Shown here: piece by piece, positions 1 to 64,000 of the stretch
Position numbering within the stretch: position 1 is the stretch's first letter
Layout of the letters: each line of letters opens with the position of its first letter
Source of the DNA: Natrinema saccharevitans
GTDB lineage: Archaea > Halobacteriota > Halobacteria > Halobacteriales > Natrialbaceae
Length of the DNA: 64,000 nt
Direction of reading: 5' to 3'
NCBI RefSeq assembly: GCF_001953745.1
Contig: NZ_LWLN01000001.1
Span: 868,001 to 932,000 of the forward strand
Position numbers and translations under genes: made by a program
Notes under the pieces: generated by a model
Told to the model about the DNA's origin: nothing
Database searches by the model: none
What the model saw: only the letters and a program-made list of their open reading frames with translations

Positions 1-217
1 GGACGTACAACCGCGTTCGGGCGAGTGTCGTCGCGAGCGCGGGCCGCCTATGGCACCAGCCGGCCGCGATCAGCCCGGCACACGCACCGATCGCGACGGG
101 CCCGATCGCCGTGTACTCCGCGGCGAGGACGCGACTGGTCGCACACAGCGCGAGTACCCCGACGTACCCGCCGAGGACGACCGAGAAGAACGCGGCCGAC
201 GGGTTCCGGAGAGACAT
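1..217 (-). CDS. Hypothetical membrane protein, 3' end outside window
   Basis: Reading the minus strand from the ATG at 217 gives an open frame of 72 codons that runs off the window edge. After a short polar start (MSLRNPSAAFF) it has two hydrophobic stretches, at about residues 9-26 and 34-52, separated by a short segment, which suggests an integral membrane protein. The start is divergent from nothing visible and lies about 80 bp from the 3' end of the phosphoesterase gene. An AT-rich stretch at about 238-255 could hold its promoter. No family can be named from this fragment. Confidence 0.5.
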   Translation of the reverse strand, partial: MSLRNPSAAFFSVVLGGYVGVLALCATSRVLAAEYTAIGPVAIGACAGLIAAGWCHRRPALATTLARTRLYV

Positions 218-294
218 ATTCCACGTTGGGTCTCTCTCGCCAAAATAGTTTTTAAGTTGAAACGTTTCGGTCGGGCCGCGCTCCCGCCGTCGAA

Positions 295-1131
295 TCAGAC
301 CGACTCGTAGGGCCCGAGTCGGGTCCCGTCGAGCAGGTACGCCTCGCCGTCGGCCAGCCCCGCGGGGAGGAACGGCGAGAGAAACGACTGTCCGGAGAGG
401 TTGGTCCACGTCCCGCCGACCAGGTCGTTGAACGCGGGGATCACCACCGAACGCGGCGGCTCGGTCGCCCCCTCGAGCCACGATACGCCCTCGTACTCCG
501 GGCGGTCGCGAAACGGTTCCGGAGCGAGTCGTCCCCGCAGCCACGCCCGCTCGACGCGGCTGCCGCCGACCTCGTCCTCGAGGAGGACGCAGGGGTGTTC
601 GTGGCCCAGACAGACGACCGCGCTCTCGAGGACGGCCGGCGCGGGCCAGGTGTGGCCGTGACAGACGCCGACGTCGCCGAGGGCGACGCCCGCGCCGGGG
701 ACGACCGCGACCGTCGCATCGACGTCGTCGCTCTCGCCGAGCCAGGTCTCGATCCGGCCGTCGTGGTTGCCCTTGACGACGGAGACCGCGAGGTCGCTCG
801 GGAACGACTCGAAAAGCACCTCGAGTTCGCCGCGTTCGGCCCCGCCCGGCTCGCCGATCGAGTGCATCAGGTCGCCGCAGACGACCAGCCGGTCGGCTCG
901 AGTCCGCTCGAGCAGGGCAGTGAGCCGCTCCCGTCGGTCCGGGGCCCGACTGGGAACGTCGACGCCGCGCTCGTCCCGCAACGCCGCCTCGTAGCCGGCG
1001 TGGTAGTCGGCGATTAGCAGGGCGCGCTCGTGGCCGATCGTCGCGGTCGCGGCCGGTTCGCCGGGGACGGGCTCGACCAGCGGCTGCGTCGACGGTGCGG
1101 CCCCGTCGCGTCGGCGGGAATCGTCGCGCAT
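295..1131 (-). CDS. rpe: RPA-associated calcineurin-like phosphoesterase
   Basis: A 278-residue metallophosphoesterase of the archaeal COG1407 type. The metal-binding motifs are all present in order: ADYHAG near residue 41, GDLMHS near 86, KGNHD near 119, CHGHTW near 157 and GHEHP near 176. It is the third gene of a minus-strand operon, 10 bp downstream of rpap1. In Haloferax volcanii the rpa1 operon has the same order (rpa1, rpap1, rpe), and that synteny is the basis for the symbol. The enzymatic substrate is unknown; a role with the RPA single-strand DNA-binding complex in replication or repair is inferred from the operon. Intact, with no missing metal ligand visible. Confidence 0.85.
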   Translation of the reverse strand: MRDDSRRRDGAAPSTQPLVEPVPGEPAATATIGHERALLIADYHAGYEAALRDERGVDVPSRAPDRRERLTALLERTRADRLVVCGDLMHSIGEPGGAERGELEVLFESFPSDLAVSVVKGNHDGRIETWLGESDDVDATVAVVPGAGVALGDVGVCHGHTWPAPAVLESAVVCLGHEHPCVLLEDEVGGSRVERAWLRGRLAPEPFRDRPEYEGVSWLEGATEPPRSVVIPAFNDLVGGTWTNLSGQSFLSPFLPAGLADGEAYLLDGTRLGPYESV

Positions 1132-1141
1132 CCGTTCGCGA

Positions 1142-2926
1142 TCAGATCGCCTTCAGCGTCTCGTCGTCGGGTTCGTAACACTGCCCGCCCATCAGCGCGT
1201 CCTGGATTGCCTCCTCGACGTCCTCGGGGGCGGCCCCGGTGTCGTCGGCGACTGCCTCGACCAGTTCCGTCCGGTCGGCCCCGTCGCCGTCGTCGAGGTC
1301 CTCCATCGTCTCAACGACGTAGTCCTCGAGGTCGACGTCGTCGGCGGGCTCGTCGCCGCCCCCGGCGTCGTCTCCCTCGGGCTCTGTTTCGCCGGTCGAC
1401 TCGTCCGCGGCCGGCTCCACCGCTTTCGCCTCGGTTTCGGGTTCCGGCTCGGCTCCATCGCTTTCGGCGTCGGAATCGGCTCCCTCGAGGCCGGACTCGG
1501 GCGGTGCGCCGATCCCGTCGTCGTCGGGTTCGTTACTCGCGGCGGCGTCGGCCGCGGGCTCGGGCTCGGCCGCCGAGTCCGGCGCGTCGTCGAGGTCGTC
1601 GGCCGGTTCGTCGGGCTCGGGCACGTCGATCTCCGCCTCGCCGGGCTCCTCGACCTCGCTGCCGGTCGTGAACTCCGCGCCGAACTCCGCCTCGAGCTGC
1701 TCGCGCTCCTCGTCGTCCATCTCGTACATCCCGCCGTCGTCGGCCGCGCCGGCGTCGAAGTCGCCGAGGTCGTTCCCGTCGGCGGTCGCCGATCCGTCGG
1801 GCTCGGCAGGGGTCGTTTCGGCTTCGGTTTCGTCGTCCCCTGTCTCGAGCGATCCGGTGTCGGGCTCGGCGTCGTCGACCGCCGGCTCCGCGTCCGCTTC
1901 GGCCTCCGCGGGCTCGTCGCCCGCCGAACCGGCTGCCGCGGGGTCGGCCGTCTCGGCGTCGGTCGCCGGGTCGGCGTCCGCCTCGAGATCCGCCGTCGTC
2001 CCGTCGGGGGCGGCGTCGATCGCGGCGTCCGCGGGTCCGGGCTCGGTTTCGGTCGCCGTTCCCGCCGCGGAGCCCGAGTGTGCGTCGTCGGGATCGGTCG
2101 CCGCCTCGCTCCCGCCGGCCGTCGCCGCCATCGCTTCGGCCGGTTCGGACTCGGACTCGAGCGCGTCGGCGGCGACGCCGTCGAGGTCGGCCAGCGACTC
2201 GAAAGCGGCGTCGTACTCGGGACTCGAGGCGTCGGGCGCGAGGTCGAGCCCGCTCACCTGATCGCGTTCGCCGGCGACGACCTCGCAGGCCTCGAGCGCG
2301 CACTCGCGCAGCGCGGCCAGATACGACGGCGTCGTTCCGTAGTGGTCTCGCGCGAGCGGGATTCCCGCCGCGAGGCCGGACTCGACGCCGGTCTCGAGCA
2401 GGGCGTCGGTCAGGTCCTCGCCGGCCGCGTCGGAGTCGGCCGCGCCGGCGTAGGTCCTGATCCGCGCGACGGTCTGTTCGGCCGCGCTGACGACCCAGCG
2501 GTCCCGAGTGTCGGCGTCGACCGTGGCGATGCTCTCGGGACGGAGGGAGGTATAGACCTGATCGCCGTCTTCGGGCTGGAAGGTCCGTGCCTTGCCGGTC
2601 ACCGCGACGAACTCGGGGGGTTCGACCTGCTCCAAGAACGCCAGTTCGTCGGGCTGGTACTGGCCGGCGTAGACGACGAACGCGCCGGTCGGGTCGACGA
2701 CGCGGGCCCGGACCATCTCCTCGTTGACCGAGGTGACCTCCGTGAGGGTGCCGACCGCGAACACGCGGTTGAGCCGCGCGCCGGTCGGCGAGATCACGTA
2801 GTTCGGGGCGCGCTCCTCGTCGCTTTCGGCGTAGGACAGCGAGGCATCGTCGTACTCGGCCGCGAACAGCCGGTAGGCGATCTCCCGCCCGGGAATCTCC
2901 TCGTCGTTCTCGTCCGTCGCGCTCAT
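1142..2926 (-). CDS. rpap1: RPA-associated protein Rpap1
   Basis: A 594-residue protein. The first 170 residues form an OB-fold-like domain (the segment RVFAVGTLTEV through VAVTGKARTF), typical of haloarchaeal RPA-associated proteins (COG3390). A compact segment follows at about residues 170-245. From about 245 to 530 there is a long, very acidic, low-complexity linker rich in Glu, Asp, Ala and Pro. The last 60 residues look like a small helical, winged-helix-like domain (from about VDLEDYVVETM to the end). Its ATG overlaps the stop of rpa1 by 4 nt (ATGA), indicating translational coupling. Rpap proteins bind their cognate RPA; the long linker fits Rpap1 rather than the short Rpap3. The residue limits are approximate. 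Confidence 0.85.
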   Translation of the reverse strand: MSATDENDEEIPGREIAYRLFAAEYDDASLSYAESDEERAPNYVISPTGARLNRVFAVGTLTEVTSVNEEMVRARVVDPTGAFVVYAGQYQPDELAFLEQVEPPEFVAVTGKARTFQPEDGDQVYTSLRPESIATVDADTRDRWVVSAAEQTVARIRTYAGAADSDAAGEDLTDALLETGVESGLAAGIPLARDHYGTTPSYLAALRECALEACEVVAGERDQVSGLDLAPDASSPEYDAAFESLADLDGVAADALESESEPAEAMAATAGGSEAATDPDDAHSGSAAGTATETEPGPADAAIDAAPDGTTADLEADADPATDAETADPAAAGSAGDEPAEAEADAEPAVDDAEPDTGSLETGDDETEAETTPAEPDGSATADGNDLGDFDAGAADDGGMYEMDDEEREQLEAEFGAEFTTGSEVEEPGEAEIDVPEPDEPADDLDDAPDSAAEPEPAADAAASNEPDDDGIGAPPESGLEGADSDAESDGAEPEPETEAKAVEPAADESTGETEPEGDDAGGGDEPADDVDLEDYVVETMEDLDDGDGADRTELVEAVADDTGAAPEDVEEAIQDALMGGQCYEPDDETLKAI

Positions 2927-4197
2927 GCGTCCACCTCCTCTAAGAAGGCCATCGCACGCGCGGCCGGATCGTCGTCGCTCTCCGCGAAGGTTTCGGCGTC
3001 TAAGTTCGCACCGTACTCGTCGACCGAGAGGTGGCCGCGAACGCGGTACTCGCGGCCGACGATGCGCTCGCGGATCCGGTCGGCGACGACCTCCTGATCC
3101 ATCGCCTCGCGGGCCTGCTCGAGGGCGTCCTCGAGGGTGCCGTCGTAGACCCGCTCGGTGAGTTCATCGTCGAGGACGACGGTGACGGTGCCGGTGCCGT
3201 CGTCCAAGATCGCCTTGACCCGGAGGTCGTCGATTCCCTCGACGTCGCCGTGGGTCCGGCACTGTCCCTTCTGGATGACCCGGTAACACTCCGGACACCG
3301 CTGGACGAGGCCGGAGCCGTCCCGGACCGCCAGCAGGTTGCCCACGACCTCGACGTCGTAGATGCCGCCGGTCCGAACCGCCTCGCCGACGGTCATCGTC
3401 TGGGTGTCGCTGCCGACGTCGATCTCGCGATCGAGCGCCGAGACGGTCGAGAACTCCGAGACGTTGACCTCCGGGACGCCGCGGAACTCCTGGACGTAGG
3501 CGTTCTCGATGCGGACCGGACCGCCCGCTTCGATCTCGGAGGCCGGCTCCCAGTTCGTGAACGGAAGCCGGCCGCTCTCGTCGCCGAAGACGCCGCTCAG
3601 GATTTCGGTCTCGCCGTCGCGGCCGTCGATCGTGCGACGCTCGCACTCGAGGACGTCGACCTCGACGGTCACGGCGCGGTCGCCGGTCCGGAGGTCGGCC
3701 AGCTGTGCCTCGCCGCCGACCTCGTAGGGGACGTCGAGCGACTCCGCGTCGAACGATAGCGAGGTACTCTCGCCGAGGTTGAGTTCGGGCTCGCCGTCCC
3801 ACTCGCGGACGCCGGCGTTGCCCGCCGTGATCGTATCGCCCGGCTCGAGGCCGAAGTCCTCCCACGCGGTGTAGTCGATGACGCCGGACTCGTCGGCCAG
3901 CCGTCCCTCCACGATGACGTGGTCGTCGCCCTGATAGCGGATCGACCGCTCGCCGGCCGTCAGGACGACGCCCGTGACGGTGACGTTGCTCTCGTCGGGA
4001 TCGATGTCGGCGACGTCCTTCGCCGAGGGCGTCCCGCCACCGCCGCTCTGTCCGTCACCGTACTTCCGTCGGAGGCTCTGCTTTGCCTCGTCGATCGGAA
4101 CGCTGTACTCCACCAGGTTCTGCAGGTCGTCTTTGACCTCCTCTTTGTCGACACCGAGGTCGGAGGCGAGTTCCTCGGCATGATCGTCGAGTTCCAT
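2923..4197 (-). CDS. rpa1: Replication protein A (single-strand DNA-binding), Rpa1 type
   Basis: A 424-residue single-strand DNA-binding protein. A short helical N-terminal region (about 1-60) is followed by three OB-fold-like segments, roughly 70-150, 170-260 and 270-400. The third carries a zinc-finger motif of the form C-x2-C-x8-C-x2-H (CPECYRV ... CRTHG), as in haloarchaeal Rpa1. First gene of the rpa1-rpap1-rpe operon. An A/T-rich element at 4219-4229 lies 22-32 nt upstream of the ATG, the spacing of a leaderless haloarchaeal promoter. Acts in the cytoplasm at replication forks and repair sites. In H. volcanii the rpa1 and rpa3 operons are distinguished by the presence of rpe, which is found here. 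Confidence 0.9.
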   Translation of the reverse strand: MELDDHAEELASDLGVDKEEVKDDLQNLVEYSVPIDEAKQSLRRKYGDGQSGGGGTPSAKDVADIDPDESNVTVTGVVLTAGERSIRYQGDDHVIVEGRLADESGVIDYTAWEDFGLEPGDTITAGNAGVREWDGEPELNLGESTSLSFDAESLDVPYEVGGEAQLADLRTGDRAVTVEVDVLECERRTIDGRDGETEILSGVFGDESGRLPFTNWEPASEIEAGGPVRIENAYVQEFRGVPEVNVSEFSTVSALDREIDVGSDTQTMTVGEAVRTGGIYDVEVVGNLLAVRDGSGLVQRCPECYRVIQKGQCRTHGDVEGIDDLRVKAILDDGTGTVTVVLDDELTERVYDGTLEDALEQAREAMDQEVVADRIRERIVGREYRVRGHLSVDEYGANLDAETFAESDDDPAARAMAFLEEVDA

Positions 4198-4652
4198 CGT
4201 TTTCCTTTGGAGGTGGGGCTTAAAAAGCGTTCCCGGAGGAGGGCGGAAGTGAATCCGTCTCGGTCACGAAACGGAAAATCAGGAGGGGTTTCGGACCGAT
4301 CAACCGGCATGCGGTGGCGCGCGCTGTCGGCCGACCGAACGATAGTGAGGTCGGTCGATACCACTGCGCGAGGTCTTCGCGAACGTAGTGAGCGAATGGC
4401 TCGGAAGACGCGGAGCGTCTTCCGGTGGATGAGCGAGTGCCGGAGGCGCGAGCGTTAGCGCGGGACCACAGGTCCCGCGAACCATACGAACGGCGGCGGA
4501 GCCGCCGTGAGTAGAAATCGGCTGGGGAGGGTGTGGCGACTCCCCGTTGCCACAGTCGCAGGACGCTTCTCTTCTCACCGACTCTCCCGTCAAAACCACT
4601 GCACCGTTCAGGGCGTCCTCGAGAAACGAGCGCACGCGGTATGAGCGTCTCA
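4198..4652. other. Non-coding spacer rich in short hairpins
   Basis: A 455-bp gap between the phoU 3' end and the rpa1 start. Open frames here have no family features. It contains a run of perfect short inverted repeats: a 9-bp stem at 4402-4410/4416-4424 with a 5-nt loop, an 8-bp stem at 4460-4467/4471-4478 with a 3-nt loop, a 7-bp stem at 4491-4497/4501-4507, and a weaker one at 4331-4336/4349-4354. This kind of hairpin-rich spacer is common between haloarchaeal genes. It could serve as a transcription end or be a degenerate repeat. Confidence 0.6.
4219..4229 (-). promoter_or_regulatory. TATA element of rpa1 operon
   Basis: On the minus strand the element reads CGCTTTTTAAGC. It is centred about 27 nt from the rpa1 ATG at 4197, consistent with a leaderless transcript. 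Confidence 0.55.
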
Positions 4653-5648
4653 TCAGGGCCGCGGGGCGGCCTTCTGCAGCGCCGTCTCGGCGATGTTCCC
4701 GCCGTAGTCGGCGCTTCGGGACAGCGAGTCGACGATCAGCCCCAGCGACTGGGCCTGGACCGGCTCCAGATCCCGCAGCATGTCGTCGATCTGTCTAGTA
4801 TGTTCGTCGATCTCGAGAACCGCCTCGCGGGCGTCGTGACCGAGTCGGTTGGCCTCCTCGGTCTCGTCGGCGAACAGCGCGTCCATCGACTTCTCCAGCA
4901 CCGTCGCGGCGTCGGTCCGTAGCTCCTCGAGCCCGTCGGCGACCGGCTCCGGGATCTCCTCGAGCTTGAGCGCGAGGTTGCTGATCTTGGCGGCGTGGTC
5001 GGCGACGCGCTCGAGTTGGCGGGCGCTGGAGTGAAAGTCGAAACAGTCCTCTCGCGGAACGCCGAGTTCTTCGGCGGCCTTTGGCGATCGCAGGGTGGCC
5101 CGGAAGATCCGCGAGACGACCAGCCAGAGCCGGTCGACGTCGTCGTCGCGTTCGATCACGTCCTCGGCGATGTCGTCGTCGTTCTCGGTCAGCGCCGTGA
5201 CCGCGTCCTCGAGCATCGACTGGGCGATCAGCCGCATCCGGGTGACGGCGTTGACGATCGAGAGTTCCGAGGAGTCGAGCAAGTCCTGAATGACCACGCT
5301 GTCGGTCGTCTCCTCTAGGACCTCGACGCCGACTAACCCCTGAGTGGCGTCGCGGATCGCCCGCCGCTGGTCGGTCGTGATCCGGCCGGCATCGAGCCTG
5401 ATGATGTCGAAGCCGCTGACGTACATCGTCATCACGGCCCGGGTCAGGCGCTCGCCCTCGAGACTCGAGATGTCGAGGCTCCCCTCCTGCCGTTCGATGT
5501 CGCTCTGGGGAGTCAACAAGAGCGCGTCGTCCTCGGGGTAGAACTCGACGGTCGTTCCGGCGCTGACGTCGTTGTCGGTTGCCCACGTCTTTGGCAACGA
5601 GACGGTGTACGTCGAGCCGCCGGTCACCTGGACCTTTCGCGTCTCCAT
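4653..5648 (-). CDS. AbrB-domain phosphate uptake regulator, PhoU family
   Basis: A 331-residue protein. The first 45 residues form an AbrB/SpoVT-like swapped-hairpin DNA-binding domain (METRKVQVTGGSTYTVSLPK). PhoU-type three-helix bundles follow from about residue 110 to the end, with the E/D-rich helices that bind metal clusters in PhoU. The combination suggests a phosphate-responsive transcription regulator rather than a plain PhoU. It is divergent from the pstSCAB-phoU operon across a 527-bp gap, so it probably regulates that operon and perhaps itself. A TATA-like stretch (TATTTATACT on the minus strand) lies about 28 nt upstream of the ATG, indicating a leaderless mRNA. The target sites and effector are inference. 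Confidence 0.85.
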   Translation of the reverse strand: METRKVQVTGGSTYTVSLPKTWATDNDVSAGTTVEFYPEDDALLLTPQSDIERQEGSLDISSLEGERLTRAVMTMYVSGFDIIRLDAGRITTDQRRAIRDATQGLVGVEVLEETTDSVVIQDLLDSSELSIVNAVTRMRLIAQSMLEDAVTALTENDDDIAEDVIERDDDVDRLWLVVSRIFRATLRSPKAAEELGVPREDCFDFHSSARQLERVADHAAKISNLALKLEEIPEPVADGLEELRTDAATVLEKSMDALFADETEEANRLGHDAREAVLEIDEHTRQIDDMLRDLEPVQAQSLGLIVDSLSRSADYGGNIAETALQKAAPRP

Positions 5649-5670
5649 AGAGCGCGATTTCGACCGCGAG

Positions 5671-5680
5671 AGTATAAATA
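5671..5680 (-). promoter_or_regulatory. TATA element of the AbrB-PhoU gene
   Basis: The plus-strand bases AGTATAAATA read on the minus strand as TATTTATACT, centred about 28 nt from the ATG at 5648. A TCTATAG motif lies about 10 bp further out (5689-5695). Confidence 0.6.
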
Positions 5681-6134
5681 TGCGTGTGTCTATAGAGAGC
5701 CGTCCGGTAATCTTGTGAGGAGCTTCTCAGGGCCGTTTCGGTCCGATTACGGAAGAGAACGATACGTGTGGAGCTGTTCGTGAGGGGACAGACAATAGCA
5801 GTATATAGTTTTAGGAGACGTCGTTCGGATCGTCACCGAGTCCCGCTACTGCCCGCGCCGGTAGACGAGCGTCTAGACGGGGAGAGCGTGTCGTCTCGCG
5901 ACGGCGGAACAGCGGTGGCGAACGCCGGCCACGGACCCTGCCACGAAGCGCCGTTGTCACTGTCGGTATCGACACCGCGAGCGTCCGAACCGGAGATCGG
6001 CCCTCGAGCGGTCGATGCTGACTCGCTCGAGTCGGTTTCGGGCCGTCGCCCCACTGTACCGGATCCCGACGCCGTCACGAGCGGCGAAATAGTTCTATAT
6101 AGAGATCTGTGTTCACTGACGGGTATATATGGTT

Positions 6135-6155
6135 CATAGCATCCCTTTTTTATAC
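6135..6155 (+). promoter_or_regulatory. Promoter of pstSCAB-phoU operon 1
   Basis: The 9-mer CATAGCATC at 6135-6143 is followed by a T-run and TATA (about 6145-6154). The TATA is about 25 nt upstream of the ATG at 6176, which favours that ATG over the GTG at 6173. The same 9-mer lies at nearly the same distance upstream of the second pstS. Confidence 0.6.
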
Positions 6156-6175
6156 CGTCTCGAATCACACACGTG

Positions 6176-7234
6176 ATGGCAGACAACCAGTTCGGACGCG
6201 ACACAGTATCGCGACGGAAGTTTATCGCTGGAACCGGTGTCGCAGGGATGGCGGCGGTCGCCGGATGCATCGGGAGCGGTAGCGAAGGGAGCGATACGGA
6301 ATCGCTATCGGCCGACGGTTCGTCGACCGTTTATCCGATCACGAGCAAGGCCGGCTCGCTGTGGAACTCGAACCCGCCGGCCGACGACGAGGAGTACTGG
6401 GGTCCGAGTCAGTACGATATCGACACCGACGAAAACCTCGCGGACTACTGGGCCGGCCTCTACGGCTTCGAGGCGAACGACGGCGGCAGGCCGCCGTTCG
6501 AGACGTCGATCGGACTGAACCACACCGGCGTCGGACTGCAGAAACTCGAGGAGGGACAGGTCGATATCGGTGACGCGAGCGCTCCCGTCTCCGCGGAGTT
6601 CCCCGACCGGAGCGAGAGCGATCTCGAGCCGTTCGTCGACCACGTCGTCGGCGTCGACGCCCAGCCGATCATGGTGAGTAAGGCGATTAAGGACGCCGGC
6701 CTCGACAAGATCACGCTCGAAGAGATTCAGGCAATCTATACGGGCGAAATTTCGAACTGGGACGAGGTCGAAGCCTACGAAGGGGGCTCACAGGAAATCC
6801 AGGTCATCGGTCGCGCCGAGGGCTCCGGTACGGACACGTCGTTCCGGAACAACGTCCTCGGCGACCCCGACGCCGAGATGGAAGTCGACGCGCGCAGGGG
6901 CGAGAACCAGCAGGTCCAGACGACCCTCGAACAGTCGGACAACGCCATCGCCTACGCGGGCCTCGCGTTCATTTCGGATCAGGCGCCGATGGTCAACCTC
7001 GTGATCGACGGCACCGAGTACACGCGCGAGAAGATGGCCGATCCCGGCTATCCGCTCGCTCGCGACCTGCACTGTTACACCTGGGAGGACACGTCGGAGA
7101 AGGAAGCCGCGTTCATCCGCATGATCCTGCACCCCTACGGACAGCAGAATTTCGTCGAACCGGCCGACTACCTCCCGCTGACGGACGAGCGTCGGGAGGA
7201 GGAACTGGGTAAACTTCCCGAGCCGAGTAACTAA
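6176..7234 (+). CDS. pstS: Phosphate ABC transporter substrate-binding lipoprotein 1
   Basis: A 352-residue PstS-type binding protein. The N-terminus has a Tat signal with RRKF, a hydrophobic stretch and the lipobox AVAGC, so it is predicted to be exported folded and lipid-anchored. The mature protein starts with the phosphate-loop type segment ADGSSTVYPIT. IGRAEGSGT near residue 220 matches the second phosphate-binding loop. It delivers phosphate to the PstC/PstA permease encoded immediately downstream. The first gene of pstS-pstC-pstA-pstB-phoU. GTG at 6173 is an alternative start, but promoter spacing favours ATG 6176. A segment of about 40 residues rich in aromatic and acidic residues (DDEEYWGPSQ) after the first loop is longer than in bacterial PstS. 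Confidence 0.93.
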   Translation: MADNQFGRDTVSRRKFIAGTGVAGMAAVAGCIGSGSEGSDTESLSADGSSTVYPITSKAGSLWNSNPPADDEEYWGPSQYDIDTDENLADYWAGLYGFEANDGGRPPFETSIGLNHTGVGLQKLEEGQVDIGDASAPVSAEFPDRSESDLEPFVDHVVGVDAQPIMVSKAIKDAGLDKITLEEIQAIYTGEISNWDEVEAYEGGSQEIQVIGRAEGSGTDTSFRNNVLGDPDAEMEVDARRGENQQVQTTLEQSDNAIAYAGLAFISDQAPMVNLVIDGTEYTREKMADPGYPLARDLHCYTWEDTSEKEAAFIRMILHPYGQQNFVEPADYLPLTDERREEELGKLPEPSN

Positions 7235-7271
7235 GCTGCGCAGCCGATCGATCAACACCGTTTCATTATAA

Positions 7272-8339
7272 ATGAGCGATATATTACAGACAGTGAACCA
7301 GTCGGAGACCGACCAGGGCACCGAAGACCGGTTGGGATCGAACCTGCATCTCCTCGCCGGCGCTTCGCTCGCGGGCTCGTTGGTGACGTTTCTCGTAGCG
7401 CCGTGGCTCACCGGGGTTTTCGTCATTGCGTTTCTCGCGATCGTCGGATACGGCTGGTTCGCCTACCAGGAACGGACGGCCAAGGGGCTGATGTTCCTGG
7501 CGACCGTTTCGACGGCGCTCGTTCTCGTCCTCATCATCGCCTTCCTGTTCTACCGTTCGGCTCCCGCGTTCGAACACATGGGACTCGACATCCTCTACGC
7601 CGACGGGGACTACTGGAGCCGGGCAGATGACAGGTATTCGCTGTACCCCGCTATCTGGGGGACCGTCCTCACGACGATTCTGGCCACGATCGTCGCCGCC
7701 CCGCTCGGTATCGCGTCGGCGATCTTCATCAGCGAGATCGCCCCGTCGTGGGCCCACGAACTCATGAAGCCGGCCGTCGAAACGCTCGCCGGGATTCCGT
7801 CGATCGTGTACGGGTTCATCGGCTTTACCATCATCAACGGCTACATGATGGACAACTTCGGCCTCAACTCGATCGGGAGCATCATCGTCGTCGGCATCGT
7901 CGTCGGACTGATGGCGTTGCCGACGGTCGCTTCGGTCGCCGAAGACGCGGTCGCGAGCGTCCCCGACCACATGAAAGACGGCGCGGCCGCGATCGGCGCG
8001 ACGGAGTGGCAGACGATAAAGAGCGTCACGCTTCCCGCGTCCTTTTCAGGGGTTTCCGCCGCGGTGCTGCTCGGCGTCGGTCGAGCGGTCGGTGAGACGA
8101 TGGCAGCGACCGTCATCCTCGGAAACGTCATGCAGCTACCGGAGCCGCTGTACAACGTCTTCGGGAACACGGTTACACTGACCAGTCTCATCGCCAGCCA
8201 GTACGGGAACTCCCACGGCCTTCACAGGGAGGCGTTGTTCGCGGCCGGCGTGATCCTGTTCATCACCGTCATGGCGTTGAGCATCACTGCCCAGTTCATT
8301 GAAGAGCGTATGAAGCAGAATCTCGGAGGTGACGTATGA
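7272..8339 (+). CDS. pstC: Phosphate ABC transporter permease PstC
   Basis: A 355-residue inner-membrane permease with an extra pair of N-terminal hydrophobic helices and then the six-helix ABC permease core. The EAA-loop region is visible around residues 235-260 (DGAAAIGATEWQTIKSVTLP), the interface with PstB. GVGRAVGETMA, near residue 275, is a signature of PstC/PstA permeases. It starts 37 bp after pstS, and its stop overlaps the pstA start by 4 nt. It forms the channel with PstA. No sign of damage. Confidence 0.93.
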   Translation: MSDILQTVNQSETDQGTEDRLGSNLHLLAGASLAGSLVTFLVAPWLTGVFVIAFLAIVGYGWFAYQERTAKGLMFLATVSTALVLVLIIAFLFYRSAPAFEHMGLDILYADGDYWSRADDRYSLYPAIWGTVLTTILATIVAAPLGIASAIFISEIAPSWAHELMKPAVETLAGIPSIVYGFIGFTIINGYMMDNFGLNSIGSIIVVGIVVGLMALPTVASVAEDAVASVPDHMKDGAAAIGATEWQTIKSVTLPASFSGVSAAVLLGVGRAVGETMAATVILGNVMQLPEPLYNVFGNTVTLTSLIASQYGNSHGLHREALFAAGVILFITVMALSITAQFIEERMKQNLGGDV

Positions 8340-9907
8340 GCGAACGTTCGCTTCGGTACCACTCACGGAACGCGTTGACCGTGGATCACTCCCCGGCGCT
8401 GACGGGACTCTCGCTCGTCCCGATCGCGCTGTTTCTGGTCGCGTTCGTCGTCGGTAGCGGGACGCTGGTCGGATGGCTCGGCTTCGAGTCGCCGCTCTTC
8501 GGGCTCGCCCTCGAGACGGTGTTCACCGCGTTGCTGGTCGCCTCCGGCGCCTGTCTTCTGGCGACCGGCGCGGCGTCCCGACTCGAGCTGGTCGAGACGA
8601 CGCCGGATCGGTCGGTCGGCGTCGGCGTCTCGGCCGGCTTCGGCTTCGTCGCCTTCAGCGCGATCGGCCTGGCCGCGTCGCAGACGTTCGGGCTCGGCGG
8701 CGTCTTCTGGGCACTTCCCGCGTCCGTGGTCGGCCTCCTCGTCGCGGGTCTGGTTCTGTACGCACGCGAGGACCTCGGCGTGACCGTCCCGTCGGGTCTG
8801 TTCTCGTTGCTGATCGCCGGGCTGTTCCTGCTCGACGTGATCGATCCGAGCTGGACGTACAGCCCGGAGGGGTTCGGCGTGACGTTCCTCGGTACGGTCT
8901 TCGTTCCGCTGTTGACGATCCTCGCGACCTTCGTCGGTGGGTGGGCCGGTGCCAACGCGTTCCGCGGATTCGGAGCCGTCGGCCGGCAAGCCGGCGCGTT
9001 CTTCCTGGTCGGGACCAACGCCGCGCTCATCATGCTGGTGTTGGTCCTGTTGATCGCGTTCATCGTCAAGAACGGGTTCGGGTACGCCGTCGAAGGGATC
9101 GAGATCGGGCCCGGCCTGCACTTCCACTGGCCCTTCGTGATGAACGGGTACGACGCGTACGTCGGGACGAAGGGCATCTTCCCGGCGATCGTCGGCACGT
9201 TCTGGCTCGTCGTCGGTGCCGTCGTGCTGGCGGTTCCGATCGGGGTCGGCGCGGCGGTGTTCCTGACCGAGTACGCGGAACAGGGTCGGTTCACGTCCGT
9301 CCTCGAGATCGCGACGAACGGCCTCTGGAGCACCCCCAGCGTCGTCTTCGGCCTGTTCGGCTACGCCTTCCTCGTGCCCAGATTCGGGAACAACACGAGC
9401 CTGTTGGCCGGGATGATCGTCCTCGGATTCATGCTCCTTCCGCTCGTCGTGATCACGAGTCGCGAGGCGATCAAGAGCGTTCCCGACGAGTACCGCGACG
9501 CCAGCGCGGCGCTGGGCGTCTCCAAGTGGGAGACGATCAAAGACGTCACCATCCCCTCGGCGATGCCCGGCATCGTCACCGGCGTCATTATCGGCATCGG
9601 TCGCATCGCCGGCGAGACGGCCCCGATACTGATCGTCACCGCCGACAACCCCCAGCGGAAGTTCGCACCGGCCGTCCTCGGTTCGTTCGAGTTCACCGCG
9701 ACGCCGCCGTTCATCACGAACGAGGCGTTGCTCAGCGGCTCGAGTGCGCTCCCCTACCAGCTGTACGGCGCGATCACGACCGGCGTCGTCGGCGACGATC
9801 CCGGGTACGGATGGGCGACCGCGTTCGTCCTCCTGCTCGTGGTCCTCTCGTTCTACGTGATCGGCATCGCGACGCGGATGTACTTCCGGAAGAAGCTTCA
9901 GGCATGA
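8336..9907 (+). CDS. pstA: Phosphate ABC transporter permease PstA, N-terminally extended
   Basis: A 523-residue permease, much longer than a typical bacterial PstA of about 280-300. The first 230 or so residues add a set of hydrophobic helices without ABC-permease motifs. The C-terminal half is the PstA core, with an EAA loop ([20 protein letters not shown]) near residue 400 and [11 protein letters not shown] just after it. Overlaps pstC upstream and pstB downstream by ATGA junctions. The paralogue at 14179 has the same extended architecture, so the extension is a shared lineage feature and not an assembly artefact. The function of the extra helices is not known to me. Confidence 0.92.
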
Positions 9908-10830
9908 GTAATACCACGAACGAATCACAGCGACCGGCAGAATCGAACCGCCAGACGACCGACAGCGCCACGCGAACGACGGTCGGCGAATCCAGCGAGA
10001 AGACGCGGGACGAGTGGACCGACTACGAACTCGACGGGGAACCGAAGCTCTCGGTCGAGGACCTCGACGTCTACTACGGGGACGAACAGGCCCTCCGCGG
10101 GATCACGATGGACATTCCCGAGAACAGCGTCACCGCGCTGATCGGTCCGTCTGGCTGCGGGAAATCGACGTTCCTTCGGTGTCTCAATCGAATGAACGAC
10201 CGAATCAAGAGCGCCCGCGTCGACGGCTCCGTCGAACTCGAGGGGGAGGAGATCTACCAGGACGACGTCAACCTCGTCGAACTCCGGAAACGCGTCGGAA
10301 TGGTATTCCAGTCGCCGAACCCGTTCCCGAAATCGATTCGGGACAACATCTCCTACGGGCCGCGGAAACACGGCGAGATCGAAACGGGACTGGTCGCCCG
10401 ATTGCTCGGCGACGACTCGAGCGAGCGAGAGCGTGAACTCGTCGAGCGCTGTCTCAAACAGGCGGCGCTCTGGGAGGAGGTAAACGACCGGCTCGACGAC
10501 AACGCCCTGGGCCTCTCCGGCGGCCAGCAACAGCGCCTCTGTATCGCGCGGTGTCTCGCCGTCGACCCCGACGTGATCCTGATGGACGAGCCGGCCTCGG
10601 CGCTGGACCCGATCGCGACCGCGAAGATCGAGGACCTGATCGAGGAACTGGCCGAGGAGTACACGGTCGTCGTCGTCACGCACAACATGCAACAGGCCGC
10701 CCGTATCTCCGACCAGACGGCGGTCTTCCTGACCGGCGGCGAACTCGTCGAGTTCGACGACACCGACAAGATCTTCGAGAACCCCGAGAGTCAACGCGTC
10801 GAGGACTACGTGACCGGCAAGTTCGGGTGA
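9904..10830 (+). CDS. pstB: Phosphate ABC transporter ATPase PstB
   Basis: A 308-residue ABC ATPase. Residues 1-50 are a polar acidic tail. The Walker [10 protein letters not shown] is near residue 80, the Q-loop follows in [12 protein letters not shown], the signature is LSGGQQQR, the Walker [14 protein letters not shown] and the switch His THNMQ. NRMNDRI after Walker A is typical of PstB. The start ATG overlaps the pstA stop by 4 nt. It powers phosphate import through PstCA on the cytoplasmic face. Very similar in motif order to the second PstB at 15796. Confidence 0.95.
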
Positions 10831-11549
10831 TGACCCGCGAGGACTATCGGTATCGACTCGAGCGGCTCCGCGAGACGGTCGTCGCCATGGGCGATCTCGT
10901 CCGCGAACAGTTCGCCGACGGCTGCTCCGCGCTGTTTACCGGAGACCGGGACCTCGCGAGCGACGTCATCGCGCGGGACCGCGTGGTCAACGACCGGTCT
11001 CTCGAGATCGAACGCGAGTGTCTCGACCTGCTGGCGCTGTACCAGCCCGTCGCCGGCGACCTCCGGATCGTCGTCGCTGCGTTCAAGATCGTCACCGACC
11101 TCGAGCGGGTGGGCGATCTGGCGACCAATCTGGCCGAGTACACGCGCGACGCGACCGTCTCGGACCCGACGCTCCCGGACGTGGACTTCGAGCGCATCGC
11201 CGCGCTGGCGCTCGAGCAACTCGAGGCCGCGATCGAGGCGTTTTTCGACGAGGATCCGGCGGCCTGCCGGGCGGTCGCCGACCGCGACGACGAACTCGAC
11301 CGGCGCTGTGAGGCGGTGACCGAGCGCGTCGGCCGACGGCTCATCGAGTTGCGGCTCGACGCCGACGGGCGCGTCGGGGACCGATCGCTCGGAGCCGAGA
11401 TCGACCGCCGCTCACTCGGGCCTCTTCTCGCCGACGTCTCGCGAACCCTCGTGATCGTCCGCGACATCGAACGCGTCGGCGACCACGCGGTCAACGTCGC
11501 CGCTCGAACGCTGTACGCCCTCGAGAGCGACGCATCGCTGCTCGCGTGA
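10830..11549 (+). CDS. phoU: Phosphate transport regulator PhoU (operon 1)
   Basis: A 239-residue PhoU made of two three-helix bundles. The repeated motif DLERVGDLATNLAEYT (first half) and DIERVGDHAVNVAAR (second half) contains the conserved Glu/Asp metal-cluster residues. The ATG shares one base with the pstB stop (TGATG), so translation is coupled. A GTG one codon earlier is possible. Ends the first pst operon. PhoU proteins restrain Pst import when phosphate is sufficient; that role is from family knowledge. Slightly longer than the stand-alone copy at 17593, with an insertion before the last helix. Confidence 0.92.
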   Translation: MTREDYRYRLERLRETVVAMGDLVREQFADGCSALFTGDRDLASDVIARDRVVNDRSLEIERECLDLLALYQPVAGDLRIVVAAFKIVTDLERVGDLATNLAEYTRDATVSDPTLPDVDFERIAALALEQLEAAIEAFFDEDPAACRAVADRDDELDRRCEAVTERVGRRLIELRLDADGRVGDRSLGAEIDRRSLGPLLADVSRTLVIVRDIERVGDHAVNVAARTLYALESDASLLA

Positions 11550-12187
11550 GGTCGTATCTACGGCTATTGACCGAGGTACACGTCACATCGCGTCCTGTTT
11601 CTTCCGCTGCGGGCTCGTTCAGGCGATGCGATCCACCCAACTCGAACTAATTCGCGGGAGGATATCGCAACGGACGTTCATCGCGGCGACCGGCGGCACC
11701 GGACTGACCGGGCTCGCCGACCGTCTCGGGGCGAGACCGACGATGCGCGTGTCGAACCAGCCTCGAGGCGACTCGACGAGATCGTCGGGGAGCGGTTCGG
11801 CGTCGATCGACACGATCGGTGCCGACGCGGAAAAGAGCGGTCGCCGTCGATCTTCGGGGAAGCCACCCGACGTTTCTCGAGCGGCCGTCCGGCCAGCATC
11901 GCTTCTTCGTGCGACGACCGTCTCGTCTCAGTCCCCTGGTCGGCGAGCGGTCGGTGAACTCGATCGACACTATAGTTCTACGGGATCTATAGTCCCAATG
12001 TCCTATAGACGAGTATATACAACTACGTGTCTATCAGTAATTTCGATGCCGCAGAAATACGGCGCTAGAACCATTGTCGAAAGCGTTATTGGTTTCCCGG
12101 TCGGCCTCTTCCTCGCTATGTCCAAGTATGTAGATCTATATAGCTAACATAGCATCGTATTTCTATATACGGTCGAAGATCCAGGTG
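11550..12187. other. Inter-operon region with a Tat-signal relic and AT-rich promoter DNA
   Basis: 638 bp between the two pst operons. The plus-strand frame from 11626 begins with a Tat-like signal (RGRISQRTFIAATG) in which one of the two arginines is Gln and no lipobox Cys follows. The rest of that frame is low-quality sequence, so it looks like a decayed gene start. From about 11970 to 12188 the DNA is AT-rich, with CTATAG motifs at about 11976, 11990 and 12003 and TCTATATAG at 12135-12143. These are candidate regulatory sites. Confidence 0.5.
12148..12170 (+). promoter_or_regulatory. Promoter of pstSCAB operon 2
   Basis: CATAGCATC at 12148-12156 is followed by TATATA at about 12164-12169, about 20-24 nt from the ATG at 12188. 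The 9-mer ends 32 nt from the start codon, against 33 nt for operon 1. TCTATATAG sits just upstream at 12135-12143. Confidence 0.6.
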
Positions 12188-13153
12188 ATGACTGATTCCC
12201 AGACGGACCGTACGGGTCGATCGCTTTCTCGACGAACGTTCCTCGCCGCCACGAGTACGGCGGGCGCCCTTGCGGTCGCCGGCTGTACCGAAAACACCGA
12301 TAACGGGGGCAACGAGCGAGTCGTCGTTACGGGAAGCAGTACGGTCCATCCGGTTTCCGACAGGATGGCCGAAGACTTCATGGCGGAAAACGACGGCGTG
12401 AACGTCACTACCGACCCGACCGGGACCGGTGGCGGGTTCAGTAACAACTTCTGCCCGGGCGATTCCGATATCAACGGCGCGTCGCGTCGGATTCAGGACG
12501 CCGAGGAACAAGACTGCAGCGACAGCGAGGTCGAACCGATCCAGTTCCAGATCGGTGCGGACGCACTTACCGTTGCCGTCCACAACGACTCGCCGGTCGA
12601 CTGCGTCAGCTACGACGAACTCGCCCAGCTCTGGATGCAAGACGGCGCGGAGACGTGGGCCGAAGTCAACTCCGACTGGCCCGATGAAGAGATCGAACGC
12701 TTCGGGCCGGCGACCACCTCCGGGACGTTCGACTGGTTCAACGAGAACGTCATCGGGGACGCCGGTAGTCACGTCGAGCAATACGAGAACACCGAAAACG
12801 ATAACGAACTCATTCAGGGCATCTCCACGACGGAAAACGCCATCGGCTACTTCGGCTACGCGTACTATCGGGAAAACGAGGACGACCTCAAGGCGCTCGA
12901 GATCAGAGAGAGCGAAGACGGTGAGTGTACTGCGCCGGACCTCGATGCGGCGCAGTCGGACGAATACCCGATGGCGCGGCCGCTGTACATCTACGCCAGT
13001 CAGGAGTCGCTTCAGCGAGATGTCGTCTACGACTTCGTCGAATACTATCTCGAACAGTCCTCGACCGACACCGTCACCGACGTCGGCTACGTCCCCGCGA
13101 GCGAAGATCAGGTCGAGTCGAACCTCGAGAAACTCGAGGACGCAGTGAACTGA
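12188..13153 (+). CDS. pstS: Phosphate ABC transporter substrate-binding lipoprotein 2
   Basis: A 321-residue PstS. The Tat signal carries RRTF and a lipobox AVAGC, followed by a polar linker. The first phosphate loop is TGSSTVHPVS, and the second region is GPATTSGTFDWF. Clear full-length family match, but the sequence is quite different from PstS1 (for example TGTGGGF after the first loop), so the two operons are not a recent duplication. First gene of the second pst operon. ATG at 12188 is preferred over the GTG at 12185 from promoter spacing. Probably differs from PstS1 in affinity or expression; this is inference. Confidence 0.93.
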   Translation: MTDSQTDRTGRSLSRRTFLAATSTAGALAVAGCTENTDNGGNERVVVTGSSTVHPVSDRMAEDFMAENDGVNVTTDPTGTGGGFSNNFCPGDSDINGASRRIQDAEEQDCSDSEVEPIQFQIGADALTVAVHNDSPVDCVSYDELAQLWMQDGAETWAEVNSDWPDEEIERFGPATTSGTFDWFNENVIGDAGSHVEQYENTENDNELIQGISTTENAIGYFGYAYYRENEDDLKALEIRESEDGECTAPDLDAAQSDEYPMARPLYIYASQESLQRDVVYDFVEYYLEQSSTDTVTDVGYVPASEDQVESNLEKLEDAVN

Positions 13154-13202
13154 TCCCGCCGAACCGAACCATTCACGATGGCAGTCCAACTACGCCCCAA
13201 CG

Positions 13203-14144
13203 ATGAGTGAGCGATCGATAGACGTCGATCTGACGCGGTCGTCGTCGAGCCAAGTCGTCAAAGAGCGCATCTACAAGTGGCTGCTGTTCGGCTGTGCTGC
13301 GTTGACCGTTTTCGTCACCGTGAGTATCATCGTCACGCTCGCGGCCGACGCGATCACGTTTTTCAGTGAAGTCTCACCGATCGCCTTTTTCACCGGAACA
13401 GAGTGGGTCGCCCGGTCCGACGGGGGGACGTTCGGCGTCTGGCCGCTCGTCACTTCGACGTTGATTATCACCGTCGTCTCGGCGCTCATTTCGGTGCCGA
13501 CCGGCGTCGCGGCCGCCGTCTACCTCAGCGAGTACGCGAGCGAACGGATGCGGTCGGTCCTGAAGCCCGCACTGGAGGTACTCGCCGGCATTCCGACGGT
13601 CGTTTACGGCTACTTGGCGCTGGTCTATTTGACGCCCGCGCTGCAGACGATCGGGATCCCTGTCGGGACGTTCAACCTGTTGAGTGCGTCGATTATGGTC
13701 GGGATCATGATCATTCCGATGGTGTCGTCGCTGTCCGAGGACGCGATGAGTTCCGTCCCTGACTCGCTCCGACAGGCCGGCTACGGGATGGGCGCGACGA
13801 AGTACGAGGTTTCGACCGGGATCGTGATCCCGGCGGCGATATCGGGGATCTTCTCGTCGTTCATCCTCGCGCTCTCGCGAGCGATCGGCGAAACCATGAT
13901 CGTCGTCATGGCCGCCGGCCTGCGGCCGCGGATGTTCGATTTCTCGAACCCGCTGAACAACCTGCTCAACTCGGGCCAGCCGATGACGGCGGGGATGGTA
14001 AACGCCGTGACGAGCGACGCGACCGGCGGTTCGGCGACGTATCTGAGCATGTTCGCGCTCGGGCTGACGCTGTTCGTGATCACGTTCGCCATGAATCTCG
14101 CAAGCGACTACGTCGCAGCGCGTTACGAGGAGGAATACAAATGA
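13203..14144 (+). CDS. pstC: Phosphate ABC transporter permease PstC, operon 2
   Basis: A 313-residue permease with six main hydrophobic helices. The conserved PstC/PstA signature appears as SRAIGETMIV near residue 225. The EAA loop is in QAGYGMGATKYEVSTGIVIP near residue 190. The protein ends in a charged tail (RYEEEYK). It begins 49 bp after pstS2. A 10-codon open frame starting at 13178 runs into its start, and a 12-codon frame starts inside its stop codon. It pairs with the 14179 PstA. Confidence 0.93.
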   Translation: MSERSIDVDLTRSSSSQVVKERIYKWLLFGCAALTVFVTVSIIVTLAADAITFFSEVSPIAFFTGTEWVARSDGGTFGVWPLVTSTLIITVVSALISVPTGVAAAVYLSEYASERMRSVLKPALEVLAGIPTVVYGYLALVYLTPALQTIGIPVGTFNLLSASIMVGIMIIPMVSSLSEDAMSSVPDSLRQAGYGMGATKYEVSTGIVIPAAISGIFSSFILALSRAIGETMIVVMAAGLRPRMFDFSNPLNNLLNSGQPMTAGMVNAVTSDATGGSATYLSMFALGLTLFVITFAMNLASDYVAARYEEEYK

Positions 14145-14179
14145 CTGCTACCGGCGAGACGAACGGGGTGAATCGATAA
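14141..14179 (+). other. 12-codon mini-ORF bridging pstC2 and pstA2
   Basis: The ATG at 14141 overlaps the pstC2 stop (ATGA), and the TAA at 14177-14179 overlaps the pstA2 ATG (TAATG). It encodes MTATGETNGVNR. The exact tiling suggests a translational-coupling leader, but chance cannot be excluded. Confidence 0.4.
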
Positions 14180-15792
14180 TGGCGACCGACCAGCACACGG
14201 CGGACTGGTACGGAACCGACGAGGCTGTCAGCCGCGTCCGGGGCAAGGCGTTCAAGTCGCTCTGTCTCGGTGCGACGCTGCTTGCCTTACTGGCCGTCTT
14301 CGTGCTGCTCCTGTACGTGGCAAACGACGCCTTCAAGCCGCTTTCGGCCGACCCAGGCTGGCTGCTGACCTTCGCTGCGACGCTTCTGCTTCCGACCCTC
14401 GGGGCGACGGTCTACTACTATACCCGCGATACGCGGGCCGGTGAAACCGCAGCGATCGCGCTCGGACTGCCGGTCGTTTCGCTCCTGCTCACCGGCGGGA
14501 TGTTCATCACGCTCGAACACGTCGTCAGCGTCTATCAGTGGCTCTCGATCCTCGTCGCGCTCATCGTTTCCGGCGCGATCATCGCCGCGCACAGTCGCGT
14601 TCGGGCGGCGGCCGACCTCGAGCGACTCATCGTTCTGGTCGCGGTTCCGGCCGCAGCGCTCCTTCTAATCCCCGACCTTATCCTTTCGTTGCCGATGCTG
14701 CCGACCGAGTCGCTCGCGCTGTTGGGCTCGTTCGTCGTCCCGATCGCGCTGGCTGTCGGCTGGTTCGTCCGCAGACAACGCGAGAGCAACCGTGACGGGG
14801 CTATCGCCGCGGTTCTGACGGCGGTCGCCGCGGCGGCCGGGCTGGGAGTCGCCCCGGTCGTCGGTCTCAGTCCGTTCGTCTGGATGCTGCTGGTCGTCGT
14901 CACTGGCGTCCCGACCGCCCTCTACATCGAAAGCGTCGTCCGCCGCGGAGCCGGCACGGCCGGACTCGCGTTCCCGGTCCTCGTCGCCGGTGGCATCGTC
15001 GCCGGCGTCCTTCTCACGGACGCGCTCGGGTTCGCCGGACCGAACTCGTGGCTCGACTGGGGCTTTCTGACGAGTCCACCGTCTCGAACGCCCGAAGACG
15101 CCGGCTTCTATCCACCGCTCGTCGGCTCCGTGATGATGTTGCTGGTCATCGTCGTCTCCGCGTTTCCCGTCGGCGTCGGCGCCGCGGTCTATCTCGAGGA
15201 GTACGCCCCCGACCGGGGACGCTGGGGTCGCGTCGTCGATCTAATCGAGGTCAACATCGGGAACCTCGCCGGCGTTCCGTCGGTCGTCTACGGTGTACTC
15301 GGGCTGGCGCTTTTCATTCGGCAAGGCGGGCTCGGGTCGGGAACCGCGCTCGTTGGCGGCTTCACCGTCGGCCTGCTGATCCTCCCGATCGTCATCATCT
15401 CCTCGCAGGAGGCGATCAGCGCCGTCCCGGACTCGATGCGACAGGCCTCCTACGGGATGGGAGCGACCAGGTGGCAGACCGTCCGGAACGTCGTCCTCCC
15501 GGAAGCGTTACCCGGCATCATGACCGGAAACATCCTCGCCATGGGACGTGCGATCGGTGAGACGGCACCGCTGCTGATCATCGGCGCACCGGCGGTCGTT
15601 CGGATCGCACCGAGTTCCTTCACCAACAAGTTCAGCGCGATGCCGCGACAGATCTACACCTGGTCGAGCGAGATCGACCCCGCGTTCCAGCACGGCGTCC
15701 TCGCGGCCGGCGTCATGACGCTGCTGGTCGTGCTTCTGCTGATGAACGGTGCTGCCATCATCATCCGTAACAAGTATCAACGCCGAGGCTGA
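14179..15792 (+). CDS. pstA: Phosphate ABC transporter permease PstA, operon 2
   Basis: A 537-residue permease with the same unusual build as the operon-1 copy. About 270 N-terminal residues form a membrane domain of several helices, followed by the PstA permease core. Core signatures include VNIGNLAGVPSVVYG, the EAA loop in QASYGMGATRWQTVRNVVLP near residue 425, and MGRAIGETAPLLI near 455. Its ATG overlaps the stop of the 12-codon mini-ORF. Only 3 bp separate its stop from pstB2. The extension is not found in Escherichia coli PstA, so it may be a haloarchaeal regulatory or stabilising domain (inference). Confidence 0.92.
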   Translation: MATDQHTADWYGTDEAVSRVRGKAFKSLCLGATLLALLAVFVLLLYVANDAFKPLSADPGWLLTFAATLLLPTLGATVYYYTRDTRAGETAAIALGLPVVSLLLTGGMFITLEHVVSVYQWLSILVALIVSGAIIAAHSRVRAAADLERLIVLVAVPAAALLLIPDLILSLPMLPTESLALLGSFVVPIALAVGWFVRRQRESNRDGAIAAVLTAVAAAAGLGVAPVVGLSPFVWMLLVVVTGVPTALYIESVVRRGAGTAGLAFPVLVAGGIVAGVLLTDALGFAGPNSWLDWGFLTSPPSRTPEDAGFYPPLVGSVMMLLVIVVSAFPVGVGAAVYLEEYAPDRGRWGRVVDLIEVNIGNLAGVPSVVYGVLGLALFIRQGGLGSGTALVGGFTVGLLILPIVIISSQEAISAVPDSMRQASYGMGATRWQTVRNVVLPEALPGIMTGNILAMGRAIGETAPLLIIGAPAVVRIAPSSFTNKFSAMPRQIYTWSSEIDPAFQHGVLAAGVMTLLVVLLLMNGAAIIIRNKYQRRG

Positions 15793-15795
15793 CTC

Positions 15796-16725
15796 ATGAC
15801 ACGAGATCAAATGACCGACCCGGACAGCCGTACCGATAACCAAGCGACCGACGGGGGGCAAGAGAGCCTCGCAAGCAACGACCTCGAGGGGTCCGATCCG
15901 ACGACCGAGCCCCTCGTCGATTCGTCGATCGACGTCGGCGATAGTACGGGTCCGTCCGGGGACGAGGGCGAGAGTCGGACCGTGATCGGATCCCGAGACC
16001 TCGACGTCTTCTACGACGACGTTCAGGCGCTCCAGTCGGTCGACATCGAGATTCCGGCCGAACAGGTCACGGCGATCATCGGTCCCTCCGGCTGTGGGAA
16101 ATCGACGTTCCTCCGCTGCATCAACCGGATGAACGACCTCGTCGACGCCGCGCGCGTCGAGGGCGAGTTGCGCTTCGAGGGGAAGAACGTCTACGACGAC
16201 GATGTCGATCCGGTCGTGCTCCGACGGAAGATCGGGATGGTGTTCCAGTCCCCGAACCCGTTCCCGAAGAGCATCTACGACAACGTCACCTACGGGCTGG
16301 ACGTACAGGGCGTCGACGGCGATTACGACGAGATCGTCGAGAACGCCCTCCGCCGGGCCGCGCTCTGGGACGAAGTGAAAGACCAGTTGGACTCGAGCGG
16401 GCTGGACCTCTCGGGCGGTCAGCAACAGCGGCTGTGTATCGCGCGGGCGATCGCGCCGGACCCGGACGTGATCCTGATGGACGAGCCGGCCTCGGCGCTG
16501 GACCCGGTCGCGACCTCGAAGATCGAGGACCTCATCGAGGACCTCGCCGAGGAGTACACGGTCGTCATCGTCACCCACAACATGCAGCAGGCCGCCCGCA
16601 TCTCCGACAAGACCGCGGTCTTCCTGACCGGCGGCGAACTCGTCGAGTTCGACGATACCGAGAAGATCTTCGAGAATCCCGAACACGACCGCGTCGAGGA
16701 CTACATCACCGGTAAGTTCGGGTAG
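15796..16725 (+). CDS. pstB: Phosphate ABC transporter ATPase PstB, operon 2
   Basis: A 309-residue ABC ATPase with a 60-residue acidic N-terminal tail. Walker A is GPSGCGKST, the signature LSGGQQQR, Walker [14 protein letters not shown] and the switch is THNMQ, all intact. The C-terminal 100 residues are nearly identical to PstB1, ending in the same YITGKFG/YVTGKFG tail, which may reflect gene conversion between the operons. An ATG at 15811 (second Met) is an alternative start. A GC-rich inverted repeat (GCCGGCG with CGCCGGC) just after the stop, at about 16727-16751, may end the transcript. Confidence 0.94.
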
Positions 16726-16945
16726 CCGGCGTCACCGGTCGGCCGCCGGCGTTTCGCGCACGCACGACCCGTTCGCCACGACATCGTCGTTCTCACTCGA
16801 GTGAGTAATCCTGCCGAAACACACCGTCGGACGAGGGAATGTGTACTCCGCACTGAGAACGCTACTTATTGTCTCACACGACGTGTGTCCCGAGCGGAAT
16901 GGTCGCAACCGGGGTCCACATCCGTGCAGTTTGGCGCTGGTCGCG
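16726..16945. other. Spacer after pstB2, no gene seen
   Basis: 220 bp between pstB2 and the palindromic element. An open frame from 16801 crosses the element and has no recognisable features. A possible terminator hairpin lies directly after pstB2. Confidence 0.5.
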
Positions 16946-17031
16946 CTATAGTAGCTCTTGAAACGATTCACACACCGATCACAACGCTGTCCTGCGATCG
17001 GGTGTGCATTGACTTTCAAGAGCTACTATAG
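16946..17031. repeat. 86-bp palindromic element, copy 1
   Basis: Begins CTATAGTAGCTC and ends with its exact complement; the outer arms pair perfectly over 18 bp. An inner region also pairs (CACACCGATC with GATCGGGTGTG). It is about 85 % identical to copies at 27147 and 59405. Three of its outer-stem bases and one inner base differ from the other copies on both arms so that pairing is kept. It abuts the 5' end of the DUF457-like gene, which appears truncated there. Confidence 0.85.
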
Positions 17032-17063
17032 TCGTCCGGTCCCGGCGCGCGGCCCCCTACCTC

Positions 17064-17471
17064 GTGGCCGCGCTCGCCGCTGCCGCCCCCGACGCGGACA
17101 CGTTCCTCTTTCGGCCGCTGGTCGAACTCGGCTCCGTCGACGGCGCGCTGTGGAGTCATCGGGCGCTGACCCACTCGCTGCTCGGCGGTCTCGTCCTGAT
17201 CGGACTCTGCTCGGCCGTCGGTCCCTGGCGGGCCGCCGTCCTCGGCGTCGGCTCGCACATCGCGCTCGATCTCGTCAGCGGCGGCGTCTACCTGCTCACC
17301 CCCGTCGACGACACGGTGTACGGCACGTCGGTCGACTGGCTACTCCTGAACGCCACCGTTTCGGCCGTCGCAGTCACCGTCGTCCTCGGCGGCTTGCTCG
17401 CGATGAAATACGCCGTCCGACGCCCGGAACTGCTTCGCTCCCCGGCGACACCGCTCGAGCGGCTCCGGTAA
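17064..17471 (+). CDS. DUF457-type metal-dependent hydrolase, 5'-truncated
   Basis: From the GTG at 17064 there are 135 residues matching the membrane-bound hydrolase family of YdjM/DUF457. PDADTF, SHRALTHSLLGG and GSHIALDLVSGGVYLL are the family's His/Asp motifs, and several hydrophobic helices are present. The frame reads coherently upstream of the GTG (APYLVAALAAAAPD) right up to the edge of the palindromic element at 17031 and then stops making sense. The usual N-terminal helix with its first His motif is missing. The gene therefore seems to have lost about 30-40 codons at the element junction. Possibly non-functional. It also separates phoU from pstB2. Confidence 0.6.
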   Translation: MAALAAAAPDADTFLFRPLVELGSVDGALWSHRALTHSLLGGLVLIGLCSAVGPWRAAVLGVGSHIALDLVSGGVYLLTPVDDTVYGTSVDWLLLNATVSAVAVTVVLGGLLAMKYAVRRPELLRSPATPLERLR

Positions 17472-17560
17472 CACGTCCACGATTGCCGACCCGATAGCAA
17501 CGGTCGCAGTGCCCGTTCGTGGCCGGCAACCACTGACCCGTGGCGGCACCTCGCACACAG

Positions 17561-17568
17561 TATTTATG
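17561..17568 (+). promoter_or_regulatory. TATA element of third phoU
   Basis: TATTTATG centred about 29 nt upstream of the ATG at 17593. It supports that start and a leaderless transcript independent of pstSCAB operon 2. Confidence 0.55.
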
Positions 17569-17592
17569 AAGCACGGACGGGCTTTGACTACT

Positions 17593-18264
17593 ATGGCCAG
17601 GCAATCCTACCAGGAGAAGCTCACGGAACTCCGTGAGGACGTCCTCTACATGAGCGAAGTCGTCATGGAGCGACTTCGCATGGGACTGGACGCGTTAGAA
17701 CAGAAAGACGAGGACCTCGCTCGGGAAGTAATCGAAGGTGACGGCGAGATCAATCGGATGTACCTCGACCTAGAGCAGGACTGTATCGACTTGCTCGCAC
17801 TTCAGCAGCCGGTTGCGAGCGACCTCCGCTTTATCGCCGCCTCGTTCAAGATCATCACCGACTTGGAACGGATCGCCGATCTGGCGACGAACCTCGGCGA
17901 GTACACCATGGACGCCGAACAGGACCTGTTCCCCGACGTCGACGTTCAGGAGATGGGCGAACTGACCCTCGACATGCTCGAGGACGCGATGATGGCCTAC
18001 GACACCGAAGACACCGACCGCTGTCGGGAACTCGCCGGCCGCGACGACGAACTCGACGAGTTCGCCGAACGGGCGAGCAAGATCGTCGTCCGCGACCTCA
18101 TCGAGCGCGAACTCGACTCGACCGACGAAGTCGAGCGCATCCTCCAGGACGTCTCCCGACTCCTGCTGACGATCCGCGACCTCGAGCGGGTCGGCGACCA
18201 CACGGTCAACATCGCTGCGCGGACGCTGTACATGGTCGAGAACGACGACGAACTCATCTACTGA
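17593..18264 (+). CDS. phoU: Phosphate transport regulator PhoU (third copy)
   Basis: A 223-residue PhoU with two helical bundles. The metal-cluster motifs read DLERIADLATNLGEYT near residue 100 and DLERVGDHTVNIAAR near 200. The start is placed at 17593 because a TATA element sits 29 nt upstream; in-frame codons before it would overlap that promoter. It lies 870 bp beyond pstB2. The likely ancestral order is pstSCAB-phoU, now interrupted by the palindromic element and the truncated hydrolase. Expected to modulate the second Pst transporter. Intact. Confidence 0.92.
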   Translation: MARQSYQEKLTELREDVLYMSEVVMERLRMGLDALEQKDEDLAREVIEGDGEINRMYLDLEQDCIDLLALQQPVASDLRFIAASFKIITDLERIADLATNLGEYTMDAEQDLFPDVDVQEMGELTLDMLEDAMMAYDTEDTDRCRELAGRDDELDEFAERASKIVVRDLIERELDSTDEVERILQDVSRLLLTIRDLERVGDHTVNIAARTLYMVENDDELIY

Positions 18265-18285
18265 ACGCCCCGATCGAGAACCGAG

Positions 18286-18957
18286 TTACTCGGACTCGTT
18301 GTCCTCGGTCTCGTTGTCCATCGACTCGTTGCCGTCCGTTTCGTTGTCCTCGGTCTCGTTGTCCATCGACTCGTTGCCGTCCGTTTCGTTGTCCTCGGTC
18401 TCGTTGTCCATCGACTCGTTGCCGTCCGTTTCGTTGTCCTCGGTCTCGTCGTCGGCCCCGCCGTTACCGCCACCGCCGCCGCTTTCGACCTGAATGTCGG
18501 CGACCATCGTCGTCGGGTGGACCTCGCAGATGTACGTGACCATCTCGCTGCTGGCCTCGAACTCCAGCCACTGACCGTCACCGGGTTCGGTGACCCGCTC
18601 GGTCACGAGGTCGTCGACGACCTCGTCGTTCTCGTCGTAGATCGCGATGTTGTGTTCGGCGCCGTCGCCGGTCGTCCAGCCGATCTCGTAGGTTTCTCCC
18701 TCCTGAAGGACGAGCGTCGGGTTCTCCTCGTCCGCGATCGCGTCGGGGGCGATGCCGACCCAGCCGGGCGTCTGCCCGTCGAACTCGATCTGTGCGCCGG
18801 GATCGATCGTCTCGCCCCCACCGCCGCCGTTACCACCGTTGCCGTTACCGCCGTTACCGTTGCCACCGCCACCACAGCCCGCAACGACTGCCGTCGAAGC
18901 CGCGACACCTGTCAACTGAAGCACCCGTCGTCGGGATAACCGATCGTCTCGTGCCAT
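18286..18957 (-). CDS. Halocyanin-like blue copper lipoprotein with tandem-repeat tail
   Basis: A 223-residue cupredoxin. The Tat signal has RRRVLQ and the lipobox AVVAGC, followed by a Gly/Asn-rich linker. The copper site is complete: His in AEHNIAIYD, then Cys, His and Met in CEVHPTTM. It would carry electrons on the outer membrane face. The C-terminus, about 60 residues, is acidic Asn/Glu/Asp/Thr repeats of 15 residues, encoded by three exactly identical 45-bp units. The start at 18957 is chosen because it puts the twin Arg at the usual distance from the N-terminus. Upstream in-frame codons are not needed. Confidence 0.85.
   Translation of the reverse strand: MARDDRLSRRRVLQLTGVAASTAVVAGCGGGGNGNGGNGNGGNGGGGGETIDPGAQIEFDGQTPGWVGIAPDAIADEENPTLVLQEGETYEIGWTTGDGAEHNIAIYDENDEVVDDLVTERVTEPGDGQWLEFEASSEMVTYICEVHPTTMVADIQVESGGGGGNGGADDETEDNETDGNESMDNETEDNETDGNESMDNETEDNETDGNESMDNETEDNESE
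18301..18449. repeat. 45-bp tandem repeat inside halocyanin gene (3.3 copies)
   Basis: Units at 18301-18345, 18346-18390 and 18391-18435 are identical base for base, followed by 14 bases of a fourth. Identity at synonymous positions points to recent expansion by slippage or unequal exchange. Confidence 0.9.
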
Positions 18958-19088
18958 CGGGTTGACTTTGCGCTCAACGGGAATAGTCGAATACCCGTCT
19001 ACTGCGTGGGACTCAAGTACGAGTCGGCTTCCGTGAGATTTGTGGGCATCTCTCATGTTCTCCCGTCCGGCGGCGCCGGCCCGGGTCG

Positions 19089-19496
19089 CTACCCGGTCGG
19101 CGCCGACGCCCGGTCGCGCTCCGGAACGCGGGTCAGCAACTGGGCCGTGTCGACGACGTTTCGCGTCTCGAGCAGCAGTTCCGCCGCCTCACGGACGGTA
19201 AACGACGCCTCGATATCGACGCCGTGACAGCGCGTGTAACACTCGAGCCAGCGGTTCATCGCGGTCTCGAGGGCGGCCAGTTCGGCCTCGGTGAACGGGA
19301 CCGTGCGGCCGCCGGTCCGGCCCTCGACGTAGAGCCAGACGGCCGGGCCCACGCCGTCTCTGAGGTACGCGTCGGCGTCGCTGGGGGCCGGGGGGCCGTT
19401 CGACGCCGTCGGCGAACGGTCGATCCCGTCGAACGCCGCCCGCTCGCGCTCGGCCCGGCGTGCGAGCGCGGCGATCCGCGGACCGTACCGACTCAT
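19089..19496 (-). CDS. Conserved haloarchaeal hypothetical protein
   Basis: 135 residues from the ATG at 19496 (MSRYGPRIAALARRAERE). The N-terminal half is charged and helical. The middle segment (AVWLYVEGRTGGRTVPFT) looks like a beta hairpin. The C-terminal part contains helices with an isolated CYTRCHG. No signal or membrane segment. I do not recognise a function; it resembles small soluble haloarchaeal proteins of unknown role. It lies between the divergent halocyanin and the fixC 3' end, on the same strand as both. The upstream Met at 19556 is less likely because it would add a disordered Arg-rich lead. Confidence 0.65.
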   Translation of the reverse strand: MSRYGPRIAALARRAERERAAFDGIDRSPTASNGPPAPSDADAYLRDGVGPAVWLYVEGRTGGRTVPFTEAELAALETAMNRWLECYTRCHGVDIEASFTVREAAELLLETRNVVDTAQLLTRVPERDRASAPTG

Positions 19497-19580
19497 ACGG
19501 GTTCCCGCCCCGCTGTCCCGGTGAGACCGCAGGGCGGTCGGCGGTTCCACCTGCAACGACTGACGGTGGACCGTCTCATG

Positions 19581-21254
19581 CTAGCCTTCCCTGTATTCGA
19601 CGCCCTTGCCACCGCGGGGGTGTTCCCACTCGGTGTCGGCGACGACTGCACAGGTGCCACACTCCACGCAGGGCTGGGTGTCGAGACTGACCAGCGTCTC
19701 CTCGGTGCCGTTGGTCTTGACCGCCTCCGAGCGGTAGCAGCCGCCGCCGAAGTCCTCGGCGCTGACCGGACAGGCGGTGACCGCCGCGCCGCTGGCCTCG
19801 AGGGACTGATCCAGCAACTCGATGTGAGGATTGCCCACGTCGGTGTCGTAGGTCAGCTCGCCGATCCGCTCCTCGAGCGTCGGCGGGTCGATCTCGCTCT
19901 CCCAGTGGATCGTCTTGCCGCGTTCCTCGGCGATCAGCGTCGGCAGGGAGACGTAGCCGGTCTTCGTGTCCGGCAGCATCGACACCAGGAACGGCGAGTT
20001 GTACGCCCGCTCGAGCAGCCGGTCCGCGATCGGGTTGCCGACCGCCAGCGAGCCCAGCGGCGACTCGAGGATCCGTTCGACGGCGCTGGTCACGCCCTCG
20101 CGTTCGCCGACGGCGCGGGCGAGGTCGTACCGTCGGGGCCGGAGCTTGGCCATGGTTCCGGAGTCCTCGAGCAGTTTGGTGTATCGCCGCCCGGCGGCAG
20201 CCGGGTCGGCATTGCCCCGAGTAACGGCGAAGGCGTCGGCCGCGAGCGCGCCTGCGGTGACGGCGTGGTTCATCCCCTTGATGATCGGCCCCTGGGCCTG
20301 CATCTGGCCGGCGGCGTCGCCGACGAGGACGAGCCGGTCGCGGTAGGGCTCGCGATGAGCCACCTTCTTGGAGTCGGGGACGAGCTTCGCCGCGTACTCG
20401 CGCTCGTCGTACTCGTTTTTGAACCAGCCCGCCAGCAGCGGATGCGTGAGCAACGCGTCGAGCAGTTCGTGCGGTTCGGCCTCCCGCTCGAGGAGGCTGT
20501 CGAGGTGGAAGACGGTCCCGATCGAGAGCGACGCTTCGTTGGTATACAGGAAGCCACCGCCCCGGACGTCGTCGAAGAAGTCGCCCGAGAACAGGTGGGC
20601 GGCGCCCTCGTCGGGGTCGAGATCGAACCGGTCGTCGATCGCGTCGGGATCGACGTCCACGACGGCCTTGACCCCCTGGAACCACTCCTCGGGCTCCTCC
20701 CAGTCCATCAGCCCCGCCTCGCGGGCGAGTTCGGAGTTGACGCCGTCGGCCGCGACGATCAGGTCGGCCGTGATCGGCTCGAGTTCGTCGCAGGTGACGC
20801 CGACGATCTCGCCGTCGTCTTCGAGCAGGCCGTTCACCCGAACGTTCGTCAGCACCCCGCCGCCCGTCTCGCTGGTCTTCTCGTGGACGCGGCGCTCGAG
20901 CCACGAGTCCATCTCCCGGCGGAGAACGGCATCGCACCAGTCGGTGTCGTGTTCGTGGAGGTCGGTCAGGTCGTAGGTCTTGACCGAGTTGCCGGCTACG
21001 TTGTGGATGTAGTAATCGGTCACGGGCCGTTCGGTCGCTGCCTCCCGGAAGCCGTCGAAGAGGTCCGCGAGCGTGTAGGGGGCGGACTCCTCGCCGTAAA
21101 TCAGGCCGCCGGAGACGTTCTTCGAGCCCGCCTCGGTGCCGCGCTCCAAGACGAGCGTCTCGACGCCGTGATCGGCCAGCCGCGCCGCGGCCGCGGCTCC
21201 ACCGGGGCCACAACCGACGACGATCGCCTCGTAGTGTTCGTAGTCGTCAGTCAT
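19581..21254 (-). CDS. fixC: ETF-quinone oxidoreductase FixC fused to FixX-like ferredoxin
   Basis: 557 residues. Residues 1-430 are a FAD-dependent dehydrogenase of the FixC/ETF-QO family, with the FAD motif GCGPGGAAAAARLA near residue 13, NVSGGLIYG, and GDAAGQMQAQGPIIKGMNHA near 315. The last 100 residues resemble FixX: cysteines in CPVSAE and GGCYR, then PCVECGTC, ending with the FixX-type WEHPRGGKGVEYREG. It accepts electrons from EtfAB and passes them to menaquinone at the membrane. Last gene of the etfB-etfA-fixC operon, overlapping etfA by 8 nt. The fusion replaces the separate fixX gene of nitrogen fixers. Confidence 0.9.
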   Translation of the reverse strand: MTDDYEHYEAIVVGCGPGGAAAAARLADHGVETLVLERGTEAGSKNVSGGLIYGEESAPYTLADLFDGFREAATERPVTDYYIHNVAGNSVKTYDLTDLHEHDTDWCDAVLRREMDSWLERRVHEKTSETGGGVLTNVRVNGLLEDDGEIVGVTCDELEPITADLIVAADGVNSELAREAGLMDWEEPEEWFQGVKAVVDVDPDAIDDRFDLDPDEGAAHLFSGDFFDDVRGGGFLYTNEASLSIGTVFHLDSLLEREAEPHELLDALLTHPLLAGWFKNEYDEREYAAKLVPDSKKVAHREPYRDRLVLVGDAAGQMQAQGPIIKGMNHAVTAGALAADAFAVTRGNADPAAAGRRYTKLLEDSGTMAKLRPRRYDLARAVGEREGVTSAVERILESPLGSLAVGNPIADRLLERAYNSPFLVSMLPDTKTGYVSLPTLIAEERGKTIHWESEIDPPTLEERIGELTYDTDVGNPHIELLDQSLEASGAAVTACPVSAEDFGGGCYRSEAVKTNGTEETLVSLDTQPCVECGTCAVVADTEWEHPRGGKGVEYREG

Positions 21255-22770
21255 CGTCCTCACCCCCGTCGGCGACGGCCTCGGCCTCGAGCGTCGTCTC
21301 ACCGGCTTCGACGGCCTCGGTCAGACGCGGCAGTACCTCGAAGAGGTCGCCCTCGACGAAGTAGTCCGAGAAGTCCCGGATCCGGGCGTCGGCGTCGGTG
21401 TTGACGGCGACGACGGTGTCGGACTCGTCCATGCCGACCTTGTGCTGGACCGCGCCCGACACGCCGGCCGCGATGTAGACGTCGGGCGCGACGACCTGTC
21501 CCGTCTCGCCGATCTGGCGTTCCTCGGTCGCGTACTCCTCGACGTGGCCCTCGAACTCGTAGGAGGAGGTGACGATCCCCCGCGTGATGCCGAGTGCGGC
21601 GTCCTCGAAGGCGTCGACGAGATCGAGCCCCAGTTCCATCCCGCGGGTCGGGTCGTCGGCGATTCCCCGGCCGAGACAGACCATCACGTCGTGGCCGGTG
21701 AGATCGATCCCGGCCTCGAGCCGATCGTACTCGGTGACGTCGACGCGGAACCAGTCGTCGGGCAGCTCCAGCTCGTGTTCGACGACCAGCCCGTCGCGAT
21801 CGGGGTCGCGTTCGATGGGATCGAAGCTGCCGGGAATGACCGACGCTCCCTGTGGGTGGAACTCCCGGCCCGGGTTGTCGAGACAGAGGATCGTCGAGTA
21901 CTCGAAGCCCGAGAAGTCCGGCCGCTTCATGTGCAGGACCTTCTCGAAGGTCTTTTTCACGCCCGGTTCGCCGGTCTTGACCGGGTTCGAGACCTCGTTC
22001 TCCTCGATGAACAGGTCCGAACAGTCCGAGGCGAGCCCGGAGTCGAGTTCGGCCTGGACCTTCGCCGAGAGGTCGCGTCCGTTGTTCGTCGCCGGGAACA
22101 GGACGTAGCGGGGCTTGTCGTAGTCGCGCCAGTCAGTGCTCTCGACGGTGCCCTCGCCGCGGGCCATGTGGGCCGCGATCTCGGTGTAGGGCTTGTGCAG
22201 GAACCGTTCCAACCTGCGATCGTCGTGGTAGACCGCGACGTCTGCCCCGTAGGCGACACACTCCTCGGCCAGTCCCTCGCAGTCGTCGCCCATGAGGAAC
22301 GCGACGACCCGCTCCTCGTCACCATACTCGTCCGCGAAGTCGTCCATCAGTTCGCGGGCCTTCCCCAGCATCTCCTTGGAGACCTCGAGCAACTCGCCGC
22401 CCTGGGTCTCACAGAAGACCCACATGTCGGCGTAGTCGCCGTCCGCGAGCGCCCGGACGTGTCGCTTGTCGCGGGTCGGGTGGGAGAGGCCGTCGTCTTC
22501 CTCGACCTCGGTCTCGTGTTCGTCGGCACTCGTCTCTCCGTCGTCGGATTCGGCGTCTGACTCGCCTTCCGTCTCGGTGTCCGCCTCGACGCCGTCGCTC
22601 TCGGCTCCGACCGCCTCGATCCGACCCCGGACCGCTTCGCGGGCCGTGGCGCGATCCTGCCCGGCCCGCTCGGCCTCGAGGACCGCCCGCAGTTCGTCCG
22701 CGTCGTCGATCGTCTCGAGTTCGTCGGTCAGTTCGTCCACCGTGTGATCGCCCGGATCGATCGCAGTCAT
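21247..22770 (-). CDS. etfA: Electron transfer flavoprotein alpha subunit (FixB) with long N-terminal extension
   Basis: 507 residues. The first 110 or so form an extension: a helical segment followed by a very acidic Glu/Asp stretch. The EtfA core then starts at about MWVFCETQGGELLEVSKE. Its FAD-binding C-terminal domain contains GRGIADD, GETGQVVAPDVYIAAGVSGAVQHKVGM-type signature residues and NTDADARI. It pairs with EtfB to carry electrons to FixCX. The start at 22770 (ATG) is 1 bp after the etfB stop. The GTG three codons upstream would overlap etfB. The extension is longer than in bacterial FixB and its role is unknown. Confidence 0.92.
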   Translation of the reverse strand: MTAIDPGDHTVDELTDELETIDDADELRAVLEAERAGQDRATAREAVRGRIEAVGAESDGVEADTETEGESDAESDDGETSADEHETEVEEDDGLSHPTRDKRHVRALADGDYADMWVFCETQGGELLEVSKEMLGKARELMDDFADEYGDEERVVAFLMGDDCEGLAEECVAYGADVAVYHDDRRLERFLHKPYTEIAAHMARGEGTVESTDWRDYDKPRYVLFPATNNGRDLSAKVQAELDSGLASDCSDLFIEENEVSNPVKTGEPGVKKTFEKVLHMKRPDFSGFEYSTILCLDNPGREFHPQGASVIPGSFDPIERDPDRDGLVVEHELELPDDWFRVDVTEYDRLEAGIDLTGHDVMVCLGRGIADDPTRGMELGLDLVDAFEDAALGITRGIVTSSYEFEGHVEEYATEERQIGETGQVVAPDVYIAAGVSGAVQHKVGMDESDTVVAVNTDADARIRDFSDYFVEGDLFEVLPRLTEAVEAGETTLEAEAVADGGEDDD

Positions 22771-22771
22771 C

Positions 22772-23641
22772 TCAATCACCCGCCTCCGCGGCGTAGGGGT
22801 GCATCTCCTCGAGTACCTCGCCCATGCCGTCGCCGGCGTCGGGATCGATCATCGTCGCCTCGCGCTCGGAGGGCGCTTTGGGGATCGGATCCACCGAGGA
22901 GACGATCGTCGGCGAGCCGTCGAGTCCGATGTAGTCGGGATCGAGGTTCAGGTCGACGTGGTCCCACGTCGTCAGGTACTCCTCGTGGTCGGCGGCCCGG
23001 TCCTCGGTCTCTGCCCGGAGCCGCTTGCGGGTCAACCGCTGGGAGGCCGTCCGGTAGGTCGGCTCGAACTCCGGGTCGGTGACGACGAAACACGGCAGGG
23101 GCGCTTCGACCGTCTCGATCTCGTCGACGTCGCCCTCGACGAGTCGCTTGGCTCGCAACGACCGCTCGTCGGGGTCGATGTCGAGCGCGACGACGTGCGT
23201 GACGATCGGCCAGTCCATCGCCCAGCAGGTCTGCGGGCCGGTCTGGCCGGTCTCCCCGTCGGCCGTCTTGAACCCGGCGAAGACGACGTCGATGTCCGCG
23301 ACTTCCTCCCGATACGTCTCGAGGCCGGCCGAAAGCGTGATCCCCGTCGCCCACGTATCGGAGGCGGCCAGTTCGCGGTCCGACAGCAGGTAGCTGTCGT
23401 CGGTGTAGACCGTCTCCATCGCCCCCTGCAGGACCTCGGCGTACCCCGGCGGCCCCATACTCATCCCGCTGACGTGGCCGCCGTGGCGGACCTTCGTCTG
23501 GAGCGCGGCCCGCAGTGCGAACTCGTCGTTGGGGTTCATTACCGTCGGCGTCTTCCCCCGCTCCAAGTGGCCGTCCTCGTCGAACGAGACGGCCCCCTCG
23601 GAGAAGTCGGGGACGCCCTTCGTCAGCACGATCGATCGCAT
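22772..23641 (-). CDS. etfB: Electron transfer flavoprotein beta subunit (FixA)
   Basis: 289 residues, EtfB/FixA family. It opens with MRSIVLTKGVPDFSEGAVSF, and the AMP/FAD-binding segment includes AGFKTADGETGQTGPQ, typical of FixA proteins that bind a second flavin in bifurcating ETFs. The C-terminus contains LTRKRLRAE-like and IGLDGSPTIV segments. The start at 23641 follows from family alignment and from a TATA-like CAATAAT on the minus strand (23666-23672), about 28 nt upstream. First gene of the operon. Bifurcation itself cannot be proven from sequence reading alone. Confidence 0.92.
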   Translation of the reverse strand: MRSIVLTKGVPDFSEGAVSFDEDGHLERGKTPTVMNPNDEFALRAALQTKVRHGGHVSGMSMGPPGYAEVLQGAMETVYTDDSYLLSDRELAASDTWATGITLSAGLETYREEVADIDVVFAGFKTADGETGQTGPQTCWAMDWPIVTHVVALDIDPDERSLRAKRLVEGDVDEIETVEAPLPCFVVTDPEFEPTYRTASQRLTRKRLRAETEDRAADHEEYLTTWDHVDLNLDPDYIGLDGSPTIVSSVDPIPKAPSEREATMIDPDAGDGMGEVLEEMHPYAAEAGD

Positions 23642-23929
23642 GGATACCCCCGTCGGTATTTGACCATTATTGACATGGCTGTGGCCCTCTATCATAGTAT
23701 CAGTATTAAGAATAGGGGTGAAAATCGCCGATAGATAGCGCGGATCGACGGGTCGGCGCTGTCGGCTGCTCACCGGGACCGCCGAGATTCCCTCCACAGC
23801 GCTGGCTCGAGCGGGCGTCTCAGTACTGCGAGAATCGATCGATCGGCTCATACGGACCGGTGTCCGTCGTCTCCGGTCCAACCGCGACCGTCGGACGGTT
23901 GCACCGGGAACCCGGTACACCGGTCCGTC
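23642..23929. other. Spacer upstream of etfB, no gene
   Basis: 288 bp. It contains the etfB promoter and an AT-rich stretch at about 23690-23730; nothing else is recognised. Confidence 0.5.
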
Positions 23930-24808
23930 TCACTCGCTGTCGCGCTCGGTCGTCCGCATCGTGATCTCGCCGTCCGCGCGGATCGTGCCGTCGATCTCGG
24001 CGTCGGGACCGAGTTCGAGGTCCGCACAGGAGACGTCGCCGAGGATTCGGGCGTCGGCGGCGATGTCGACGTCGCCCTCGCGCGTGGTCACGTCGCCGTG
24101 GATGCGGGTCCCCTCGCCGACCGTGATGTCGCCGCGCGCACGGAGGCTTCCGAACACGTTGCAGTCCGCGCCGACGGCGATCCGTTCGGCGCGGACGTTG
24201 CCGTGGAGTCGGCAGTCGTCGCCGATCGTCGCAGGCGTCGAGACGCGCCAGGCGTCGTCGCCGACGGTCGCGTTCCGGGGGATCACCAGCGGCTCGGCAC
24301 CCGCCTCGTCGTCCTCATCCTCGACGAGTTCGGAGACGAGCCGCTGGGCGGCGTCTTCCTCGCCGATCAACAGCAGGTGTTTGAGGTAGACGAACAGGAA
24401 GACGATCGTCGGCATCGGGTTCCGGATGACGATCCAGCCGTTGGCTTCGAACCCCTCCTCGATCTCGACGTCGTCGCCGATGTCGAGATCGCCGGCGACT
24501 TTCAGTCGGCCACCGATGTGGACGCGCTCGCCGATGTAGGCGTCCTCGCCGACTAAGACGTTCTCGGCCACGTCACACCACATGTCGAGCCGGCAGTCGC
24601 CGTCGGCCTCGATCGCCCCGCCGAACTCGGCGGACTCGCCTGCCAGCACGTTCCGGCCGCGTACGCCGAACTCGACGGTCGAGCGGGCCCCGACGAGGAC
24701 GTCCCCGTCGGTAACGAGGTCGCGCTCCTGGGCTTCCGTCCCGTCGGGCACGACGAGTTCGTCGAGCGGGTCCCTGCTGAAGGCCACACTCGGGCCCAAA
24801 GGGGGCAT
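23930..24808 (-). CDS. Bactofilin-like polymer-forming cytoskeletal protein
   Basis: 292 residues. Two stretches of short repeated beta-strand turns (G-D-V-x-V-G type: VLVGARSTVEFGVRGRNVL; later VGADCNVFGSLRARGDITVGEG) indicate a beta-helix as in bactofilins. Between them is a hydrophobic helical segment (PTIVFLFVYLKHLLLI) at about residue 130-150. The architecture matches the bactofilin-like halofilins of haloarchaea, which affect cell shape; that match is from memory and is moderate. Monocistronic, divergent from the 65-residue gene at 24926. The ATG at 24808 is preferred over a GTG one codon upstream. Confidence 0.7.
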   Translation of the reverse strand: MPPLGPSVAFSRDPLDELVVPDGTEAQERDLVTDGDVLVGARSTVEFGVRGRNVLAGESAEFGGAIEADGDCRLDMWCDVAENVLVGEDAYIGERVHIGGRLKVAGDLDIGDDVEIEEGFEANGWIVIRNPMPTIVFLFVYLKHLLLIGEEDAAQRLVSELVEDEDDEAGAEPLVIPRNATVGDDAWRVSTPATIGDDCRLHGNVRAERIAVGADCNVFGSLRARGDITVGEGTRIHGDVTTREGDVDIAADARILGDVSCADLELGPDAEIDGTIRADGEITMRTTERDSE

Positions 24809-24925
24809 CACCTAATAAACCTCGCGCGTCGTCAGTCGCCCGTCCGACGCCCGTCTGCCGGTCCCGGCGCTCGACCGTCGCGACCAGTCGCCTCGCTTTT
24901 ACACCCCCGCTGCGTACGCCCGATC

Positions 24926-25123
24926 ATGACTACGCTCGCATTCGACGACGAGGGCGTCGACGTCGTCTACGAAGGCACCGAGTTCCGCCTCGAGAAGGAC
25001 CTGCTCGAGGAGGCCACCGAGAAGTCCTACTACGACGTGACCGACCACGAGGTGCTACAGATCGTCGCCGAGCAGCCGAACCTGCAGGGCGAGCCGCGAC
25101 GCATCGGCGACATTCTAGACTGA
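24926..25123 (+). CDS. Small conserved haloarchaeal protein (DUF5800-like)
   Basis: 65 residues (MTTLAFDDEGVDVVYEGTEF to DILD), acidic and soluble, with no Cys or membrane segment. A TATA-like CTTTTAC at about 24896 lies about 28 nt before the ATG. From memory it resembles haloarchaeal DUF5800 proteins. Its function is unknown. It is followed 8 bp later by the convergent DUF420 gene. Confidence 0.7.
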   Translation: MTTLAFDDEGVDVVYEGTEFRLEKDLLEEATEKSYYDVTDHEVLQIVAEQPNLQGEPRRIGDILD

Positions 25124-25131
25124 GCCCGGGG

Positions 25132-25695
25132 TCAGTAGATCACGTGGAGTAACACGAAGACGACGATCCCCAGCGCGAACGAGACCAACCACAGCGACGC
25201 CGCGACGCGGCCGATTCGGGCGTGGCTCGTCGACGGGATCTCCGCGACCGGCCGCGAGGCCGCAAGCAGGAGGACGTAGTACAGCAGCGGGATGCAGACG
25301 ATCGCCAGCAGGATGTGGATCGCCAGCAACGGCAGGTAGACGAACTGATAGACCACGTCGGGGCCGGGGAACGGATCCGGGCCGCCGGTGACGGTCAGCC
25401 GGTAGAGATAGAGGACGAGAAAGCTCACGAACAGCCCGAACGACGATATCATCGCGGCCCGGTGGCGGCCGATCTCGCCGCGGCGGATCGCCCGCCAGCC
25501 GACCGCGATCGTCGCGATCGCGACCGCGCTAATCACGGCGTTGACCGCCGGGATCACGTCGATGACCCACTCCGGGGCGGCGGGCACGCTTGAGGCAGGG
25601 ATCCGGCCGCCGGCGGCCGCAAAGACCACCGCCAGCGACACAACGCTCAACACGCCGGTGAGCAGGCGCACGCGCTCTCGAGGGACGTATTCCAT
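25132..25695 (-). CDS. DUF420 family membrane protein
   Basis: 187 residues from the ATG at 25695 (MEYVPRERVRLL). Five hydrophobic helices are visible. Family-type features are the conserved His in GRHRAAMISSFGLF and in LLAIHILLAI, and a last helix ending FVLLHVIY. DUF420 proteins (YozB) occur near haem-copper oxidase genes and may bind haem or assist assembly; that is family knowledge and not shown here. The longer frame (to 25746) adds an unlikely polar lead. Confidence 0.8.
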   Translation of the reverse strand: MEYVPRERVRLLTGVLSVVSLAVVFAAAGGRIPASSVPAAPEWVIDVIPAVNAVISAVAIATIAVGWRAIRRGEIGRHRAAMISSFGLFVSFLVLYLYRLTVTGGPDPFPGPDVVYQFVYLPLLAIHILLAIVCIPLLYYVLLLAASRPVAEIPSTSHARIGRVAASLWLVSFALGIVVFVLLHVIY

Positions 25696-26080
25696 GTGTG
25701 ACCGTTCGAGCGAAGCGGGAAAGCGGTTACTCTCCGCGACGGTCACGATGCTGTTCGAAACCGACGCCTGGCATCGGTTGCCGTCCGGCTGTTTGCTCTC
25801 AGCTGAACCGGTCGAAATGAAGTTCTAGCGCCGGCGCTGTTTTCATCGAGAACACGTCAGTTCGGCCACGTACTGCTATCGCTCGTCGGTGTAGCGTCGG
25901 AAAGGATTATGCGTGGGTGATGCCCACGAAGGGAAATCACCTGCATCGGTTTGGGGTGGAGCTCAGCCACCTGTGCGATGCGTGGGACCGGATTCGAACC
26001 ACGGTCGCGCCGGAGGCGCTCCCTGATTCGAACCGGCCGTCAACATCGAGGTGCGCGCGTGATCGCTCGCACCATTGCGA
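25696..26080. other. Spacer with tRNA fragments
   Basis: No gene is credible here. Apart from the 27-bp tRNA copy, a second partial T-arm-like GATTCGAACCGG lies near 26030, and TGCGTGGG recurs near 25911 in a small hairpin with CCCACG. Together these suggest several tRNA 3'-end remnants. Confidence 0.5.
25974..26000. repeat. Partial copy of tRNA-Leu 3' end (27-bp direct repeat, copy 1)
   Basis: 27 bases identical to 26076-26102, covering the T-arm end, the acceptor 3' strand of tRNA-Leu(GAG) and 5 bases beyond. No tRNA body is attached here. The pair is 102 bp apart and looks like an attachment-site duplication left by tRNA-targeted integration. Confidence 0.8.
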
Positions 26081-26165
<85 letters not shown>

Positions 26166-26387
26166 TCGCGATCTCTGTCTGCACTCAATCGTATCCAGTG
26201 TGATTATAAAAGCCCTTTCCTTTGGATCGGCGACTGCGGCCGGATCACACGTGGACGACGGTCCCGCGTGACAGGTTCGCGGACTACTCGTCCGATCGAG
26301 ACGCCACGATCGCGAACACGTACGCCAGATTCTTGTCGAGCCTCCCGAGACACAAAGGTTTCAACGCTCGAGCGAAATCTCAGATCG

Positions 26388-27098
26388 ATGCAGTCGGGAC
26401 GAACGCGTGCGTTCGCGGGTGCCGTCGTGGCCAGCGCCATGGTCGCGGCGGGCCTGCTCGTCTCGCCGCCGACGGCAATCGGGGCCGTCGACTCGCTCGC
26501 CGCCGATCCGCTTCCCTTCGGCCTCGTCGTCGCCGCGCTCTATCTCGTGCGGCCCCTGCTCGCGTGGCCGACCACGCCGCTCGCGGCCGTCGTCGGCTAC
26601 GGCTACGGCGTCGCCGTCGGCGTTCCGGTCGCACTCGCAGGCGTCGTCGTCACCGTCCTGCCGATCTTTCTCGCCGCCCGCTGGATCGCCGGTGACGAGT
26701 CGGTGTCGGGAAACTGTGACGAGAGCGGGTTTCTCGAGCGCGCCGGCGACGCCGCCGGTCGCTACTACGAGACCGCAGGCCCGCTTCGGGGCGTCGTCGC
26801 CTCGCGGCTGGCCCCGATCCCGTCGGACGTCGCGACGTGTGCCGCGGCGGTCAGCGGCGTCCCACACAGGTGGTTCCTCGTCGGTACGGCGATCGGCGAA
26901 CTCCCGTGGACGGTCGCCGCGGTCGTCGTCGGGGCCTCCGCGGCGACGGCGACGACGGGCGGGATCGGTGACGCCGGGCTGGCGGTTTCGCTGGCCGGGC
27001 TCCTCGCGGCCTGTCTCCTGCTCGCCGGCCCCGCCTACCGCACGCTCCGATCGCGAGACCCGCTCCGAACGGAGAACGGCAAATCGACGGACAACTGA
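26388..27098 (+). CDS. VTT-domain (TVP38/TMEM64 family) membrane protein
   Basis: 236 residues with about five or six hydrophobic helices. The central part (PTTPLAAVVGYGYGVAVGV ... RLAPIPSDVATCAAAVSGVPHRWFLVGTAIGELPW) carries the VTT/DedA-like signature: a re-entrant P-rich loop and a Gly-rich region. Members are linked to lipid scrambling or membrane transport. The start at 26388 (MQSGRTRAF) is chosen because the upstream frame runs through the tRNA gene. It is convergent with the response regulator, with the palindromic element between them. Confidence 0.8.
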   Translation: MQSGRTRAFAGAVVASAMVAAGLLVSPPTAIGAVDSLAADPLPFGLVVAALYLVRPLLAWPTTPLAAVVGYGYGVAVGVPVALAGVVVTVLPIFLAARWIAGDESVSGNCDESGFLERAGDAAGRYYETAGPLRGVVASRLAPIPSDVATCAAAVSGVPHRWFLVGTAIGELPWTVAAVVVGASAATATTGGIGDAGLAVSLAGLLAACLLLAGPAYRTLRSRDPLRTENGKSTDN

Positions 27099-27146
27099 CC
27101 GAATGGCCCACCGCTGCCCGTCGCTACTCGGTCTCGAGTCCCTCGA

Positions 27147-27232
27147 CTATAGTAGCCGCTGAAACGATTCACACACTGATCGCAGCGCCGTCGTGCGATC
27201 AGGTGTGCAATGACGTTCAGCGGCTACTATAG
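27147..27232. repeat. 86-bp palindromic element, copy 2
   Basis: Begins CTATAGTAGCCGCTG and ends with the complement. Its sequence is 85/86 identical to the reverse complement of copy 3 (59405-59490). Its last bases form the final Leu codon and the TAG stop of the adjacent response-regulator gene. Confidence 0.88.
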
Positions 27233-27730
27233 CGATTCGCTCATCTCCGAGAGTTCCGTCTCGAGTCGCCGATAGGCCTCGGTGTCGGTCAGTTCCTCGA
27301 GGTCGTGTTCGTCCTCCAAGGCCTCCATCTTGTTCGAGAGTGACTCGAGTTCGCGGCGGTCGCCGTCGCCGTAGCGGGACTGTACGCGGAGATTATCGAT
27401 GATTCGCGTCAGCTGGGGTCGCGTGACGGGCTTGGTCACGTAGTCGTCGATGTCCAGTTCGACGATATCCAGCCCGGGATCGACCGCGGTCACCATGATC
27501 ACCCAACAGTCGTGACCCCGCGAGCGGATCCCCTCGAGGACCCGGTCCCCGTTGAGATCTGGCATATGCCGATCGAGCAGGACGACATCGACCCCGTCGT
27601 GCAACCGCTCGAGTGCCGTCGTCCCGTCGTAGGCGGTCAGCGTCTCGTAATCGTCGTCGACCCACATCGCATAGAGGTCGGCGAGTTCCCGTTCGTCGTC
27701 GACGACGAGGATCGTCGGTCGCGCAGCCAT
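27227..27730 (-). CDS. HalX-domain response regulator
   Basis: 167 residues. The receiver domain is complete: acidic pair VVDDERE near residue 10, phospho-acceptor Asp in VVLLDRHMPD near 54, Thr in IMVTAVD and Lys in YVTKPV near 103. After it comes a HalX-type helical C-terminal region (QSRYGDGDRRELESLSNKMEAL) with a coiled-coil look and no DNA-binding HTH. Start at 27730 (MAARPTILVVDDE). The C-terminal Leu and the stop codon lie inside the palindromic element, so the present C-terminus was fixed by its insertion. No histidine kinase is nearby. Confidence 0.9.
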   Translation of the reverse strand: MAARPTILVVDDERELADLYAMWVDDDYETLTAYDGTTALERLHDGVDVVLLDRHMPDLNGDRVLEGIRSRGHDCWVIMVTAVDPGLDIVELDIDDYVTKPVTRPQLTRIIDNLRVQSRYGDGDRRELESLSNKMEALEDEHDLEELTDTEAYRRLETELSEMSESL

Positions 27731-27839
27731 AGCGATCAGTACGCGGACCCACAGCCCGTCGTCTTGTAGGGGTATCGGGCGACTCACCGCTCGAGTCGGG
27801 CGCCGAGTCGGGCGTTCGGCCCGAACTCGTGAACGCGGG

Positions 27840-28013
27840 TCAGCGGAAGGGGTCGCTACAGTCGATGATGACCCCGTGGTGGGGGCAGACGTACTTGCAG
27901 TGGCGCTTGTACATCGGGGCCTCGCAGTGGGGACAGCGCGGCGCGCCGGCCCCGTCGCTCGAGTCCGCCGTCGTCCCGCTACCGGCGGCGCCGTCCCCGG
28001 CGTCGGCTGTCAT
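27840..28013 (-). CDS. Small zinc-ribbon protein
   Basis: 57 residues. The first half is Gly/Ala/Asp-rich, followed by a compact zinc-binding motif: CPHC, then CKYVC and PHHG, ending DCSDPFR. The arrangement (two CxxC-type pairs plus His) is typical of haloarchaeal small zinc-finger proteins. It lies upstream of the response regulator on the same strand with a 109-bp gap. Its function is unknown. The frame is uninterrupted and its codon use matches its neighbours. Confidence 0.75.
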   Translation of the reverse strand: MTADAGDGAAGSGTTADSSDGAGAPRCPHCEAPMYKRHCKYVCPHHGVIIDCSDPFR

Positions 28014-28123
28014 ACGACGCCGTTCGCGCCGCCCGGTGCTAAGTGTGGTGTTTGCGGTACTCGCCCGCGACCGAAAAAACGAACCGCGAAACCGGAACCG
28101 ATCGAACTGCCGTCAGTCAGCGC

Positions 28124-31100
28124 TCAACACTCGCTCCAGCCACAGCTCTCGCAGGTCTTGCAGCCTTCGGAGAAGTACAGCGACATCGAGCCGCAGTCGG
28201 GACACTCCGGCGACTCGCCGGCGTCGATGAGGTCCTGGGTCGTGTCGTCGGCGTCCGCGGACGCGGCGGCCGCCCCGCCGTCGGTCTTCGGCCCGTCGAC
28301 TTCGATGTCGGCGTCGGCAGACTCCTCTAAGGTCTGCTGTTTCGGATACGGCTTGTCGATCTCGTCCTCGAGGTAGCGTCGCATCGCGGTGCCGATGGCG
28401 TCCGGAATGGACTGGATCTGCTCGCCTTTGTCCCAGGCGACTTTCGGCGACCGGGTGCCACAGAGTTCGTCGACGATCTCCTCGGGGTCGACGCCGGAGC
28501 GCAGCGAGGTCGAGATGACCTTCGCCAGCGCCTCGGTGAAGGAGTTCGTGAAGCCGCCCGAATGCCCGATATTGGCGAACAGCTCGAACGGCTGGCCGGT
28601 CTCGGGGTCCTCGTTGATCGTCACGTAGATCTTCCCGTAGCCGGTGTCGATACGCTGGCTGACGCCCTGGAGGGCGTCGGGCCGCTCGCGCTTCTCGGTG
28701 AAGTCGACCTGTGCGGGCTCGCCGTCCTCGTCGAGGAGTCCGCCGACGTCCGTCTCGAGGACGTCCTGGACTTCCTCGCTCTCGAGGAACTGCGCCAAGC
28801 CGCCGAAGATCTCGTCGATCTGCTCGACTAAGGCCTGTGCGGCCTCGGTCTCGTCGGCGAAGTCGGCGTTGTCGGCGCGGGTGGTCAGCACCTGCTTGCT
28901 GCGGGTGCCGTCGCGGTAGTAGGTGACGCCCTTGCCGCCGTGTTCGTAGATGTACTCGAAGACGTCCTTGGCGTCCGCGAGCGTGGAGTCGTTGGGTGCG
29001 TTGACCGTCTTCGAGATCGCGGAGTCGACGCCTTCCTGACAGGCGACCTGCACGCCGGCGTGTTCCTTCGCCGAGAGCGCGCCGGTCGTGACGAACAGTT
29101 CGCCGATGGCGTCGGGCACCGTCGACAGCCCCTCGACTCCGTCGAACTGGTTGGTGGCCATCTGCTCTTTGGCCTCCTCCTTGACCGCGTCGACGTCGAT
29201 GTCGTTGGCCTCGAGCGTTCGGAGGAAGTAGTCGTCGAACTCGACCAGCATCTCGTCGCCCTGCACGTCGTCGGAGACGTTCTTGTAGTAGGCGACGTTG
29301 TAGATCGGTTCGCAACCGCCGGTGGTGTTGCCGACCATCGAGGTCGTGCCGGTCGGCGCGATGGTCGTCGTGTTGTGGTTCCGGACCGGGAACCCGTCCG
29401 CCCAGTCGTCGGCGTCGAGTCCGGTCTGCTTCTCGAACCACTCGCGGTACTCGGTCGGGTTCGCGTACTTGGATTTGTCCCACTCGTCGAAGCTGCCCCG
29501 CTCCTCGGCGAGTTCGTGGGACGCCCACTTCGACCCGTGGTTGATGTGACGCATCAGCTGGCGTGCGACCTCGTTGGAGGTCTCGCTGCCGTACTCCATC
29601 CCGAGCTGGACGTACAGCTGTGCCAGTCCCATGATGCCAAGGCCGATCTTGCGCATCTCCCGGACCTTCTGCTCGATCTTCTCGACCGGGAAGTCGCTCA
29701 TCGTGACGACGTTCTCCAAAAAGCGCGTGCCCATCTCGATGCGGCGGTCGAACTCCTCGAAGTCGATCGCCTCGTCGAGGAAGGCGTCGACGGCCTCGGC
29801 TCGCGAGTCGTACTCGTCGCCGTGCTCGTCGTACCAGACGCGCCAGTCGGGCGCCTCCAGGTCCGCGAGGGTCGAGAGGTTGATGTGGCCGAGGTTACAG
29901 GCCTCGTACTCCTCGAGCGGCTGCTCGCCGCAGGGGTTGGTCGCGAGGATACGGTGGTCGGGGTGTTTCTCGACGTCGAAGGAGTGCTGTTTGTTCACCC
30001 GCTCGAGGTAGATCACGCCGGGTTCGCCGTTCTCGTGGGCGCCCTCGACGATGTCGTCCCAGAGTTCCTCGGCCGGGATCGACAGCTCCTCGCCGACCTC
30101 GACGTGGTCGCCGAGACCGAACATCTCGTAGAGTTCCTTCGTCTCGGCCGTGGCGATGTGGGGCTCGCCCGTTCGGGGGTTGGTGAACGTGAACTCCTCG
30201 CCGTTTTTCACGGCGTCCATGAAGTCGTCGGTGATCCCGACGGAGATGTTGAAGTTCGAGAGGTGTCCCTCGACGGCGTTCCGGAGGTGCTTGGGGACCC
30301 GTCCGTCGTCGTCGATGAGTTCGCGGGCCTCCTCCAAGGCGTCCTGGAAGGAAGTGTGCGTGTAGTCGTCGGGGTCGTTCAGCCGCAGCGTCTCGGCCAG
30401 CGAGACGTCCTTGTTCTTGGCGTGGATGAACTGGATGACGTCCGGGTGGGAGACGCGCATGACGCCCATCTGTGCGCCGCGTCGGGCACCGCCCTGGGCG
30501 ATCGTCTCGCACATCTGGTCGTACGTGCGCATGAACGTGATCGGTCCCGACGCGATACCGCCGGTCGAGCCGACCGCGTCGCCGTAGGGTCGGAGCTGCC
30601 AGAAGGCATACCCCATGCCGCCGCCGCTCTGGAAGACCTGCGCGGCCTCCTTGGCGGTCTGGTGGATGTCGTCGATGTCGTCCTCGGGGGAGTCGACGAA
30701 ACACGCCGAGAGCTGCTGGAGTTCGTCACCGGCGTTCATCAGGGTCGGCGAGTTCGGCATAAAATCCAGATTTTCCATCATGCCCTGGAACTCCTCGGCG
30801 ACGTCCTCGACGTGCTCGCGGATCTCGTCGGGGAGCTCGGGGACGACGGTGTCGTAGGCGAACTTGTTGACGTTGTAGATAGACAGCGTCGTCTCGGCGT
30901 TCTGCGGCTCCGCCCCAGAGCCAGAGGAACTTCGTTCCTCGCTGTCGTCCTCGGCGGTGGTGCCCGCGCCGAAGACCTCCTCCGCGAGTTCGTCCCGCCG
31001 CGGGTGGTCGGGCTTGAGCTGGTCTGGCGTGACCGTGATCTCGCTGTCGTGGTTCTGCGCTTCGTAGACGGCTTCGGCCAGCGCGATGTTCTTGCCGACG

Positions 31101-31276
31101 CGCTCGAAGAGGTCCTCCTGGTCCTCGACGAGGTCGCCGTCGGCATCCTTGCGGAGATAACGGGCCGGCAGAATGTCGTGATAGGCGTTGTCGGTCAATC
31201 GCTCCTCGAGGGTCTCCCCCTCGGTGCGCTTGATCGGGAGCGTCAGCTCTTCCGCGGAGAGGTCGGCGTCGCTCAT
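28124..31276 (-). CDS. nrdJ: Adenosylcobalamin-dependent ribonucleotide reductase (class II)
   Basis: 1050 residues. It starts with LTLPIKRTEGETLEERL and then the reductase barrel: NSPTLMNAG, SACFVDSPEDD, GGGMGYAFWQLRP, NPCGEQPLEEYEACNLGHINL (active-site Cys region) and APTGTTSMVGNTTGGCEPIYN. The C-terminus ends with a four-Cys zinc-type ribbon CPDCGS ... CKTCESCGWSEC, typical of class II enzymes. Converts ribonucleotides to deoxyribonucleotides using B12. No intein is present. It has a leader of about 100 nt; a GAGGTGA Shine-Dalgarno-like sequence lies just before the ATG. An AT-rich palindrome upstream may be an operator. Confidence 0.94.
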   Translation of the reverse strand: MSDADLSAEELTLPIKRTEGETLEERLTDNAYHDILPARYLRKDADGDLVEDQEDLFERVGKNIALAEAVYEAQNHDSEITVTPDQLKPDHPRRDELAEEVFGAGTTAEDDSEERSSSGSGAEPQNAETTLSIYNVNKFAYDTVVPELPDEIREHVEDVAEEFQGMMENLDFMPNSPTLMNAGDELQQLSACFVDSPEDDIDDIHQTAKEAAQVFQSGGGMGYAFWQLRPYGDAVGSTGGIASGPITFMRTYDQMCETIAQGGARRGAQMGVMRVSHPDVIQFIHAKNKDVSLAETLRLNDPDDYTHTSFQDALEEARELIDDDGRVPKHLRNAVEGHLSNFNISVGITDDFMDAVKNGEEFTFTNPRTGEPHIATAETKELYEMFGLGDHVEVGEELSIPAEELWDDIVEGAHENGEPGVIYLERVNKQHSFDVEKHPDHRILATNPCGEQPLEEYEACNLGHINLSTLADLEAPDWRVWYDEHGDEYDSRAEAVDAFLDEAIDFEEFDRRIEMGTRFLENVVTMSDFPVEKIEQKVREMRKIGLGIMGLAQLYVQLGMEYGSETSNEVARQLMRHINHGSKWASHELAEERGSFDEWDKSKYANPTEYREWFEKQTGLDADDWADGFPVRNHNTTTIAPTGTTSMVGNTTGGCEPIYNVAYYKNVSDDVQGDEMLVEFDDYFLRTLEANDIDVDAVKEEAKEQMATNQFDGVEGLSTVPDAIGELFVTTGALSAKEHAGVQVACQEGVDSAISKTVNAPNDSTLADAKDVFEYIYEHGGKGVTYYRDGTRSKQVLTTRADNADFADETEAAQALVEQIDEIFGGLAQFLESEEVQDVLETDVGGLLDEDGEPAQVDFTEKRERPDALQGVSQRIDTGYGKIYVTINEDPETGQPFELFANIGHSGGFTNSFTEALAKVISTSLRSGVDPEEIVDELCGTRSPKVAWDKGEQIQSIPDAIGTAMRRYLEDEIDKPYPKQQTLEESADADIEVDGPKTDGGAAAASADADDTTQDLIDAGESPECPDCGSMSLYFSEGCKTCESCGWSEC

Positions 31277-31715
31277 GCGCGGGTCACCTCGTCGCTACCT
31301 CGCTGCAGTACGTCGATCGTGGCGTGGATCCGGGTCCTGGCTTGCATCATTCGTGACGAAGGTTTGGTATTCATGCATCCATCATAAAACGTGGTGTTGT
31401 AGTCCTACCGTTCTTGTAGTAATACAAATATAGTTGTATAGATGTCTCTGTCACCTTGTCGTGTTCCGTCAGCAGACGACCGGTGAAACGGCCGCTGCCG
31501 TGGTCGCTCGAACCTACGTGGGCGACCGTCTTAACCATTTTCAGACCGAACTGAAAGTGACTGTTTGCGACGTGATCACTGTCCCCTCTGGTGGTTTTCT
31601 CTTTCGCACCCACACGATCCGGCGCGCCGAACGATCGCTCGAGCGAGTCAGTCGTCGCCGGTCGTCAGTCACGACTTCCAGAAAGATTACGTCCTTCCAG
31701 TGCGGGGAGTGGTAC
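31277..31715. other. Divergent spacer upstream of nrdJ
   Basis: 439 bp with no credible gene. It carries the nrdJ leader, its probable TATA at 31381-31390, the palindrome at 31422-31439 and a possible TATA (about 31680-31688) for the small membrane gene. Confidence 0.55.
31422..31439. promoter_or_regulatory. AT-rich palindrome upstream of nrdJ
   Basis: ATACAA-ATATAG-TTGTAT, a 6-bp inverted repeat. It sits about 35-55 bp upstream of a TATA-like element (31381-31390) that could drive nrdJ. It resembles, loosely, the A/T-rich palindromes bound by NrdR, whose homologues occur in haloarchaea. The assignment is speculative. Confidence 0.35.
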
Positions 31716-31907
31716 ATGATCGAAGCACTGACTTCGGGACCGACGATCCTCCTGGTCCTGGCGGCGCTGGCCGCCTTCGCCGTCGCCGTCGTCGCGATCA
31801 AGATCGCAATCAAACTGGCCGTCCGTATCGGCATCGTCGCCGCCGTCGTGCTGGCGGCGCTGTACGCCACCGGCTTTACCGACCTCGGCTTCCTCCCGTT
31901 CTTTTGA
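31716..31907 (+). CDS. Small haloarchaeal membrane protein
   Basis: 63 residues: a short polar start, then about 45 residues almost entirely hydrophobic (ILLVLAALAAFAVAVVAIK and RIGIVAAVVLAALYAT), enough for two membrane helices, and a C-terminal FLPFF. An AAAGATTA element lies about 30 nt upstream. The function is not known. It is convergent with trpG. Confidence 0.7.
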   Translation: MIEALTSGPTILLVLAALAAFAVAVVAIKIAIKLAVRIGIVAAVVLAALYATGFTDLGFLPFF

Positions 31908-31928
31908 GTCGTCTCCGGTTTCGCCGCC

Positions 31929-32579
31929 CTACTTCTCCCTCGCGAACGTGAGGAAGTTCTCGATCACGTCGTGGCCGACGGCCGTGAGGACGCTCTCGGG
32001 GTGAAACTGCACGCACTCGAGGGGGTACTCCGCGTGGCGCACGCCCATGACGAGCGTCTCCGAGCCGTGTTCCGCGGTCGCGGTCACGTCGAGGCAGTCC
32101 GGGATTTCGGTCGCGACCAGTGAGTGGTACCGGCCCGCGCGAAAGCCCTGCTCTAAGTCCTCGAAGACGCCCCGGCCGTCGTGGTCGACCGCGGAGGCCT
32201 TGCCGTGGATCGGGTCCGGAGCGCGGCCGACACTGCCCCCGTACTCGTAGACGGCCGCCTCGAGGCCGAGACAGACTCCAAGCGTCGGGACCTCGGGGCT
32301 GATCTCCCGGAGGACGGCCATCGTGACGCCGACGTCGCGGTCGTTCTCCGGATGACCGGGCCCGGGACTGATTACGATCGCGTCGGGATCGACCGCGCGC
32401 ACGTCCGCGAGCGACGCGGTGTTTTTCAGGACCTCGGTCTCGGTGCCGGCCTGCTGGCTGACGTACTCGACGAGGTTGTAGGTGAAGGAGTCGTAGTTGT
32501 CGACGAAAAGCACCGTCAGCGGCTCCGCCTCGCCGTCGCGGCCCGCCGCGTCGCGGTCGTCCGCTGTCGTCGCGCTCAT
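31929..32579 (-). CDS. trpG: Anthranilate synthase component II (glutamine amidotransferase)
   Basis: 216 residues, class I glutamine amidotransferase. VDNYDSFTYNLVEY near residue 27, ISPGPGHPE near 70, the nucleophile Cys in GVCLGLEA near 102 and the His/Glu pair QFHPESVLT near 192 are all present. Note GVCLGLEAAVYEYG, where many enzymes have GVCLGHQ; the catalytic Cys is kept. Supplies ammonia to TrpE. Last gene of trpD-F-E-G; its ATG overlaps the trpE stop by 4 nt. Confidence 0.93.
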   Translation of the reverse strand: MSATTADDRDAAGRDGEAEPLTVLFVDNYDSFTYNLVEYVSQQAGTETEVLKNTASLADVRAVDPDAIVISPGPGHPENDRDVGVTMAVLREISPEVPTLGVCLGLEAAVYEYGGSVGRAPDPIHGKASAVDHDGRGVFEDLEQGFRAGRYHSLVATEIPDCLDVTATAEHGSETLVMGVRHAEYPLECVQFHPESVLTAVGHDVIENFLTFAREK

Positions 32580-34267
32580 CGGCTCACCTCCGGCGTCGCG
32601 TCGGGGTCCGCTCGAGTCGCCGGCTCCTCGGCGGGCAGTTCGATCGCCTCGAGGGCCGCGAGGACGCCCCCCATCTTCTGTTCGGTCTCCTCGTACTCGG
32701 CGGCGGGGTCGCTGTCGGCGACCAGTCCCGCGCCGGCTTGGACCGTGATCCGGTCCTCGTCACCCTCGTCTTCGACCGTGGCAGTCCGAATCACGATCGC
32801 GAAGTCCGCGTCGCCGGACCACGAGTAGTAGCCGACGCCGCCGCCGTAGAGTCCGCGGGGCTCGGACTCGAGGTCGTCGATGATCTCCATCGCGCGGATC
32901 TTCGGCGCGCCCGAGAGCGTCCCGGCGGGGAACGAGGCCCGCGTCGCATCGAACGCGTCGGAATCCGCGGCGAGCCGGCCGGTCACCGTCGACTCGATGT
33001 GCTGGACGTGGCTGTACTTGAGGACGTTCATGAACTCGTCGACCCGGACCGACCCCGGTTCCGAGACGCGGCGCACGTCGTTGCGCGCGAGGTCGACCAG
33101 CATCGTGTGTTCGGCGCGTTCCTTGCCGTCGGCGAGCATCTCGCCCGCGAGCCGGCGGTCCTCGACGGGGCTCGAGCCCCGGTCGCAGGTGCCGGCGATC
33201 GGGTTCGACATGACCTCGCGCCCGCGCACCGAGAGCAGCGTCTCGGGGCTGGCCCCGACGACGGTCAGGTCGTCGTGATCGAGCAGATACATGTACGGCG
33301 AGGGGTTGACCTCGCGCATCGCCTCGTAGAAGCCGAGTGGATCGACCTCGCCGTGGATCTCTCGGGTTCGGGAGATCACGCCCTGATAGATGTCGCCGTC
33401 GAGGACGTGTTCCTTGGCCGCCCGGACGCTCCCCTCGTATGCGGCTTGCGGCCCCGCGACCTCCTCGTCACGGACGAAACTGCCGGTTTCGGGCGGTTCG
33501 GCCTCACGGAGTGTTGACGCCACCTCGGCCGCTTCCGCGACGAGCGCGTCGTAGACCGCGTCGGGGTCGTCGTCGGCCTCGAGGACGGGCGTAAAGACCA
33601 GCGATACCGTCCCGTCGCGCTCGTCGAACGTCAGCGTCTTCGTCGTCAGGAGGAACTGCGCGTCCGGGAACCGCGAGTCGGGCCGCTCGTAACCGACCTC
33701 CTCGAGCCAGAGGTCGTAGACGGCGTCGTAGGCCAGAAAGCCGACCAGCCCGCCCTCGAGGTGCTGGCGGTCGTGGTCGGGGACGTTCTCGAGGCGGACG
33801 TCGGGCATCGCGGCCCGGAGGGCGTCGACCGTGTCGCCCCCGGCGTCGGTGTCGACGGCCGCAAGCGGCGCGTCGTCGGTCAGGGCCTCCACGGTCGCCT
33901 CGCCGGATTCGACCGTCACGACGGCCTCGGGATCGTAGCCGACGTAGGAGTAGCGCGCGTGGCGCTCGACGTCGGCGGTACTCGGCCGAAACGCGCCGTC
34001 GGGGTCGCTCGAGGCGGTCTTCTCCGCGCTCTCGAGGAGGAAGGCGTAGGGCGATCGCTCCCGACTGCTCGCCTCGGAGCGGCCGGTGAGCGCGGCGTAG
34101 GCCGCGAGCGGCGTCGTCTCGACTTCGAGGGTCGCGACGGTCCGGACGACCACCGGTCGGTCGTCGCGGTCGGCGTTCGAGCCGGCGTCCTCGCCGAACG
34201 CCTCACGGTCGAGATCGAACGAGACCCGGTCGGCGGTGGTGGGTTCGGGATCGGGCATGGGAGTCAC
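32576..34267 (-). CDS. trpE: Anthranilate synthase component I
   Basis: 563 residues, chorismate-binding enzyme. The N-terminal domain has LLESAEK (feedback-site type). The catalytic domain contains SPYMYLLDH, GASPETLLSVRG, NPIAGTCDRG, ELMLVDLARND-type (HTMLVDLARNDVRRV), TVTGRLA, FPAGTLSGAPKIRAMEII and YGGGVGYYSWSGDADFAI. Makes anthranilate from chorismate with TrpG. The GTG at 34267 overlaps the trpF stop by 4 nt, like the other junctions in the operon. The ATG at 34258 is an alternative. Confidence 0.93.
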   Translation of the reverse strand: MTPMPDPEPTTADRVSFDLDREAFGEDAGSNADRDDRPVVVRTVATLEVETTPLAAYAALTGRSEASSRERSPYAFLLESAEKTASSDPDGAFRPSTADVERHARYSYVGYDPEAVVTVESGEATVEALTDDAPLAAVDTDAGGDTVDALRAAMPDVRLENVPDHDRQHLEGGLVGFLAYDAVYDLWLEEVGYERPDSRFPDAQFLLTTKTLTFDERDGTVSLVFTPVLEADDDPDAVYDALVAEAAEVASTLREAEPPETGSFVRDEEVAGPQAAYEGSVRAAKEHVLDGDIYQGVISRTREIHGEVDPLGFYEAMREVNPSPYMYLLDHDDLTVVGASPETLLSVRGREVMSNPIAGTCDRGSSPVEDRRLAGEMLADGKERAEHTMLVDLARNDVRRVSEPGSVRVDEFMNVLKYSHVQHIESTVTGRLAADSDAFDATRASFPAGTLSGAPKIRAMEIIDDLESEPRGLYGGGVGYYSWSGDADFAIVIRTATVEDEGDEDRITVQAGAGLVADSDPAAEYEETEQKMGGVLAALEAIELPAEEPATRADPDATPEVSR

Positions 34268-34920
34268 GCTTCGGGTTCCGCCCGCTTGCGGGCGGTCTTG
34301 GCTCGGTCGACGAACGAGCGAACGGCCTCGCGGTCCTTGACCCCGCCCCGTTCCTCGACGCCGCTGGCGACGTCGACGGCGAAGGGCGCGACGGTTCGGA
34401 CCGCGTCGCCGACGTTCTCGGGGGTGAGCCCACCGGCGAGGATCAGCGGCGACTCGAGGTCGACCGTGGCGGCGCGGGTCCGGTCCCAGTCGTGGGTGCG
34501 GCCGGTCCCGCCGCCGCCCTCGGCGCTGCCCGTGTCGACGAGCAGTCCGTCGACGATCTCGTCGTAGGTCTCGGCGGTCGCGGCGTCGTCGGCGTCGACC
34601 GCGAGCAGCAGTTCCGCCTCGAGGTTCGCGCGCAGGTACGCGAGGTCGCCGGGCCGGATGTCGCTGTGGATCTGGAGCGCGTCGGGCTCGATCTCCTCGA
34701 CCAGTTCGATCGCGTCCGCCGGCCCGTCGGGCATCGTCACGAGGACGCTCGTGACGAACGGCGGGGTCGCCGCCGCGAGCGCCGTCGCCCGCTCGATCGA
34801 GACCTCGCGGGGTGTGTCGACCGAGACGTTACAGATGATCCCGACGGCGTCCGCGCCCGCGTCGATCGCCGCCTCGAGGTCGGCCTCGTCGGTCAGGCCG
34901 CAGATCTTGACCCGGGTCAT
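34264..34920 (-). CDS. trpF: Phosphoribosylanthranilate isomerase
   Basis: 218 residues, TIM barrel. It begins TRVKICGLTDEADLEAAI, which contains the catalytic Cys of the family. GADAVGIIC, LQIHSD, and the C-terminal phosphate-binding PLILAGGLTPENVGDAV are present, then DVASGVEERGGVKD. Third step of tryptophan synthesis. Overlaps trpD and trpE by 4 nt on both sides. Intact. Confidence 0.93.
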   Translation of the reverse strand: MTRVKICGLTDEADLEAAIDAGADAVGIICNVSVDTPREVSIERATALAAATPPFVTSVLVTMPDGPADAIELVEEIEPDALQIHSDIRPGDLAYLRANLEAELLLAVDADDAATAETYDEIVDGLLVDTGSAEGGGGTGRTHDWDRTRAATVDLESPLILAGGLTPENVGDAVRTVAPFAVDVASGVEERGGVKDREAVRSFVDRAKTARKRAEPEA

Positions 34921-35936
34921 CGGTCCCCGGTCGCCTGTGCCGGTACGCCGCGTAACTGGTCGAGCGTCTCGGCGGCCGCGCCCGACTCGATGGCCTCGCG
35001 GGCCGCGTCCGCACCGGCCGCGAGCGAGTCGGCCTCGCCGGCGACGTAGATCGCCGCGCCCGCGTTCGCGAGGATGACGTCGCGTTTCGCGCCGGTTACA
35101 TCGCCCTCGACGATGCCGCGCATGTCCGCGGCGTTCTCCTCCGGCGAACCGCCCGAGATGTCCGCGATGTCGTGGTCGTCGAGCCCGAGATCGGCCGGCT
35201 CGAGGGTGTACTCCTCGACCGAATCGCCGTCGACTTCGGCGGCGACGGTGTCGCCGTGGATCGCGATCTCGTCGGTGCCCGCGCCGTGGACGACCAGCGC
35301 GCGCTCGGCGTCCATCCGGGCGAGGGCGTCCGCGAGGACCGGGACGAGGTCGGGGTCGTAGACGCCGACGACCTGCGCGTCTGCGCCCGCGGGGTTGGTT
35401 AGCGGTCCGAGGACGTTGAAGATCGTCCGCATCCCCAGTTCCTTACGCGGGCCGATGACGGCCTTCATCGCCGGGTGGAAGACCGGCGCGAGCATGAACC
35501 CGATGCCGTCCTCCTCGATCGCTTCCTCGACGGCCGGGGGTTCGGCTTCGACGTCGACGCCGACCTCCTCTAAGACGTCCGCGCTGCCCGACGAGGAGGA
35601 GACGGAGTAGTTGCCGTGCTTGGCGACCGGAACGCCCGCCCCGCCGGCGACGATCGCGCTCGTCGTCGAGACGTTGATCGTGTCGTAGTCGTCCCCGCCG
35701 GTACCGCAGGTGTCGACCAGCGGCTCCCGGTCCGGCGAGATCGTCCGGGCCGCATCGCGCATCCCCTCCGCGAAGCCGGCGATCTCGGCCTCCGTCTCGC
35801 CTTTGGCGCGCAGCGCGGCCAGCAGCGCGCCGATCTGTGCCTCCGTCGCGTCCTCGAACACGGCCGTCGAGGCCGCTCGAGCGTCCGCTTGCGTGAGATC
35901 CTGCCCGTCCGTGACTCGTTCGACGTATTCCTGCAT
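34917..35936 (-). CDS. trpD: Anthranilate phosphoribosyltransferase
   Basis: 339 residues from the ATG at 35936 (MQEYVERVTDGQDLTQAD). Family motifs: DTCGTGGDDYDTINVSTTSA (PRPP binding), KHGNYSVSSSSGSADVLEEVGV and FMLAPVFHPAMKAV, NVLGPLTNPAGA, VVHGAGTDEIA. Transfers the phosphoribosyl group to anthranilate. First gene of the trpD-F-E-G operon; the remaining trp genes (C, B, A) are not in the window. The longer frame to 36068 would start within promoter DNA and is rejected. Confidence 0.93.
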   Translation of the reverse strand: MQEYVERVTDGQDLTQADARAASTAVFEDATEAQIGALLAALRAKGETEAEIAGFAEGMRDAARTISPDREPLVDTCGTGGDDYDTINVSTTSAIVAGGAGVPVAKHGNYSVSSSSGSADVLEEVGVDVEAEPPAVEEAIEEDGIGFMLAPVFHPAMKAVIGPRKELGMRTIFNVLGPLTNPAGADAQVVGVYDPDLVPVLADALARMDAERALVVHGAGTDEIAIHGDTVAAEVDGDSVEEYTLEPADLGLDDHDIADISGGSPEENAADMRGIVEGDVTGAKRDVILANAGAAIYVAGEADSLAAGADAAREAIESGAAAETLDQLRGVPAQATGDR

Positions 35937-35943
35937 AGTGAAC

Positions 35944-35985
35944 ACCAATGTACGTAGTTGTCTTGTAATGTCCAAATAAGTACAT
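35944..35985 (-). promoter_or_regulatory. trp operon promoter region with ATGTAC/GTACAT inverted repeat
   Basis: Upstream of trpD, ATGTACG (about 35948) and AGTACAT (about 35979) form an interrupted inverted repeat around a TATA-like CTTATTTG. TGTACA-like sites are recognised by the archaeal repressor TrpY in Methanothermobacter, so this is a possible operator. No such regulator is seen here. Confidence 0.35.
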
Positions 35986-36120
35986 CGACTTAAGCGTGTC
36001 GCCCGGCTGCGTGCGGACGAGTCGCGTACGGCAGTCGATTCGAAACCTTCAATTAGTGTGGTCGGCAACGATTGAGTGTAGAGGACGTGGCGACGACGGC
36101 CACGGACGAACGCCGAACCA

Positions 36121-36195
36121 GGGTTGGTGGTCTAGTCTGGTTACGACACCTCCTTGACATGGAGGAGGCCGGCAGTTCAAATCTGCTCCAACCCA
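36121..36195 (+). tRNA. tRNA-Val (anticodon GAC)
   Basis: Acceptor GGGTTGG pairs with CCAACCC plus discriminator A. The anticodon stem is CCTCC/GGAGG with loop TTGACAT, giving GAC. T-arm GCAGTTCAAATCTGC. No intron and no encoded CCA. Between trpD (divergent) and the lipoprotein gene. Confidence 0.93.
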
Positions 36196-36464
36196 CTTCT
36201 ACGACGCAACAACGAGGAGCGAGCGGCATATCTGCGCCCGAACGGAACGGCTTGAGCCCTTTTTACGACCGACTGCGACTGTCGTCTCGAGGCAGTTGTC
36301 CACAATTTCGACCGGCTGGAACCGTCGGTCCGATCTTGCAGTCGTCGCTCTCGAGGGGCAGTTGATTCCGAGAAGCCGGCGGAAAATCGGACTCGAACGA
36401 GCGACCGGGGTCGTCTCTCCCGACCGTCGGAGTCGCGATCGAAGGACGACTCTCGTAGTCGCGA

Positions 36465-37511
36465 TTACTCGACGGCGTTCCAGGTCGCCGAGGCGGTCAC
36501 CCGATCGTCGTCGATGTCGACCGAACGCTCGTCGGCGGAGGAACCGAGCGAGTCCTCGAGCGCGCTCGCGTCCGCGTCGCCGAGAACGGCGGCGAACTCG
36601 CCGGCGCCGCCGCCGCCGTCGCCGTCGAACGACAGCGAGCTGACGCCGCCCTCGAGCCCCTCGAGTTCGGGATACTCCACGTCCGAGAACTCCCCGCCGC
36701 CGCTGGTTCCGCCGTCGCCGTTGAGGTCGATCTCGAACTCGTCCCCGTAGCCCCCGAACGCCACCGCACCGTGGCCGGCGGCAGAGAGGAACCACTCGAC
36801 GTCCGCGACCTCTTCGGTCGCTCGTTCGGCCTCGCCCGCGGCGGCCTCGATCGGCGTTTTGACCGCGGCGACGGGATCGGTCATCTCGTTGTCGCTGGCG
36901 AAGACGATCGCGCTCTCGCCGACCGCGATCGCGCCGGAATTCCCGTCGGCGGGGGTGTAGATGTCGTAGTCGTCGATCCCGTCGCTTCGCTCGTACTGCT
37001 TCTCGAACGCCGACTCGGGTTCGGCGGTGAGGACGTCGGCCACTTCGTCGGTGTCGATCTCGCCGGGCAGGACGACCGTCTTGTTCGCCACGAGCGTCGC
37101 GTCGGCGCTCGAGTCGAGCGATGCCACGTCCTCGGAGTCGGTCGCCTCGAGGACGCCGGTGAGACCGTAGGAGTTGAGGCCGAACCCGATGGCGAACCCC
37201 GCCGCTATCGTTCCGGCCATCGGCAGTCCCATCATCGGGTCGTTCTGATACTCTTCGCCCAGTTCGTCGTCCTGAGTCCCGTCGTCGCTTTCGGAATCCT
37301 CGAGGTCCGACCAGTCGATGTAGATGAACCCGACCGCACCCTCGTCGTCGGTGGTGAGCCACTGTGCGTACGTCGGCGGGGAGTCCTCGCCGCCACCGTT
37401 GCCGTTGCCGTTACCGTTACCGTCCTCGTCGTCGGAACCGAGACAGCCGGCGGCACCCGCTGCCATCGAGACACCCGTGAGCTTCAGCACGTCGCGGCGG
37501 TTCACAGTCAT
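36465..37511 (-). CDS. Tat-exported haloarchaeal lipoprotein of unknown function
   Basis: 348 residues. The Tat signal RRDVLKLTG with lipobox GAAGC is followed by an Asp/Glu/Gly/Asn linker. Residues about 50-340 are acidic with alternating strands and helices, and no enzyme motif is visible. A near-hydrophobic Gly-rich stretch (GLPMAGTIAAGFAIGFGLN) at about 95-115 resembles a membrane-associating loop. A TATA element (TTTATAAT on the minus strand, 37536-37543) lies 25-32 nt upstream of the ATG. Divergent from the AEC transporter. I cannot name a function; it may be a family of secreted haloarchaeal proteins. Confidence 0.7.
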   Translation of the reverse strand: MTVNRRDVLKLTGVSMAAGAAGCLGSDDEDGNGNGNGNGGGEDSPPTYAQWLTTDDEGAVGFIYIDWSDLEDSESDDGTQDDELGEEYQNDPMMGLPMAGTIAAGFAIGFGLNSYGLTGVLEATDSEDVASLDSSADATLVANKTVVLPGEIDTDEVADVLTAEPESAFEKQYERSDGIDDYDIYTPADGNSGAIAVGESAIVFASDNEMTDPVAAVKTPIEAAAGEAERATEEVADVEWFLSAAGHGAVAFGGYGDEFEIDLNGDGGTSGGGEFSDVEYPELEGLEGGVSSLSFDGDGGGGAGEFAAVLGDADASALEDSLGSSADERSVDIDDDRVTASATWNAVE

Positions 37512-37596
37512 GATAGTACACCTGTCCTGTCACCTATTATAAACCCCCCGAAGCGGATCGAACGGTACAAACCGCGGAACCGACTGAGCGGGGGGT

Positions 37597-38505
37597 ATGG
37601 AGGTCGTCGGCCGGTTGCTGGCACTGCTCGTCGTCCTGTTGTTCGGCGCGGGCGTCCGAGCGATCGGCGTCCTCGACGGCCGTCGGACCGCGCTGTTGAA
37701 CGACCTCGCCTACTACGTCGCGCTCCCGGCGCTGATCTTCGTGTCGACGTTCGACCGCTCGATCGCCGCGTTGCTCTCGCCGGCGCTGCTCGGCGGGCTC
37801 TTGCTCGTCGTCTCGGGAACCGCGGGAGTCGCCTGGGCCGTCCACTGGCACCGAGACTCGAGCGCGCGCCGGAGCGTCGCGGTCGTGCAGTCGTATCACT
37901 CCAACCTGGGCTATCTGGGGCTGCCGCTGGTCGCCGCGACGTTCGACTCGACGGTCACGGCGATCGCGAGCGTGGTCCTCGGCGTCGTCTCGCTGACCCA
38001 GGTCCCGCTGACGGTCGTCGTCCTCTCGACGCTCAACGGGGCCGGTACCTCGGTCACCGACGAACTACGGGGACTGGCGACCAACCCCGTCCTCCTGACG
38101 CTGCTGGCGGGACTGACGATCGGCTCGCTCGGGATCGGGGTTCCCTCTCCCGTCGCCGTCGGCCTCGACGCCGTCGGGTCGCTCGCGCTGCCCGTCGCGT
38201 TGCTCTGTGTCGGCGCGTCGCTGGACGTCGACCGGTCCTCGATCGACGCGAGCGCGACCGCGGCCGTCGTCGCCTGTAAAGTCGGGCTGATGCCCGTCCT
38301 CGCGTGGCTGGTCTTCTCCGCGCTGGCCGTCGACACCGCGACGCTCGTCGCCTGCGTCGTGATGCTCGGCACGCCGACGGCCGTCTCGACGTTCGTCTTC
38401 GCGAACGAACTCGGCGGCGACCCGGAGTTCGCGTCGCTGAACGTCTTCGTCACGACGCTGTCCTCGGTCGTGACGCTGTTCGTCCTCATCACGCTGGTCG
38501 GCTGA
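37597..38505 (+). CDS. AEC family (auxin efflux carrier-like) transporter
   Basis: 302 residues, about ten hydrophobic segments in two blocks. YYVALPALIFVSTF in the first block and the NLGYLGLPLV motif near residue 105 match AEC/PIN-type permeases, as does the second-half VMLGTPTAVSTFVFANELGGD. Transport substrate unknown; bacterial members move malate or similar organic acids. Its start overlaps nothing. It is divergent from the lipoprotein at 36465, with TATA elements on both sides of a short spacer. Confidence 0.85.
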   Translation: MEVVGRLLALLVVLLFGAGVRAIGVLDGRRTALLNDLAYYVALPALIFVSTFDRSIAALLSPALLGGLLLVVSGTAGVAWAVHWHRDSSARRSVAVVQSYHSNLGYLGLPLVAATFDSTVTAIASVVLGVVSLTQVPLTVVVLSTLNGAGTSVTDELRGLATNPVLLTLLAGLTIGSLGIGVPSPVAVGLDAVGSLALPVALLCVGASLDVDRSSIDASATAAVVACKVGLMPVLAWLVFSALAVDTATLVACVVMLGTPTAVSTFVFANELGGDPEFASLNVFVTTLSSVVTLFVLITLVG

Positions 38506-38542
38506 TTCCCTCGAGCGAGCGGGGACCGCAAAGAGCGTCGCG

Positions 38543-39199
38543 TTACGGCGAGAAGAATCGCTTGAGCCGGCCGAGTAGGCCGGGTGAGTCGTCGGACGCG
38601 TCGTCTCCCCCGCCGTTCCCGTCGCGATCGACCGAACCGGCGAGCGGGCCGGCGTCGTCGGGCCAGTCGTCGTCCGTCGACCCCGGTGCGGCCCCCGTCT
38701 CGAGGTCGTCCATCGAGAGGTCGACGTCGTCGATCTCGGGGGTCGACTCGCGGCCCTCGCCGGCTTCGGCCGCGCGGACGTCCGCGCCGGTCACGTCGCC
38801 CGTTTCGACGCGGGCCGCGAGATCCTCGAGGTCGGCGTCGTCCGGGATCGAAGCGGCGGCGGCGTCGATCGAGGTCGGCTCCGACTCAGCGGCGTCCGCG
38901 GGCGTGCTGTCACGACCCTCGCCCGCACTCGGCTCCGAGGTCGGTTCGGCGGTCGCGGGATCGGTGGTCGGAACGTCGTCCTCGTCGAACTCGGTCGTCA
39001 CGGACTCGCTGGCCGTCGTGTCGTCGCTCGAGTCGGCCGCCGACCGGGCCGAATCCAGCGACTCGAGGATGTCGTCGACGCTTTCTTCGGAGACGACCCG
39101 CTGGGGGCCGCCGCCGGGCTCTAAGGCGTCGTCGGAGTCGGCGTCGGCCGCGTCCGCCTCGTCGGCCGTGGAGGGACCGGATGATCGCTCGTCGCTCAT
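38543..39199 (-). CDS. Acidic haloarchaeal hypothetical protein with amphipathic tail
   Basis: 218 residues, almost entirely Asp/Glu/Ser/Ala-rich and probably disordered. A short helical motif SEESVDDILESLDSARSAA sits near residue 38, and a second DLEDLAARVETGDVTGADV near 130. The C-terminus GLLGRLKRFFSP is a compact amphipathic, positively charged helix that could bind membrane or a partner. No enzyme domain. Start at 39199 (MSDERSSG); an alternative Met at 39226 is possible. Lies between convergent AEC and same-strand BrkB genes. Function unknown. Confidence 0.6.
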   Translation of the reverse strand: MSDERSSGPSTADEADAADADSDDALEPGGGPQRVVSEESVDDILESLDSARSAADSSDDTTASESVTTEFDEDDVPTTDPATAEPTSEPSAGEGRDSTPADAAESEPTSIDAAAASIPDDADLEDLAARVETGDVTGADVRAAEAGEGRESTPEIDDVDLSMDDLETGAAPGSTDDDWPDDAGPLAGSVDRDGNGGGDDASDDSPGLLGRLKRFFSP

Positions 39200-39291
39200 G
39201 GTGGTGGCTGTCGCTGCCGGCGACATAATCCTTCCCCTGTCGGTGGTCGAACGACGAGCCCTATGGACAGTACCCGGACGTCGGGGATGAA

Positions 39292-40074
39292 TCACTCCGC
39301 GAGTGCCGGGTTCGCGCGGACGACGTTGAGGACGGCCCCGAACAGAATGATGACGCCCGCGAAGTAGAGCCAGGTGACAAACAGCAACACAGCACCGAGC
39401 GCCCCGTAGGCCTCGTACTGGGCAGCGTTGGCCGCGTACAGTTGGAAGCCGAACTGGAGGACGGTCCAGCCGACGGCGGCGAAGACCGCGCCCGGCAGGA
39501 TCTCGGTCACGTCGACGGGGACCGGCGGCAGAACGTAGTAGATCGGCAGGAAGACGAGAACGAGCCCGGCGAGCAGGGCGAGCCAACTGAGGAGGCCGGC
39601 CAGCGGCACGGTGTCGGCGACGAGTCTGATCGCCGCCCCGATCCCGATCATCAGAGCCATCGCGCCCGCGCCCGCGACGAGTACCGTGAGTCCGTCGACG
39701 AGCTGCCCGACGAGGCTCTCCTCGGCGACCTCGTCGTAGACCTTGTCGAACGCGAGGCTCAGCCCCCGAAAGACCTTGAGCGCGCCCCAGCCGGCGACGG
39801 CGAGCGCGACGACGGTCGCCTCGACCCGTCCGGATTCGGTCGTCAGCGCTTCGGTAACGAGGTCTTCGCCCGACGCCGGGAGGAAGTCCCCGGCGACAGT
39901 GATCAGCCGTTCGGCGGCCGCCTCGCCGCCCAGCAGCGAGCCGACGACGAGCGCGAGCAGGACCAGCGGGATCAGCGACACGAACGCGTAGTAGGCGAAG
40001 CCGGCCGCGAGAAAGGTCAGATCTCGGTCGCTCGCCGTCCGATAGATCGCAGTGACTGCCTCCGGAAGTTCCAT
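39292..40074 (-). CDS. YihY/BrkB-family membrane protein
   Basis: 260 residues with six hydrophobic helices. FLAAGFAYYAFVSLIPLVLL at the start is the hallmark of the family. WGALKVFRGLSLAFDKVYDE and ILPGAVFAAVGWTVLQFGFQLY follow, then a C-terminal YGALGAVLLFVTWLYFAGVIILFGA. Often mis-annotated as ribonuclease BN; the role is unknown, perhaps transport. Start at 40074 (MELPEAVTAIYR), 102 bp from the stop of the CAP-domain gene. Confidence 0.87.
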   Translation of the reverse strand: MELPEAVTAIYRTASDRDLTFLAAGFAYYAFVSLIPLVLLALVVGSLLGGEAAAERLITVAGDFLPASGEDLVTEALTTESGRVEATVVALAVAGWGALKVFRGLSLAFDKVYDEVAEESLVGQLVDGLTVLVAGAGAMALMIGIGAAIRLVADTVPLAGLLSWLALLAGLVLVFLPIYYVLPPVPVDVTEILPGAVFAAVGWTVLQFGFQLYAANAAQYEAYGALGAVLLFVTWLYFAGVIILFGAVLNVVRANPALAE

Positions 40075-40175
40075 ACAGTTCGTACGACGATCAGGCCCAA
40101 GAACGTGTAAGTCGTTCGCAGTTCCTGTGTGAGTCTCGCGGTCCGAACGGCCCGCCGACGACCCGAGACGGGCCC

Positions 40176-40916
40176 TCACCACTCGCGACAGAAGTTCTGG
40201 CCGGCGTAGACCGCGCCGTCCTCGTCGATGTAGACGCCGACGCCCGCTCGGTCCCACGTCGGCGTCTCGCCCTCCTCGAGGATCGCCCGCCGGTGATCCG
40301 TGGAGTTCATCCACTGATCGACGAGACCGGTCGCGAGCGCCTCGGCGGTCCGGTAGCGGACGACTCCGCCGGTCGGCCGTTCGACGCGTCGGTCGACCCA
40401 GGTCATGGCGATGTTCTCGCCGTAGGCCCGACAGTAGTCGTCGACGTCTCCGAAACGATCGTACGGTCCCTCGCCCTCGGGGTTCGTGTGCGCGAAGTAG
40501 TCCCGTTGACCCATATCGTGAGTGTGTGCCCGAGCGACCGACGCGACGGTCCCGTCCCACTCGAGGGGCTCGAGACCGCGCTCGGCACGGCGCTCGTTGA
40601 TTTCGGCGTGGACGAAGTCCTCGACGGTCGGCGAGGTGATCGTCTCGACGTCGGTTTCGTACCGGGTCACGCCCGGATCGTCGGGATCCGTTACCGGCGG
40701 ATTGCGCTCGCCGGCCGGCGGCGGCTCGGAACTGGGCGCGGGCCCCTCGCCGAGGCCGAGGTCGTCGACCACCTGTGGGGCGAACACGGTGGCCCCGACG
40801 GCGAGGGAGACGACGAGCGCGACCGCGACGAGCAGGCTGGCCAGTCCCCGGAGCAGCGCCCGGTCGACTCGCTCGGTCGTCTCACCGTCCGTTCCATCGG
40901 ATCGTCGCTCGTCCAT
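40176..40916 (-). CDS. CAP-domain (YkwD/SCP-like) membrane-anchored protein
   Basis: 246 residues. A hydrophobic N-terminal segment (residues 24-47) is a signal anchor, then a Pro-rich acidic linker. From about residue 100 the CAP domain: INERRAERGLEPLEWD, SVARAHTHDMGQRDYFAHTNP (His/Glu-type motif), YGENIAM and WMNSTDHRRAILEEG, then a C-terminal YAGQNFCREW with the two Cys of the domain. It would sit on the cell surface. Functions in archaea are not established. Confidence 0.85.
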   Translation of the reverse strand: MDERRSDGTDGETTERVDRALLRGLASLLVAVALVVSLAVGATVFAPQVVDDLGLGEGPAPSSEPPPAGERNPPVTDPDDPGVTRYETDVETITSPTVEDFVHAEINERRAERGLEPLEWDGTVASVARAHTHDMGQRDYFAHTNPEGEGPYDRFGDVDDYCRAYGENIAMTWVDRRVERPTGGVVRYRTAEALATGLVDQWMNSTDHRRAILEEGETPTWDRAGVGVYIDEDGAVYAGQNFCREW

Positions 40917-40988
40917 CGAATCGACGGTCCACTCGTCGGTACAAGAGCGTCGGGACGGACTACAGTGAGTGAGAGCGCCGCGACCCGA

Positions 40989-41306
40989 TCACGGGCTCGC
41001 GGTCGTGTCGCCGTCGCCGAAGATCGTCTCGTGCATCCCGATCACGAGGCCGGGAACGACCGCCATGAACAGGTGTTCCTCGAGGGGGATGCCGGCGACG
41101 TCGATCCCGGTCCGAAGTTTGATGTCGAAGACGCCGACGGCGAGGGTATAGCGGTCCCAGATGTAGGCGATGGGGTACAGCGCGAGGATCGTCACGGCGG
41201 CCTTCCGGACGGCGTTCGCGCGACGCAACAGGAGCGCAGCGACGATTCCCCAGACGAGTTCGGTCACGAGGTAGGTGTAGCGTCCGAAGACGCTGATGTC
41301 GACCAT
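40989..41306 (-). CDS. Lycopene-cyclase-domain membrane protein (single repeat)
   Basis: 105 residues, three hydrophobic helices, with the family motif IPLEEHLFMAVVPGLV near residue 72-88. Lycopene cyclases of this type normally contain two such repeats in about 230 residues, or two separate small proteins (CrtYc/CrtYd). Only one is present here. It may work as a homodimer or be a different, cyclase-derived membrane enzyme. A TATA element (GTTTTTATACT on the minus strand) lies 22-30 nt upstream. Divergent from the CBS gene. Confidence 0.75.
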   Translation of the reverse strand: MVDISVFGRYTYLVTELVWGIVAALLLRRANAVRKAAVTILALYPIAYIWDRYTLAVGVFDIKLRTGIDVAGIPLEEHLFMAVVPGLVIGMHETIFGDGDTTASP

Positions 41307-41325
41307 CGACGGCCATTCAACGGCC

Positions 41326-41336
41326 AGTATAAAAAC
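41326..41336 (-). promoter_or_regulatory. TATA element of lycopene-cyclase-domain gene
   Basis: Plus-strand AGTATAAAAAC; on the minus strand it is centred about 25 nt from the ATG at 41306. Confidence 0.6.
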
Positions 41337-41370
41337 ACCCGGGCTGAAGCCACCCGGATAAAACGTGCAG

Positions 41371-41381
41371 TATTTTAAATA
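41371..41381 (+). promoter_or_regulatory. TATA element of CBS-protein gene
   Basis: TATTTTAAATA, 30-40 nt upstream of the ATG at 41411, so a leader of only a few nucleotides is expected. Confidence 0.55.
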
Positions 41382-41410
41382 CCCCGGCGGCTCTACGTTC
41401 ACGCAGAAAG

Positions 41411-42568
41411 ATGAATATCGCTGATATCGCCACCACGGAGTTCATCGAAGTCGACGTCGGAACGCGAATGGGGAAGGTTCGGTCCATGTTCGAAGACGGC
41501 AACCCCAAGGGGATCATCGTCACGAACGACGGGGACTACGAGGGGGTCATCAGCGAGCGGGAGGTTCTCCAGTCCCACGTCGAGGACGACGCCAAGGTGG
41601 CGGCACTGACGAAGCCGAGCCGGAGTACGCCCTCACCCAAGGTCGACCGACAGGAGGATGTCCGGGAGACCGCCCGCGTTCTCGTCGAGAGCAACGCGAA
41701 GGTCGCGCCGGTCTTCGAGAACGACGACCTCTGGGGCGTCATCACCGACGACGCGATCCTCGAGGCCGTTCTCGAGAACCTCGACGCGCTGACCGTCGAC
41801 GACATCTACACCGCCGATCCGGTCACGGTCACCGAAGACGACGGGATCGGCAAGGCGATCAATCTCCTGCGCGAACACGGTATCTCTCGCCTGCCCGTCA
41901 TGAACGAGAACGGCTACCTCGCCGGGGTCGTCACGACCCACGACATCGCCGACTTCGTCATCCGGGAGAACCACACGACGACGACCGGCGACCGGGTCGG
42001 TGACAGCCAGCGTCTGCTCGACGTGCCCGTCTACGACATCATGACCAGCCCCGTCGAGACGACCACGCTGGACACGACCGCGAAAGCGGCCGTCGAGACG
42101 ATGCTTGGCAACGACTACGCGGGGCTTATGGTCACGCCCGAGGACGACGGTCGGGTCGTCATCGGCGTCATCACCAAGACCGACGTCCTGCGGGCGCTGA
42201 CCTTCACCGAAGAGGAACACATGGACGTTCAGATCACCAACATCTCGATGCTCGACACCATCACTCGAGAGGGGATCGTCGAGAGCATCGAGGAGGTCGT
42301 CGACAAGTACCAGGACATGCAGGTGATGCACGCCCACGTTCGGTTCAAGGAACATCAGGAACGGCTCCGCGGAACGCCGCTCGTGCAGTGTCAGATCCGC
42401 CTGCGAACGAACAAGGGTCAGGTCGCCGGAACCGGCGAGGGCTACGGCTCGGAGAACGCCTTCCGCGTCGCGCTCGACAAACTCGAGCGCAACGTCCTCG
42501 AACTCAAAGGCGTCACCAGCGACGAGGAGTACCGCGGCCAGCTCCTGCGGAAGCTCAACGAACTGTAG
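41411..42568 (+). CDS. CBS-domain protein with a ribosome-hibernation-like tail
   Basis: 385 residues. Four CBS repeats at about 1-60, 68-120, 128-185 and 205-270, each with the strand-helix pattern (for example GISRLPVMNENGYLAGVVTTHDIADFV). Residues 290-385 form a different domain (MQVMHAHVRFKEHQERLRGT ... QIRLRTNKGQVAGTGEGYGSENAFRVALDKLER) that resembles the HPF/RaiA fold of ribosome hibernation factors. CBS domains bind adenine nucleotides, so this could be an energy-sensing translation factor. That role is inference. Convergent with radB; complete and intact. Confidence 0.8.
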   Translation: MNIADIATTEFIEVDVGTRMGKVRSMFEDGNPKGIIVTNDGDYEGVISEREVLQSHVEDDAKVAALTKPSRSTPSPKVDRQEDVRETARVLVESNAKVAPVFENDDLWGVITDDAILEAVLENLDALTVDDIYTADPVTVTEDDGIGKAINLLREHGISRLPVMNENGYLAGVVTTHDIADFVIRENHTTTTGDRVGDSQRLLDVPVYDIMTSPVETTTLDTTAKAAVETMLGNDYAGLMVTPEDDGRVVIGVITKTDVLRALTFTEEEHMDVQITNISMLDTITREGIVESIEEVVDKYQDMQVMHAHVRFKEHQERLRGTPLVQCQIRLRTNKGQVAGTGEGYGSENAFRVALDKLERNVLELKGVTSDEEYRGQLLRKLNEL

Positions 42569-42586
42569 CGCCGACTCGGTGCGGGC

Positions 42587-43294
42587 TCAGTGGCGCGCCG
42601 ACTCCTCGCCGCCCTCGAGCCCCCGATCCGTGATCCGGAACTGAACCGACTCGCCGGCCGGCTTCGAGCGGTGTTTCTCCAGCGTCGCGCGTCGGTTCCC
42701 GCCACGGAACCGCTCCAAGCGGACGACGGTCCCGGTCCAGTGTTCCAACGTGTTACCGCCCAGTCCCCGGGTCCGATCCGAGTCGGGATCCGAAAAGACC
42801 TGGTTCGTCAGGACGACCGCCAGATCGTGTTTCCGCGCGAGCGAGAGCAGGTGAGTCACCTGCCGGGTGACGCTGCGCAGCGCCTCCCCCTCGTCGCCGT
42901 CGGCGGTGCGCTCGAGTCGGTAAAATCCCGTCGCGCTGTCCAGTACGATCAGTTCCGCGCGCTCGGCGAACTCCTCGGCGTCGCGGACGGCCTCGGCCTG
43001 TTCCTCGAAGTCGACGGCGTCTTCGATGACGATCCGCGAGGCGACGGCCTCGAGGTCCCCGTCGTCGACGCTCCCCTCGAGCAACTGCTCGAAGCGGTCG
43101 ACCGAGACGCCTTCGGTATCGATATAGACGACGGTCCCCCCGTCGACGGCCGTCTCGACGGCCGCCGACAGCGCGAGGTTCGTCTTCCCGGCCGCCGGCG
43201 GGCCGTACAACTGCGTGACGGTCCCGCGTTCGAACCCCCCGTCGAGCAACTCGTCGACCGGGCCACAGCCGGTCGGGATCGCCTCGTCGGTCAC
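42587..43294 (-). CDS. radB: RadB recombinase paralogue
   Basis: 235 residues from a GTG start. The Walker A GPPAAGKTN, then VVYIDTEGVSVDRF, LIVLDSATGFYRLE (Walker B) and a final GLGGNTLEHWTGTVVRLER/ATLEKHRS segment are typical of RadB, which lacks the N-terminal HhH domain of RadA. Regulates RadA in recombination. The start at GTG 43294 is supported by a TTTTTGCGC TATA-like element 21-31 nt upstream. The longer frame (to 43372) would include that promoter. Divergent from the RNase H-like gene at 43473. Confidence 0.9.
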   Translation of the reverse strand: MTDEAIPTGCGPVDELLDGGFERGTVTQLYGPPAAGKTNLALSAAVETAVDGGTVVYIDTEGVSVDRFEQLLEGSVDDGDLEAVASRIVIEDAVDFEEQAEAVRDAEEFAERAELIVLDSATGFYRLERTADGDEGEALRSVTRQVTHLLSLARKHDLAVVLTNQVFSDPDSDRTRGLGGNTLEHWTGTVVRLERFRGGNRRATLEKHRSKPAGESVQFRITDRGLEGGEESARH

Positions 43295-43472
43295 GGTTCG
43301 AGTTGACGGGGTACGCGCAAAAAGGCCCCGGAACGGGCCGACGCGGGACACCACCGCCGCCTCGAGGGCCATCGCGGCCCGATACCGTCGGTGCCTGTCT
43401 CCGACCGACGGGCCGTCCCGATGATCGAACCCGGTCGCGTACGTTTATTCCTCGGGGGAGCGAAGGTCGCCC

Positions 43473-44264
43473 GTGATCGTCGTCGCTACGGCCGACTTCG
43501 AGGTGTACCACGGCGTCGTCAACGAACTTCGCGACCGCGGTACGACGTTTACCACCGTCGAACTCGACGAGGAACTCCCCCAGCGGACGAGCGTCGTCAT
43601 CTCCGACGCGGACAGCGCCGACGCGTTCGCGGACGCAACGACCGTCGTCGCCGATCCGGACGATCCGCGGCGCGCGGTCGACCGGGCGCTGGCGGCCGTT
43701 CGCGGCGACGGCGGCCGGACGATCATCGGCGTCGATCCCGGCCGCAAACCCGGCATCGCCGTCCTCACCGGCGAGACGGTCGTCGCCGCCTTTCAGGTCC
43801 CGCTCTCCGACGCCGTCGACGTGATCGAACGCGAAGCCGCCGACGCGTCCGCCCCGGTCGTCCGGATCGGCGACGGCTCCCGCCTCGAGAGCGCGACGCT
43901 GGTCAACGACCTCGAGGACGTCCGGGTCGAACTCGTCGACGAGACGGGGACGACCCCCTACCTCGGAACGGGCGCGCGGGGGATGGGCGACGTGCTGGCC
44001 GCGGTCAACATCGCCCGGCTCGAGGGCGAGGTCGCCGACGAACGGGAGATCGAGCCGACCGCGGGCGAGATTCAGGTCATCAAGGACCGCTCGCGCGAGC
44101 AAAGCGAACACAACCGGGCGATCGACGAGGGTCTGGCCCGGCGGGTCGCCGCCGGCGAGTTGACGGTCGACGAGGCGCTCGCGCGACACCGCGACGACGG
44201 GACTGGATCGGAAACCGGGTCGAGCGAGACGGACGACGCCGACGGCTCGGAGCCGTCATCGTAG
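43473..44264 (+). CDS. Predicted RNase H/RuvC-like protein divergent from radB
   Basis: 263 residues from a GTG start; a TTTATT element lies 24-29 nt upstream. Residues 1-80 look like a small alpha/beta domain. Residues 84-190 begin IIGVDPGRKPGIAVLTG, the pattern of the first strand of RuvC-type RNase H folds, with Asp88. Further acidic residues at about 134 (RIGDGS), 157 (DETGTT) and 173 (GMGDVLAAVNIA) could complete a metal site. The C-terminus has a helical repeat and an acidic tail. I know no characterised function. The place beside radB suggests recombination, but that is only context. Confidence 0.65.
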   Translation: MIVVATADFEVYHGVVNELRDRGTTFTTVELDEELPQRTSVVISDADSADAFADATTVVADPDDPRRAVDRALAAVRGDGGRTIIGVDPGRKPGIAVLTGETVVAAFQVPLSDAVDVIEREAADASAPVVRIGDGSRLESATLVNDLEDVRVELVDETGTTPYLGTGARGMGDVLAAVNIARLEGEVADEREIEPTAGEIQVIKDRSREQSEHNRAIDEGLARRVAAGELTVDEALARHRDDGTGSETGSSETDDADGSEPSS

Positions 44265-44341
44265 GGCGCGGAAAACCGGACAAAAGAAACGGATACGTCG
44301 GTCACTGCGGTCGAAAATCGACCGTGTGACTGATCGATAGG

Positions 44342-45901
44342 TTACGCGCCGACCCAGGCGTTCGTCGAGGCGACCGACGTGAGCTGGACGTTTTCGTTCT
44401 CCTGCAGGCTGATCTGTGAACTCCCGGCGCTGCCGCCGTCTTCAGCGACCGCGACGGAGGTGTGCTGCTCGTTCAAGTTCTCCTGCGTGATGAACTGCTG
44501 CTGGGCGATGGCGGCGCTTGCCTCCTGCTCGACGTCGTTCGTCTGCGTGGCGTTACCGGCGTAGTCGTACGACGTGCCGGGCGCCATCCCCGCGTTCCCG
44601 TCGACCGTGACGGTCGTACTCGAGGTCCGGGTGACGTCGTCGGAGACGTAGCCCGGGCTCGCGTAGACGTTGAGCGCGTCGGCGTAGGCCAGTTGCGCGT
44701 TGTAGTTCTGCTGGTAGGCGAGCTGGATCGCCGTGGCCTCGCTCCCGTTCTGTGCGAGGGCCATGGCGGTGTTCTGGAGGTTGATGTTCCGCTGTTCGAC
44801 CTCCTGTTCTTGGGCTACGGCCGCGGTCGCGGTCTGTTCGGTATCGTTGAGGTCGTCGTTCTTGTCCTTCTTATCGGGGCCGTGCGTGTCCGTCTCGGTC
44901 GAGAGAACCTCGCCGCTGACGTCGCCCGCGGTCGCGACGTTCATCCCGAGAGAAGAGGCCATCAGGTTCGAGGCGGTGGCGCTGCCGAACTGCTCGTTGA
45001 GGTTGCTCTGGTCGGTAAACTGGATCGCCGTAGCGGTGCTATTCTCGCCGATCGCGATGGCGACTGCACCGCCCTGTTCGTTGACATTCTGTTGAGCGAC
45101 GTCCTGGGACTGATCGAGCGACGCGGATGCGCTCTGGCCTGTTCCGGACTCGTCGCCGGATTTGTCCTTCGCGTGGCCGAACTCCCCGTCACCGAGGTAG
45201 ACGTTCGAAGCGTTGGCCATTCCCTCCTGTAGGTTCTCGTTTCGCTGGTAGGACTGCTGGAGTGCAGTCGCGTCGCTGTCGTCCATGGCGAACGCGAACG
45301 CGGTGCTCTGGTTGTTGTAGTTGACCTGGCCGACCGTCTGGGACTGGGTCACGCTGGCGATGGCCTCTTCGGTCTCGGTCCCATCGTCATCTTTCTTGTC
45401 CTTGATCCCCCAGCCGTCGAACTGCTGGTCGTCGCCGTTACCGATGATGATATTGACCTCGCCGACGTTCTCGAACTGCGTCTCCGCGCTCCGAACGTCG
45501 ACGTTTCCGGTGGTCGCCTCACCGGTCTGGACGTTGTCGTTCTGCTGGTTGGCCTCCTGAATGGCGGTCGCTTCGCCACCGTCGATCGCGATCGACACTG
45601 CCGAGCCCCGTTCTTGGAGCTCGACCAGATCGACGTCCGGATGCTGGATGACTTCGGCACCGGAACTGTTCGCATCGTTCGCGTGTTCGTCGATGTACTC
45701 CTCGAGCGACTGCTCACCGAGGTCCGCGCCGAAGACGAGATACAGCTCCTCGCCGTCCTCGAGCGTGTGTATCGTGTCACTGTTGGCCGCGGCGTCCTCG
45801 GCGGTCGCCGCGGGGACGCCGACTGCTACCATCGACAAGGCCACCATACAGGCCATAAGAACCGTCGTAGTTCGTGATCGTCTCGTTGTGTCGTGTTTCA
45901 T
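44342..45901 (-). CDS. Secreted five-module Q/N-ladder protein (curli-like amyloid candidate)
   Basis: 519 residues. A Sec signal peptide (residues 11-34, ending PAATA) leads into an acidic stretch, then five repeat modules at about 91-136, 179-236, 257-315, 356-414 and 459-517. Each module has the pattern Q-x-Q-x-V-x-Q-x-N-x-N-x-Q, then A-x-A-x-A-x5-A-x-A-x-Q, then Q-x-N-x-N-x-Q and A-x-A-x-N. Alternating hydrophobic/amide residues point to a beta-solenoid or amyloid fold. Spacers between modules are charged Asp/Lys/Gly loops. No Cys, no anchor and no sorting signal is seen. Divergent from two small paralogues at 46564 and 46893 that share the pattern. Confidence 0.8.
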   Translation of the reverse strand: MKHDTTRRSRTTTVLMACMVALSMVAVGVPAATAEDAAANSDTIHTLEDGEELYLVFGADLGEQSLEEYIDEHANDANSSGAEVIQHPDVDLVELQERGSAVSIAIDGGEATAIQEANQQNDNVQTGEATTGNVDVRSAETQFENVGEVNIIIGNGDDQQFDGWGIKDKKDDDGTETEEAIASVTQSQTVGQVNYNNQSTAFAFAMDDSDATALQQSYQRNENLQEGMANASNVYLGDGEFGHAKDKSGDESGTGQSASASLDQSQDVAQQNVNEQGGAVAIAIGENSTATAIQFTDQSNLNEQFGSATASNLMASSLGMNVATAGDVSGEVLSTETDTHGPDKKDKNDDLNDTEQTATAAVAQEQEVEQRNINLQNTAMALAQNGSEATAIQLAYQQNYNAQLAYADALNVYASPGYVSDDVTRTSSTTVTVDGNAGMAPGTSYDYAGNATQTNDVEQEASAAIAQQQFITQENLNEQHTSVAVAEDGGSAGSSQISLQENENVQLTSVASTNAWVGA

Positions 45902-46563
45902 TGATCGTTGGATTGGTGTCGTGATGGTCTTTCGTTTCTGAGTCTCTGCGATGCGAACCATCCTATCCGCATGAGTCCCTTTGTTATCTACAGGTTGGGG
46001 CCGGTATGGAGTGGACTAGAGATCCGAAGGTGACCGCTTACGGAACGAAATCGGAGACTTGGACTGCTGTAGCCCGTATTCGGCGAATTAAACGACCGAA
46101 TTCCGATCGTAAGTCGGCGTGACGAGAGAGCACGAAAACAGTCGATACTGTCCCGTCCCGACGATTGTTTCGGAGGTCGAATGCGGTGATTAGGGTTTCA
46201 TACTCAAGTACCAACGGCTTTACAGCGAATATTGCGGTGACGGCGTAGGGCGACGCTTCCGTCGAAACCAAAGGGGCGAATGCGCTACGATCAGCCGAAT
46301 CCGGATAAGGCCACGCCTACAGGAAGTGAAAAACCACTTGCAGCCGTAAGAGAAGCCCTCAGTCGCTCTAATTCCGCTATTCTTGCCGAAACCGTTTACC
46401 GGGTTCAAATAGGTTCCCGTTCAGGTGGCCACTGGGAAACGCGCCACAGCGGGGAGTGACCGGGAGACGACGGCCGAATTCGCGACGAGCGATAGCACCG
46501 TCATTCGACGGGACGGCCCCTCGAGGGCGGCCCCAGCGTGGCGTGGTACCCACACATAACACA
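45902..46563. other. Divergent intergenic region between repeat-protein genes
   Basis: 662 bp, lower in GC than its surroundings. Open frames on either strand carry no family features. A short hairpin (AAGTG-AAAAAC-CACTT, about 46323-46338) is present. No clear TATA at the usual distance before either start codon, so both genes may have leaders. Confidence 0.5.
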
Positions 46564-46896
46564 ATGAACCGCGCACTCACGCTCGCACTGACGGTAGCAC
46601 TGATCGGTGGCCTCGCGTTCATGGGGGCCGCGGGAACAGCCGCAGCGACTGACGACGGCCAGTCGAACGACGCGGACATCGACCAAGACCAGAGAGTCGC
46701 TCAGGGAGCCGACGTCTCGAGCGAGGACAGTTGGGCGATCGCAGTGGACTTCGGCGATAAAGGCAACGGTGACGGACCGACGGCCAACACCGGAAACGAA
46801 GTGAAGCAGACGTCGGACAATCACCAAAACGCTGACATCTACCAGGACAACGAGAACATCGAAGATTCCCTTTTCGTCGAACTGGGTGGCCTATGA
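46564..46896 (+). CDS. Small secreted Q/N-ladder protein 1
   Basis: 110 residues. Sec signal peptide (MNRALTLALTVALIGGLAFM ... AAA), mature from about residue 28. The mature part has QSNDADIDQDQRVAQ, then a Gly/Asp spacer, then NEVKQTSDNHQNADIYQDN and a tail EDSLFVELGG. The Q-x-N-x-x-Q spacing matches modules of the large protein at 44342. Its stop overlaps the next start by 4 nt (ATGA). Probably a subunit of an extracellular fibre; that is inference. Confidence 0.75.
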   Translation: MNRALTLALTVALIGGLAFMGAAGTAAATDDGQSNDADIDQDQRVAQGADVSSEDSWAIAVDFGDKGNGDGPTANTGNEVKQTSDNHQNADIYQDNENIEDSLFVELGGL

Positions 46897-47195
46897 ACCG
46901 CGCACTCACGCTCGCACTGACGATCGCACTGATCGGTAGCCTCGCGGTTACGGGACTCGCCGGAACGGCCGCAGCCGCCAGCCAGTCGAACGACGCGGAT
47001 ATCGATCAGGACCAGACCGTCGTACAGACGTCCTCCTCGTCCAGCGATGGCAGCGTCGCGATAGCCATCGGTGACGATTCCGAGGCGAACAGCGGGAACT
47101 ACGTCGAACAGAGCAGCACGAACACCCAAACCGCGACGATAGACCAGTACAACAGCAACACCGAGGATTCCGTGTTCTTCACCCTCGGATTCTGA
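46893..47195 (+). CDS. Small secreted Q/N-ladder protein 2
   Basis: 100 residues. The same signal peptide as the preceding gene with near-identical DNA in the first 50 bases, so the two arose by tandem duplication. The mature part has QSNDADIDQDQTVVQ, GSVAIAIGDDSEA, GNYVEQSSTNTQTATIDQYN and a tail EDSVFFTLGF. VAIAIGDDS mirrors AVAIAIGENS in module 3 of the large protein, which links the two gene types. Starts within the stop of the preceding gene. A T-run terminator follows. Confidence 0.75.
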   Translation: MNRALTLALTIALIGSLAVTGLAGTAAAASQSNDADIDQDQTVVQTSSSSSDGSVAIAIGDDSEANSGNYVEQSSTNTQTATIDQYNSNTEDSVFFTLGF

Positions 47196-47199
47196 GGTG

Positions 47200-47230
47200 A
47201 CGGAACCCGTTCGGTGACTCCCTCTTTTTG
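47200..47230 (+). terminator. T-run after small repeat-protein genes
   Basis: CTCTTTTTG at about 47221-47230, 30 bp after the stop, a typical archaeal poly-T termination signal. Confidence 0.5.
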
Positions 47231-47267
47231 TGGTTGATGCGGCCGCGGTAACCGGTCGGAGACGCGT

Positions 47268-47968
47268 TTCGTCCGACTCACTCGACGACGCATCGGCTCG
47301 ATCCGCCACCCGACGAAGCACATCCTGAACGGGACGGCCGCTCTACCGGGCTACCGCCGCCGCGTCGTCGTACTCCGCGCTCACGTCGCAGACCTCGCCG
47401 TCGGCGTCGCTGGCGATCTTCACGGTGACTTCGTCCGCCTCGCCGTCGATCTCGAGGCTCACAGTCTCGAACGCCCGCTCGGCGATCCATCGATGCGTGG
47501 CCCCTGCATTCCGGACGCCGAGCGTGCCGGTCTCCTCGGCCAGCGCTCGAGCGACCCGTTCCCGATCCGCGGGGTTGCAGATGCCCGGGCCGGGGACTCT
47601 TTCATCGTCGCGGACAGGATCGGCACGTCTCGCGCCCGCGTCCACGAGAGTTGTTACGTCTCGGCGTGGTCGTGTACATGATCATCGTCGGGGAGGACCA
47701 CGTCGACGATCGTGGCCGCGATCCCGGCCTTTTCGGTCTCGTCGATCCGATAGGCCGCCGACAGTGCCTCGGTCACCGGTTCGAGGGCGTCGACGTGGGC
47801 ACCGGCGTCTCTGAACGCGGCGAGAATCAGGTCGACGCTTGCTCCCATCCGGCCGTCGAACGCGAGAACTCCCGGGCCCGTTTTCGGAGCGGAAAACGCA
47901 AAAACCAACCACCGTTCCGAGGTCGGCCGGCTGTCGATAGGGACCAAAACCCACCGAGGCCGGTACAT
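47268..47968 (-). pseudogene. larC: Decayed larC (nickel-pincer cofactor synthesis)
   Basis: The frame at 47654-47968 holds the LarC N-terminus (LAFDGRMGAS ... DAGA) and ends in a His-rich stop. The frame at 47343-47645 holds the C-terminal part (ERVARALAEETGTLGVRNAG, HRWIAERAFETV, VTVKIASDADG). About 250 residues between them are missing. At the junction the expected sequence switches frame twice (DAGAR, then DVPILSATMKES, then ICNPADRERVAR). A TAG interrupts the C-terminal frame, beyond which RPVQDVLRRVADRAD continues in frame. Together these show deletion, frameshifts and a nonsense change. No LarA or LarB gene is present nearby. Confidence 0.85.
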
Positions 47969-48085
47969 CTTTGTAGCCGCCGGTCGGAGATGAGTATGGT
48001 AGCTACTAGCACAGGAAATGACTCACCCTAGCAAAAAACCTATCCGCGCACGAATCGGAGTCAATCACATCGCCGTCCCCAAATC

Positions 48086-50317
48086 ATGAACGAAGTCCAA
48101 CTGGAGGTTGCGAAGGCGTACCCGAACGATTCGGGTCGTGGTATCGCCCGACTCGACCCGGACACGCTGTTGCATCTGAAGCTGAGTCCGGGCGACATCA
48201 TCGAGATCGAGGGTGCAGACACCACTGCCGCGAAGGTCTGGCGCGCCGACCGGCAGGACTGGAACACCGACACGGTCCGCATCGACGGCTTCACGCGCCA
48301 GAACGCCGACGTCGGCATCGGCGAGCGGGTGACGATCCGCAAGGCCGAGGCGACGAAAGCCGACAAGCTCGTCCTCGCACCGCCGGAGGAGGCGTCGGTC
48401 CAGTTCGGTTCCGACGCCGCCGGCATGGTGAAACGCCAGATCCTCAAGCGACCGGTCGTCGGTCGCGACATCGTCCCGGTGATGTCCTCGACGAATCATC
48501 CGTTCATGCGGTCGCCCGGACAGGCGATCCCGCTGATCGCCGTCGAAACCGAGCCCGAGGGAGTAGTCCTCATCACCGAGGACACCGACGTCGAACTCCG
48601 CGAGGAGCCGATCTCGGGGTTCGAAAAGACCGGCGGCGGGATCACCTACGAGGACATCGGTGGCCTCCAAAACGAGATCCAGCGGGTCAGGGAGATGGTC
48701 GAACTCCCGATGAAACACCCGCAGATCTTCAAGAAGCTCGGCATCGAGCCGCCACAGGGCGTCCTGCTGCACGGCCCGCCGGGCACCGGGAAGACCCTGC
48801 TGGCCAAAGCGGTCGCCAACGAGACCTCCGCCAGTTTCTTCTCTATCGCCGGGCCGGAGATCATCTCGAAGTACTACGGCGAGTCCGAACAACAACTCAG
48901 GGAGATCTTCGAGGACGCGACCGAGGAATCGCCCTCGATCATCTTCATCGACGAACTCGACTCCATCGCACCCAAACGCGAGGACGTCACCGGCGAGGTC
49001 GAGCGCCGGGTCGTCGCCCAGCTGCTGACGATGATGGACGGCCTCGAGTCCCGGGGCCAGGTGATCGTCATCGCAGCGACCAACCGCGTCGACAGCGTCG
49101 ATCCCGCGCTCCGACGGCCGGGTCGGTTCGACCGCGAGATCGAGATCGGCGTCCCCGACGAGACGGGCCGCGAGGAGATCCTGCAGATCCACACCCGCGG
49201 GATGCCACTCTCCGACGACGTCAGTCTCGGGCATCTGGCCGACGAGACCCACGGCTTCGTCGGTGCCGACATCGAGAGCCTGACCAAAGAGGCGGCGATG
49301 AAGGCGCTCCGGCGCTACCTCCCCGAGATCGATCTCGACGAGGAGGACATCCCGCCGAGCCTGATCGACCGGATGATCGTCAAACGCGAGGACTTCAGCG
49401 GGGCCTTGAACGAGGTCGAACCCTCGGCGATGCGGGAGGTCCTCGTGGAACTGCCGAAGATCTCCTGGGACGACGTCGGCGGCCTCCACGACGCCAAGGA
49501 GCAGGTTCAGGAATCGGTCGAGTGGCCGCTCTCGAACCCCGAGCGGTTCGACCGGCTCGGTGTCGACCCGCCGGCCGGCGTCTTGCTGTACGGCCCGCCG
49601 GGCACCGGGAAGACGCTGATGGCGAAAGCCGTCGCCAACGAGACCAACGCCAACTTCATCTCGGTGCGTGGGCCACAGTTGCTCTCGAAGTGGGTCGGCG
49701 AGTCGGAGAAGGCCATCCGCCAGACCTTCCGCAAGGCCCGCCAGGTCTCGCCGACGGTCATCTTCTTCGACGAACTCGACGCGCTCGCGCCCGGACGGGG
49801 CGGTGAGACCGGCTCGAACGTCTCCGAGCGGGTCGTCAACCAGCTGCTGACCGAACTCGACGGCCTCGAGGACATGGGCGACGTGATGGTCATCGGCGCG
49901 ACCAACCGACCGGACATGATCGATCCCGCACTGCTGCGCTCGGGGCGCTTCGACCGGCTGGTCATGATCGGGCAGCCCGACGTCGACGGCCGCGAACGCA
50001 TCCTCGAGATCCACACCCAGGACACGCCGCTGGCCGCCGACGTCACCCTGCGCGAGATCGCCGAGATCACGGACGGCTACGTCGGCAGCGACCTCGAGTC
50101 GATCGCCCGCGAGGCGGCCATCGAGGCGCTGCGCGAGGACGAGGGGGCCGACGTCGTCGAGATGCGACACTTCCGCCAGGCCATGGAGAACGTCCGGCCG
50201 ACGATCACCGACGACATCCTCGACTACTACGAGCGGATCGAAGAGGAGTTCCGCGGCGGTGGCGGCGGCGGTCCCGACCCGACGGGGCGGCGCGGCAGCC
50301 GGATCGGCTTCCAGTAA
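48086..50317 (+). CDS. CDC48/VCP-type AAA ATPase, copy 1
   Basis: 743 residues. The N-domain (double-psi barrel, [18 protein letters not shown]) covers about 1-185; D1 AAA domain Walker [10 protein letters not shown] near 235 with [13 protein letters not shown]2 Walker [10 protein letters not shown] near 507 with [16 protein letters not shown]. The C-terminus ends in Gly-rich [13 protein letters not shown]. Unfoldase that feeds proteins to the proteasome or remodels complexes in the cytoplasm. A TATA-like AAAAAACCTAT lies about 45 nt upstream. A T5 run after the stop (50330-50335) is the likely terminator. No intein. Confidence 0.95.
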
Positions 50318-50329
50318 CGCGAGCGACCT

Positions 50330-50336
50330 CTTTTTC
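50330..50336 (+). terminator. Poly-T terminator after CDC48 copy 1
   Basis: CTTTTTC 13 bases after the stop codon. Confidence 0.5.
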
Positions 50337-50374
50337 GCCGTTGCGTCGCGATTCGAAAGTCCCACAGGTCGTCG

Positions 50375-51439
50375 TCATTGCTCGAGGACGGTCACGTCGC
50401 TCGCGGCCGGACTGTCGCCGCCGTGTGGCGTGTCCCGTTCCCGCACCCGGCCCGCGTGGATCGTTTCCGTGGCGTCGTCGATGACGAGGACCTCGCCGGG
50501 GGCCTCCGGCAGCCGGTCGGCCTCTGCCAGCGACCCGCCCACGTAGGTCGGCTGGGCGGCCTCGAGCGCCGCCAGATCGTCCCCGGCCGTGAGCCGGTGC
50601 GAGACGAGGATATCGGACTGAGAGATCCCGACCGCGGGGAGCGCGCTCGGACGCTGTGTCGCAGCCACGAGGCTGACGCCGGGCGCGCGGCCGCGAGTCA
50701 GGATCGTCTCGAGGGCGGGCGCGGCCACGCCGTCGAAGAAGGCGTGGGCCTCGTCGAGCAGGAGCCAGGGGAGCCGGTCGATCGCGCCGTCGACGCGGGC
50801 GCGATACAGCGCTTCGGCGATCCCGCGACAGACGGCGTTCATCGGGGCGGCCGCTCGGCTGGAGACGTCGACGACCGTTATTTCGGGGCTGGCGAGCGCT
50901 CGAGCGCCGAGTCCGTCGGCGTCGAAGACGTCCCACGAGTCGGCCAGCCGCAGGTGGTTCGTCGCGGCGCGTCGCGCGGCGCGTGCCGCGTCCGCCGACT
51001 CGACGTGGGTTCGCATGCCGTCGATCGTGGATTCTGTCTGTGCGGCCCGCCAGAGCAGGCTTCCGGCGGCGCTTTCCGGCGAGAGGCCGAGCAGCGTACA
51101 CCACGACCGGGGGTCGAGCGACGCGGGCGCGACCGTCGGCTCCGCGACGACCGTCGCCGGGACCGGCTCACCGTCCGCCGACGCCGCGAGCGTCGCGAAC
51201 GCCCCCATCGGATCGACGACGACCGGTGCGAGGCCGCGTGCCCGCGCGAGCCCCTCCGCGATCACGCCCATCGTGTGGGACTTGCCGTAGCCGCGTTTGC
51301 CGACGAGGGAAATCGCGTGTGGGGAGTCCAGATCGAGCGCGAGCGGGGCGCCGTCGCTGCCGTCGAGCGCCCGGTAGACACCGAGTCGACAGACGGGGCC
51401 GTCCTCGCGATCGGCGTCGCGACCGAGTACGAAGGTCAC
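50375..51439 (-). CDS. HerA/DUF87-like P-loop ATPase
   Basis: 354 residues from a GTG at 51439 (VTFVLGRDADRE). The Walker A is GKRGYGKSHT near residue 48, Walker B WLLLDEAHAFFDG near 231, and RPSALPAVGISQSDILVSHRLT matches the arginine-finger region of HerA/VirB4-like ATPases. An AAATAC-type TATA (TTCAAATAC on the minus strand, 51461-51470) is about 26 nt upstream of this GTG. A GTG at 51481 would place the TATA inside the gene, so it is rejected. No NurA partner is adjacent. Function unknown. Confidence 0.75.
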   Translation of the reverse strand: MTFVLGRDADREDGPVCRLGVYRALDGSDGAPLALDLDSPHAISLVGKRGYGKSHTMGVIAEGLARARGLAPVVVDPMGAFATLAASADGEPVPATVVAEPTVAPASLDPRSWCTLLGLSPESAAGSLLWRAAQTESTIDGMRTHVESADAARAARRAATNHLRLADSWDVFDADGLGARALASPEITVVDVSSRAAAPMNAVCRGIAEALYRARVDGAIDRLPWLLLDEAHAFFDGVAAPALETILTRGRAPGVSLVAATQRPSALPAVGISQSDILVSHRLTAGDDLAALEAAQPTYVGGSLAEADRLPEAPGEVLVIDDATETIHAGRVRERDTPHGGDSPAASDVTVLEQ

Positions 51440-51513
51440 GGCCCCGACTCCCGCGGCTTCGTATTTGAACCTGCGTCCCACCGTTTACAACGGAAGCCGC
51501 GGCCAGCACGCCC

Positions 51514-52029
51514 ATGGGTTCGAACCGGACCGATTCCGATTCGAGGGACGGACCGCATCGCTCGCCGACGTCGTTCGCTCGCGACGACCGCGCGATCGAG
51601 GGGCTGCCGATCCGGCTGGTCATCGCGCTGGTCGTCGGGGTCGCGGCGCTGGCGATCATGCTGAACATGCTCGGCGGGATCGGCAGCGTCGGCGATACGG
51701 AAGTGACCGTGAAGATCGCCGACGACGATCAGGTGATCGAGGCGGACGCGACCGGGAGCGACGCGAAAGTCGATGTCTACGCGATCGACGAGAACGGGAA
51801 CAACGTCTCGGACGCGACGATCGTCGCGACCGCCGACTCGGCACAGCTCGACGGCGTCCTCGACGAATCGACCGGCGACGACAATCACGCACAGCTCGAT
51901 TTCGGCGGCGATCAGAGCCTGCGGGCCGATCAGGACATGGGGTCGATCCAGCTCGAGGTGATCCCGCCGTCGGACAGCAACTACATCGACGAGCAGCCGA
52001 ACCCGACCATCCGGGTGGTTTCCCGATGA
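51514..52029 (+). CDS. Haloarchaeal membrane-anchored hypothetical protein
   Basis: 171 residues. A charged N-terminus is followed by one membrane helix (LPIRLVIALVVGVAALAIML, residues 31-50), then an extracytoplasmic domain of beta strands (VTVKIADDDQVIEADATGSDA ... DVYAIDENGNNVSDATIV) that looks Ig-like, similar to a carboxypeptidase-regulatory fold. A TTTACAAC element lies about 25 nt upstream. Divergent from the HerA-like gene and followed at 19 bp by the RCK_C gene pair, so probably one operon. Function unknown. Confidence 0.65.
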   Translation: MGSNRTDSDSRDGPHRSPTSFARDDRAIEGLPIRLVIALVVGVAALAIMLNMLGGIGSVGDTEVTVKIADDDQVIEADATGSDAKVDVYAIDENGNNVSDATIVATADSAQLDGVLDESTGDDNHAQLDFGGDQSLRADQDMGSIQLEVIPPSDSNYIDEQPNPTIRVVSR

Positions 52030-52048
52030 CCGGCGGCCCCGGCCACCG

Positions 52049-53290
52049 ATGATCGAAATCACGACGGAACTCGTCGTCGGCGTCGCGTTCGGCTTCGTCG
52101 TCGGCGTCGGTCCCGCGATCGCCGTCGGGGTCCTCGCCGCCGGGATCAGCATCCGAGGACGACACCTCTCGCTGCCGCTCGGCGTCGCGGTCGCCGGCGG
52201 ACTCGCCGGATGTAACGGCTATCTCGTCGGCCTCTTCGAGGGCGGAATGGGCCCACTACGGGTCCCTCGCATCGGTGCCGCGGCGCTCGTCGTCGCATTG
52301 CTCGCCGTTTTCGCGGCCAGTCAGGGCGAGCGCGTCGCCTCGGAACTCCCGATCGGGACCGACCGGCCGACCGTTCGGACGCGGTCGCTGTCGGCCGCCG
52401 CCATCGACGCGGTCGACGCCATGGGACAGGTGCAGATCCGGACGACCGGCGACGTTCGCGATATCGACGGCTACCCGCCGCTGTCACCGGACGTGCGGGC
52501 AGCGATCGAGGCGGACGCGTGGCGACTGCCCGCGGACCTGCCGCTTTCGGCCCTCGAGAGCCGGCTGGCGACCCGGCTCCGCACCGAGTACGACCTGACG
52601 GCCGCGTCGGTATCGGTCGACGGACGCGGACGGGCGACCGTCGCCGCCGCACCGCCGACCGACGGCGATGCGGCGTCGGTCCCGGACGGCTGGCGTGCGG
52701 TTTCGGTCTCCGGCCCGTCCCCGCCCGGGCTGGAACCCGGGACGACTGTCGAGGTCTCCGCTCGAGACGCGTCGACAGCCGGGACCGTCCTGTCCGTCGA
52801 CCGGGACGCTCGCTCGGAGCGAGTGGCGGGGGCCGACGATTCGGTCGACAAGTACGGGGCCGTTACCCTCGCCGTTCCCGCAACCGACGCCGCGCCGCTA
52901 CTGGCCGCGGATCGCGTTCGCATCGCCGTTCCCGCGGCCGGCCACGACCCCGAACGGGAGGCGATCGCCCGCCTCGAGCGCGCGGGCTACGTAGTCCGGC
53001 ACGTCTCCGGCGGCGCGATCGCATCGACGCTCGAGGCGGCCGAGACCGACGATCCGATCCACCCCGTTGTGGCGAGTTCACCGGCAGACGCCGATGTGAT
53101 CGAGACGGCGGGAGCAAAGCCCGTTGCCGACCGGAACCGGTGGCAGCTCGATCCGGATCCGGAGGGACTCGAGAAACGGGAGTCGGTGTTCGTCGCGGGG
53201 GAGAAAGTCACTCTCCAGCGCTGCATCGGCGATGCTCGCGACTCGCGGCCACCGCCGCCCGTCGAGACGGCGACGGAGGTGTCACCATGA
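52049..53290 (+). CDS. Membrane protein with RCK_C-like soluble part, copy A
   Basis: 413 residues. Residues 1-95 hold three hydrophobic helices. The remainder is soluble: ADIDGYPPLSPDVRAAIEADAWRLP, then segments resembling TrkA-C (RCK_C) regulatory folds near residues 220-260 and 300-400. The neighbour (53287) has the same architecture, and the two overlap by 4 nt (ATGA). Such genes are often annotated as TrkA-C-domain proteins in haloarchaea. A potassium- or ligand-sensing role is possible, but no pore-forming subunit is present. Confidence in the domain call is moderate. Confidence 0.6.
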   Translation: MIEITTELVVGVAFGFVVGVGPAIAVGVLAAGISIRGRHLSLPLGVAVAGGLAGCNGYLVGLFEGGMGPLRVPRIGAAALVVALLAVFAASQGERVASELPIGTDRPTVRTRSLSAAAIDAVDAMGQVQIRTTGDVRDIDGYPPLSPDVRAAIEADAWRLPADLPLSALESRLATRLRTEYDLTAASVSVDGRGRATVAAAPPTDGDAASVPDGWRAVSVSGPSPPGLEPGTTVEVSARDASTAGTVLSVDRDARSERVAGADDSVDKYGAVTLAVPATDAAPLLAADRVRIAVPAAGHDPEREAIARLERAGYVVRHVSGGAIASTLEAAETDDPIHPVVASSPADADVIETAGAKPVADRNRWQLDPDPEGLEKRESVFVAGEKVTLQRCIGDARDSRPPPPVETATEVSP

Positions 53291-54501
53291 GCGTCATCGC
53301 TCAGACGGTCGTCACCGAGTGGACCGAAACGGCGGTACGCAACGTCATCGGACTCGCCCTCCTGTCTGGGCTCGTCGCGACGGTCGTCGCGTTCGGCTAC
53401 CGCATCGCGAGCGCTCGAGCGCTCCCGGTCGGCGTGGGGCTGTTCGCGGGGCTCGGCGTCGCCCTCGGCTGGCTGAACGCGGTCGGGCTCGGCCGGTCGA
53501 CGATGATCGGCGGGACGCCGCTCGTTCACTACGCCACTGCCGCGTACGTCCTCGGGACGATCGCCGCGAGCGCCCTCAGCGCCGAAGGTGGCCGACGGGT
53601 GGGCGATCGGATCGCCCGCGATGTCTTCGATATCGAGCGCCCGGGCGCGTCCGGCGAGATCGCCGCACTCGTCCGGTCGGCGCGGCTCCCGTCGGTCGTC
53701 CGACTGCCCGACCGGATCGACGACGCGGCGGGCTACCCGCCCGTCGAGCCGTCGATCAAACGCGACCTCGCCGGCGGAACGGTCCTGTTGCCGCAGGTCG
53801 ATACCGACGCGGCGCTTCGAACCCGGCTCTCGACCCGGCTCGAGCGCGATTACGATCTCGGCCACGTCTCGATCACGGTCGGGGCCGACGGGGCGATCGA
53901 CCGGCTCGCGATCGGCCGCGCCCGATCGGGGATCGCAGCGACCATTCCACCGGGATCCGTCGCGGTGGCGATCCGCGGTGAACGGGCACCCGCCGTCGGC
54001 GCGGGCGATCCCATCGAAGTCTGGGCGCCCGCCGACGGCTCGAGCCGCCTCGTCGCGACCGGACGGCTGTGGGCTATCGACGGCGACGCCGCGACCGTCG
54101 CCGTCGACGCCGATGCCGTCGATCGACTCGGTACCGGGCCCGACACGCGGTATCGACTCGCGGCCCGGTCCGAGGCCCCGGACGACGGCTTCCGGCTGCT
54201 CGCCGCGCTCCGGGCGGCCGACGGGACGGTCCGCTCGGTCACCGTCGACGATGGCGGGACGCTCGAGAACGTCTTCGTCGGGTGGGTTCCGGGGACCGTC
54301 CTCGCCGTGGTCCGCGACGGCGAGGTCCGCCCGTTCCCGGCGGACAACCTGACGCTCCGAGCGGGCGACGACCTCTCGGTTCTCGGTACCGTCGACGAAC
54401 TGCGCTCGGTGTCGCCGGGCGCGGACGATCGGGACGGCACCGACCGGACCGCCGACGCCGACGAGTCGGCCTCGGACCGCCGGCCCGCGACCCGGCCCTA
54501 G
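53287..54501 (+). CDS. Membrane protein with C-terminal RCK_C domain, copy B
   Basis: 404 residues. Three hydrophobic helices at about 15-95, a soluble middle (DDAAGYPPVEPSIKRDLAGG), and a C-terminal TrkA-C domain: DGTVRSVTVDDGGTLENVFV ... NLTLRAGDDLSVLGTVDEL. Related in order to the preceding gene. Its stop TAG and the stop of the convergent CDC48 gene share the same CTAG. The tail is acidic. Function unknown; a membrane sensor or channel-regulatory protein is plausible. Confidence 0.65.
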   Translation: MSVIAQTVVTEWTETAVRNVIGLALLSGLVATVVAFGYRIASARALPVGVGLFAGLGVALGWLNAVGLGRSTMIGGTPLVHYATAAYVLGTIAASALSAEGGRRVGDRIARDVFDIERPGASGEIAALVRSARLPSVVRLPDRIDDAAGYPPVEPSIKRDLAGGTVLLPQVDTDAALRTRLSTRLERDYDLGHVSITVGADGAIDRLAIGRARSGIAATIPPGSVAVAIRGERAPAVGAGDPIEVWAPADGSSRLVATGRLWAIDGDAATVAVDADAVDRLGTGPDTRYRLAARSEAPDDGFRLLAALRAADGTVRSVTVDDGGTLENVFVGWVPGTVLAVVRDGEVRPFPADNLTLRAGDDLSVLGTVDELRSVSPGADDRDGTDRTADADESASDRRPATRP

Positions 54502-56732
54502 GGCCGGTCGGTCGCGTCCCGTGCGGCCTCGAGGTGGCGGCGCTCGATGCGGACCTCGTCGGCCTTCTCGTTTGCCGTCTCCGGGCCGTACTCGTCCGCG
54601 ACCTCTCGGATCGCACGCATCGATGCGTCCCTGACCAGCGCCTCGAGATCGGCACCGGTGTAGCCCTCGAGTTCGGCCGCCAGCGCGTCGACATCGACGT
54701 CGTCGGCGAGCGGCTTGCCCTCGGTGTGGACCGCGAGGATCTTCTCTCGAGCCGCTCGGTCGGGTTCGCCGACGAAGACGTGTGTGTCCAGTCGGCCGGG
54801 TCGAAGCAGTGCCGGATCGATCTGGTCCTTCCGGTTGGTCGCGGCCAGCACGACGAGATTGGGATTCTCCCGCATTCCGTCGAGTTCGGTCAGCAGTTGC
54901 GAGACGACCCGTTCGGTGACCTCGTGACCCTCGCCGCGGGCGGCGGTGATCGCGTCGATCTCGTCGAAGAAGACGATCGAGGGTGCCGACTGGCGGGCGC
55001 GCTCGAAGACTTCCCGGATCGCCTTCTCGCTCTCACCGACGTAGCGGTCGACGATCTCGGGACCGTCGACGCGGACGAAGTTGACGTCCGTCTCGCCCGC
55101 GAGCGCGCGAGCGAGCAGCGTCTTGCCGGTCCCTGGCGGGCCATGGAGGAGGACGCCCGAGGGTGGATCGGTGTTGGTCTCCTCGAAGAGCCGGTCGTAG
55201 GTCAGCGGCCACTCGACGGATTCCCGGAGCGTCTGCTTGGCCGCCTCGAGGCCGCCGACGTCGTCGAAGTCGGTGGTCGGTGACTCGGCGACGTACTCGC
55301 GCATCGCGGAGGGCTCGACCGACGCGAGCGCGGCGTCGAAGTGGGCCTTTCGCACCGTCGGGTTCCGATTCCAGTCGCGACGCTCGTCGGTGTCGGTCGG
55401 CCTGTCGCGGATGGCGGCCATCGCGGCCTCGCTCGCGACCGCGTCCAGGTCTGCCCCGACGAACCCGTGGGTCCGTCGGGCGATTGCGTCGACGTCGACG
55501 TCGTCGGAAAGCGGCATCCCCCGGGTGTGGACCTCGAGGATCTCCCGGCGGCCCTCCTCGTCGGGGACGCCGATCTGAATTTCGCGGTCGAAGCGACCGC
55601 CCCGTCGGAGTGCGGGGTCGATCGTATCGACGCGGTTGGTCGCGCCGATGACGATCACCTCGCCGCGGGCATCGAGGCCGTCCATCAGCGTCAGTAGCTG
55701 GCCGACGATCCGATTCTCGGCGTCGCCCTCATCGTCTCGCGCGCCCGCAATGGAGTCGATCTCGTCGAAGAAGATAATGGTCGGCGCGTTCGCCTCGGCC
55801 GTCTCGAAGACCTCGCGGAGCCGTTCCTCGCTTTCGCCTTTGTACTTCGACATGATCTCCGGCCCCGAGATCGTCTCGAAGTTGGCGTCGACCTCGTTGG
55901 CCACCGCCCGTGCGATCAGGGTCTTCCCGGTGCCCGGCGGGCCGTACAGCAAGACGCCGGACGGCGGCTCGACGCCGAGACGGCGGAACAGCTCCGGTTC
56001 CGACAGCGGGAGTTCGATCATCTCGCGGACCTGCTCGAGTTCCTCGTCCAAGCCGCCGATGTCCTCGTAGGTGACGCCCGAACTCGGCTCGGGCTCGCCG
56101 CGGTCGCTCGCGTCGTCGGACGGCACGGTCGCGGCTCCCCCGTTGCTGGTATCCGAACCGCCGCGGGCAGCAGTGTCGGCGCCGGCGTCGCTCGACCCGA
56201 CAGCGCCCGATCCCGCGTCGGCGTCGACGATTCGGACGGTCGTCTCGTCGGTGATCCGCACGTCGCCGTTCGGATCGGTGTCGGTCACCCTGAACGGTTG
56301 CTGGTCGATCCCCTCGATCCGGATCTGTTCCCCGGCGCGCACCGGTCGGTTCCGGAGTCGCTTCGACGCGTCGGCTTCGGCGGCCCGCTGCTGGCGGTCC
56401 GAGAGGCCGGGCGGCGCGACGAGGGTCACGCGATCGGCGTCGGTGATCGTCGACTTGTCCTTGGCCCGGACGGCGACCGTATCGCCGACGTGGACGCCCG
56501 CGTTCGCGCGCGTATCGCCGTCGATCTGGATCGCCGTCTCCGGGACGGACGCGTCGGCCGGCCACATCTTGGCGACCGTCGTTGCCGAGCCCTCGATCAC
56601 GACGGTATCGCCGCTGAGAACACCGAGCTGTCGCCGCGCCCGCTCGGGGATGCGGGCGACGCCCCGGCCGGCGTCGCCTTTCTCCGCAGCGCGAACCGAC
56701 AGCGTCACGCCGTCCGATTCCGACGAACTCAT
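54498..56732 (-). CDS. CDC48/VCP-type AAA ATPase, copy 2
   Basis: 744 residues from the ATG at 56732 (MSSSESDGVTLSVRAAEKGDAGRGVARIP). N-domain up to about 185, then an acidic Ser/Gly/Ala linker (190-230) absent from copy 1, then D1 (GPPGTGKTL near 275, IIFFDEIDSIAGARDD) and D2 (GPPGTGKTL near 545, IVFFDEIDAITAARGE). It differs from copy 1 by having that linker and a shorter, Gly-poor C-terminus. Haloarchaea usually carry several CDC48 paralogues. The frame upstream to 57077 is spurious because it overlaps the bat-type gene. Confidence 0.94.
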   Translation of the reverse strand: MSSSESDGVTLSVRAAEKGDAGRGVARIPERARRQLGVLSGDTVVIEGSATTVAKMWPADASVPETAIQIDGDTRANAGVHVGDTVAVRAKDKSTITDADRVTLVAPPGLSDRQQRAAEADASKRLRNRPVRAGEQIRIEGIDQQPFRVTDTDPNGDVRITDETTVRIVDADAGSGAVGSSDAGADTAARGGSDTSNGGAATVPSDDASDRGEPEPSSGVTYEDIGGLDEELEQVREMIELPLSEPELFRRLGVEPPSGVLLYGPPGTGKTLIARAVANEVDANFETISGPEIMSKYKGESEERLREVFETAEANAPTIIFFDEIDSIAGARDDEGDAENRIVGQLLTLMDGLDARGEVIVIGATNRVDTIDPALRRGGRFDREIQIGVPDEEGRREILEVHTRGMPLSDDVDVDAIARRTHGFVGADLDAVASEAAMAAIRDRPTDTDERRDWNRNPTVRKAHFDAALASVEPSAMREYVAESPTTDFDDVGGLEAAKQTLRESVEWPLTYDRLFEETNTDPPSGVLLHGPPGTGKTLLARALAGETDVNFVRVDGPEIVDRYVGESEKAIREVFERARQSAPSIVFFDEIDAITAARGEGHEVTERVVSQLLTELDGMRENPNLVVLAATNRKDQIDPALLRPGRLDTHVFVGEPDRAAREKILAVHTEGKPLADDVDVDALAAELEGYTGADLEALVRDASMRAIREVADEYGPETANEKADEVRIERRHLEAARDATDRP

Positions 56733-56784
56733 ACCCGTTCGTTTCGCGCCGGAGGCCTTGAGAATTGCCCCCTCGGAAGCGCCC

Positions 56785-57420
56785 TCACAGCGCGTTCTCG
56801 AGCAACCGATCGATCCCGCGTCGGATCCGCTCGGAGGCCGACGGTGCCGAGATCCCCAGTCGATCGCCGATCTCCTCGGTGGAGGCCGCCCGCGGGACGG
56901 TGAAGTAGCCCGCATCGCGGGCCTCGACGAGGGCATCGTACTGTTCGCGCGTGAGCCCGAACGGCGGCTCGTCGGCACCCGACTCTCGGGTGAGCCGCTC
57001 GAGTTTGAAGTCGCCGCCCCGCTCGGTACAGAACGCCCGGTATTCGGCGAGTGCCTCCCGGTCGGGAAACCGGGCACGTGCCCACCAGCCGTCGACGGTT
57101 ACGATCCCGCCTAGCGGCGTCGTCCCGAGTTCGACGTACTTTCGGTAGATCGGCAGCGGCGGGTCCCGGAGCCTGATTCGGTACATCGCGTCTTCTCCGC
57201 CGACGCCGTCGATCGTCTCGGCCGTCTCGACCGTCGGATCGTCCGCGAGCGCCGCCGAAAACCCCTCGTCGTCGCCGATGACGCGACAGAGGACGACCGG
57301 CCGATCGGGGTCGACGACGAGGATCCGATCGATATAGAGCGTCACGTCCGGGACGACCGCGACGGCGTCCGTCAGGGGCATGTCCGGCGAGTTATGCTGG
57401 AACTCCGCAATGAGACCCAT
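56785..57420 (-). CDS. Bacterio-opsin-activator-type HTH regulator
   Basis: 211 residues. Residues about 1-150 match the Bat-like GAF/HTH-associated domain (MGLIAEFQHNSPDMPLTDA). The C-terminus has the HTH_10 signature (LTREQYDALVEARDAGYFTVPRAASTEEIGDRLGISAPSASERIRRG, residues about 155-205), a DNA-binding helix-turn-helix of haloarchaea. An A/T-rich TATA-like element (about 57438-57450) is 20-30 nt upstream. Target genes cannot be told from the sequence. It is divergent from the R2-like gene and just upstream of the CDC48 copy 2. Confidence 0.87.
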   Translation of the reverse strand: MGLIAEFQHNSPDMPLTDAVAVVPDVTLYIDRILVVDPDRPVVLCRVIGDDEGFSAALADDPTVETAETIDGVGGEDAMYRIRLRDPPLPIYRKYVELGTTPLGGIVTVDGWWARARFPDREALAEYRAFCTERGGDFKLERLTRESGADEPPFGLTREQYDALVEARDAGYFTVPRAASTEEIGDRLGISAPSASERIRRGIDRLLENAL

Positions 57421-57506
57421 ACGCCGCGTTCGATCCGACTATACTTAAACGCCCTAACTCATAAGATACAGTCTCATCGGGAACCGACGCATATGTTCGG
57501 ACACGC

Positions 57507-58406
57507 ATGAGCGCTGACGAGCCGGCGATGCAACTCGACACGGGTATTCGCTCGCACAACTACTACCGGAACGCGGTCGAGAAACACTGGGACCCCCACG
57601 AGGTCGATCTCGAGGCGGACCGCGAGGGAGCCGCCGAACTCCCCGAGCCGGCCTTCGAGGGGCTCAAGCAGTCGCTCGCGCTGTTCGGCGCTGGCGAGGA
57701 GTCGGTGACCGAAGACCTCGCGCCGCTGGCCGTCGTCCTCGAGGACATCGACGACCAGCTGTTCCTCACGACCCAGCTCTACGAGGAGTCGAAACACACG
57801 GACTTCTTCGACCGCTACTGGCGAGAGGTCATCCACGCCGAGGAGAAGCGCCGCGGGCAGGAGCTGTCGTCGCCGACCGACGAGAAGTGGTTCAACGAGC
57901 CCTACGACGAACTGTTCGAGCGCAACGAACGGGCGATGGCACGGCTGCTCGAGGACGACACCCCCGAAAACCGCGCGCGTGCACACTGTCACTACCATCT
58001 GACGATCGAAGGGATCCTCGCCCAGACCGGCTACTACGGCCTCACGCTTGCCTACGGCGAAAACGAGCCCGAACTCCCCGACTTGCCGGGGCTGGTCGAG
58101 GGGCTCAAACTGGTCCGCAGCGACGAGGGTCGTCACGTCGGCTTCGGGATGGCCAAACTCAAGTCGCTCGTGAGCGACGGCGAGGTCGAGCCGGACCTCC
58201 TCCGGGAGACGGTCGACGAACTGGTGCCGCTCGTCCAGGAGAGTCTGGCCGGTGACGGCGGTGCAAGCTCCGAGAGCGGCCCCGGCCCGAGCCCGTCCGA
58301 ACTGGCCGATTACGCCTACACGAAACACGAACAGCGCATGCAACAGATCACCTCCGCCAGCGAGAAGATTCCCGACGTCGAGGAACTGACCGAACTCGAG
58401 AACTGA
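57507..58406 (+). CDS. R2-like diiron/ligand-binding oxidase-type protein
   Basis: 299 residues, ferritin-like ribonucleotide-reductase small-subunit fold. Metal-site motifs: EDIDDQLFLTTQLYEESKH (Glu and Glu-x2-His) near residue 78-97, and a second GILAQTGYY with RSDEGRHVGFG (Glu and Glu-x2-His) near 168 and 207. The similarity is closer to R2-like ligand-binding oxidases than to a class I NrdB, because no partner NrdA is present. The neighbouring class II nrdJ needs none. Substrate unknown. The C-terminus is helical and acidic. Confidence 0.8.
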   Translation: MSADEPAMQLDTGIRSHNYYRNAVEKHWDPHEVDLEADREGAAELPEPAFEGLKQSLALFGAGEESVTEDLAPLAVVLEDIDDQLFLTTQLYEESKHTDFFDRYWREVIHAEEKRRGQELSSPTDEKWFNEPYDELFERNERAMARLLEDDTPENRARAHCHYHLTIEGILAQTGYYGLTLAYGENEPELPDLPGLVEGLKLVRSDEGRHVGFGMAKLKSLVSDGEVEPDLLRETVDELVPLVQESLAGDGGASSESGPGPSPSELADYAYTKHEQRMQQITSASEKIPDVEELTELEN

Positions 58407-58480
58407 CGCCGTAGACGCCGGTCCTCGCCGGCGGGGGACTCGGAGCAACGCCTTTTGTCGTTCGCGTTCCACCGTCACAC

Positions 58481-58615
58481 ATGGTCGTCCAGACGGAGCG
58501 CGACGACGCCACCTGGTACGAGTGCGAGACCTGCGGGATGCTGTTCGACGAGAAGGCAGACGCCGCCGAACACGAGAAACACTGCGACGACAGCGATCCG
58601 TCCTACATCCAGTAG
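58481..58615 (+). CDS. Small zinc-finger protein (44 aa)
   Basis: 44 residues: MVVQTERDDATWYECETCGM, then LFDEKADAAEHEKHC. The C-x2-C plus H-x3-H-C pattern is like the C2H2-type micro zinc fingers common in haloarchaea. A TATA-like CTTTTGTC is about 28 nt upstream. Too short to be a chance frame, and the motif is intact. Function unknown. Confidence 0.75.
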   Translation: MVVQTERDDATWYECETCGMLFDEKADAAEHEKHCDDSDPSYIQ

Positions 58616-58616
58616 G

Positions 58617-58862
58617 TCACTCGAGCCGGTCGCGATGCTCGGCGGCGAGTTCCGCGGCCCGCTCGAGCGTGTGGGCTTCGGTCCAACGGACGCGGTCGCC
58701 GTCACCGTAGGCCAGCGCGCTCTTGAGTTCGTCCCGGAGGACGCCGTGGTCGACCGCCAGTACCGTGCCCGATCCGTCGCCGAGTTCGTAGACGCCGGGC
58801 CGATCCGGGGCGGCGGCGACCGCGTCGCGATCGAGGTCGCGCCAGGACTTCTGTAGCGGCAT
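58617..58862 (-). CDS. Small haloarchaeal hypothetical protein
   Basis: 81 residues, with the segment APDRPGVYELGDGSGTVLAVDHG, which resembles the strand-turn of a GIY-YIG domain (PGVYxL), but the catalytic residues of that family are not all visible. Its ATG shares one base with the stop of the DUF5796-type gene (TGATG), so they are co-translated. Function unknown. Confidence 0.65.
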   Translation of the reverse strand: MPLQKSWRDLDRDAVAAAPDRPGVYELGDGSGTVLAVDHGVLRDELKSALAYGDGDRVRWTEAHTLERAAELAAEHRDRLE

Positions 58863-59293
58863 CAGTCGGCCTCCTCGACGAGTTCGTAGGCGTGTTCGCT
58901 CATCTCGTCCTCGGCGAAGACGAACACCCGGCCATCGACGAGCGAGGGGTCGGCCTCGACGCGGATCGAGTAGGCCTCCGTGGCGACGGTCACGCCGGGG
59001 AACAGCTCCTCCTCGTCGTCGCGATCGAGCATCACGCGGCCGACGCCGGTCGACTCGAGGATGTCGTCGTGGGTGTTGCGGTCGTTGACGTAGGTCATGA
59101 CGCCCTCGACGCCGTCGGGATCGGTCACGAGGACGTGGACCTCCTTACCCGGGGGCGTCGTCACGGCGTCCTCGACCGGTTCCGGCGGCCCGTGGTAAAA
59201 GACCTCCCGACCGTCGTGGTACTCGACGACGACGCCGCCGTCGACCAGATCGACGCCGATCGTGCTGGGGGGGACGTCGTTGCGCGCGCTCAT
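58862..59293 (-). CDS. DUF5796-like haloarchaeal protein
   Basis: 143 residues. Beta-rich with the segments VEYHDGREVFYHGPPE, VHVLVTDPDGVEGVMTYVND, STGVGRVMLDRDDEEELFPG and DGRVFVFAEDEMSEHAYELV, matching haloarchaeal DUF5796 from memory. Starts at 59293, 112 bp from the palindromic element. No catalytic motif or membrane segment. Function unknown. Confidence 0.75.
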   Translation of the reverse strand: MSARNDVPPSTIGVDLVDGGVVVEYHDGREVFYHGPPEPVEDAVTTPPGKEVHVLVTDPDGVEGVMTYVNDRNTHDDILESTGVGRVMLDRDDEEELFPGVTVATEAYSIRVEADPSLVDGRVFVFAEDEMSEHAYELVEEAD

Positions 59294-59404
59294 AGACGCC
59301 CGTTCGGTCGGATCGGGGAAAAGAGGTGCGTTCCGTCGCCCGTCCGTTCGGCCGCTCGAGGCGTTCGCGCACGGGGTGATCGAGACCGCTCGAGAATCTG
59401 CCCG

Positions 59405-59490
59405 CTATAGTAGCCGCTGAAAGTCATTGCACACCTGATCGCACGACGGCGCTGCGATCAGTGTGTGAATCGTTTCAGCGGCTACTATAG
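59405..59490. repeat. 86-bp palindromic element, copy 3 (inverted orientation)
   Basis: Reverse complement of copy 2 with one mismatch in 86. It lies 58 bp upstream of the aroK start, in the divergent spacer of the DUF5796 and aroK genes. The flanking tetramer CCCG occurs on both sides, a possible short target-site duplication; copies 1 and 2 do not show the same. Confidence 0.88.
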
Positions 59491-59548
59491 CCCGGCGCGT
59501 AGCCACGAGACCGTCAGCCGTAAGTACGCCCTCTGAGAGAGTTCGAGT

Positions 59549-60421
59549 ATGGACGGCCGCGCTGTCGCACCCGCAGCCGGGACGGTACTCAACGCGCTCG
59601 CGACCGGCACCGGGTCGGCGTTCGCGATCGACCTCGAGACGACGGCCAGCGTCGAACTCACGGGCGACGGCGACGTCGTCGGCGAGGTCGCCGGCCGGCC
59701 CGAGGCCGATACGACGCTCGTCGAGCGCTGTGCCGAACTGACGATCGCCGAGTACGCGGACGCCGCGGGACTGGACGACGCCACCGTCGGCGCTCGCGTG
59801 ACGACCGAGAGCGACGTGCCGATGGCCTCCGGCCTGAAGAGTTCCAGCGCCGCCGCGAATGCGACGGTACTCGCGACGCTTTCCGCCCTCGAGGTCGCGG
59901 ACGCCGTCGAACGCATCGAAGCCTGCCGGCTCGGCGTCCGGGCCGCCCGCGACGCCGGCGTCACCGTAACCGGTGCCTTCGACGACGCCAGCGCCAGCAT
60001 GCTCGGCGGCGTGACCGTCACCGACAACACGGCCGACGCCCTGCTCGCCCGCGAGGAGATCGACTGGACGGCGCTCGTGTACACCCCGCCCGAACAGTCC
60101 TACAGCGCCGACGCCGACGTCTCGGCCTGCGAGCGGGTCGCGCCGATGGCCCGACTCGTCGAGGAACTCGCGCTCGAGGGCCGCTACGGCGAGGCCATGA
60201 CCGTCAACGGCTTCGCGTTCGCCGCGGCCCTCGAGTTCCCGACGGGACCGATGCTCGACGCCCTCCCCGACGCCGCCGGCGTCTCGCTGTCCGGCACCGG
60301 ACCGAGCTACGTCGCCGTCGGGGAACGGGACGCGCTCGAGACCGTACAGGAGCGCTGGACCGACCGAGACGGACGGACGCGGCTACTGCAGACGCGAACC
60401 GACGGTACGCAACGACTATGA
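59549..60421 (+). CDS. aroK: Shikimate kinase, archaeal GHMP type
   Basis: 290 residues, GHMP-kinase family. It starts MDGRAVAPAAGTVLNALATGTG; the ATP loop is PMASGLKSSSAAANA near residue 91, and the C-terminal motif SLSGTGPSYVAVGE-like near 248. This is the archaeal replacement of the bacterial AroK. It catalyses shikimate to shikimate-3-phosphate. The ATG is preceded by a CGTAAGTAC element about 25 nt upstream. Co-transcribed with the chorismate mutase, whose start overlaps its stop by 4 nt. Confidence 0.93.
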   Translation: MDGRAVAPAAGTVLNALATGTGSAFAIDLETTASVELTGDGDVVGEVAGRPEADTTLVERCAELTIAEYADAAGLDDATVGARVTTESDVPMASGLKSSSAAANATVLATLSALEVADAVERIEACRLGVRAARDAGVTVTGAFDDASASMLGGVTVTDNTADALLAREEIDWTALVYTPPEQSYSADADVSACERVAPMARLVEELALEGRYGEAMTVNGFAFAAALEFPTGPMLDALPDAAGVSLSGTGPSYVAVGERDALETVQERWTDRDGRTRLLQTRTDGTQRL

Positions 60422-60741
60422 CTCGAGAGCCAACCGACAGCGACACCGACGACCAGAACCGCACGCCCGACGAGATGAGCCTGGACGAACTCCGCGAGGA
60501 GATCCGCTCGATCGATCAGGAGATCGTCGAGCTGATCGCCCAGCGGACCTACGTCGCGGACACGATCGCGGCGGTCAAAGACGAGCAGGGTCTGCCGACG
60601 ACCGACGAGACGCAGGAACAGCAGGTCATGGACCGAGCGGGGGATAACGCCGAACAGTTCGATGTCGACGCGAACCTCGTCAAGGCGATCTTTCGGTTGT
60701 TGATCGAACTGAACAAAGTAGAGCAACGGGAGAGCCGGTAG
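60418..60741 (+). CDS. aroQ: Chorismate mutase (AroQ type)
   Basis: 107 residues. SLDELREEIRSIDQEIVELIAQR matches helix 1 of AroQ mutases with the conserved Arg and Glu/Gln contacts; VADTIAAVKDEQGLP and AIFRLLIELNKVEQ follow. Converts chorismate to prephenate. ATGA overlap with aroK. Its last 13 codons exist a second time at 62536-62574 with different synonymous bases. The two tails end in RESR and RENR. This suggests that the present 3' end was swapped by an integration event. Confidence 0.93.
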   Translation: MTREPTDSDTDDQNRTPDEMSLDELREEIRSIDQEIVELIAQRTYVADTIAAVKDEQGLPTTDETQEQQVMDRAGDNAEQFDVDANLVKAIFRLLIELNKVEQRESR

Positions 60742-61104
60742 GAGAATTCGGCTGTTTCAGGGGCTCTAAAGCTGTTCGAATTGCAAAAATATTCTTCCCG
60801 TAGTTGCTCTTTCGTTCCCGAATTGGTGAACGATAGTGTAGATTCGTCGGTGCCACGAACACTGATTCAAAACGGAATCTTGCAGTGAGTGATCAAATAT
60901 TTGGTAAATTTGTTCACGAGGTAGTTTACTGCTGGAGATCGCTACTCGGTCGATCCGTATCGATAATCGGCTTCAATAGTCAGTTAGATAACAGAAGTCG
61001 CGTGCTGCATACAGAGGGCATATCGAGCAAACGCACACTGCCATCACCTCGTTTGCTGTCAGAACGAGCCGGCTGATTTTAAGCAACTTGTCTCGATCCT
61101 CGGT
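60742..61104. other. AT-rich spacer, start of island
   Basis: 363 bp of clearly lower GC than its neighbours. The plus-strand frame from 60885 (MSDQIFGKFVHEVV) has no clear family; it could be a decayed gene. Nothing else is recognised. Confidence 0.5.
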
Positions 61105-62256
61105 TTAAAATCGGTCAGCTGCGAAGCGATCTATCGGATGGTCGGTCTCGTCGTTGATTGCTAAGTCAGCGAGAATCTCACCGACGACACTCGAGAATTT
61201 GAATCCGTGTCCACTGAACCCACAGGCGACGACGACGTTCTCATACGTAGGGTGGTGGTCGATTATGAATTCCTCATCGGGCGTGTTCGTGTACAGACAG
61301 GTCGACAGCGTCATCGGTGGCCCATTCGCAGTTGGAAGGCCGTGAGCCAACCACTCTCGGAGGGCGGCTTCGTCCTCGTTTCGAGGCTCGCGTTCCATCT
61401 CGTCTGGATCGACGTCTTCCCCGAGGTGATAGTGTTTCCCGACTTTCACGCCTGGGACGTGGAACTGCGGGAAGCCGTAATAGAGGTCATCCTCGTTGCG
61501 TTCGACGACATAGACTGGCATCGACTCGGGCTGGAACTTCACAGGAGCCGCTGGCTGGAACCAGCCGAGCACTTGCCGCTGTGGCTGAAGTACGTCAGCG
61601 AGTTCAGGTAGCACTTTTGACGCCCACGCTCCTGCAGCGATAACTAACTTTTCGGCCGTGTAGGTGTCTCGATCCGTTGAGACGCGTACCGACTCATCGG
61701 TGGCTTCCCACTCGGTCACTCGCTCGCGTGCGTGGATCGTTCCGCCCTCGCGATGGGTCGCGTCGACTTGAGCGACGATGCACTGCTCTGACCACAGAAA
61801 GCCACCCTCCGGTTGGTAGACTCCCACGAAATCATTTGGAAGGTCGAATCCCGAGAATCGCTCGTTGATTTGGGCTGCATCCAACCGTTCGTATTCGAGA
61901 CCGTGGGTCTGGCACGCCTCTTGGGCACCAGTGACGGTCTCTGAATCGGGACGACCGAGAGCGAGTGACCCCTGTGTGTGGAGTAATGCTTGGTCGTGTT
62001 GTGCTTCGAGATCGTCCCAGAGCTCGTACGCCCGGTTGAGTAGCGGTACATAGTCGGGATGCTCGTGGTACGCTTTTCGGATGATTCGGGTCACACCGTG
62101 TGACGACCCCATTGTGTGTGGAATGTCGTATCGCTCGAGCCCGAGAACGTCGACCCCTCGTGCGGCGAGGTGGTGCGTTGCGGCGCTTCCCATCCCTCCA
62201 ACACCGACGACGAGCACGTCGTAATCGAACTTGGTCTCGGAGTTCAGTTTGCTCAT
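61105..62256 (-). CDS. solA: FAD-dependent amine oxidase, sarcosine/N-methyltryptophan oxidase type
   Basis: 383 residues. The FAD-binding GxGxxG motif is VVGVGGMGSAATHHLAARG near residue 15, followed by GLERYDIPHTMGSSHGVTRIIRKAY, characteristic of the MTOX/MSOX family with the covalent-flavin region later (TCLYTNTPDEEFIID; CGFSGHGFKF). It oxidises an N-methyl amino acid to produce formaldehyde and peroxide. Its GC content and codon choice are lower than its surroundings. It lies inside the AT-rich island, so it was probably acquired. Start at 62256 (MSKLNSETKFDYDVLVVG). Confidence 0.85.
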   Translation of the reverse strand: MSKLNSETKFDYDVLVVGVGGMGSAATHHLAARGVDVLGLERYDIPHTMGSSHGVTRIIRKAYHEHPDYVPLLNRAYELWDDLEAQHDQALLHTQGSLALGRPDSETVTGAQEACQTHGLEYERLDAAQINERFSGFDLPNDFVGVYQPEGGFLWSEQCIVAQVDATHREGGTIHARERVTEWEATDESVRVSTDRDTYTAEKLVIAAGAWASKVLPELADVLQPQRQVLGWFQPAAPVKFQPESMPVYVVERNEDDLYYGFPQFHVPGVKVGKHYHLGEDVDPDEMEREPRNEDEAALREWLAHGLPTANGPPMTLSTCLYTNTPDEEFIIDHHPTYENVVVACGFSGHGFKFSSVVGEILADLAINDETDHPIDRFAADRF

Positions 62257-62535
62257 GATACTGCATCCAAGAACGCTCACTTGAAATCTACGGTGTGACC
62301 AATCCGCTTTCAATTCTCACCAGCCTCCCGGCACCGGGGTCGGAGTTGGTGCATTTGCGCAGTGTATGCAGCACAGATTCTGAAACATATCACCGATTGA
62401 TGGATTCAACAAGGTCCTCATGTTCACTATCGTCGTTTCTTTATATATGGTTTCGTTTCGAGGTCTGTAACGACTGATATCGGCTTCCTTGAATCCATAA
62501 TATCCTATTTTCCTCGAGAATCCATCATGGGTTTT
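62257..62535. other. AT-rich region of the island, no gene
   Basis: 279 bp upstream of solA. AT-rich, with a possible TATA (TTTATATAT) near 62440. Contains no supported gene. Confidence 0.5.
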
Positions 62536-62574
62536 ATCTATCTGAACAAGGTCGAGCAACGCGAGAACCGCTGA
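62536..62574 (+). repeat. Displaced 3' end of chorismate mutase gene
   Basis: Codes for IYLNKVEQRENR plus stop, in step with the last 13 codons of aroQ (60703-60741), with most differences at third positions and GC-richer. Preceded by unrelated sequence. It looks like the original 3' end pushed aside by insertion of the island. Confidence 0.75.
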
Positions 62575-62751
62575 AGGACTGTTTGTCCGACGCCGTGTTC
62601 AGCCCAGTTTCATGAGCCGTTCGCTCAGTCGTGTTCCGAGAGCGAGCCGAGTACGGTTTTCGAATGGCGCGCACCCACACAATCCGATGACGAGATCAGT
62701 CGTGGGTGACCGGCACTCGCGTCCAGCGGTTGTGAACGGGACGGCGAAAGC
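62575..62751. other. Spacer between island and RND gene
   Basis: 177 bp, normal GC, no gene recognised. Confidence 0.4.
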
Positions 62752-64000
62752 CTACCACGGAACACCACCGATCGGACCGAACCGTCGCTCGAGACGGTCC
62801 CAGACGACGATCGTCGACGGCAGTATGACGATCGACGTGAGATAGGCATAGAGGACGCCCATCGCGAGTAGGAGGCCGAACTCCATGATCATCGGGATCA
62901 GCGCGAAGTAGAGGACACCGAGACCGCAGACGGTCGTGAGCATACTCCCGGTCAGGGCGCCCCCGGTACCGCGAACGGTCACCTGTAGTGCGTCGTGGAC
63001 ATCGGCACCGGACTCATATTCGTCGACGAACCGGTGCATGAAGTGAACCGTGTAGTCGACGCCGAGCCCGATCGAGACCGACAGGATCGGCGCATTGAAC
63101 GGCGACAGCGGAATATCGAACAGCCGCATCGAACCCGCAAGCATCGCGACCGTCACGAGGACCGGGACGAGGTTGATCACGCCGTAGATCATCCGCCCCT
63201 CGAGCCACCGGTAGGAGAGCATCAGGAAGACGGCGGTGAGAACGAACGCGACGACCAGACTCCGCATCGCCGACTCGGTGATCCGGTCGATGACGGCCTG
63301 ATTGACGACCATCGTTCCCGTCGCCGTCGCGTCCATGTTCATTCCGTCGGCGACCGTCCTCGCGGCCGCCGTCGCCTCGGCCTGATCGGCGTCGGGATCC
63401 ACCTGATACTCGATGCGCGTGGCGCTTCGATCGCTGGTCACGTACTGCGGGCCCTCGTCGCCTTCGAGCAGTTCGTCGTAGACCCGGTCGACGTCCCGGT
63501 TCGGCAGTCCGTTCCCGTTCGAGTCGGTTCGCTTGACCGTCGCCGCGAACTCGGGATCGGTCTCAGCCCGTTGTTCCGTGACGCTCACGATGCTGGTCGC
63601 CTCCGCGCGCCGGTCGGTCTCCTTGAACGCATCCGGTGGGTCCTGTAGCGCGCGATCAACCTCACGGAAGGCAGTGTTCGATCTGACGTCCGGATCGTCG
63701 ACGTAGACCGTCACCGACTCCACGAACCCCTGATCGAAGTCCTCCTCGAGGTAGTCGAGAACCGTCAGGAACGTGTACTCACCTGGCTGGAGCGGCCCCG
63801 GGAGCCGTTCGTACTGATCGAGTCGGTCTTCGTCCGGGAAGAACGCCTCCTGGGAGAACTCGGAGTCGACGCCCGTCCCGTAGCTGGCCGCAACGCCGCC
63901 AAAGAGGAGCGCAGTCACGAGGACGACGGCGGGGGCGACCTTCGCAAGCCTCGTTCCAACGGGGAGAACGCGACCGAGTACGGAGTCGTCGTTGCCGAGC
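62752..64000 (-). CDS. RND-superfamily (MMPL-type) exporter, 5' end outside window
   Basis: At least 416 residues on the minus strand. The frame continues past the internal GTG at 63918 into the window edge (VLGRVLPVGTRLAKVAPAVVL), so the true start is outside. A large extracytoplasmic loop (about residues 60-235 of the visible part) is followed by five hydrophobic helices with APILSVSIGLGVDYTVHFMHRFVDEY, an RND/MMPL signature, and GTGGALTGSMLTTVCGLGVLYFA. The substrate is unknown; such proteins may export lipids or drugs. The C-terminus ends RRFGPIGGVPW. The gene abuts, but is outside, the solA island. Confidence 0.85.
   Translation of the reverse strand, partial: LGNDDSVLGRVLPVGTRLAKVAPAVVLVTALLFGGVAASYGTGVDSEFSQEAFFPDEDRLDQYERLPGPLQPGEYTFLTVLDYLEEDFDQGFVESVTVYVDDPDVRSNTAFREVDRALQDPPDAFKETDRRAEATSIVSVTEQRAETDPEFAATVKRTDSNGNGLPNRDVDRVYDELLEGDEGPQYVTSDRSATRIEYQVDPDADQAEATAAARTVADGMNMDATATGTMVVNQAVIDRITESAMRSLVVAFVLTAVFLMLSYRWLEGRMIYGVINLVPVLVTVAMLAGSMRLFDIPLSPFNAPILSVSIGLGVDYTVHFMHRFVDEYESGADVHDALQVTVRGTGGALTGSMLTTVCGLGVLYFALIPMIMEFGLLLAMGVLYAYLTSIVILPSTIVVWDRLERRFGPIGGVPW

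Follow-up and report, generated by a model that had tools for sequence, protein, structure and literature searches.

Conserved five-module glutamine/asparagine-ladder proteins of haloarchaea: candidate subunits of an amyloid-like matrix fiber

The question raised by the locus

The 64,000-nucleotide stretch of the Natrinema saccharevitans genome analyzed here (the window) contains a gene whose predicted product has five repeats in which Gln and Asn recur in fixed steps. An initial annotation, made from sequence alone, likened this product to the curli amyloid, attributed to it a Sec signal peptide and a role as a secreted fiber or matrix protein, and knew of no described haloarchaeal counterpart. 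Is it a curlin, a different amyloid-like subunit, or a surface protein that does not polymerize? The biofilm matrix of Haloferax volcanii stains with Congo red and thioflavin T, and HVO_1403, a homolog of a Sulfolobus amyloidogenic factor, was proposed as the gene for this putative amyloid (PMC4180959); that study describes no ladder protein.

The ladder gene and its export signal

The gene and its parts are listed below in coordinates of the window.

44342..45901, minus strand: gene for the five-module Q/N-ladder protein, a single ORF of 519 aa plus stop
45800..45901, minus strand: predicted Sec-type signal peptide, residues 1-34 (ending ...GVPAATA, followed by E), by inspection; the hydrophobic N-terminus and AxA-like site are kept in homologs
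45665..45799, minus strand: short N-terminal segment, ELYLVFGADL...SLEEY, conserved in 29 non-redundant homologs
45491..45664, minus strand: module R0, residues 80-137, HMM score 75.6 bits
45191..45364, minus strand: module R1, residues 180-237, 81.9 bits; two long strands in the AF2 tandem model
44957..45130, minus strand: module R2, residues 258-315, 77.4 bits; two long strands in the AF2 tandem model
44657..44830, minus strand: module R3, residues 358-415, 78.7 bits
44348..44521, minus strand: module R4, residues 461-518, 71.9 bits

There is an in-frame ATG at 45961, 5' to the start at 45901, and the latter is favored because of stops in the relatives. Inspection of the N-terminus bore out the proposed Sec signal peptide, which has an AxA-like site; its Arg pair is not conserved and it is therefore not a Tat signal. 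Judged by eye from these features, the ladder protein is probably exported by Sec. Relatives carry PGF-CTERM tails, described below, and the protein is therefore expected to lie outside the cell.

A long ladder of Gln and Asn residues

Each module is 58 residues long and follows the pattern AxAxVxQxQxVxQxNxNxQxxAxAxAx(4-5)AxAxQxxxQxNxNxQxGxAxAxN. The five Natrinema modules, which are separated by linkers of 21-46 residues, score 71-82 bits each against a module HMM that was partly built from the Natrinema protein itself. The motif QxNxNxQ is present in 9 copies in the mature sequence, whereas 20,000 shuffles contained 0.03 copies on average and never more than 2; at lags 2 and 4, Gln/Asn pairs show about a twofold excess. 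Over the five modules of 29 non-redundant proteins the ladder Gln and most of the Asn positions are 96-100% conserved, with 92% for the last Asn; this conservation holds both among the five modules of one protein and across genera. The mean entropy is 0.46 bits at the alternating ladder positions and 2.43 bits elsewhere. Thus the five-repeat Q/N alternation is real, and the ladder is longer than the initial annotation had written it. The ladder face is composed of 32% Ala, 29% Gln and 20% Asn with almost no charge, and a charged residue is favored at no ladder position.

N-glycosylation sequons in the ladder proteins do not exceed the frequency expected from composition. Most R1-R3 modules have a sequon at the turn; this placement was dropped as evidence since the ladder itself limits where sequons can fall.

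Predicted structure of the modules

From an alignment with nine close sequences, AF2 produced no usable model of the full-length protein (pLDDT 27). For a two-module construct, with an alignment of 36 rows, the best model reached a pLDDT of 74.7 as a whole and of about 87 within the modules; the remaining four of the five tandem models were worse (34-59). In the one confident model, each module consists of two long strands of 24-27 residues with a turn of 3-4 residues between them. This model would fit a hairpin or a stacked arch alike and does not fix the topology; the QxNxNxQ run is a palindrome, and therefore both registers put like on like. Foldseek searches of the PDB gave no significant match, with FapC ranked first at E 0.15 and TM 0.12, and the VIA structural search gave no match. 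The Foldseek matches to FapC and CsgA fibrils, with TM of about 0.1, were set aside as support. A Gln/Asn-ladder amyloid-like fold is still the best reading, and these models neither favor nor argue against the beta-solenoid suggested by the earlier comparison with curli.

Distribution and architectures of the family

Searches of haloarchaeal genomes found a ladder-protein family, with strong matches in 99 of the 125 genomes searched from the GTDB family Natrialbaceae; 101 genomes gave a match, two of which (E about 0.006-0.008) were discounted as noise. A wider draw of 292 genomes of the class added three genomes from other families and nothing beyond. The ladder gene is also found on plasmids of Haladaptatus and Halomicrococcus, and in both of these the next gene encodes phosphosulfolactate synthase. 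Divergent copies of the ladder gene were seen on megaplasmids (loci L117, L118 and L120, and the plasmids just named). Pfam, NCBIfam, PHROGs and PDB sequence searches with the protein or its modules gave chance matches only, and no relative was found in viral contigs and phages. The literature searched held no description of the family and no haloarchaeal counterpart, in agreement with the initial annotation. The ladder proteins are thus a real, conserved and undescribed family.

Exactly five modules were present in all 36 of the 36 proteins counted, and the linkers follow a recurrent pattern of 38-50, 7-36, 33-62 and 33-74 residues, in that order. Most ladder proteins stop a few residues past module five. 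In several genera (loci L103-L106 and L109, Natrononativus and Halomicrococcus), a tail of 76-142 residues, mostly rich in Asp, Lys and Glu, ends in PGF-CTERM; TIGR04126 scored above cut-off in both relatives with PGF-CTERM that were tested. A third type of tail is short, often charged and without PGF (L107, L110, L111 and Haladaptatus). PGF-CTERM, with its PGF motif, transmembrane segment and basic tail, is absent from the C-terminus of the Natrinema ladder protein.

Small secreted partners divergent from the ladder gene

Two short genes lie upstream of the ladder gene and are divergent from it.

46564..46896, plus strand: small secreted Q/N partner 1, 110 aa
46893..47195, plus strand: small secreted Q/N partner 2, 100 aa, about one ladder module (module profile E = 2.6e-6)

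Both predicted products have a signal peptide and Q/N motifs, and the two genes overlap at ATGA, where partner 1 stops and partner 2 starts. Of 32 loci, 25 have a member of this small family running divergently from the ladder gene, at a distance of 284-1879 bp for the nearest. Elsewhere within about 16 kb of the ladder gene the family was found nowhere, in all loci but one; because the small-family model was trained on such divergent neighbors, this absence is the informative part. The small family and the ladder gene are present in the same 99 genomes, where the best small-family match is a separate short ORF in 88 and a weak match that may be a ladder-gene cross-match in 11, and both are missing from the same 26 of the 125. 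Several genera include members that lack both alongside others that have both.

Some of the small partners (L006:3551-4495, minus strand; L008; L009) have two Q/N half-modules with a variable insert of ~120 residues between them, in which there are two cysteines; the one insert tested had no Pfam match.

A promoter-like motif and neighboring glycan genes

The region 5' to the ladder gene contains a conserved sequence element.

45979..45988, minus strand: promoter-like motif GATAACAAAG, 87 nt upstream of the ladder start codon, with spacing conserved across genera

In nearly all the ladder homologs aligned, GATAACAAAG is located 86-87 nt before the start codon. One copy was found at the ladder gene in all 12 of the 12 other genomes searched, and in one genome (G068) at both ladder paralogs. 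Conservation across genera extends past the motif to the whole 87-nt leader (45902-45988, minus strand; GGTT.GCG.CG...); RNA structure was looked for in this leader and none was found. The small-partner genes showed no copy of the motif in the 150 upstream bases that were examined.

The Natrinema genome has five copies of the motif. In addition to the copy at the ladder gene (the other four being at C1:1049756, 1064856, 1077257 and 3216214), three are within 28 kb of an exopolysaccharide cluster and one is without an obvious gene. Of the three copies at the exopolysaccharide cluster, two stand 36 nt before their genes, one GNAT/FemAB-like and the other GFO/IDH/MocA, and the third precedes a hexapeptide acyltransferase gene with a DegT aminotransferase. 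Three further Natrinema genomes also have the motif ahead of the GFO/IDH/MocA and acyltransferase genes, and one other genus has it before the GNAT gene. Because it stands at about position -36 of genes that may be leaderless, its location suggests a core-promoter element, and it may be an alternative core promoter by which a matrix regulon is defined. The presence of this 10-bp motif at exopolysaccharide genes of two genera points to possible co-regulation of the ladder gene with exopolysaccharide synthesis.

In six other genomes (G016, G017, G084, G093, G109 and G119) the partner lies 27-34 kb from the ladder gene, with a 25-30 kb cluster of glycan genes between them (L121-L132). The cluster encodes glycosyltransferases of families 4 and 2, a polyprenyl sugar transferase, an ABC exporter-like protein, an AglB-like protein, epimerases, a nucleotidyltransferase and FkbM methyltransferases; Pfam was run on the G017 copies. 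It looks as if the cluster was inserted into the ladder locus, or was lost from it elsewhere, and its genes may make either a matrix polysaccharide or, with one AglB-like protein among them, a protein N-glycan. In these six genomes GATAACAAAG was not found at the glycan genes; within the cluster it was present at the ladder gene only or not at all. The links to exopolysaccharide genes, together with the signal peptide and the PGF-CTERM of relatives, back the earlier proposal of a secreted or surface matrix protein.

A proposed matrix fiber and its alternatives

The layout of the ladder protein resembles that of FapC more than that of curli, although no match in sequence was found. In FapC, each of the imperfect repeats joined by linkers forms one cross-beta layer with a conserved Asn/Gln network, as seen by cryo-EM (PMC12392863), and the ladder protein likewise has imperfect repeats, conserved Asn/Gln and variable linkers. 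FapC and FapB of Pseudomonas are also secreted, with imperfect repeats of ~50-60 residues, variable linkers, invariant Asn/Gln and a minor companion subunit. However, FapC canonically has three repeats rather than five, and the alternation in the ladder protein is longer and uninterrupted. The module profile gave two unrelated weak matches only against a file of PDB sequences, which may or may not include the FapC chains.

On the evidence assembled here, we lean toward the view that the ladder protein is the main subunit of an amyloid-like matrix fiber, with companion subunits and a co-regulated exopolysaccharide. We infer its polymerization, fold and role as follows. After export by Sec, each module would form one rung, made of two long strands and a tight D/N-G-type turn. 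Rungs would stack in register, both within and between monomers, with the stacked identical Gln and Asn side chains forming hydrogen-bonded ladders as in FapC and the charged linkers looping out of the stack. The one-module partners may nucleate, cap or join the stack, the PGF-CTERM anchor would tie the fiber to the cell surface in some genera, and the fiber would act in concert with the exopolysaccharide that shares its promoter type. In-register stacking predicts that the ladder should be conserved among the modules of one protein and across genera, as was found. More tentatively, and as a proposal that we find plausible without going so far as to favor it, the system could be a haloarchaeal counterpart of curli and Fap that is unrelated to them in sequence: a Gln/Asn-ladder amyloid of five rungs that has one-module companions of its own and is made along with a dedicated exopolysaccharide under one promoter type, anchored by an archaeosortase in some genera.

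The fixed number of five modules also fits a monomer that does not polymerize. The protein could then be a secreted or surface scaffold, in which the five beta modules make up one defined monomer that binds exopolysaccharide or other surface proteins with its flat Gln/Asn/Ala faces; it would be a matrix adhesin and no amyloid. Such a scaffold would accommodate the conserved, position-specific linkers as well as the module number, the association with exopolysaccharide genes and the PGF-CTERM-anchored versions. However, self-stacking is a better fit to a ladder that is strictly identical from module to module within a protein, roughly one third of the strip is Ala, and the ladder face has no aromatic or charged sugar-binding residues. 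We regard the scaffold as unlikely, though it deserves serious consideration.

Decidedly less probable is an S-layer-like coat or sheath, in which long antiparallel beta-hairpins with D/N-G turns would tile the cell surface. An archaeal sheath made from an amyloid-like protein does exist, namely SH of Methanospirillum hungatei (PMC10593813), and the ladder protein could play a similar role. The strands of the module are joined by a D/N-G-type turn, and at i+j = 60 both QxNxNxQ runs would face each other as a palindrome. On the other hand, the Natrinema protein is without a C-terminal anchor and the topology of the model does not settle the hairpin. SH shares with the proposed fiber an archaeal origin, an extracellular location, giant beta-sheets and an amyloid-like nature, but by description it differs in having six beta-arches with different side chains and a cap domain.

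True homology to curli (CsgA) is very improbable in view of four results, even though CsgA/CsgB share with the ladder system a signal peptide, regularly spaced Gln/Asn repeats, a small secreted companion subunit and divergent transcription units. The curlin repeat HMM, PF07012, gave no match at E<=10 for the ladder protein, for 26 single modules or in the genome, while an E. coli control was positive. The curli repeat is about 22 residues long with QxGxxN (minimal repeat X6-Q-X-G-X2-N-X10, PMC3521004), whereas the ladder module has 58 residues with QxQxVxQxNxNxQ; QxGxxN occurs once in the 519 aa, by chance. Alignment of the module profile with the CsgA/CsgB repeats by hhalign gave a probability of 0.2% over 8 columns, and CsgG (PF03783) is absent from the Natrinema genome. 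It should be noted that an archaeon, having no outer membrane, would not need CsgG. Membership in the curli family thus falls, and the reading as a Gln/Asn-ladder amyloid-like protein is still the best.

Significance

The new elements described here are the divergent, co-occurring small partners, the PGF-CTERM anchors, the glycan cluster in six genomes and the motif common to the ladder and exopolysaccharide genes. The staining of haloarchaeal biofilms with amyloid dyes has so far been without a convincing protein, and the ladder family is a concrete and widely conserved candidate that offers defined partners and a testable tie to exopolysaccharide synthesis. If the ladder system is indeed a counterpart of curli and Fap, it would be a candidate for the molecular basis of this staining. 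If the ladder protein polymerizes, it would represent an amyloid fold that functions in near-saturating salt and would be of interest to both structural biology and materials research, and Gln/Asn-ladder matrix fibers would have arisen more than once.

Follow-up and report, generated by a model that had tools for sequence, protein, structure and literature searches.

The 64,000 nucleotides of Natrinema saccharevitans analysed here (the window: contig NZ_LWLN01000001.1, positions 868,001 to 932,000) carry a divergent locus which, with a probability that we put at about one half, would specify a secreted two-component fibre or matrix along the lines of curli or Fap, largely restricted to the Natrialbaceae, with a large five-module protein as its scaffold or nucleator. 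What such a fibre calls for, homologous multi-module and single-module partners encoded in genetic linkage, is found at this locus. Haloarchaeal biofilms stain like amyloid, and in the Haloferax work the protein responsible is not identified (PMC4180959). Among archaea the locus is a candidate for the same logic as curli and Fap; it is present in cultivable Natrinema and relatives, where it is open to gene deletion.

The locus and its ladder module

The large gene (44342..45961, minus strand) encodes a secreted protein of 539 amino acids. Divergent from it, on the plus strand, lie two small genes whose products are predicted to be secreted: A (46564..46896, 110 amino acids from its ATG), with one degenerate module, and B (46893..47195, 100 amino acids), with a single one, joined by an ATGA overlap at 46893-46896. 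The first-pass annotation had described both the overlapping tandem and the divergence of a large multi-module gene from small ones; the former is borne out, and so is the latter, in the window as in relatives, where the small proteins are mostly single-module. A mechanical ORF finder places the start of A at an upstream GTG (46456); we prefer the ATG, because it is there that, by inspection, a signal-peptide-like stretch begins. The parts coding for the signal peptides, also delimited by inspection (46564..46647 in A and 46893..46976 in B, plus strand), are identical at 72 of 84 nucleotides (86%), as against 75% for the mature DNA, so that they are indeed more alike than what follows, yet not almost identical overall, as had been claimed. 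At the protein level, identity is 82% in the signal and 57% in the mature part, and within their own genome the two signal peptides match only each other. GC3 is 72.7 in A, 80.0 in B, 83.5 in the large gene and 87.7-90.2 in the neighbours. The large protein is 83-84% identical to its counterparts in N. mahii and N. thermotolerans.

Next to the small genes, a nickel insertion protein of the LarC type is present in two pieces (47343-47645 and 47654-47968, both on the minus strand), which cover positions 294-365 and 1-71 of the Pfam profile PF01969. The gene is apparently broken, its middle missing; in relatives such as locus L083 it is a single long ORF of 451 amino acids.

Alignment of 49 large proteins reveals five copies of a module. 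In the window these copies lie, all on the minus strand, at 45491..45664 (module 1, residues 100-157, degenerate here), 45194..45370 (module 2, residues 198-256), 44957..45136 (module 3, residues 276-335, which holds AVAIAIGENS), 44660..44836 (module 4, residues 376-434) and 44351..44527 (module 5, residues 479-537); for modules 2 to 5 a structure prediction supplements the alignment. The consensus of 245 segments over 59 positions, Q.A.A.V.Q.Q.V.Q.NVNEQ..AVAIA.DGSEATA.Q.S.Q.N.N.Q.G.A.A.NV, places Q, N, A and V at i,i+2 spacing in a ladder of 11+3 and 12 residues, along which conservation alternates strictly; the register shifts once, ahead of the A-A-A stretch, and the turn falls at D-G-S. 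In 290 large domains the mean column entropy is 0.62 bits on the ladder versus 2.90 bits in the columns between. The small proteins carry the same Q/N ladder, as had been noticed from A and B: 92 small domains (each of at least 8 bits, from 67 of 118 distinct small proteins) give 1.11 versus 3.07 bits.

That the modules of all three proteins are homologous, another early proposal, is upheld by profile scores set against shuffles. The mature part of B reaches 28.2 bits with a module HMM built from large proteins only, the best of 5000 composition-preserving shuffles being at 16.5; its module spans residues 31-87 (46983..47153, plus strand, by HMM alignment). Module 3 is its best match, at E 4.1e-5 within its own genome, and the alignment pairs VAIAIGDDS with AVAIAIGENS, the resemblance first remarked upon. 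Mature A scores 5.8 bits, a value reached by 59 of the 5000 shuffles, so that its membership rests mainly on its identity to B (65%), of which it is a paralog. Across the family, when scored with the large-only profile, 92 of the 118 distinct small proteins rank above every one of their 200 shuffles, 26 do not, and 105 rank above at least 95% of theirs. Comparison of the large and small profiles by hhalign gives 97.0% and E 9.7e-11, in an alignment that takes in the signal-peptide region. The profile used to collect the small set was a different one and took in signal peptides, so that a few weak members are doubtful, among them the 354-aa proteins in L103 and L118. Mature small sequences have a median identity of 31% to B. 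Both window proteins do end in EDS-x-F-x2-LG (EDSLFVELG in A, 46861..46887; EDSVFFTLG in B, 47163..47189; plus strand), a tail that had been put forward as an assembly or capping motif. A regular expression finds it in 3 of the 118 distinct small proteins, A, B and one from a Natronolimnohabitans locus; it is lineage-specific, and a family-wide capping motif is ruled out.

AlphaFold2 models the large protein with a mean pLDDT of 56 and a pTM of 0.51, modules 2-5 lying mostly at 70-86, and draws each module as two strands some 20 residues long (196-218 and 234-256 in module 2, at a pLDDT of about 80-86). The model of B, of low confidence (mean pLDDT 62), has just two strands outside the signal. 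We read the module as a long-armed beta-arch in which Q/N side chains could stack between rungs; predicted strands and ladder are compatible, in the strict sense of that word, with a functional amyloid. It is an unnamed repeat, absent from Pfam, NCBIfam and the PDB: none of the three window proteins has a meaningful Pfam match (the large one has none at E<=10), NCBIfam yields a few weak matches that appear to be due to chance, PDB fold comparison finds no match for the ladder proteins, a viral structure library gives nothing at E<=0.001, and a sequence search of solved structures returns weak chance matches only (best E 0.089). In the open-licence literature of PubMed Central no paper was found whose listing points to the family; one candidate, PMC12893001, was rejected, as what it offers on protease-precursor antagonism concerns another, alpha-helical protein.

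Distribution and pairing of the two components

Among 391 genomes of the class, 84 contain a match to the large protein at E<=1e-5; of these, 79 belong to the family of the window. With the small profile 83 genomes are found, which, the lists being compared by eye, are the same ones less one; the co-occurrence that had been proposed as a check is thus observed. As the small profile also matches the modules of large proteins, only absences are informative here: a small gene (E<=1e-5) occurs in 0 of 307 haloarchaeal genomes that lack the large gene. Searched with B itself, 78 of the family's 125 genomes give matches at E<=0.001, many of which are the large protein.

The 116 loci retrieved yield 97 distinct large proteins, on which pairing was counted; a regular expression divides these into 20 of Tat type and 77 others. 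A divergent small gene lies within 7 kb of 62 of the 77 non-Tat large proteins versus 0 of the 20 Tat-type ones (Fisher p 1.2e-11, uncorrected for relatedness). The nearest stands at a median of 605 bp from the large gene, and the 62 paired loci hold one small gene in 33 cases, two in 17, three in 10 and four in 2; four further small matches, in three loci (L163, L164 and L171), fall outside the divergent stretch covered by the count. For the other 15 of the 77, no small gene is detected on the divergent side. Among them, L083 and L084 have secreted Gly/Asp-rich genes that are divergently placed but score too low for the profile (529-1224 in L083; 611-1072 and 1703-2029 in L084), upstream of the large gene and at the expected place of a small one; they are possibly a further type of subunit. 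Taken together, these 15 and the 20 Tat-type proteins indicate that the large protein can work alone.

The locus occupies a stable place between RadB and Cdc48: as in the window, Cdc48 is nearby in 65 of the 116 loci and RadB in 49, a context that the Tat-type loci lack. Nine plasmid records, all haloarchaeal, contain a large homolog; phage records and viral contigs, the latter scanned with the large profile, contain no relative. In Natronorubrum bangense (L136, L137) the locus, large and small genes alike, is found on the chromosome and on an 828-kb plasmid with identical coordinates and scores. Genes that by similarity and appearance belong to surface-sugar metabolism (nucleotidyltransferase, epimerase, aminotransferase, acetyltransferase) lie near the large gene in L104, L168, L172, L076, L084, L090, L093 and L094.

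Some large homologs resemble PGF-CTERM surface proteins in their sorting tail. The model TIGR04126 matches 6 of 8 large proteins tested, 5 of them above the cut-off, the tail pattern is present in 12 of the 97 distinct large proteins, and NCBI names two of the plasmid copies PGF-CTERM. The window copy has neither this tail nor another recognised anchor.

Exchange of the small genes

The two components appear to have followed different paths. In genera with at least two sampled genomes, 41 of 46 large proteins, as against 28 of 59 small ones, find their best match, the own genome aside, within their genus. In a tree of 50 of 57 large proteins, outside and Tat-type rows being left out, the window joins L066 and L067 at 99. 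In a tree of 71 of 75 small rows, A and B group at 97 with three small proteins of Natronolimnohabitans innermongolicus. AU tests on 65 of the 71 rows, six long or doubtful ones being dropped, reject a forced group of the window small proteins with their counterparts in L066 and L067 (p 6.8e-9) or with a larger Natrinema set (p 2.9e-12); the groups were picked after the tree had been seen, so that these values overstate the case. By sequence, the large protein of the window belongs with Natrinema and its small proteins group with Natronolimnohabitans.

Compared with L066, the window aligns at 89% over 41011-45989 and at 83-94% from 47350 onwards, and the sole gap above 100 bp across 41011-51000 is 45990-47349, a variable island with no DNA similarity to that relative. 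L066 and L067 have large proteins that are 94% identical and flanks that are 92-94% identical in DNA, and between these flanks, where the small genes lie, nothing aligns; the same holds for L098 and L099. Several Natrinema small genes match the signal-peptide DNA of A at 85-88% identity, while their mature parts are at 50-55, with a shuffle baseline of 56; relative to Natronolimnohabitans small genes the figures are 71-74 for the signal and 60-65 for the mature part. Judged by these identities, A is a mosaic, Natrinema-like in its signal and Natronolimnohabitans-like in its mature part, and the junction lies close to the site of signal cleavage. The small genes would form an island exchanged between lineages while the large gene is vertically stable, although differential loss of old paralogs may account for the pattern in place of transfer. 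Exchange of this kind is not something that a nucleator-subunit pair of fixed stoichiometry, by itself, would predict.

Curli, Fap and the function of the ladder proteins

The likeness to curli lies in secretion, in repeats with alternating inward Asn, Gln and hydrophobic residues, in a major subunit with a homologous minor subunit or nucleator, and in a divergent pair of operons (csgBAC and csgDEF). Membership of the curlin family was considered and rejected: PF07012 finds CsgB and CsgA of K-12 (1.3e-24 and 1.4e-27) and, even at E<=10, none of the three window proteins, the module profile scores -0.8 and -6.6 bits on CsgA and CsgB, and no curli secretion genes are seen beside the locus. The curlin repeat averages some 23 residues, among which the N-x-hydrophobic-x-hydrophobic-x-Q motif occurs twice, along with X-G-X-X arcs (PMC12822426, PMC10192328), whereas the ladder module has about 59 and two long strands. 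Fap of Pseudomonas is similar in its imperfect Q/N-rich repeats, its secreted beta-solenoid and its nucleator with subunit; there, however, by the account in PMC12822426, both FapB and FapC have almost invariably three repeats, so that a system with five modules in the large protein and mostly one in the small is set apart by this description. Also to be compared is a single archaeal protein, reported by Dueholm 2012 (PMC3521004), in which curli-like repeats recur at regular spacing. CsgA and FapC are stabilised by hydrogen-bond networks of Asn and Gln (PMC12822426, PMC10192328).

A fibre could then be built as follows. Each module is predicted, with moderate confidence in the AlphaFold2 models, to fold as two long strands that meet at the D-G-S turn, the side chains of the ladder pointing inward. 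Modules would stack rung on rung through hydrogen bonds between Gln and Asn side chains, as in curli and FapC, and it is in this way that ladder proteins would polymerise. The five-module protein would be a preformed stack, held to the cell in some species by the PGF-CTERM anchor, onto which Sec-exported small subunits would add; being exchangeable, these would define what the fibre presents on its outside, and hence its properties in adhesion or recognition. Of the nucleator with subunits originally suggested, the anatomy stands (shared module, divergent pairing, co-occurrence); large genes that have no small partner and the exchange of small genes sit less well with it.

In another reading the large protein would be a receptor or display platform that stays constant at the surface, and the small ones secreted, rapidly exchanged specificity factors, for kind recognition or as a coat for escape from phages or proteases, which bind it by module-module contact and form no long fibres. 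The variable island between conserved flanks, the looser tie of small proteins to genus and the mosaic A all fit this alternative, which we nevertheless hold to be doubtful: the locus has no receptor, immunity or effector gene, and small proteins that carry the same stacking ladder suggest co-assembly. The two readings are compatible if subunits form the outer surface of a fibre. A constant large and a variable small partner could also mean that the large protein, by itself, makes up a folded beta-solenoid of the surface or matrix, the small ones being shed single-module caps or regulators of length. Tat export carries folded proteins, and the Tat-type large proteins, all 20 of them solitary, therefore fit a folded solenoid better than nucleated polymerisation, and indicate that the module family serves another role too. 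One to four tandem small genes per locus, and the long extensions of many small proteins, seem to go beyond what a cap needs, and this explanation is unlikely. Least probable is that these are polar, salt-adapted secreted proteins with convergent Q/N patterns and no functional link, placed together by duplication of one module and relaxed constraint. Mature small sequences do diverge fast, yet the shuffle controls, a ladder that is strict in large and small groups alike, the family-wide divergent pairing and the 307 genomes without either gene speak against it.

We return to the two-component fibre as the preferred reading. Its stable scaffold and swapped subunits provide natural experiments, in the form of near-identical large proteins beside unrelated small genes in close relatives. 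A broader proposal, tentative as a whole, would see here a new long-armed beta-arch family, defined by its Q/N ladder of about 59 residues, that makes archaeal fibres from a constant scaffold and horizontally exchanged, hypervariable single-module subunits, the coat being swapped at the junction of signal peptide and mature part, possibly for kind recognition, and whose module was also adopted by a lineage of Bacillota beside YheC/D-type genes. The latter case is a contig of a metagenome-assembled genome assigned to Thermincola (L185, 7983-10295), which encodes three tandem proteins with two ladder modules each, scoring 115, 112 and 71 bits with the module profile, the best shuffle being at 9.9. 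By inspection no signal peptide is visible in them, and plasmid records hold no match for the bacterial protein. Its genome is the sole match among 249 searched in its phylum. The neighbours are a PGA_cap gene and ATP-grasp genes of the YheC/D type, which are linked to endospore coats.
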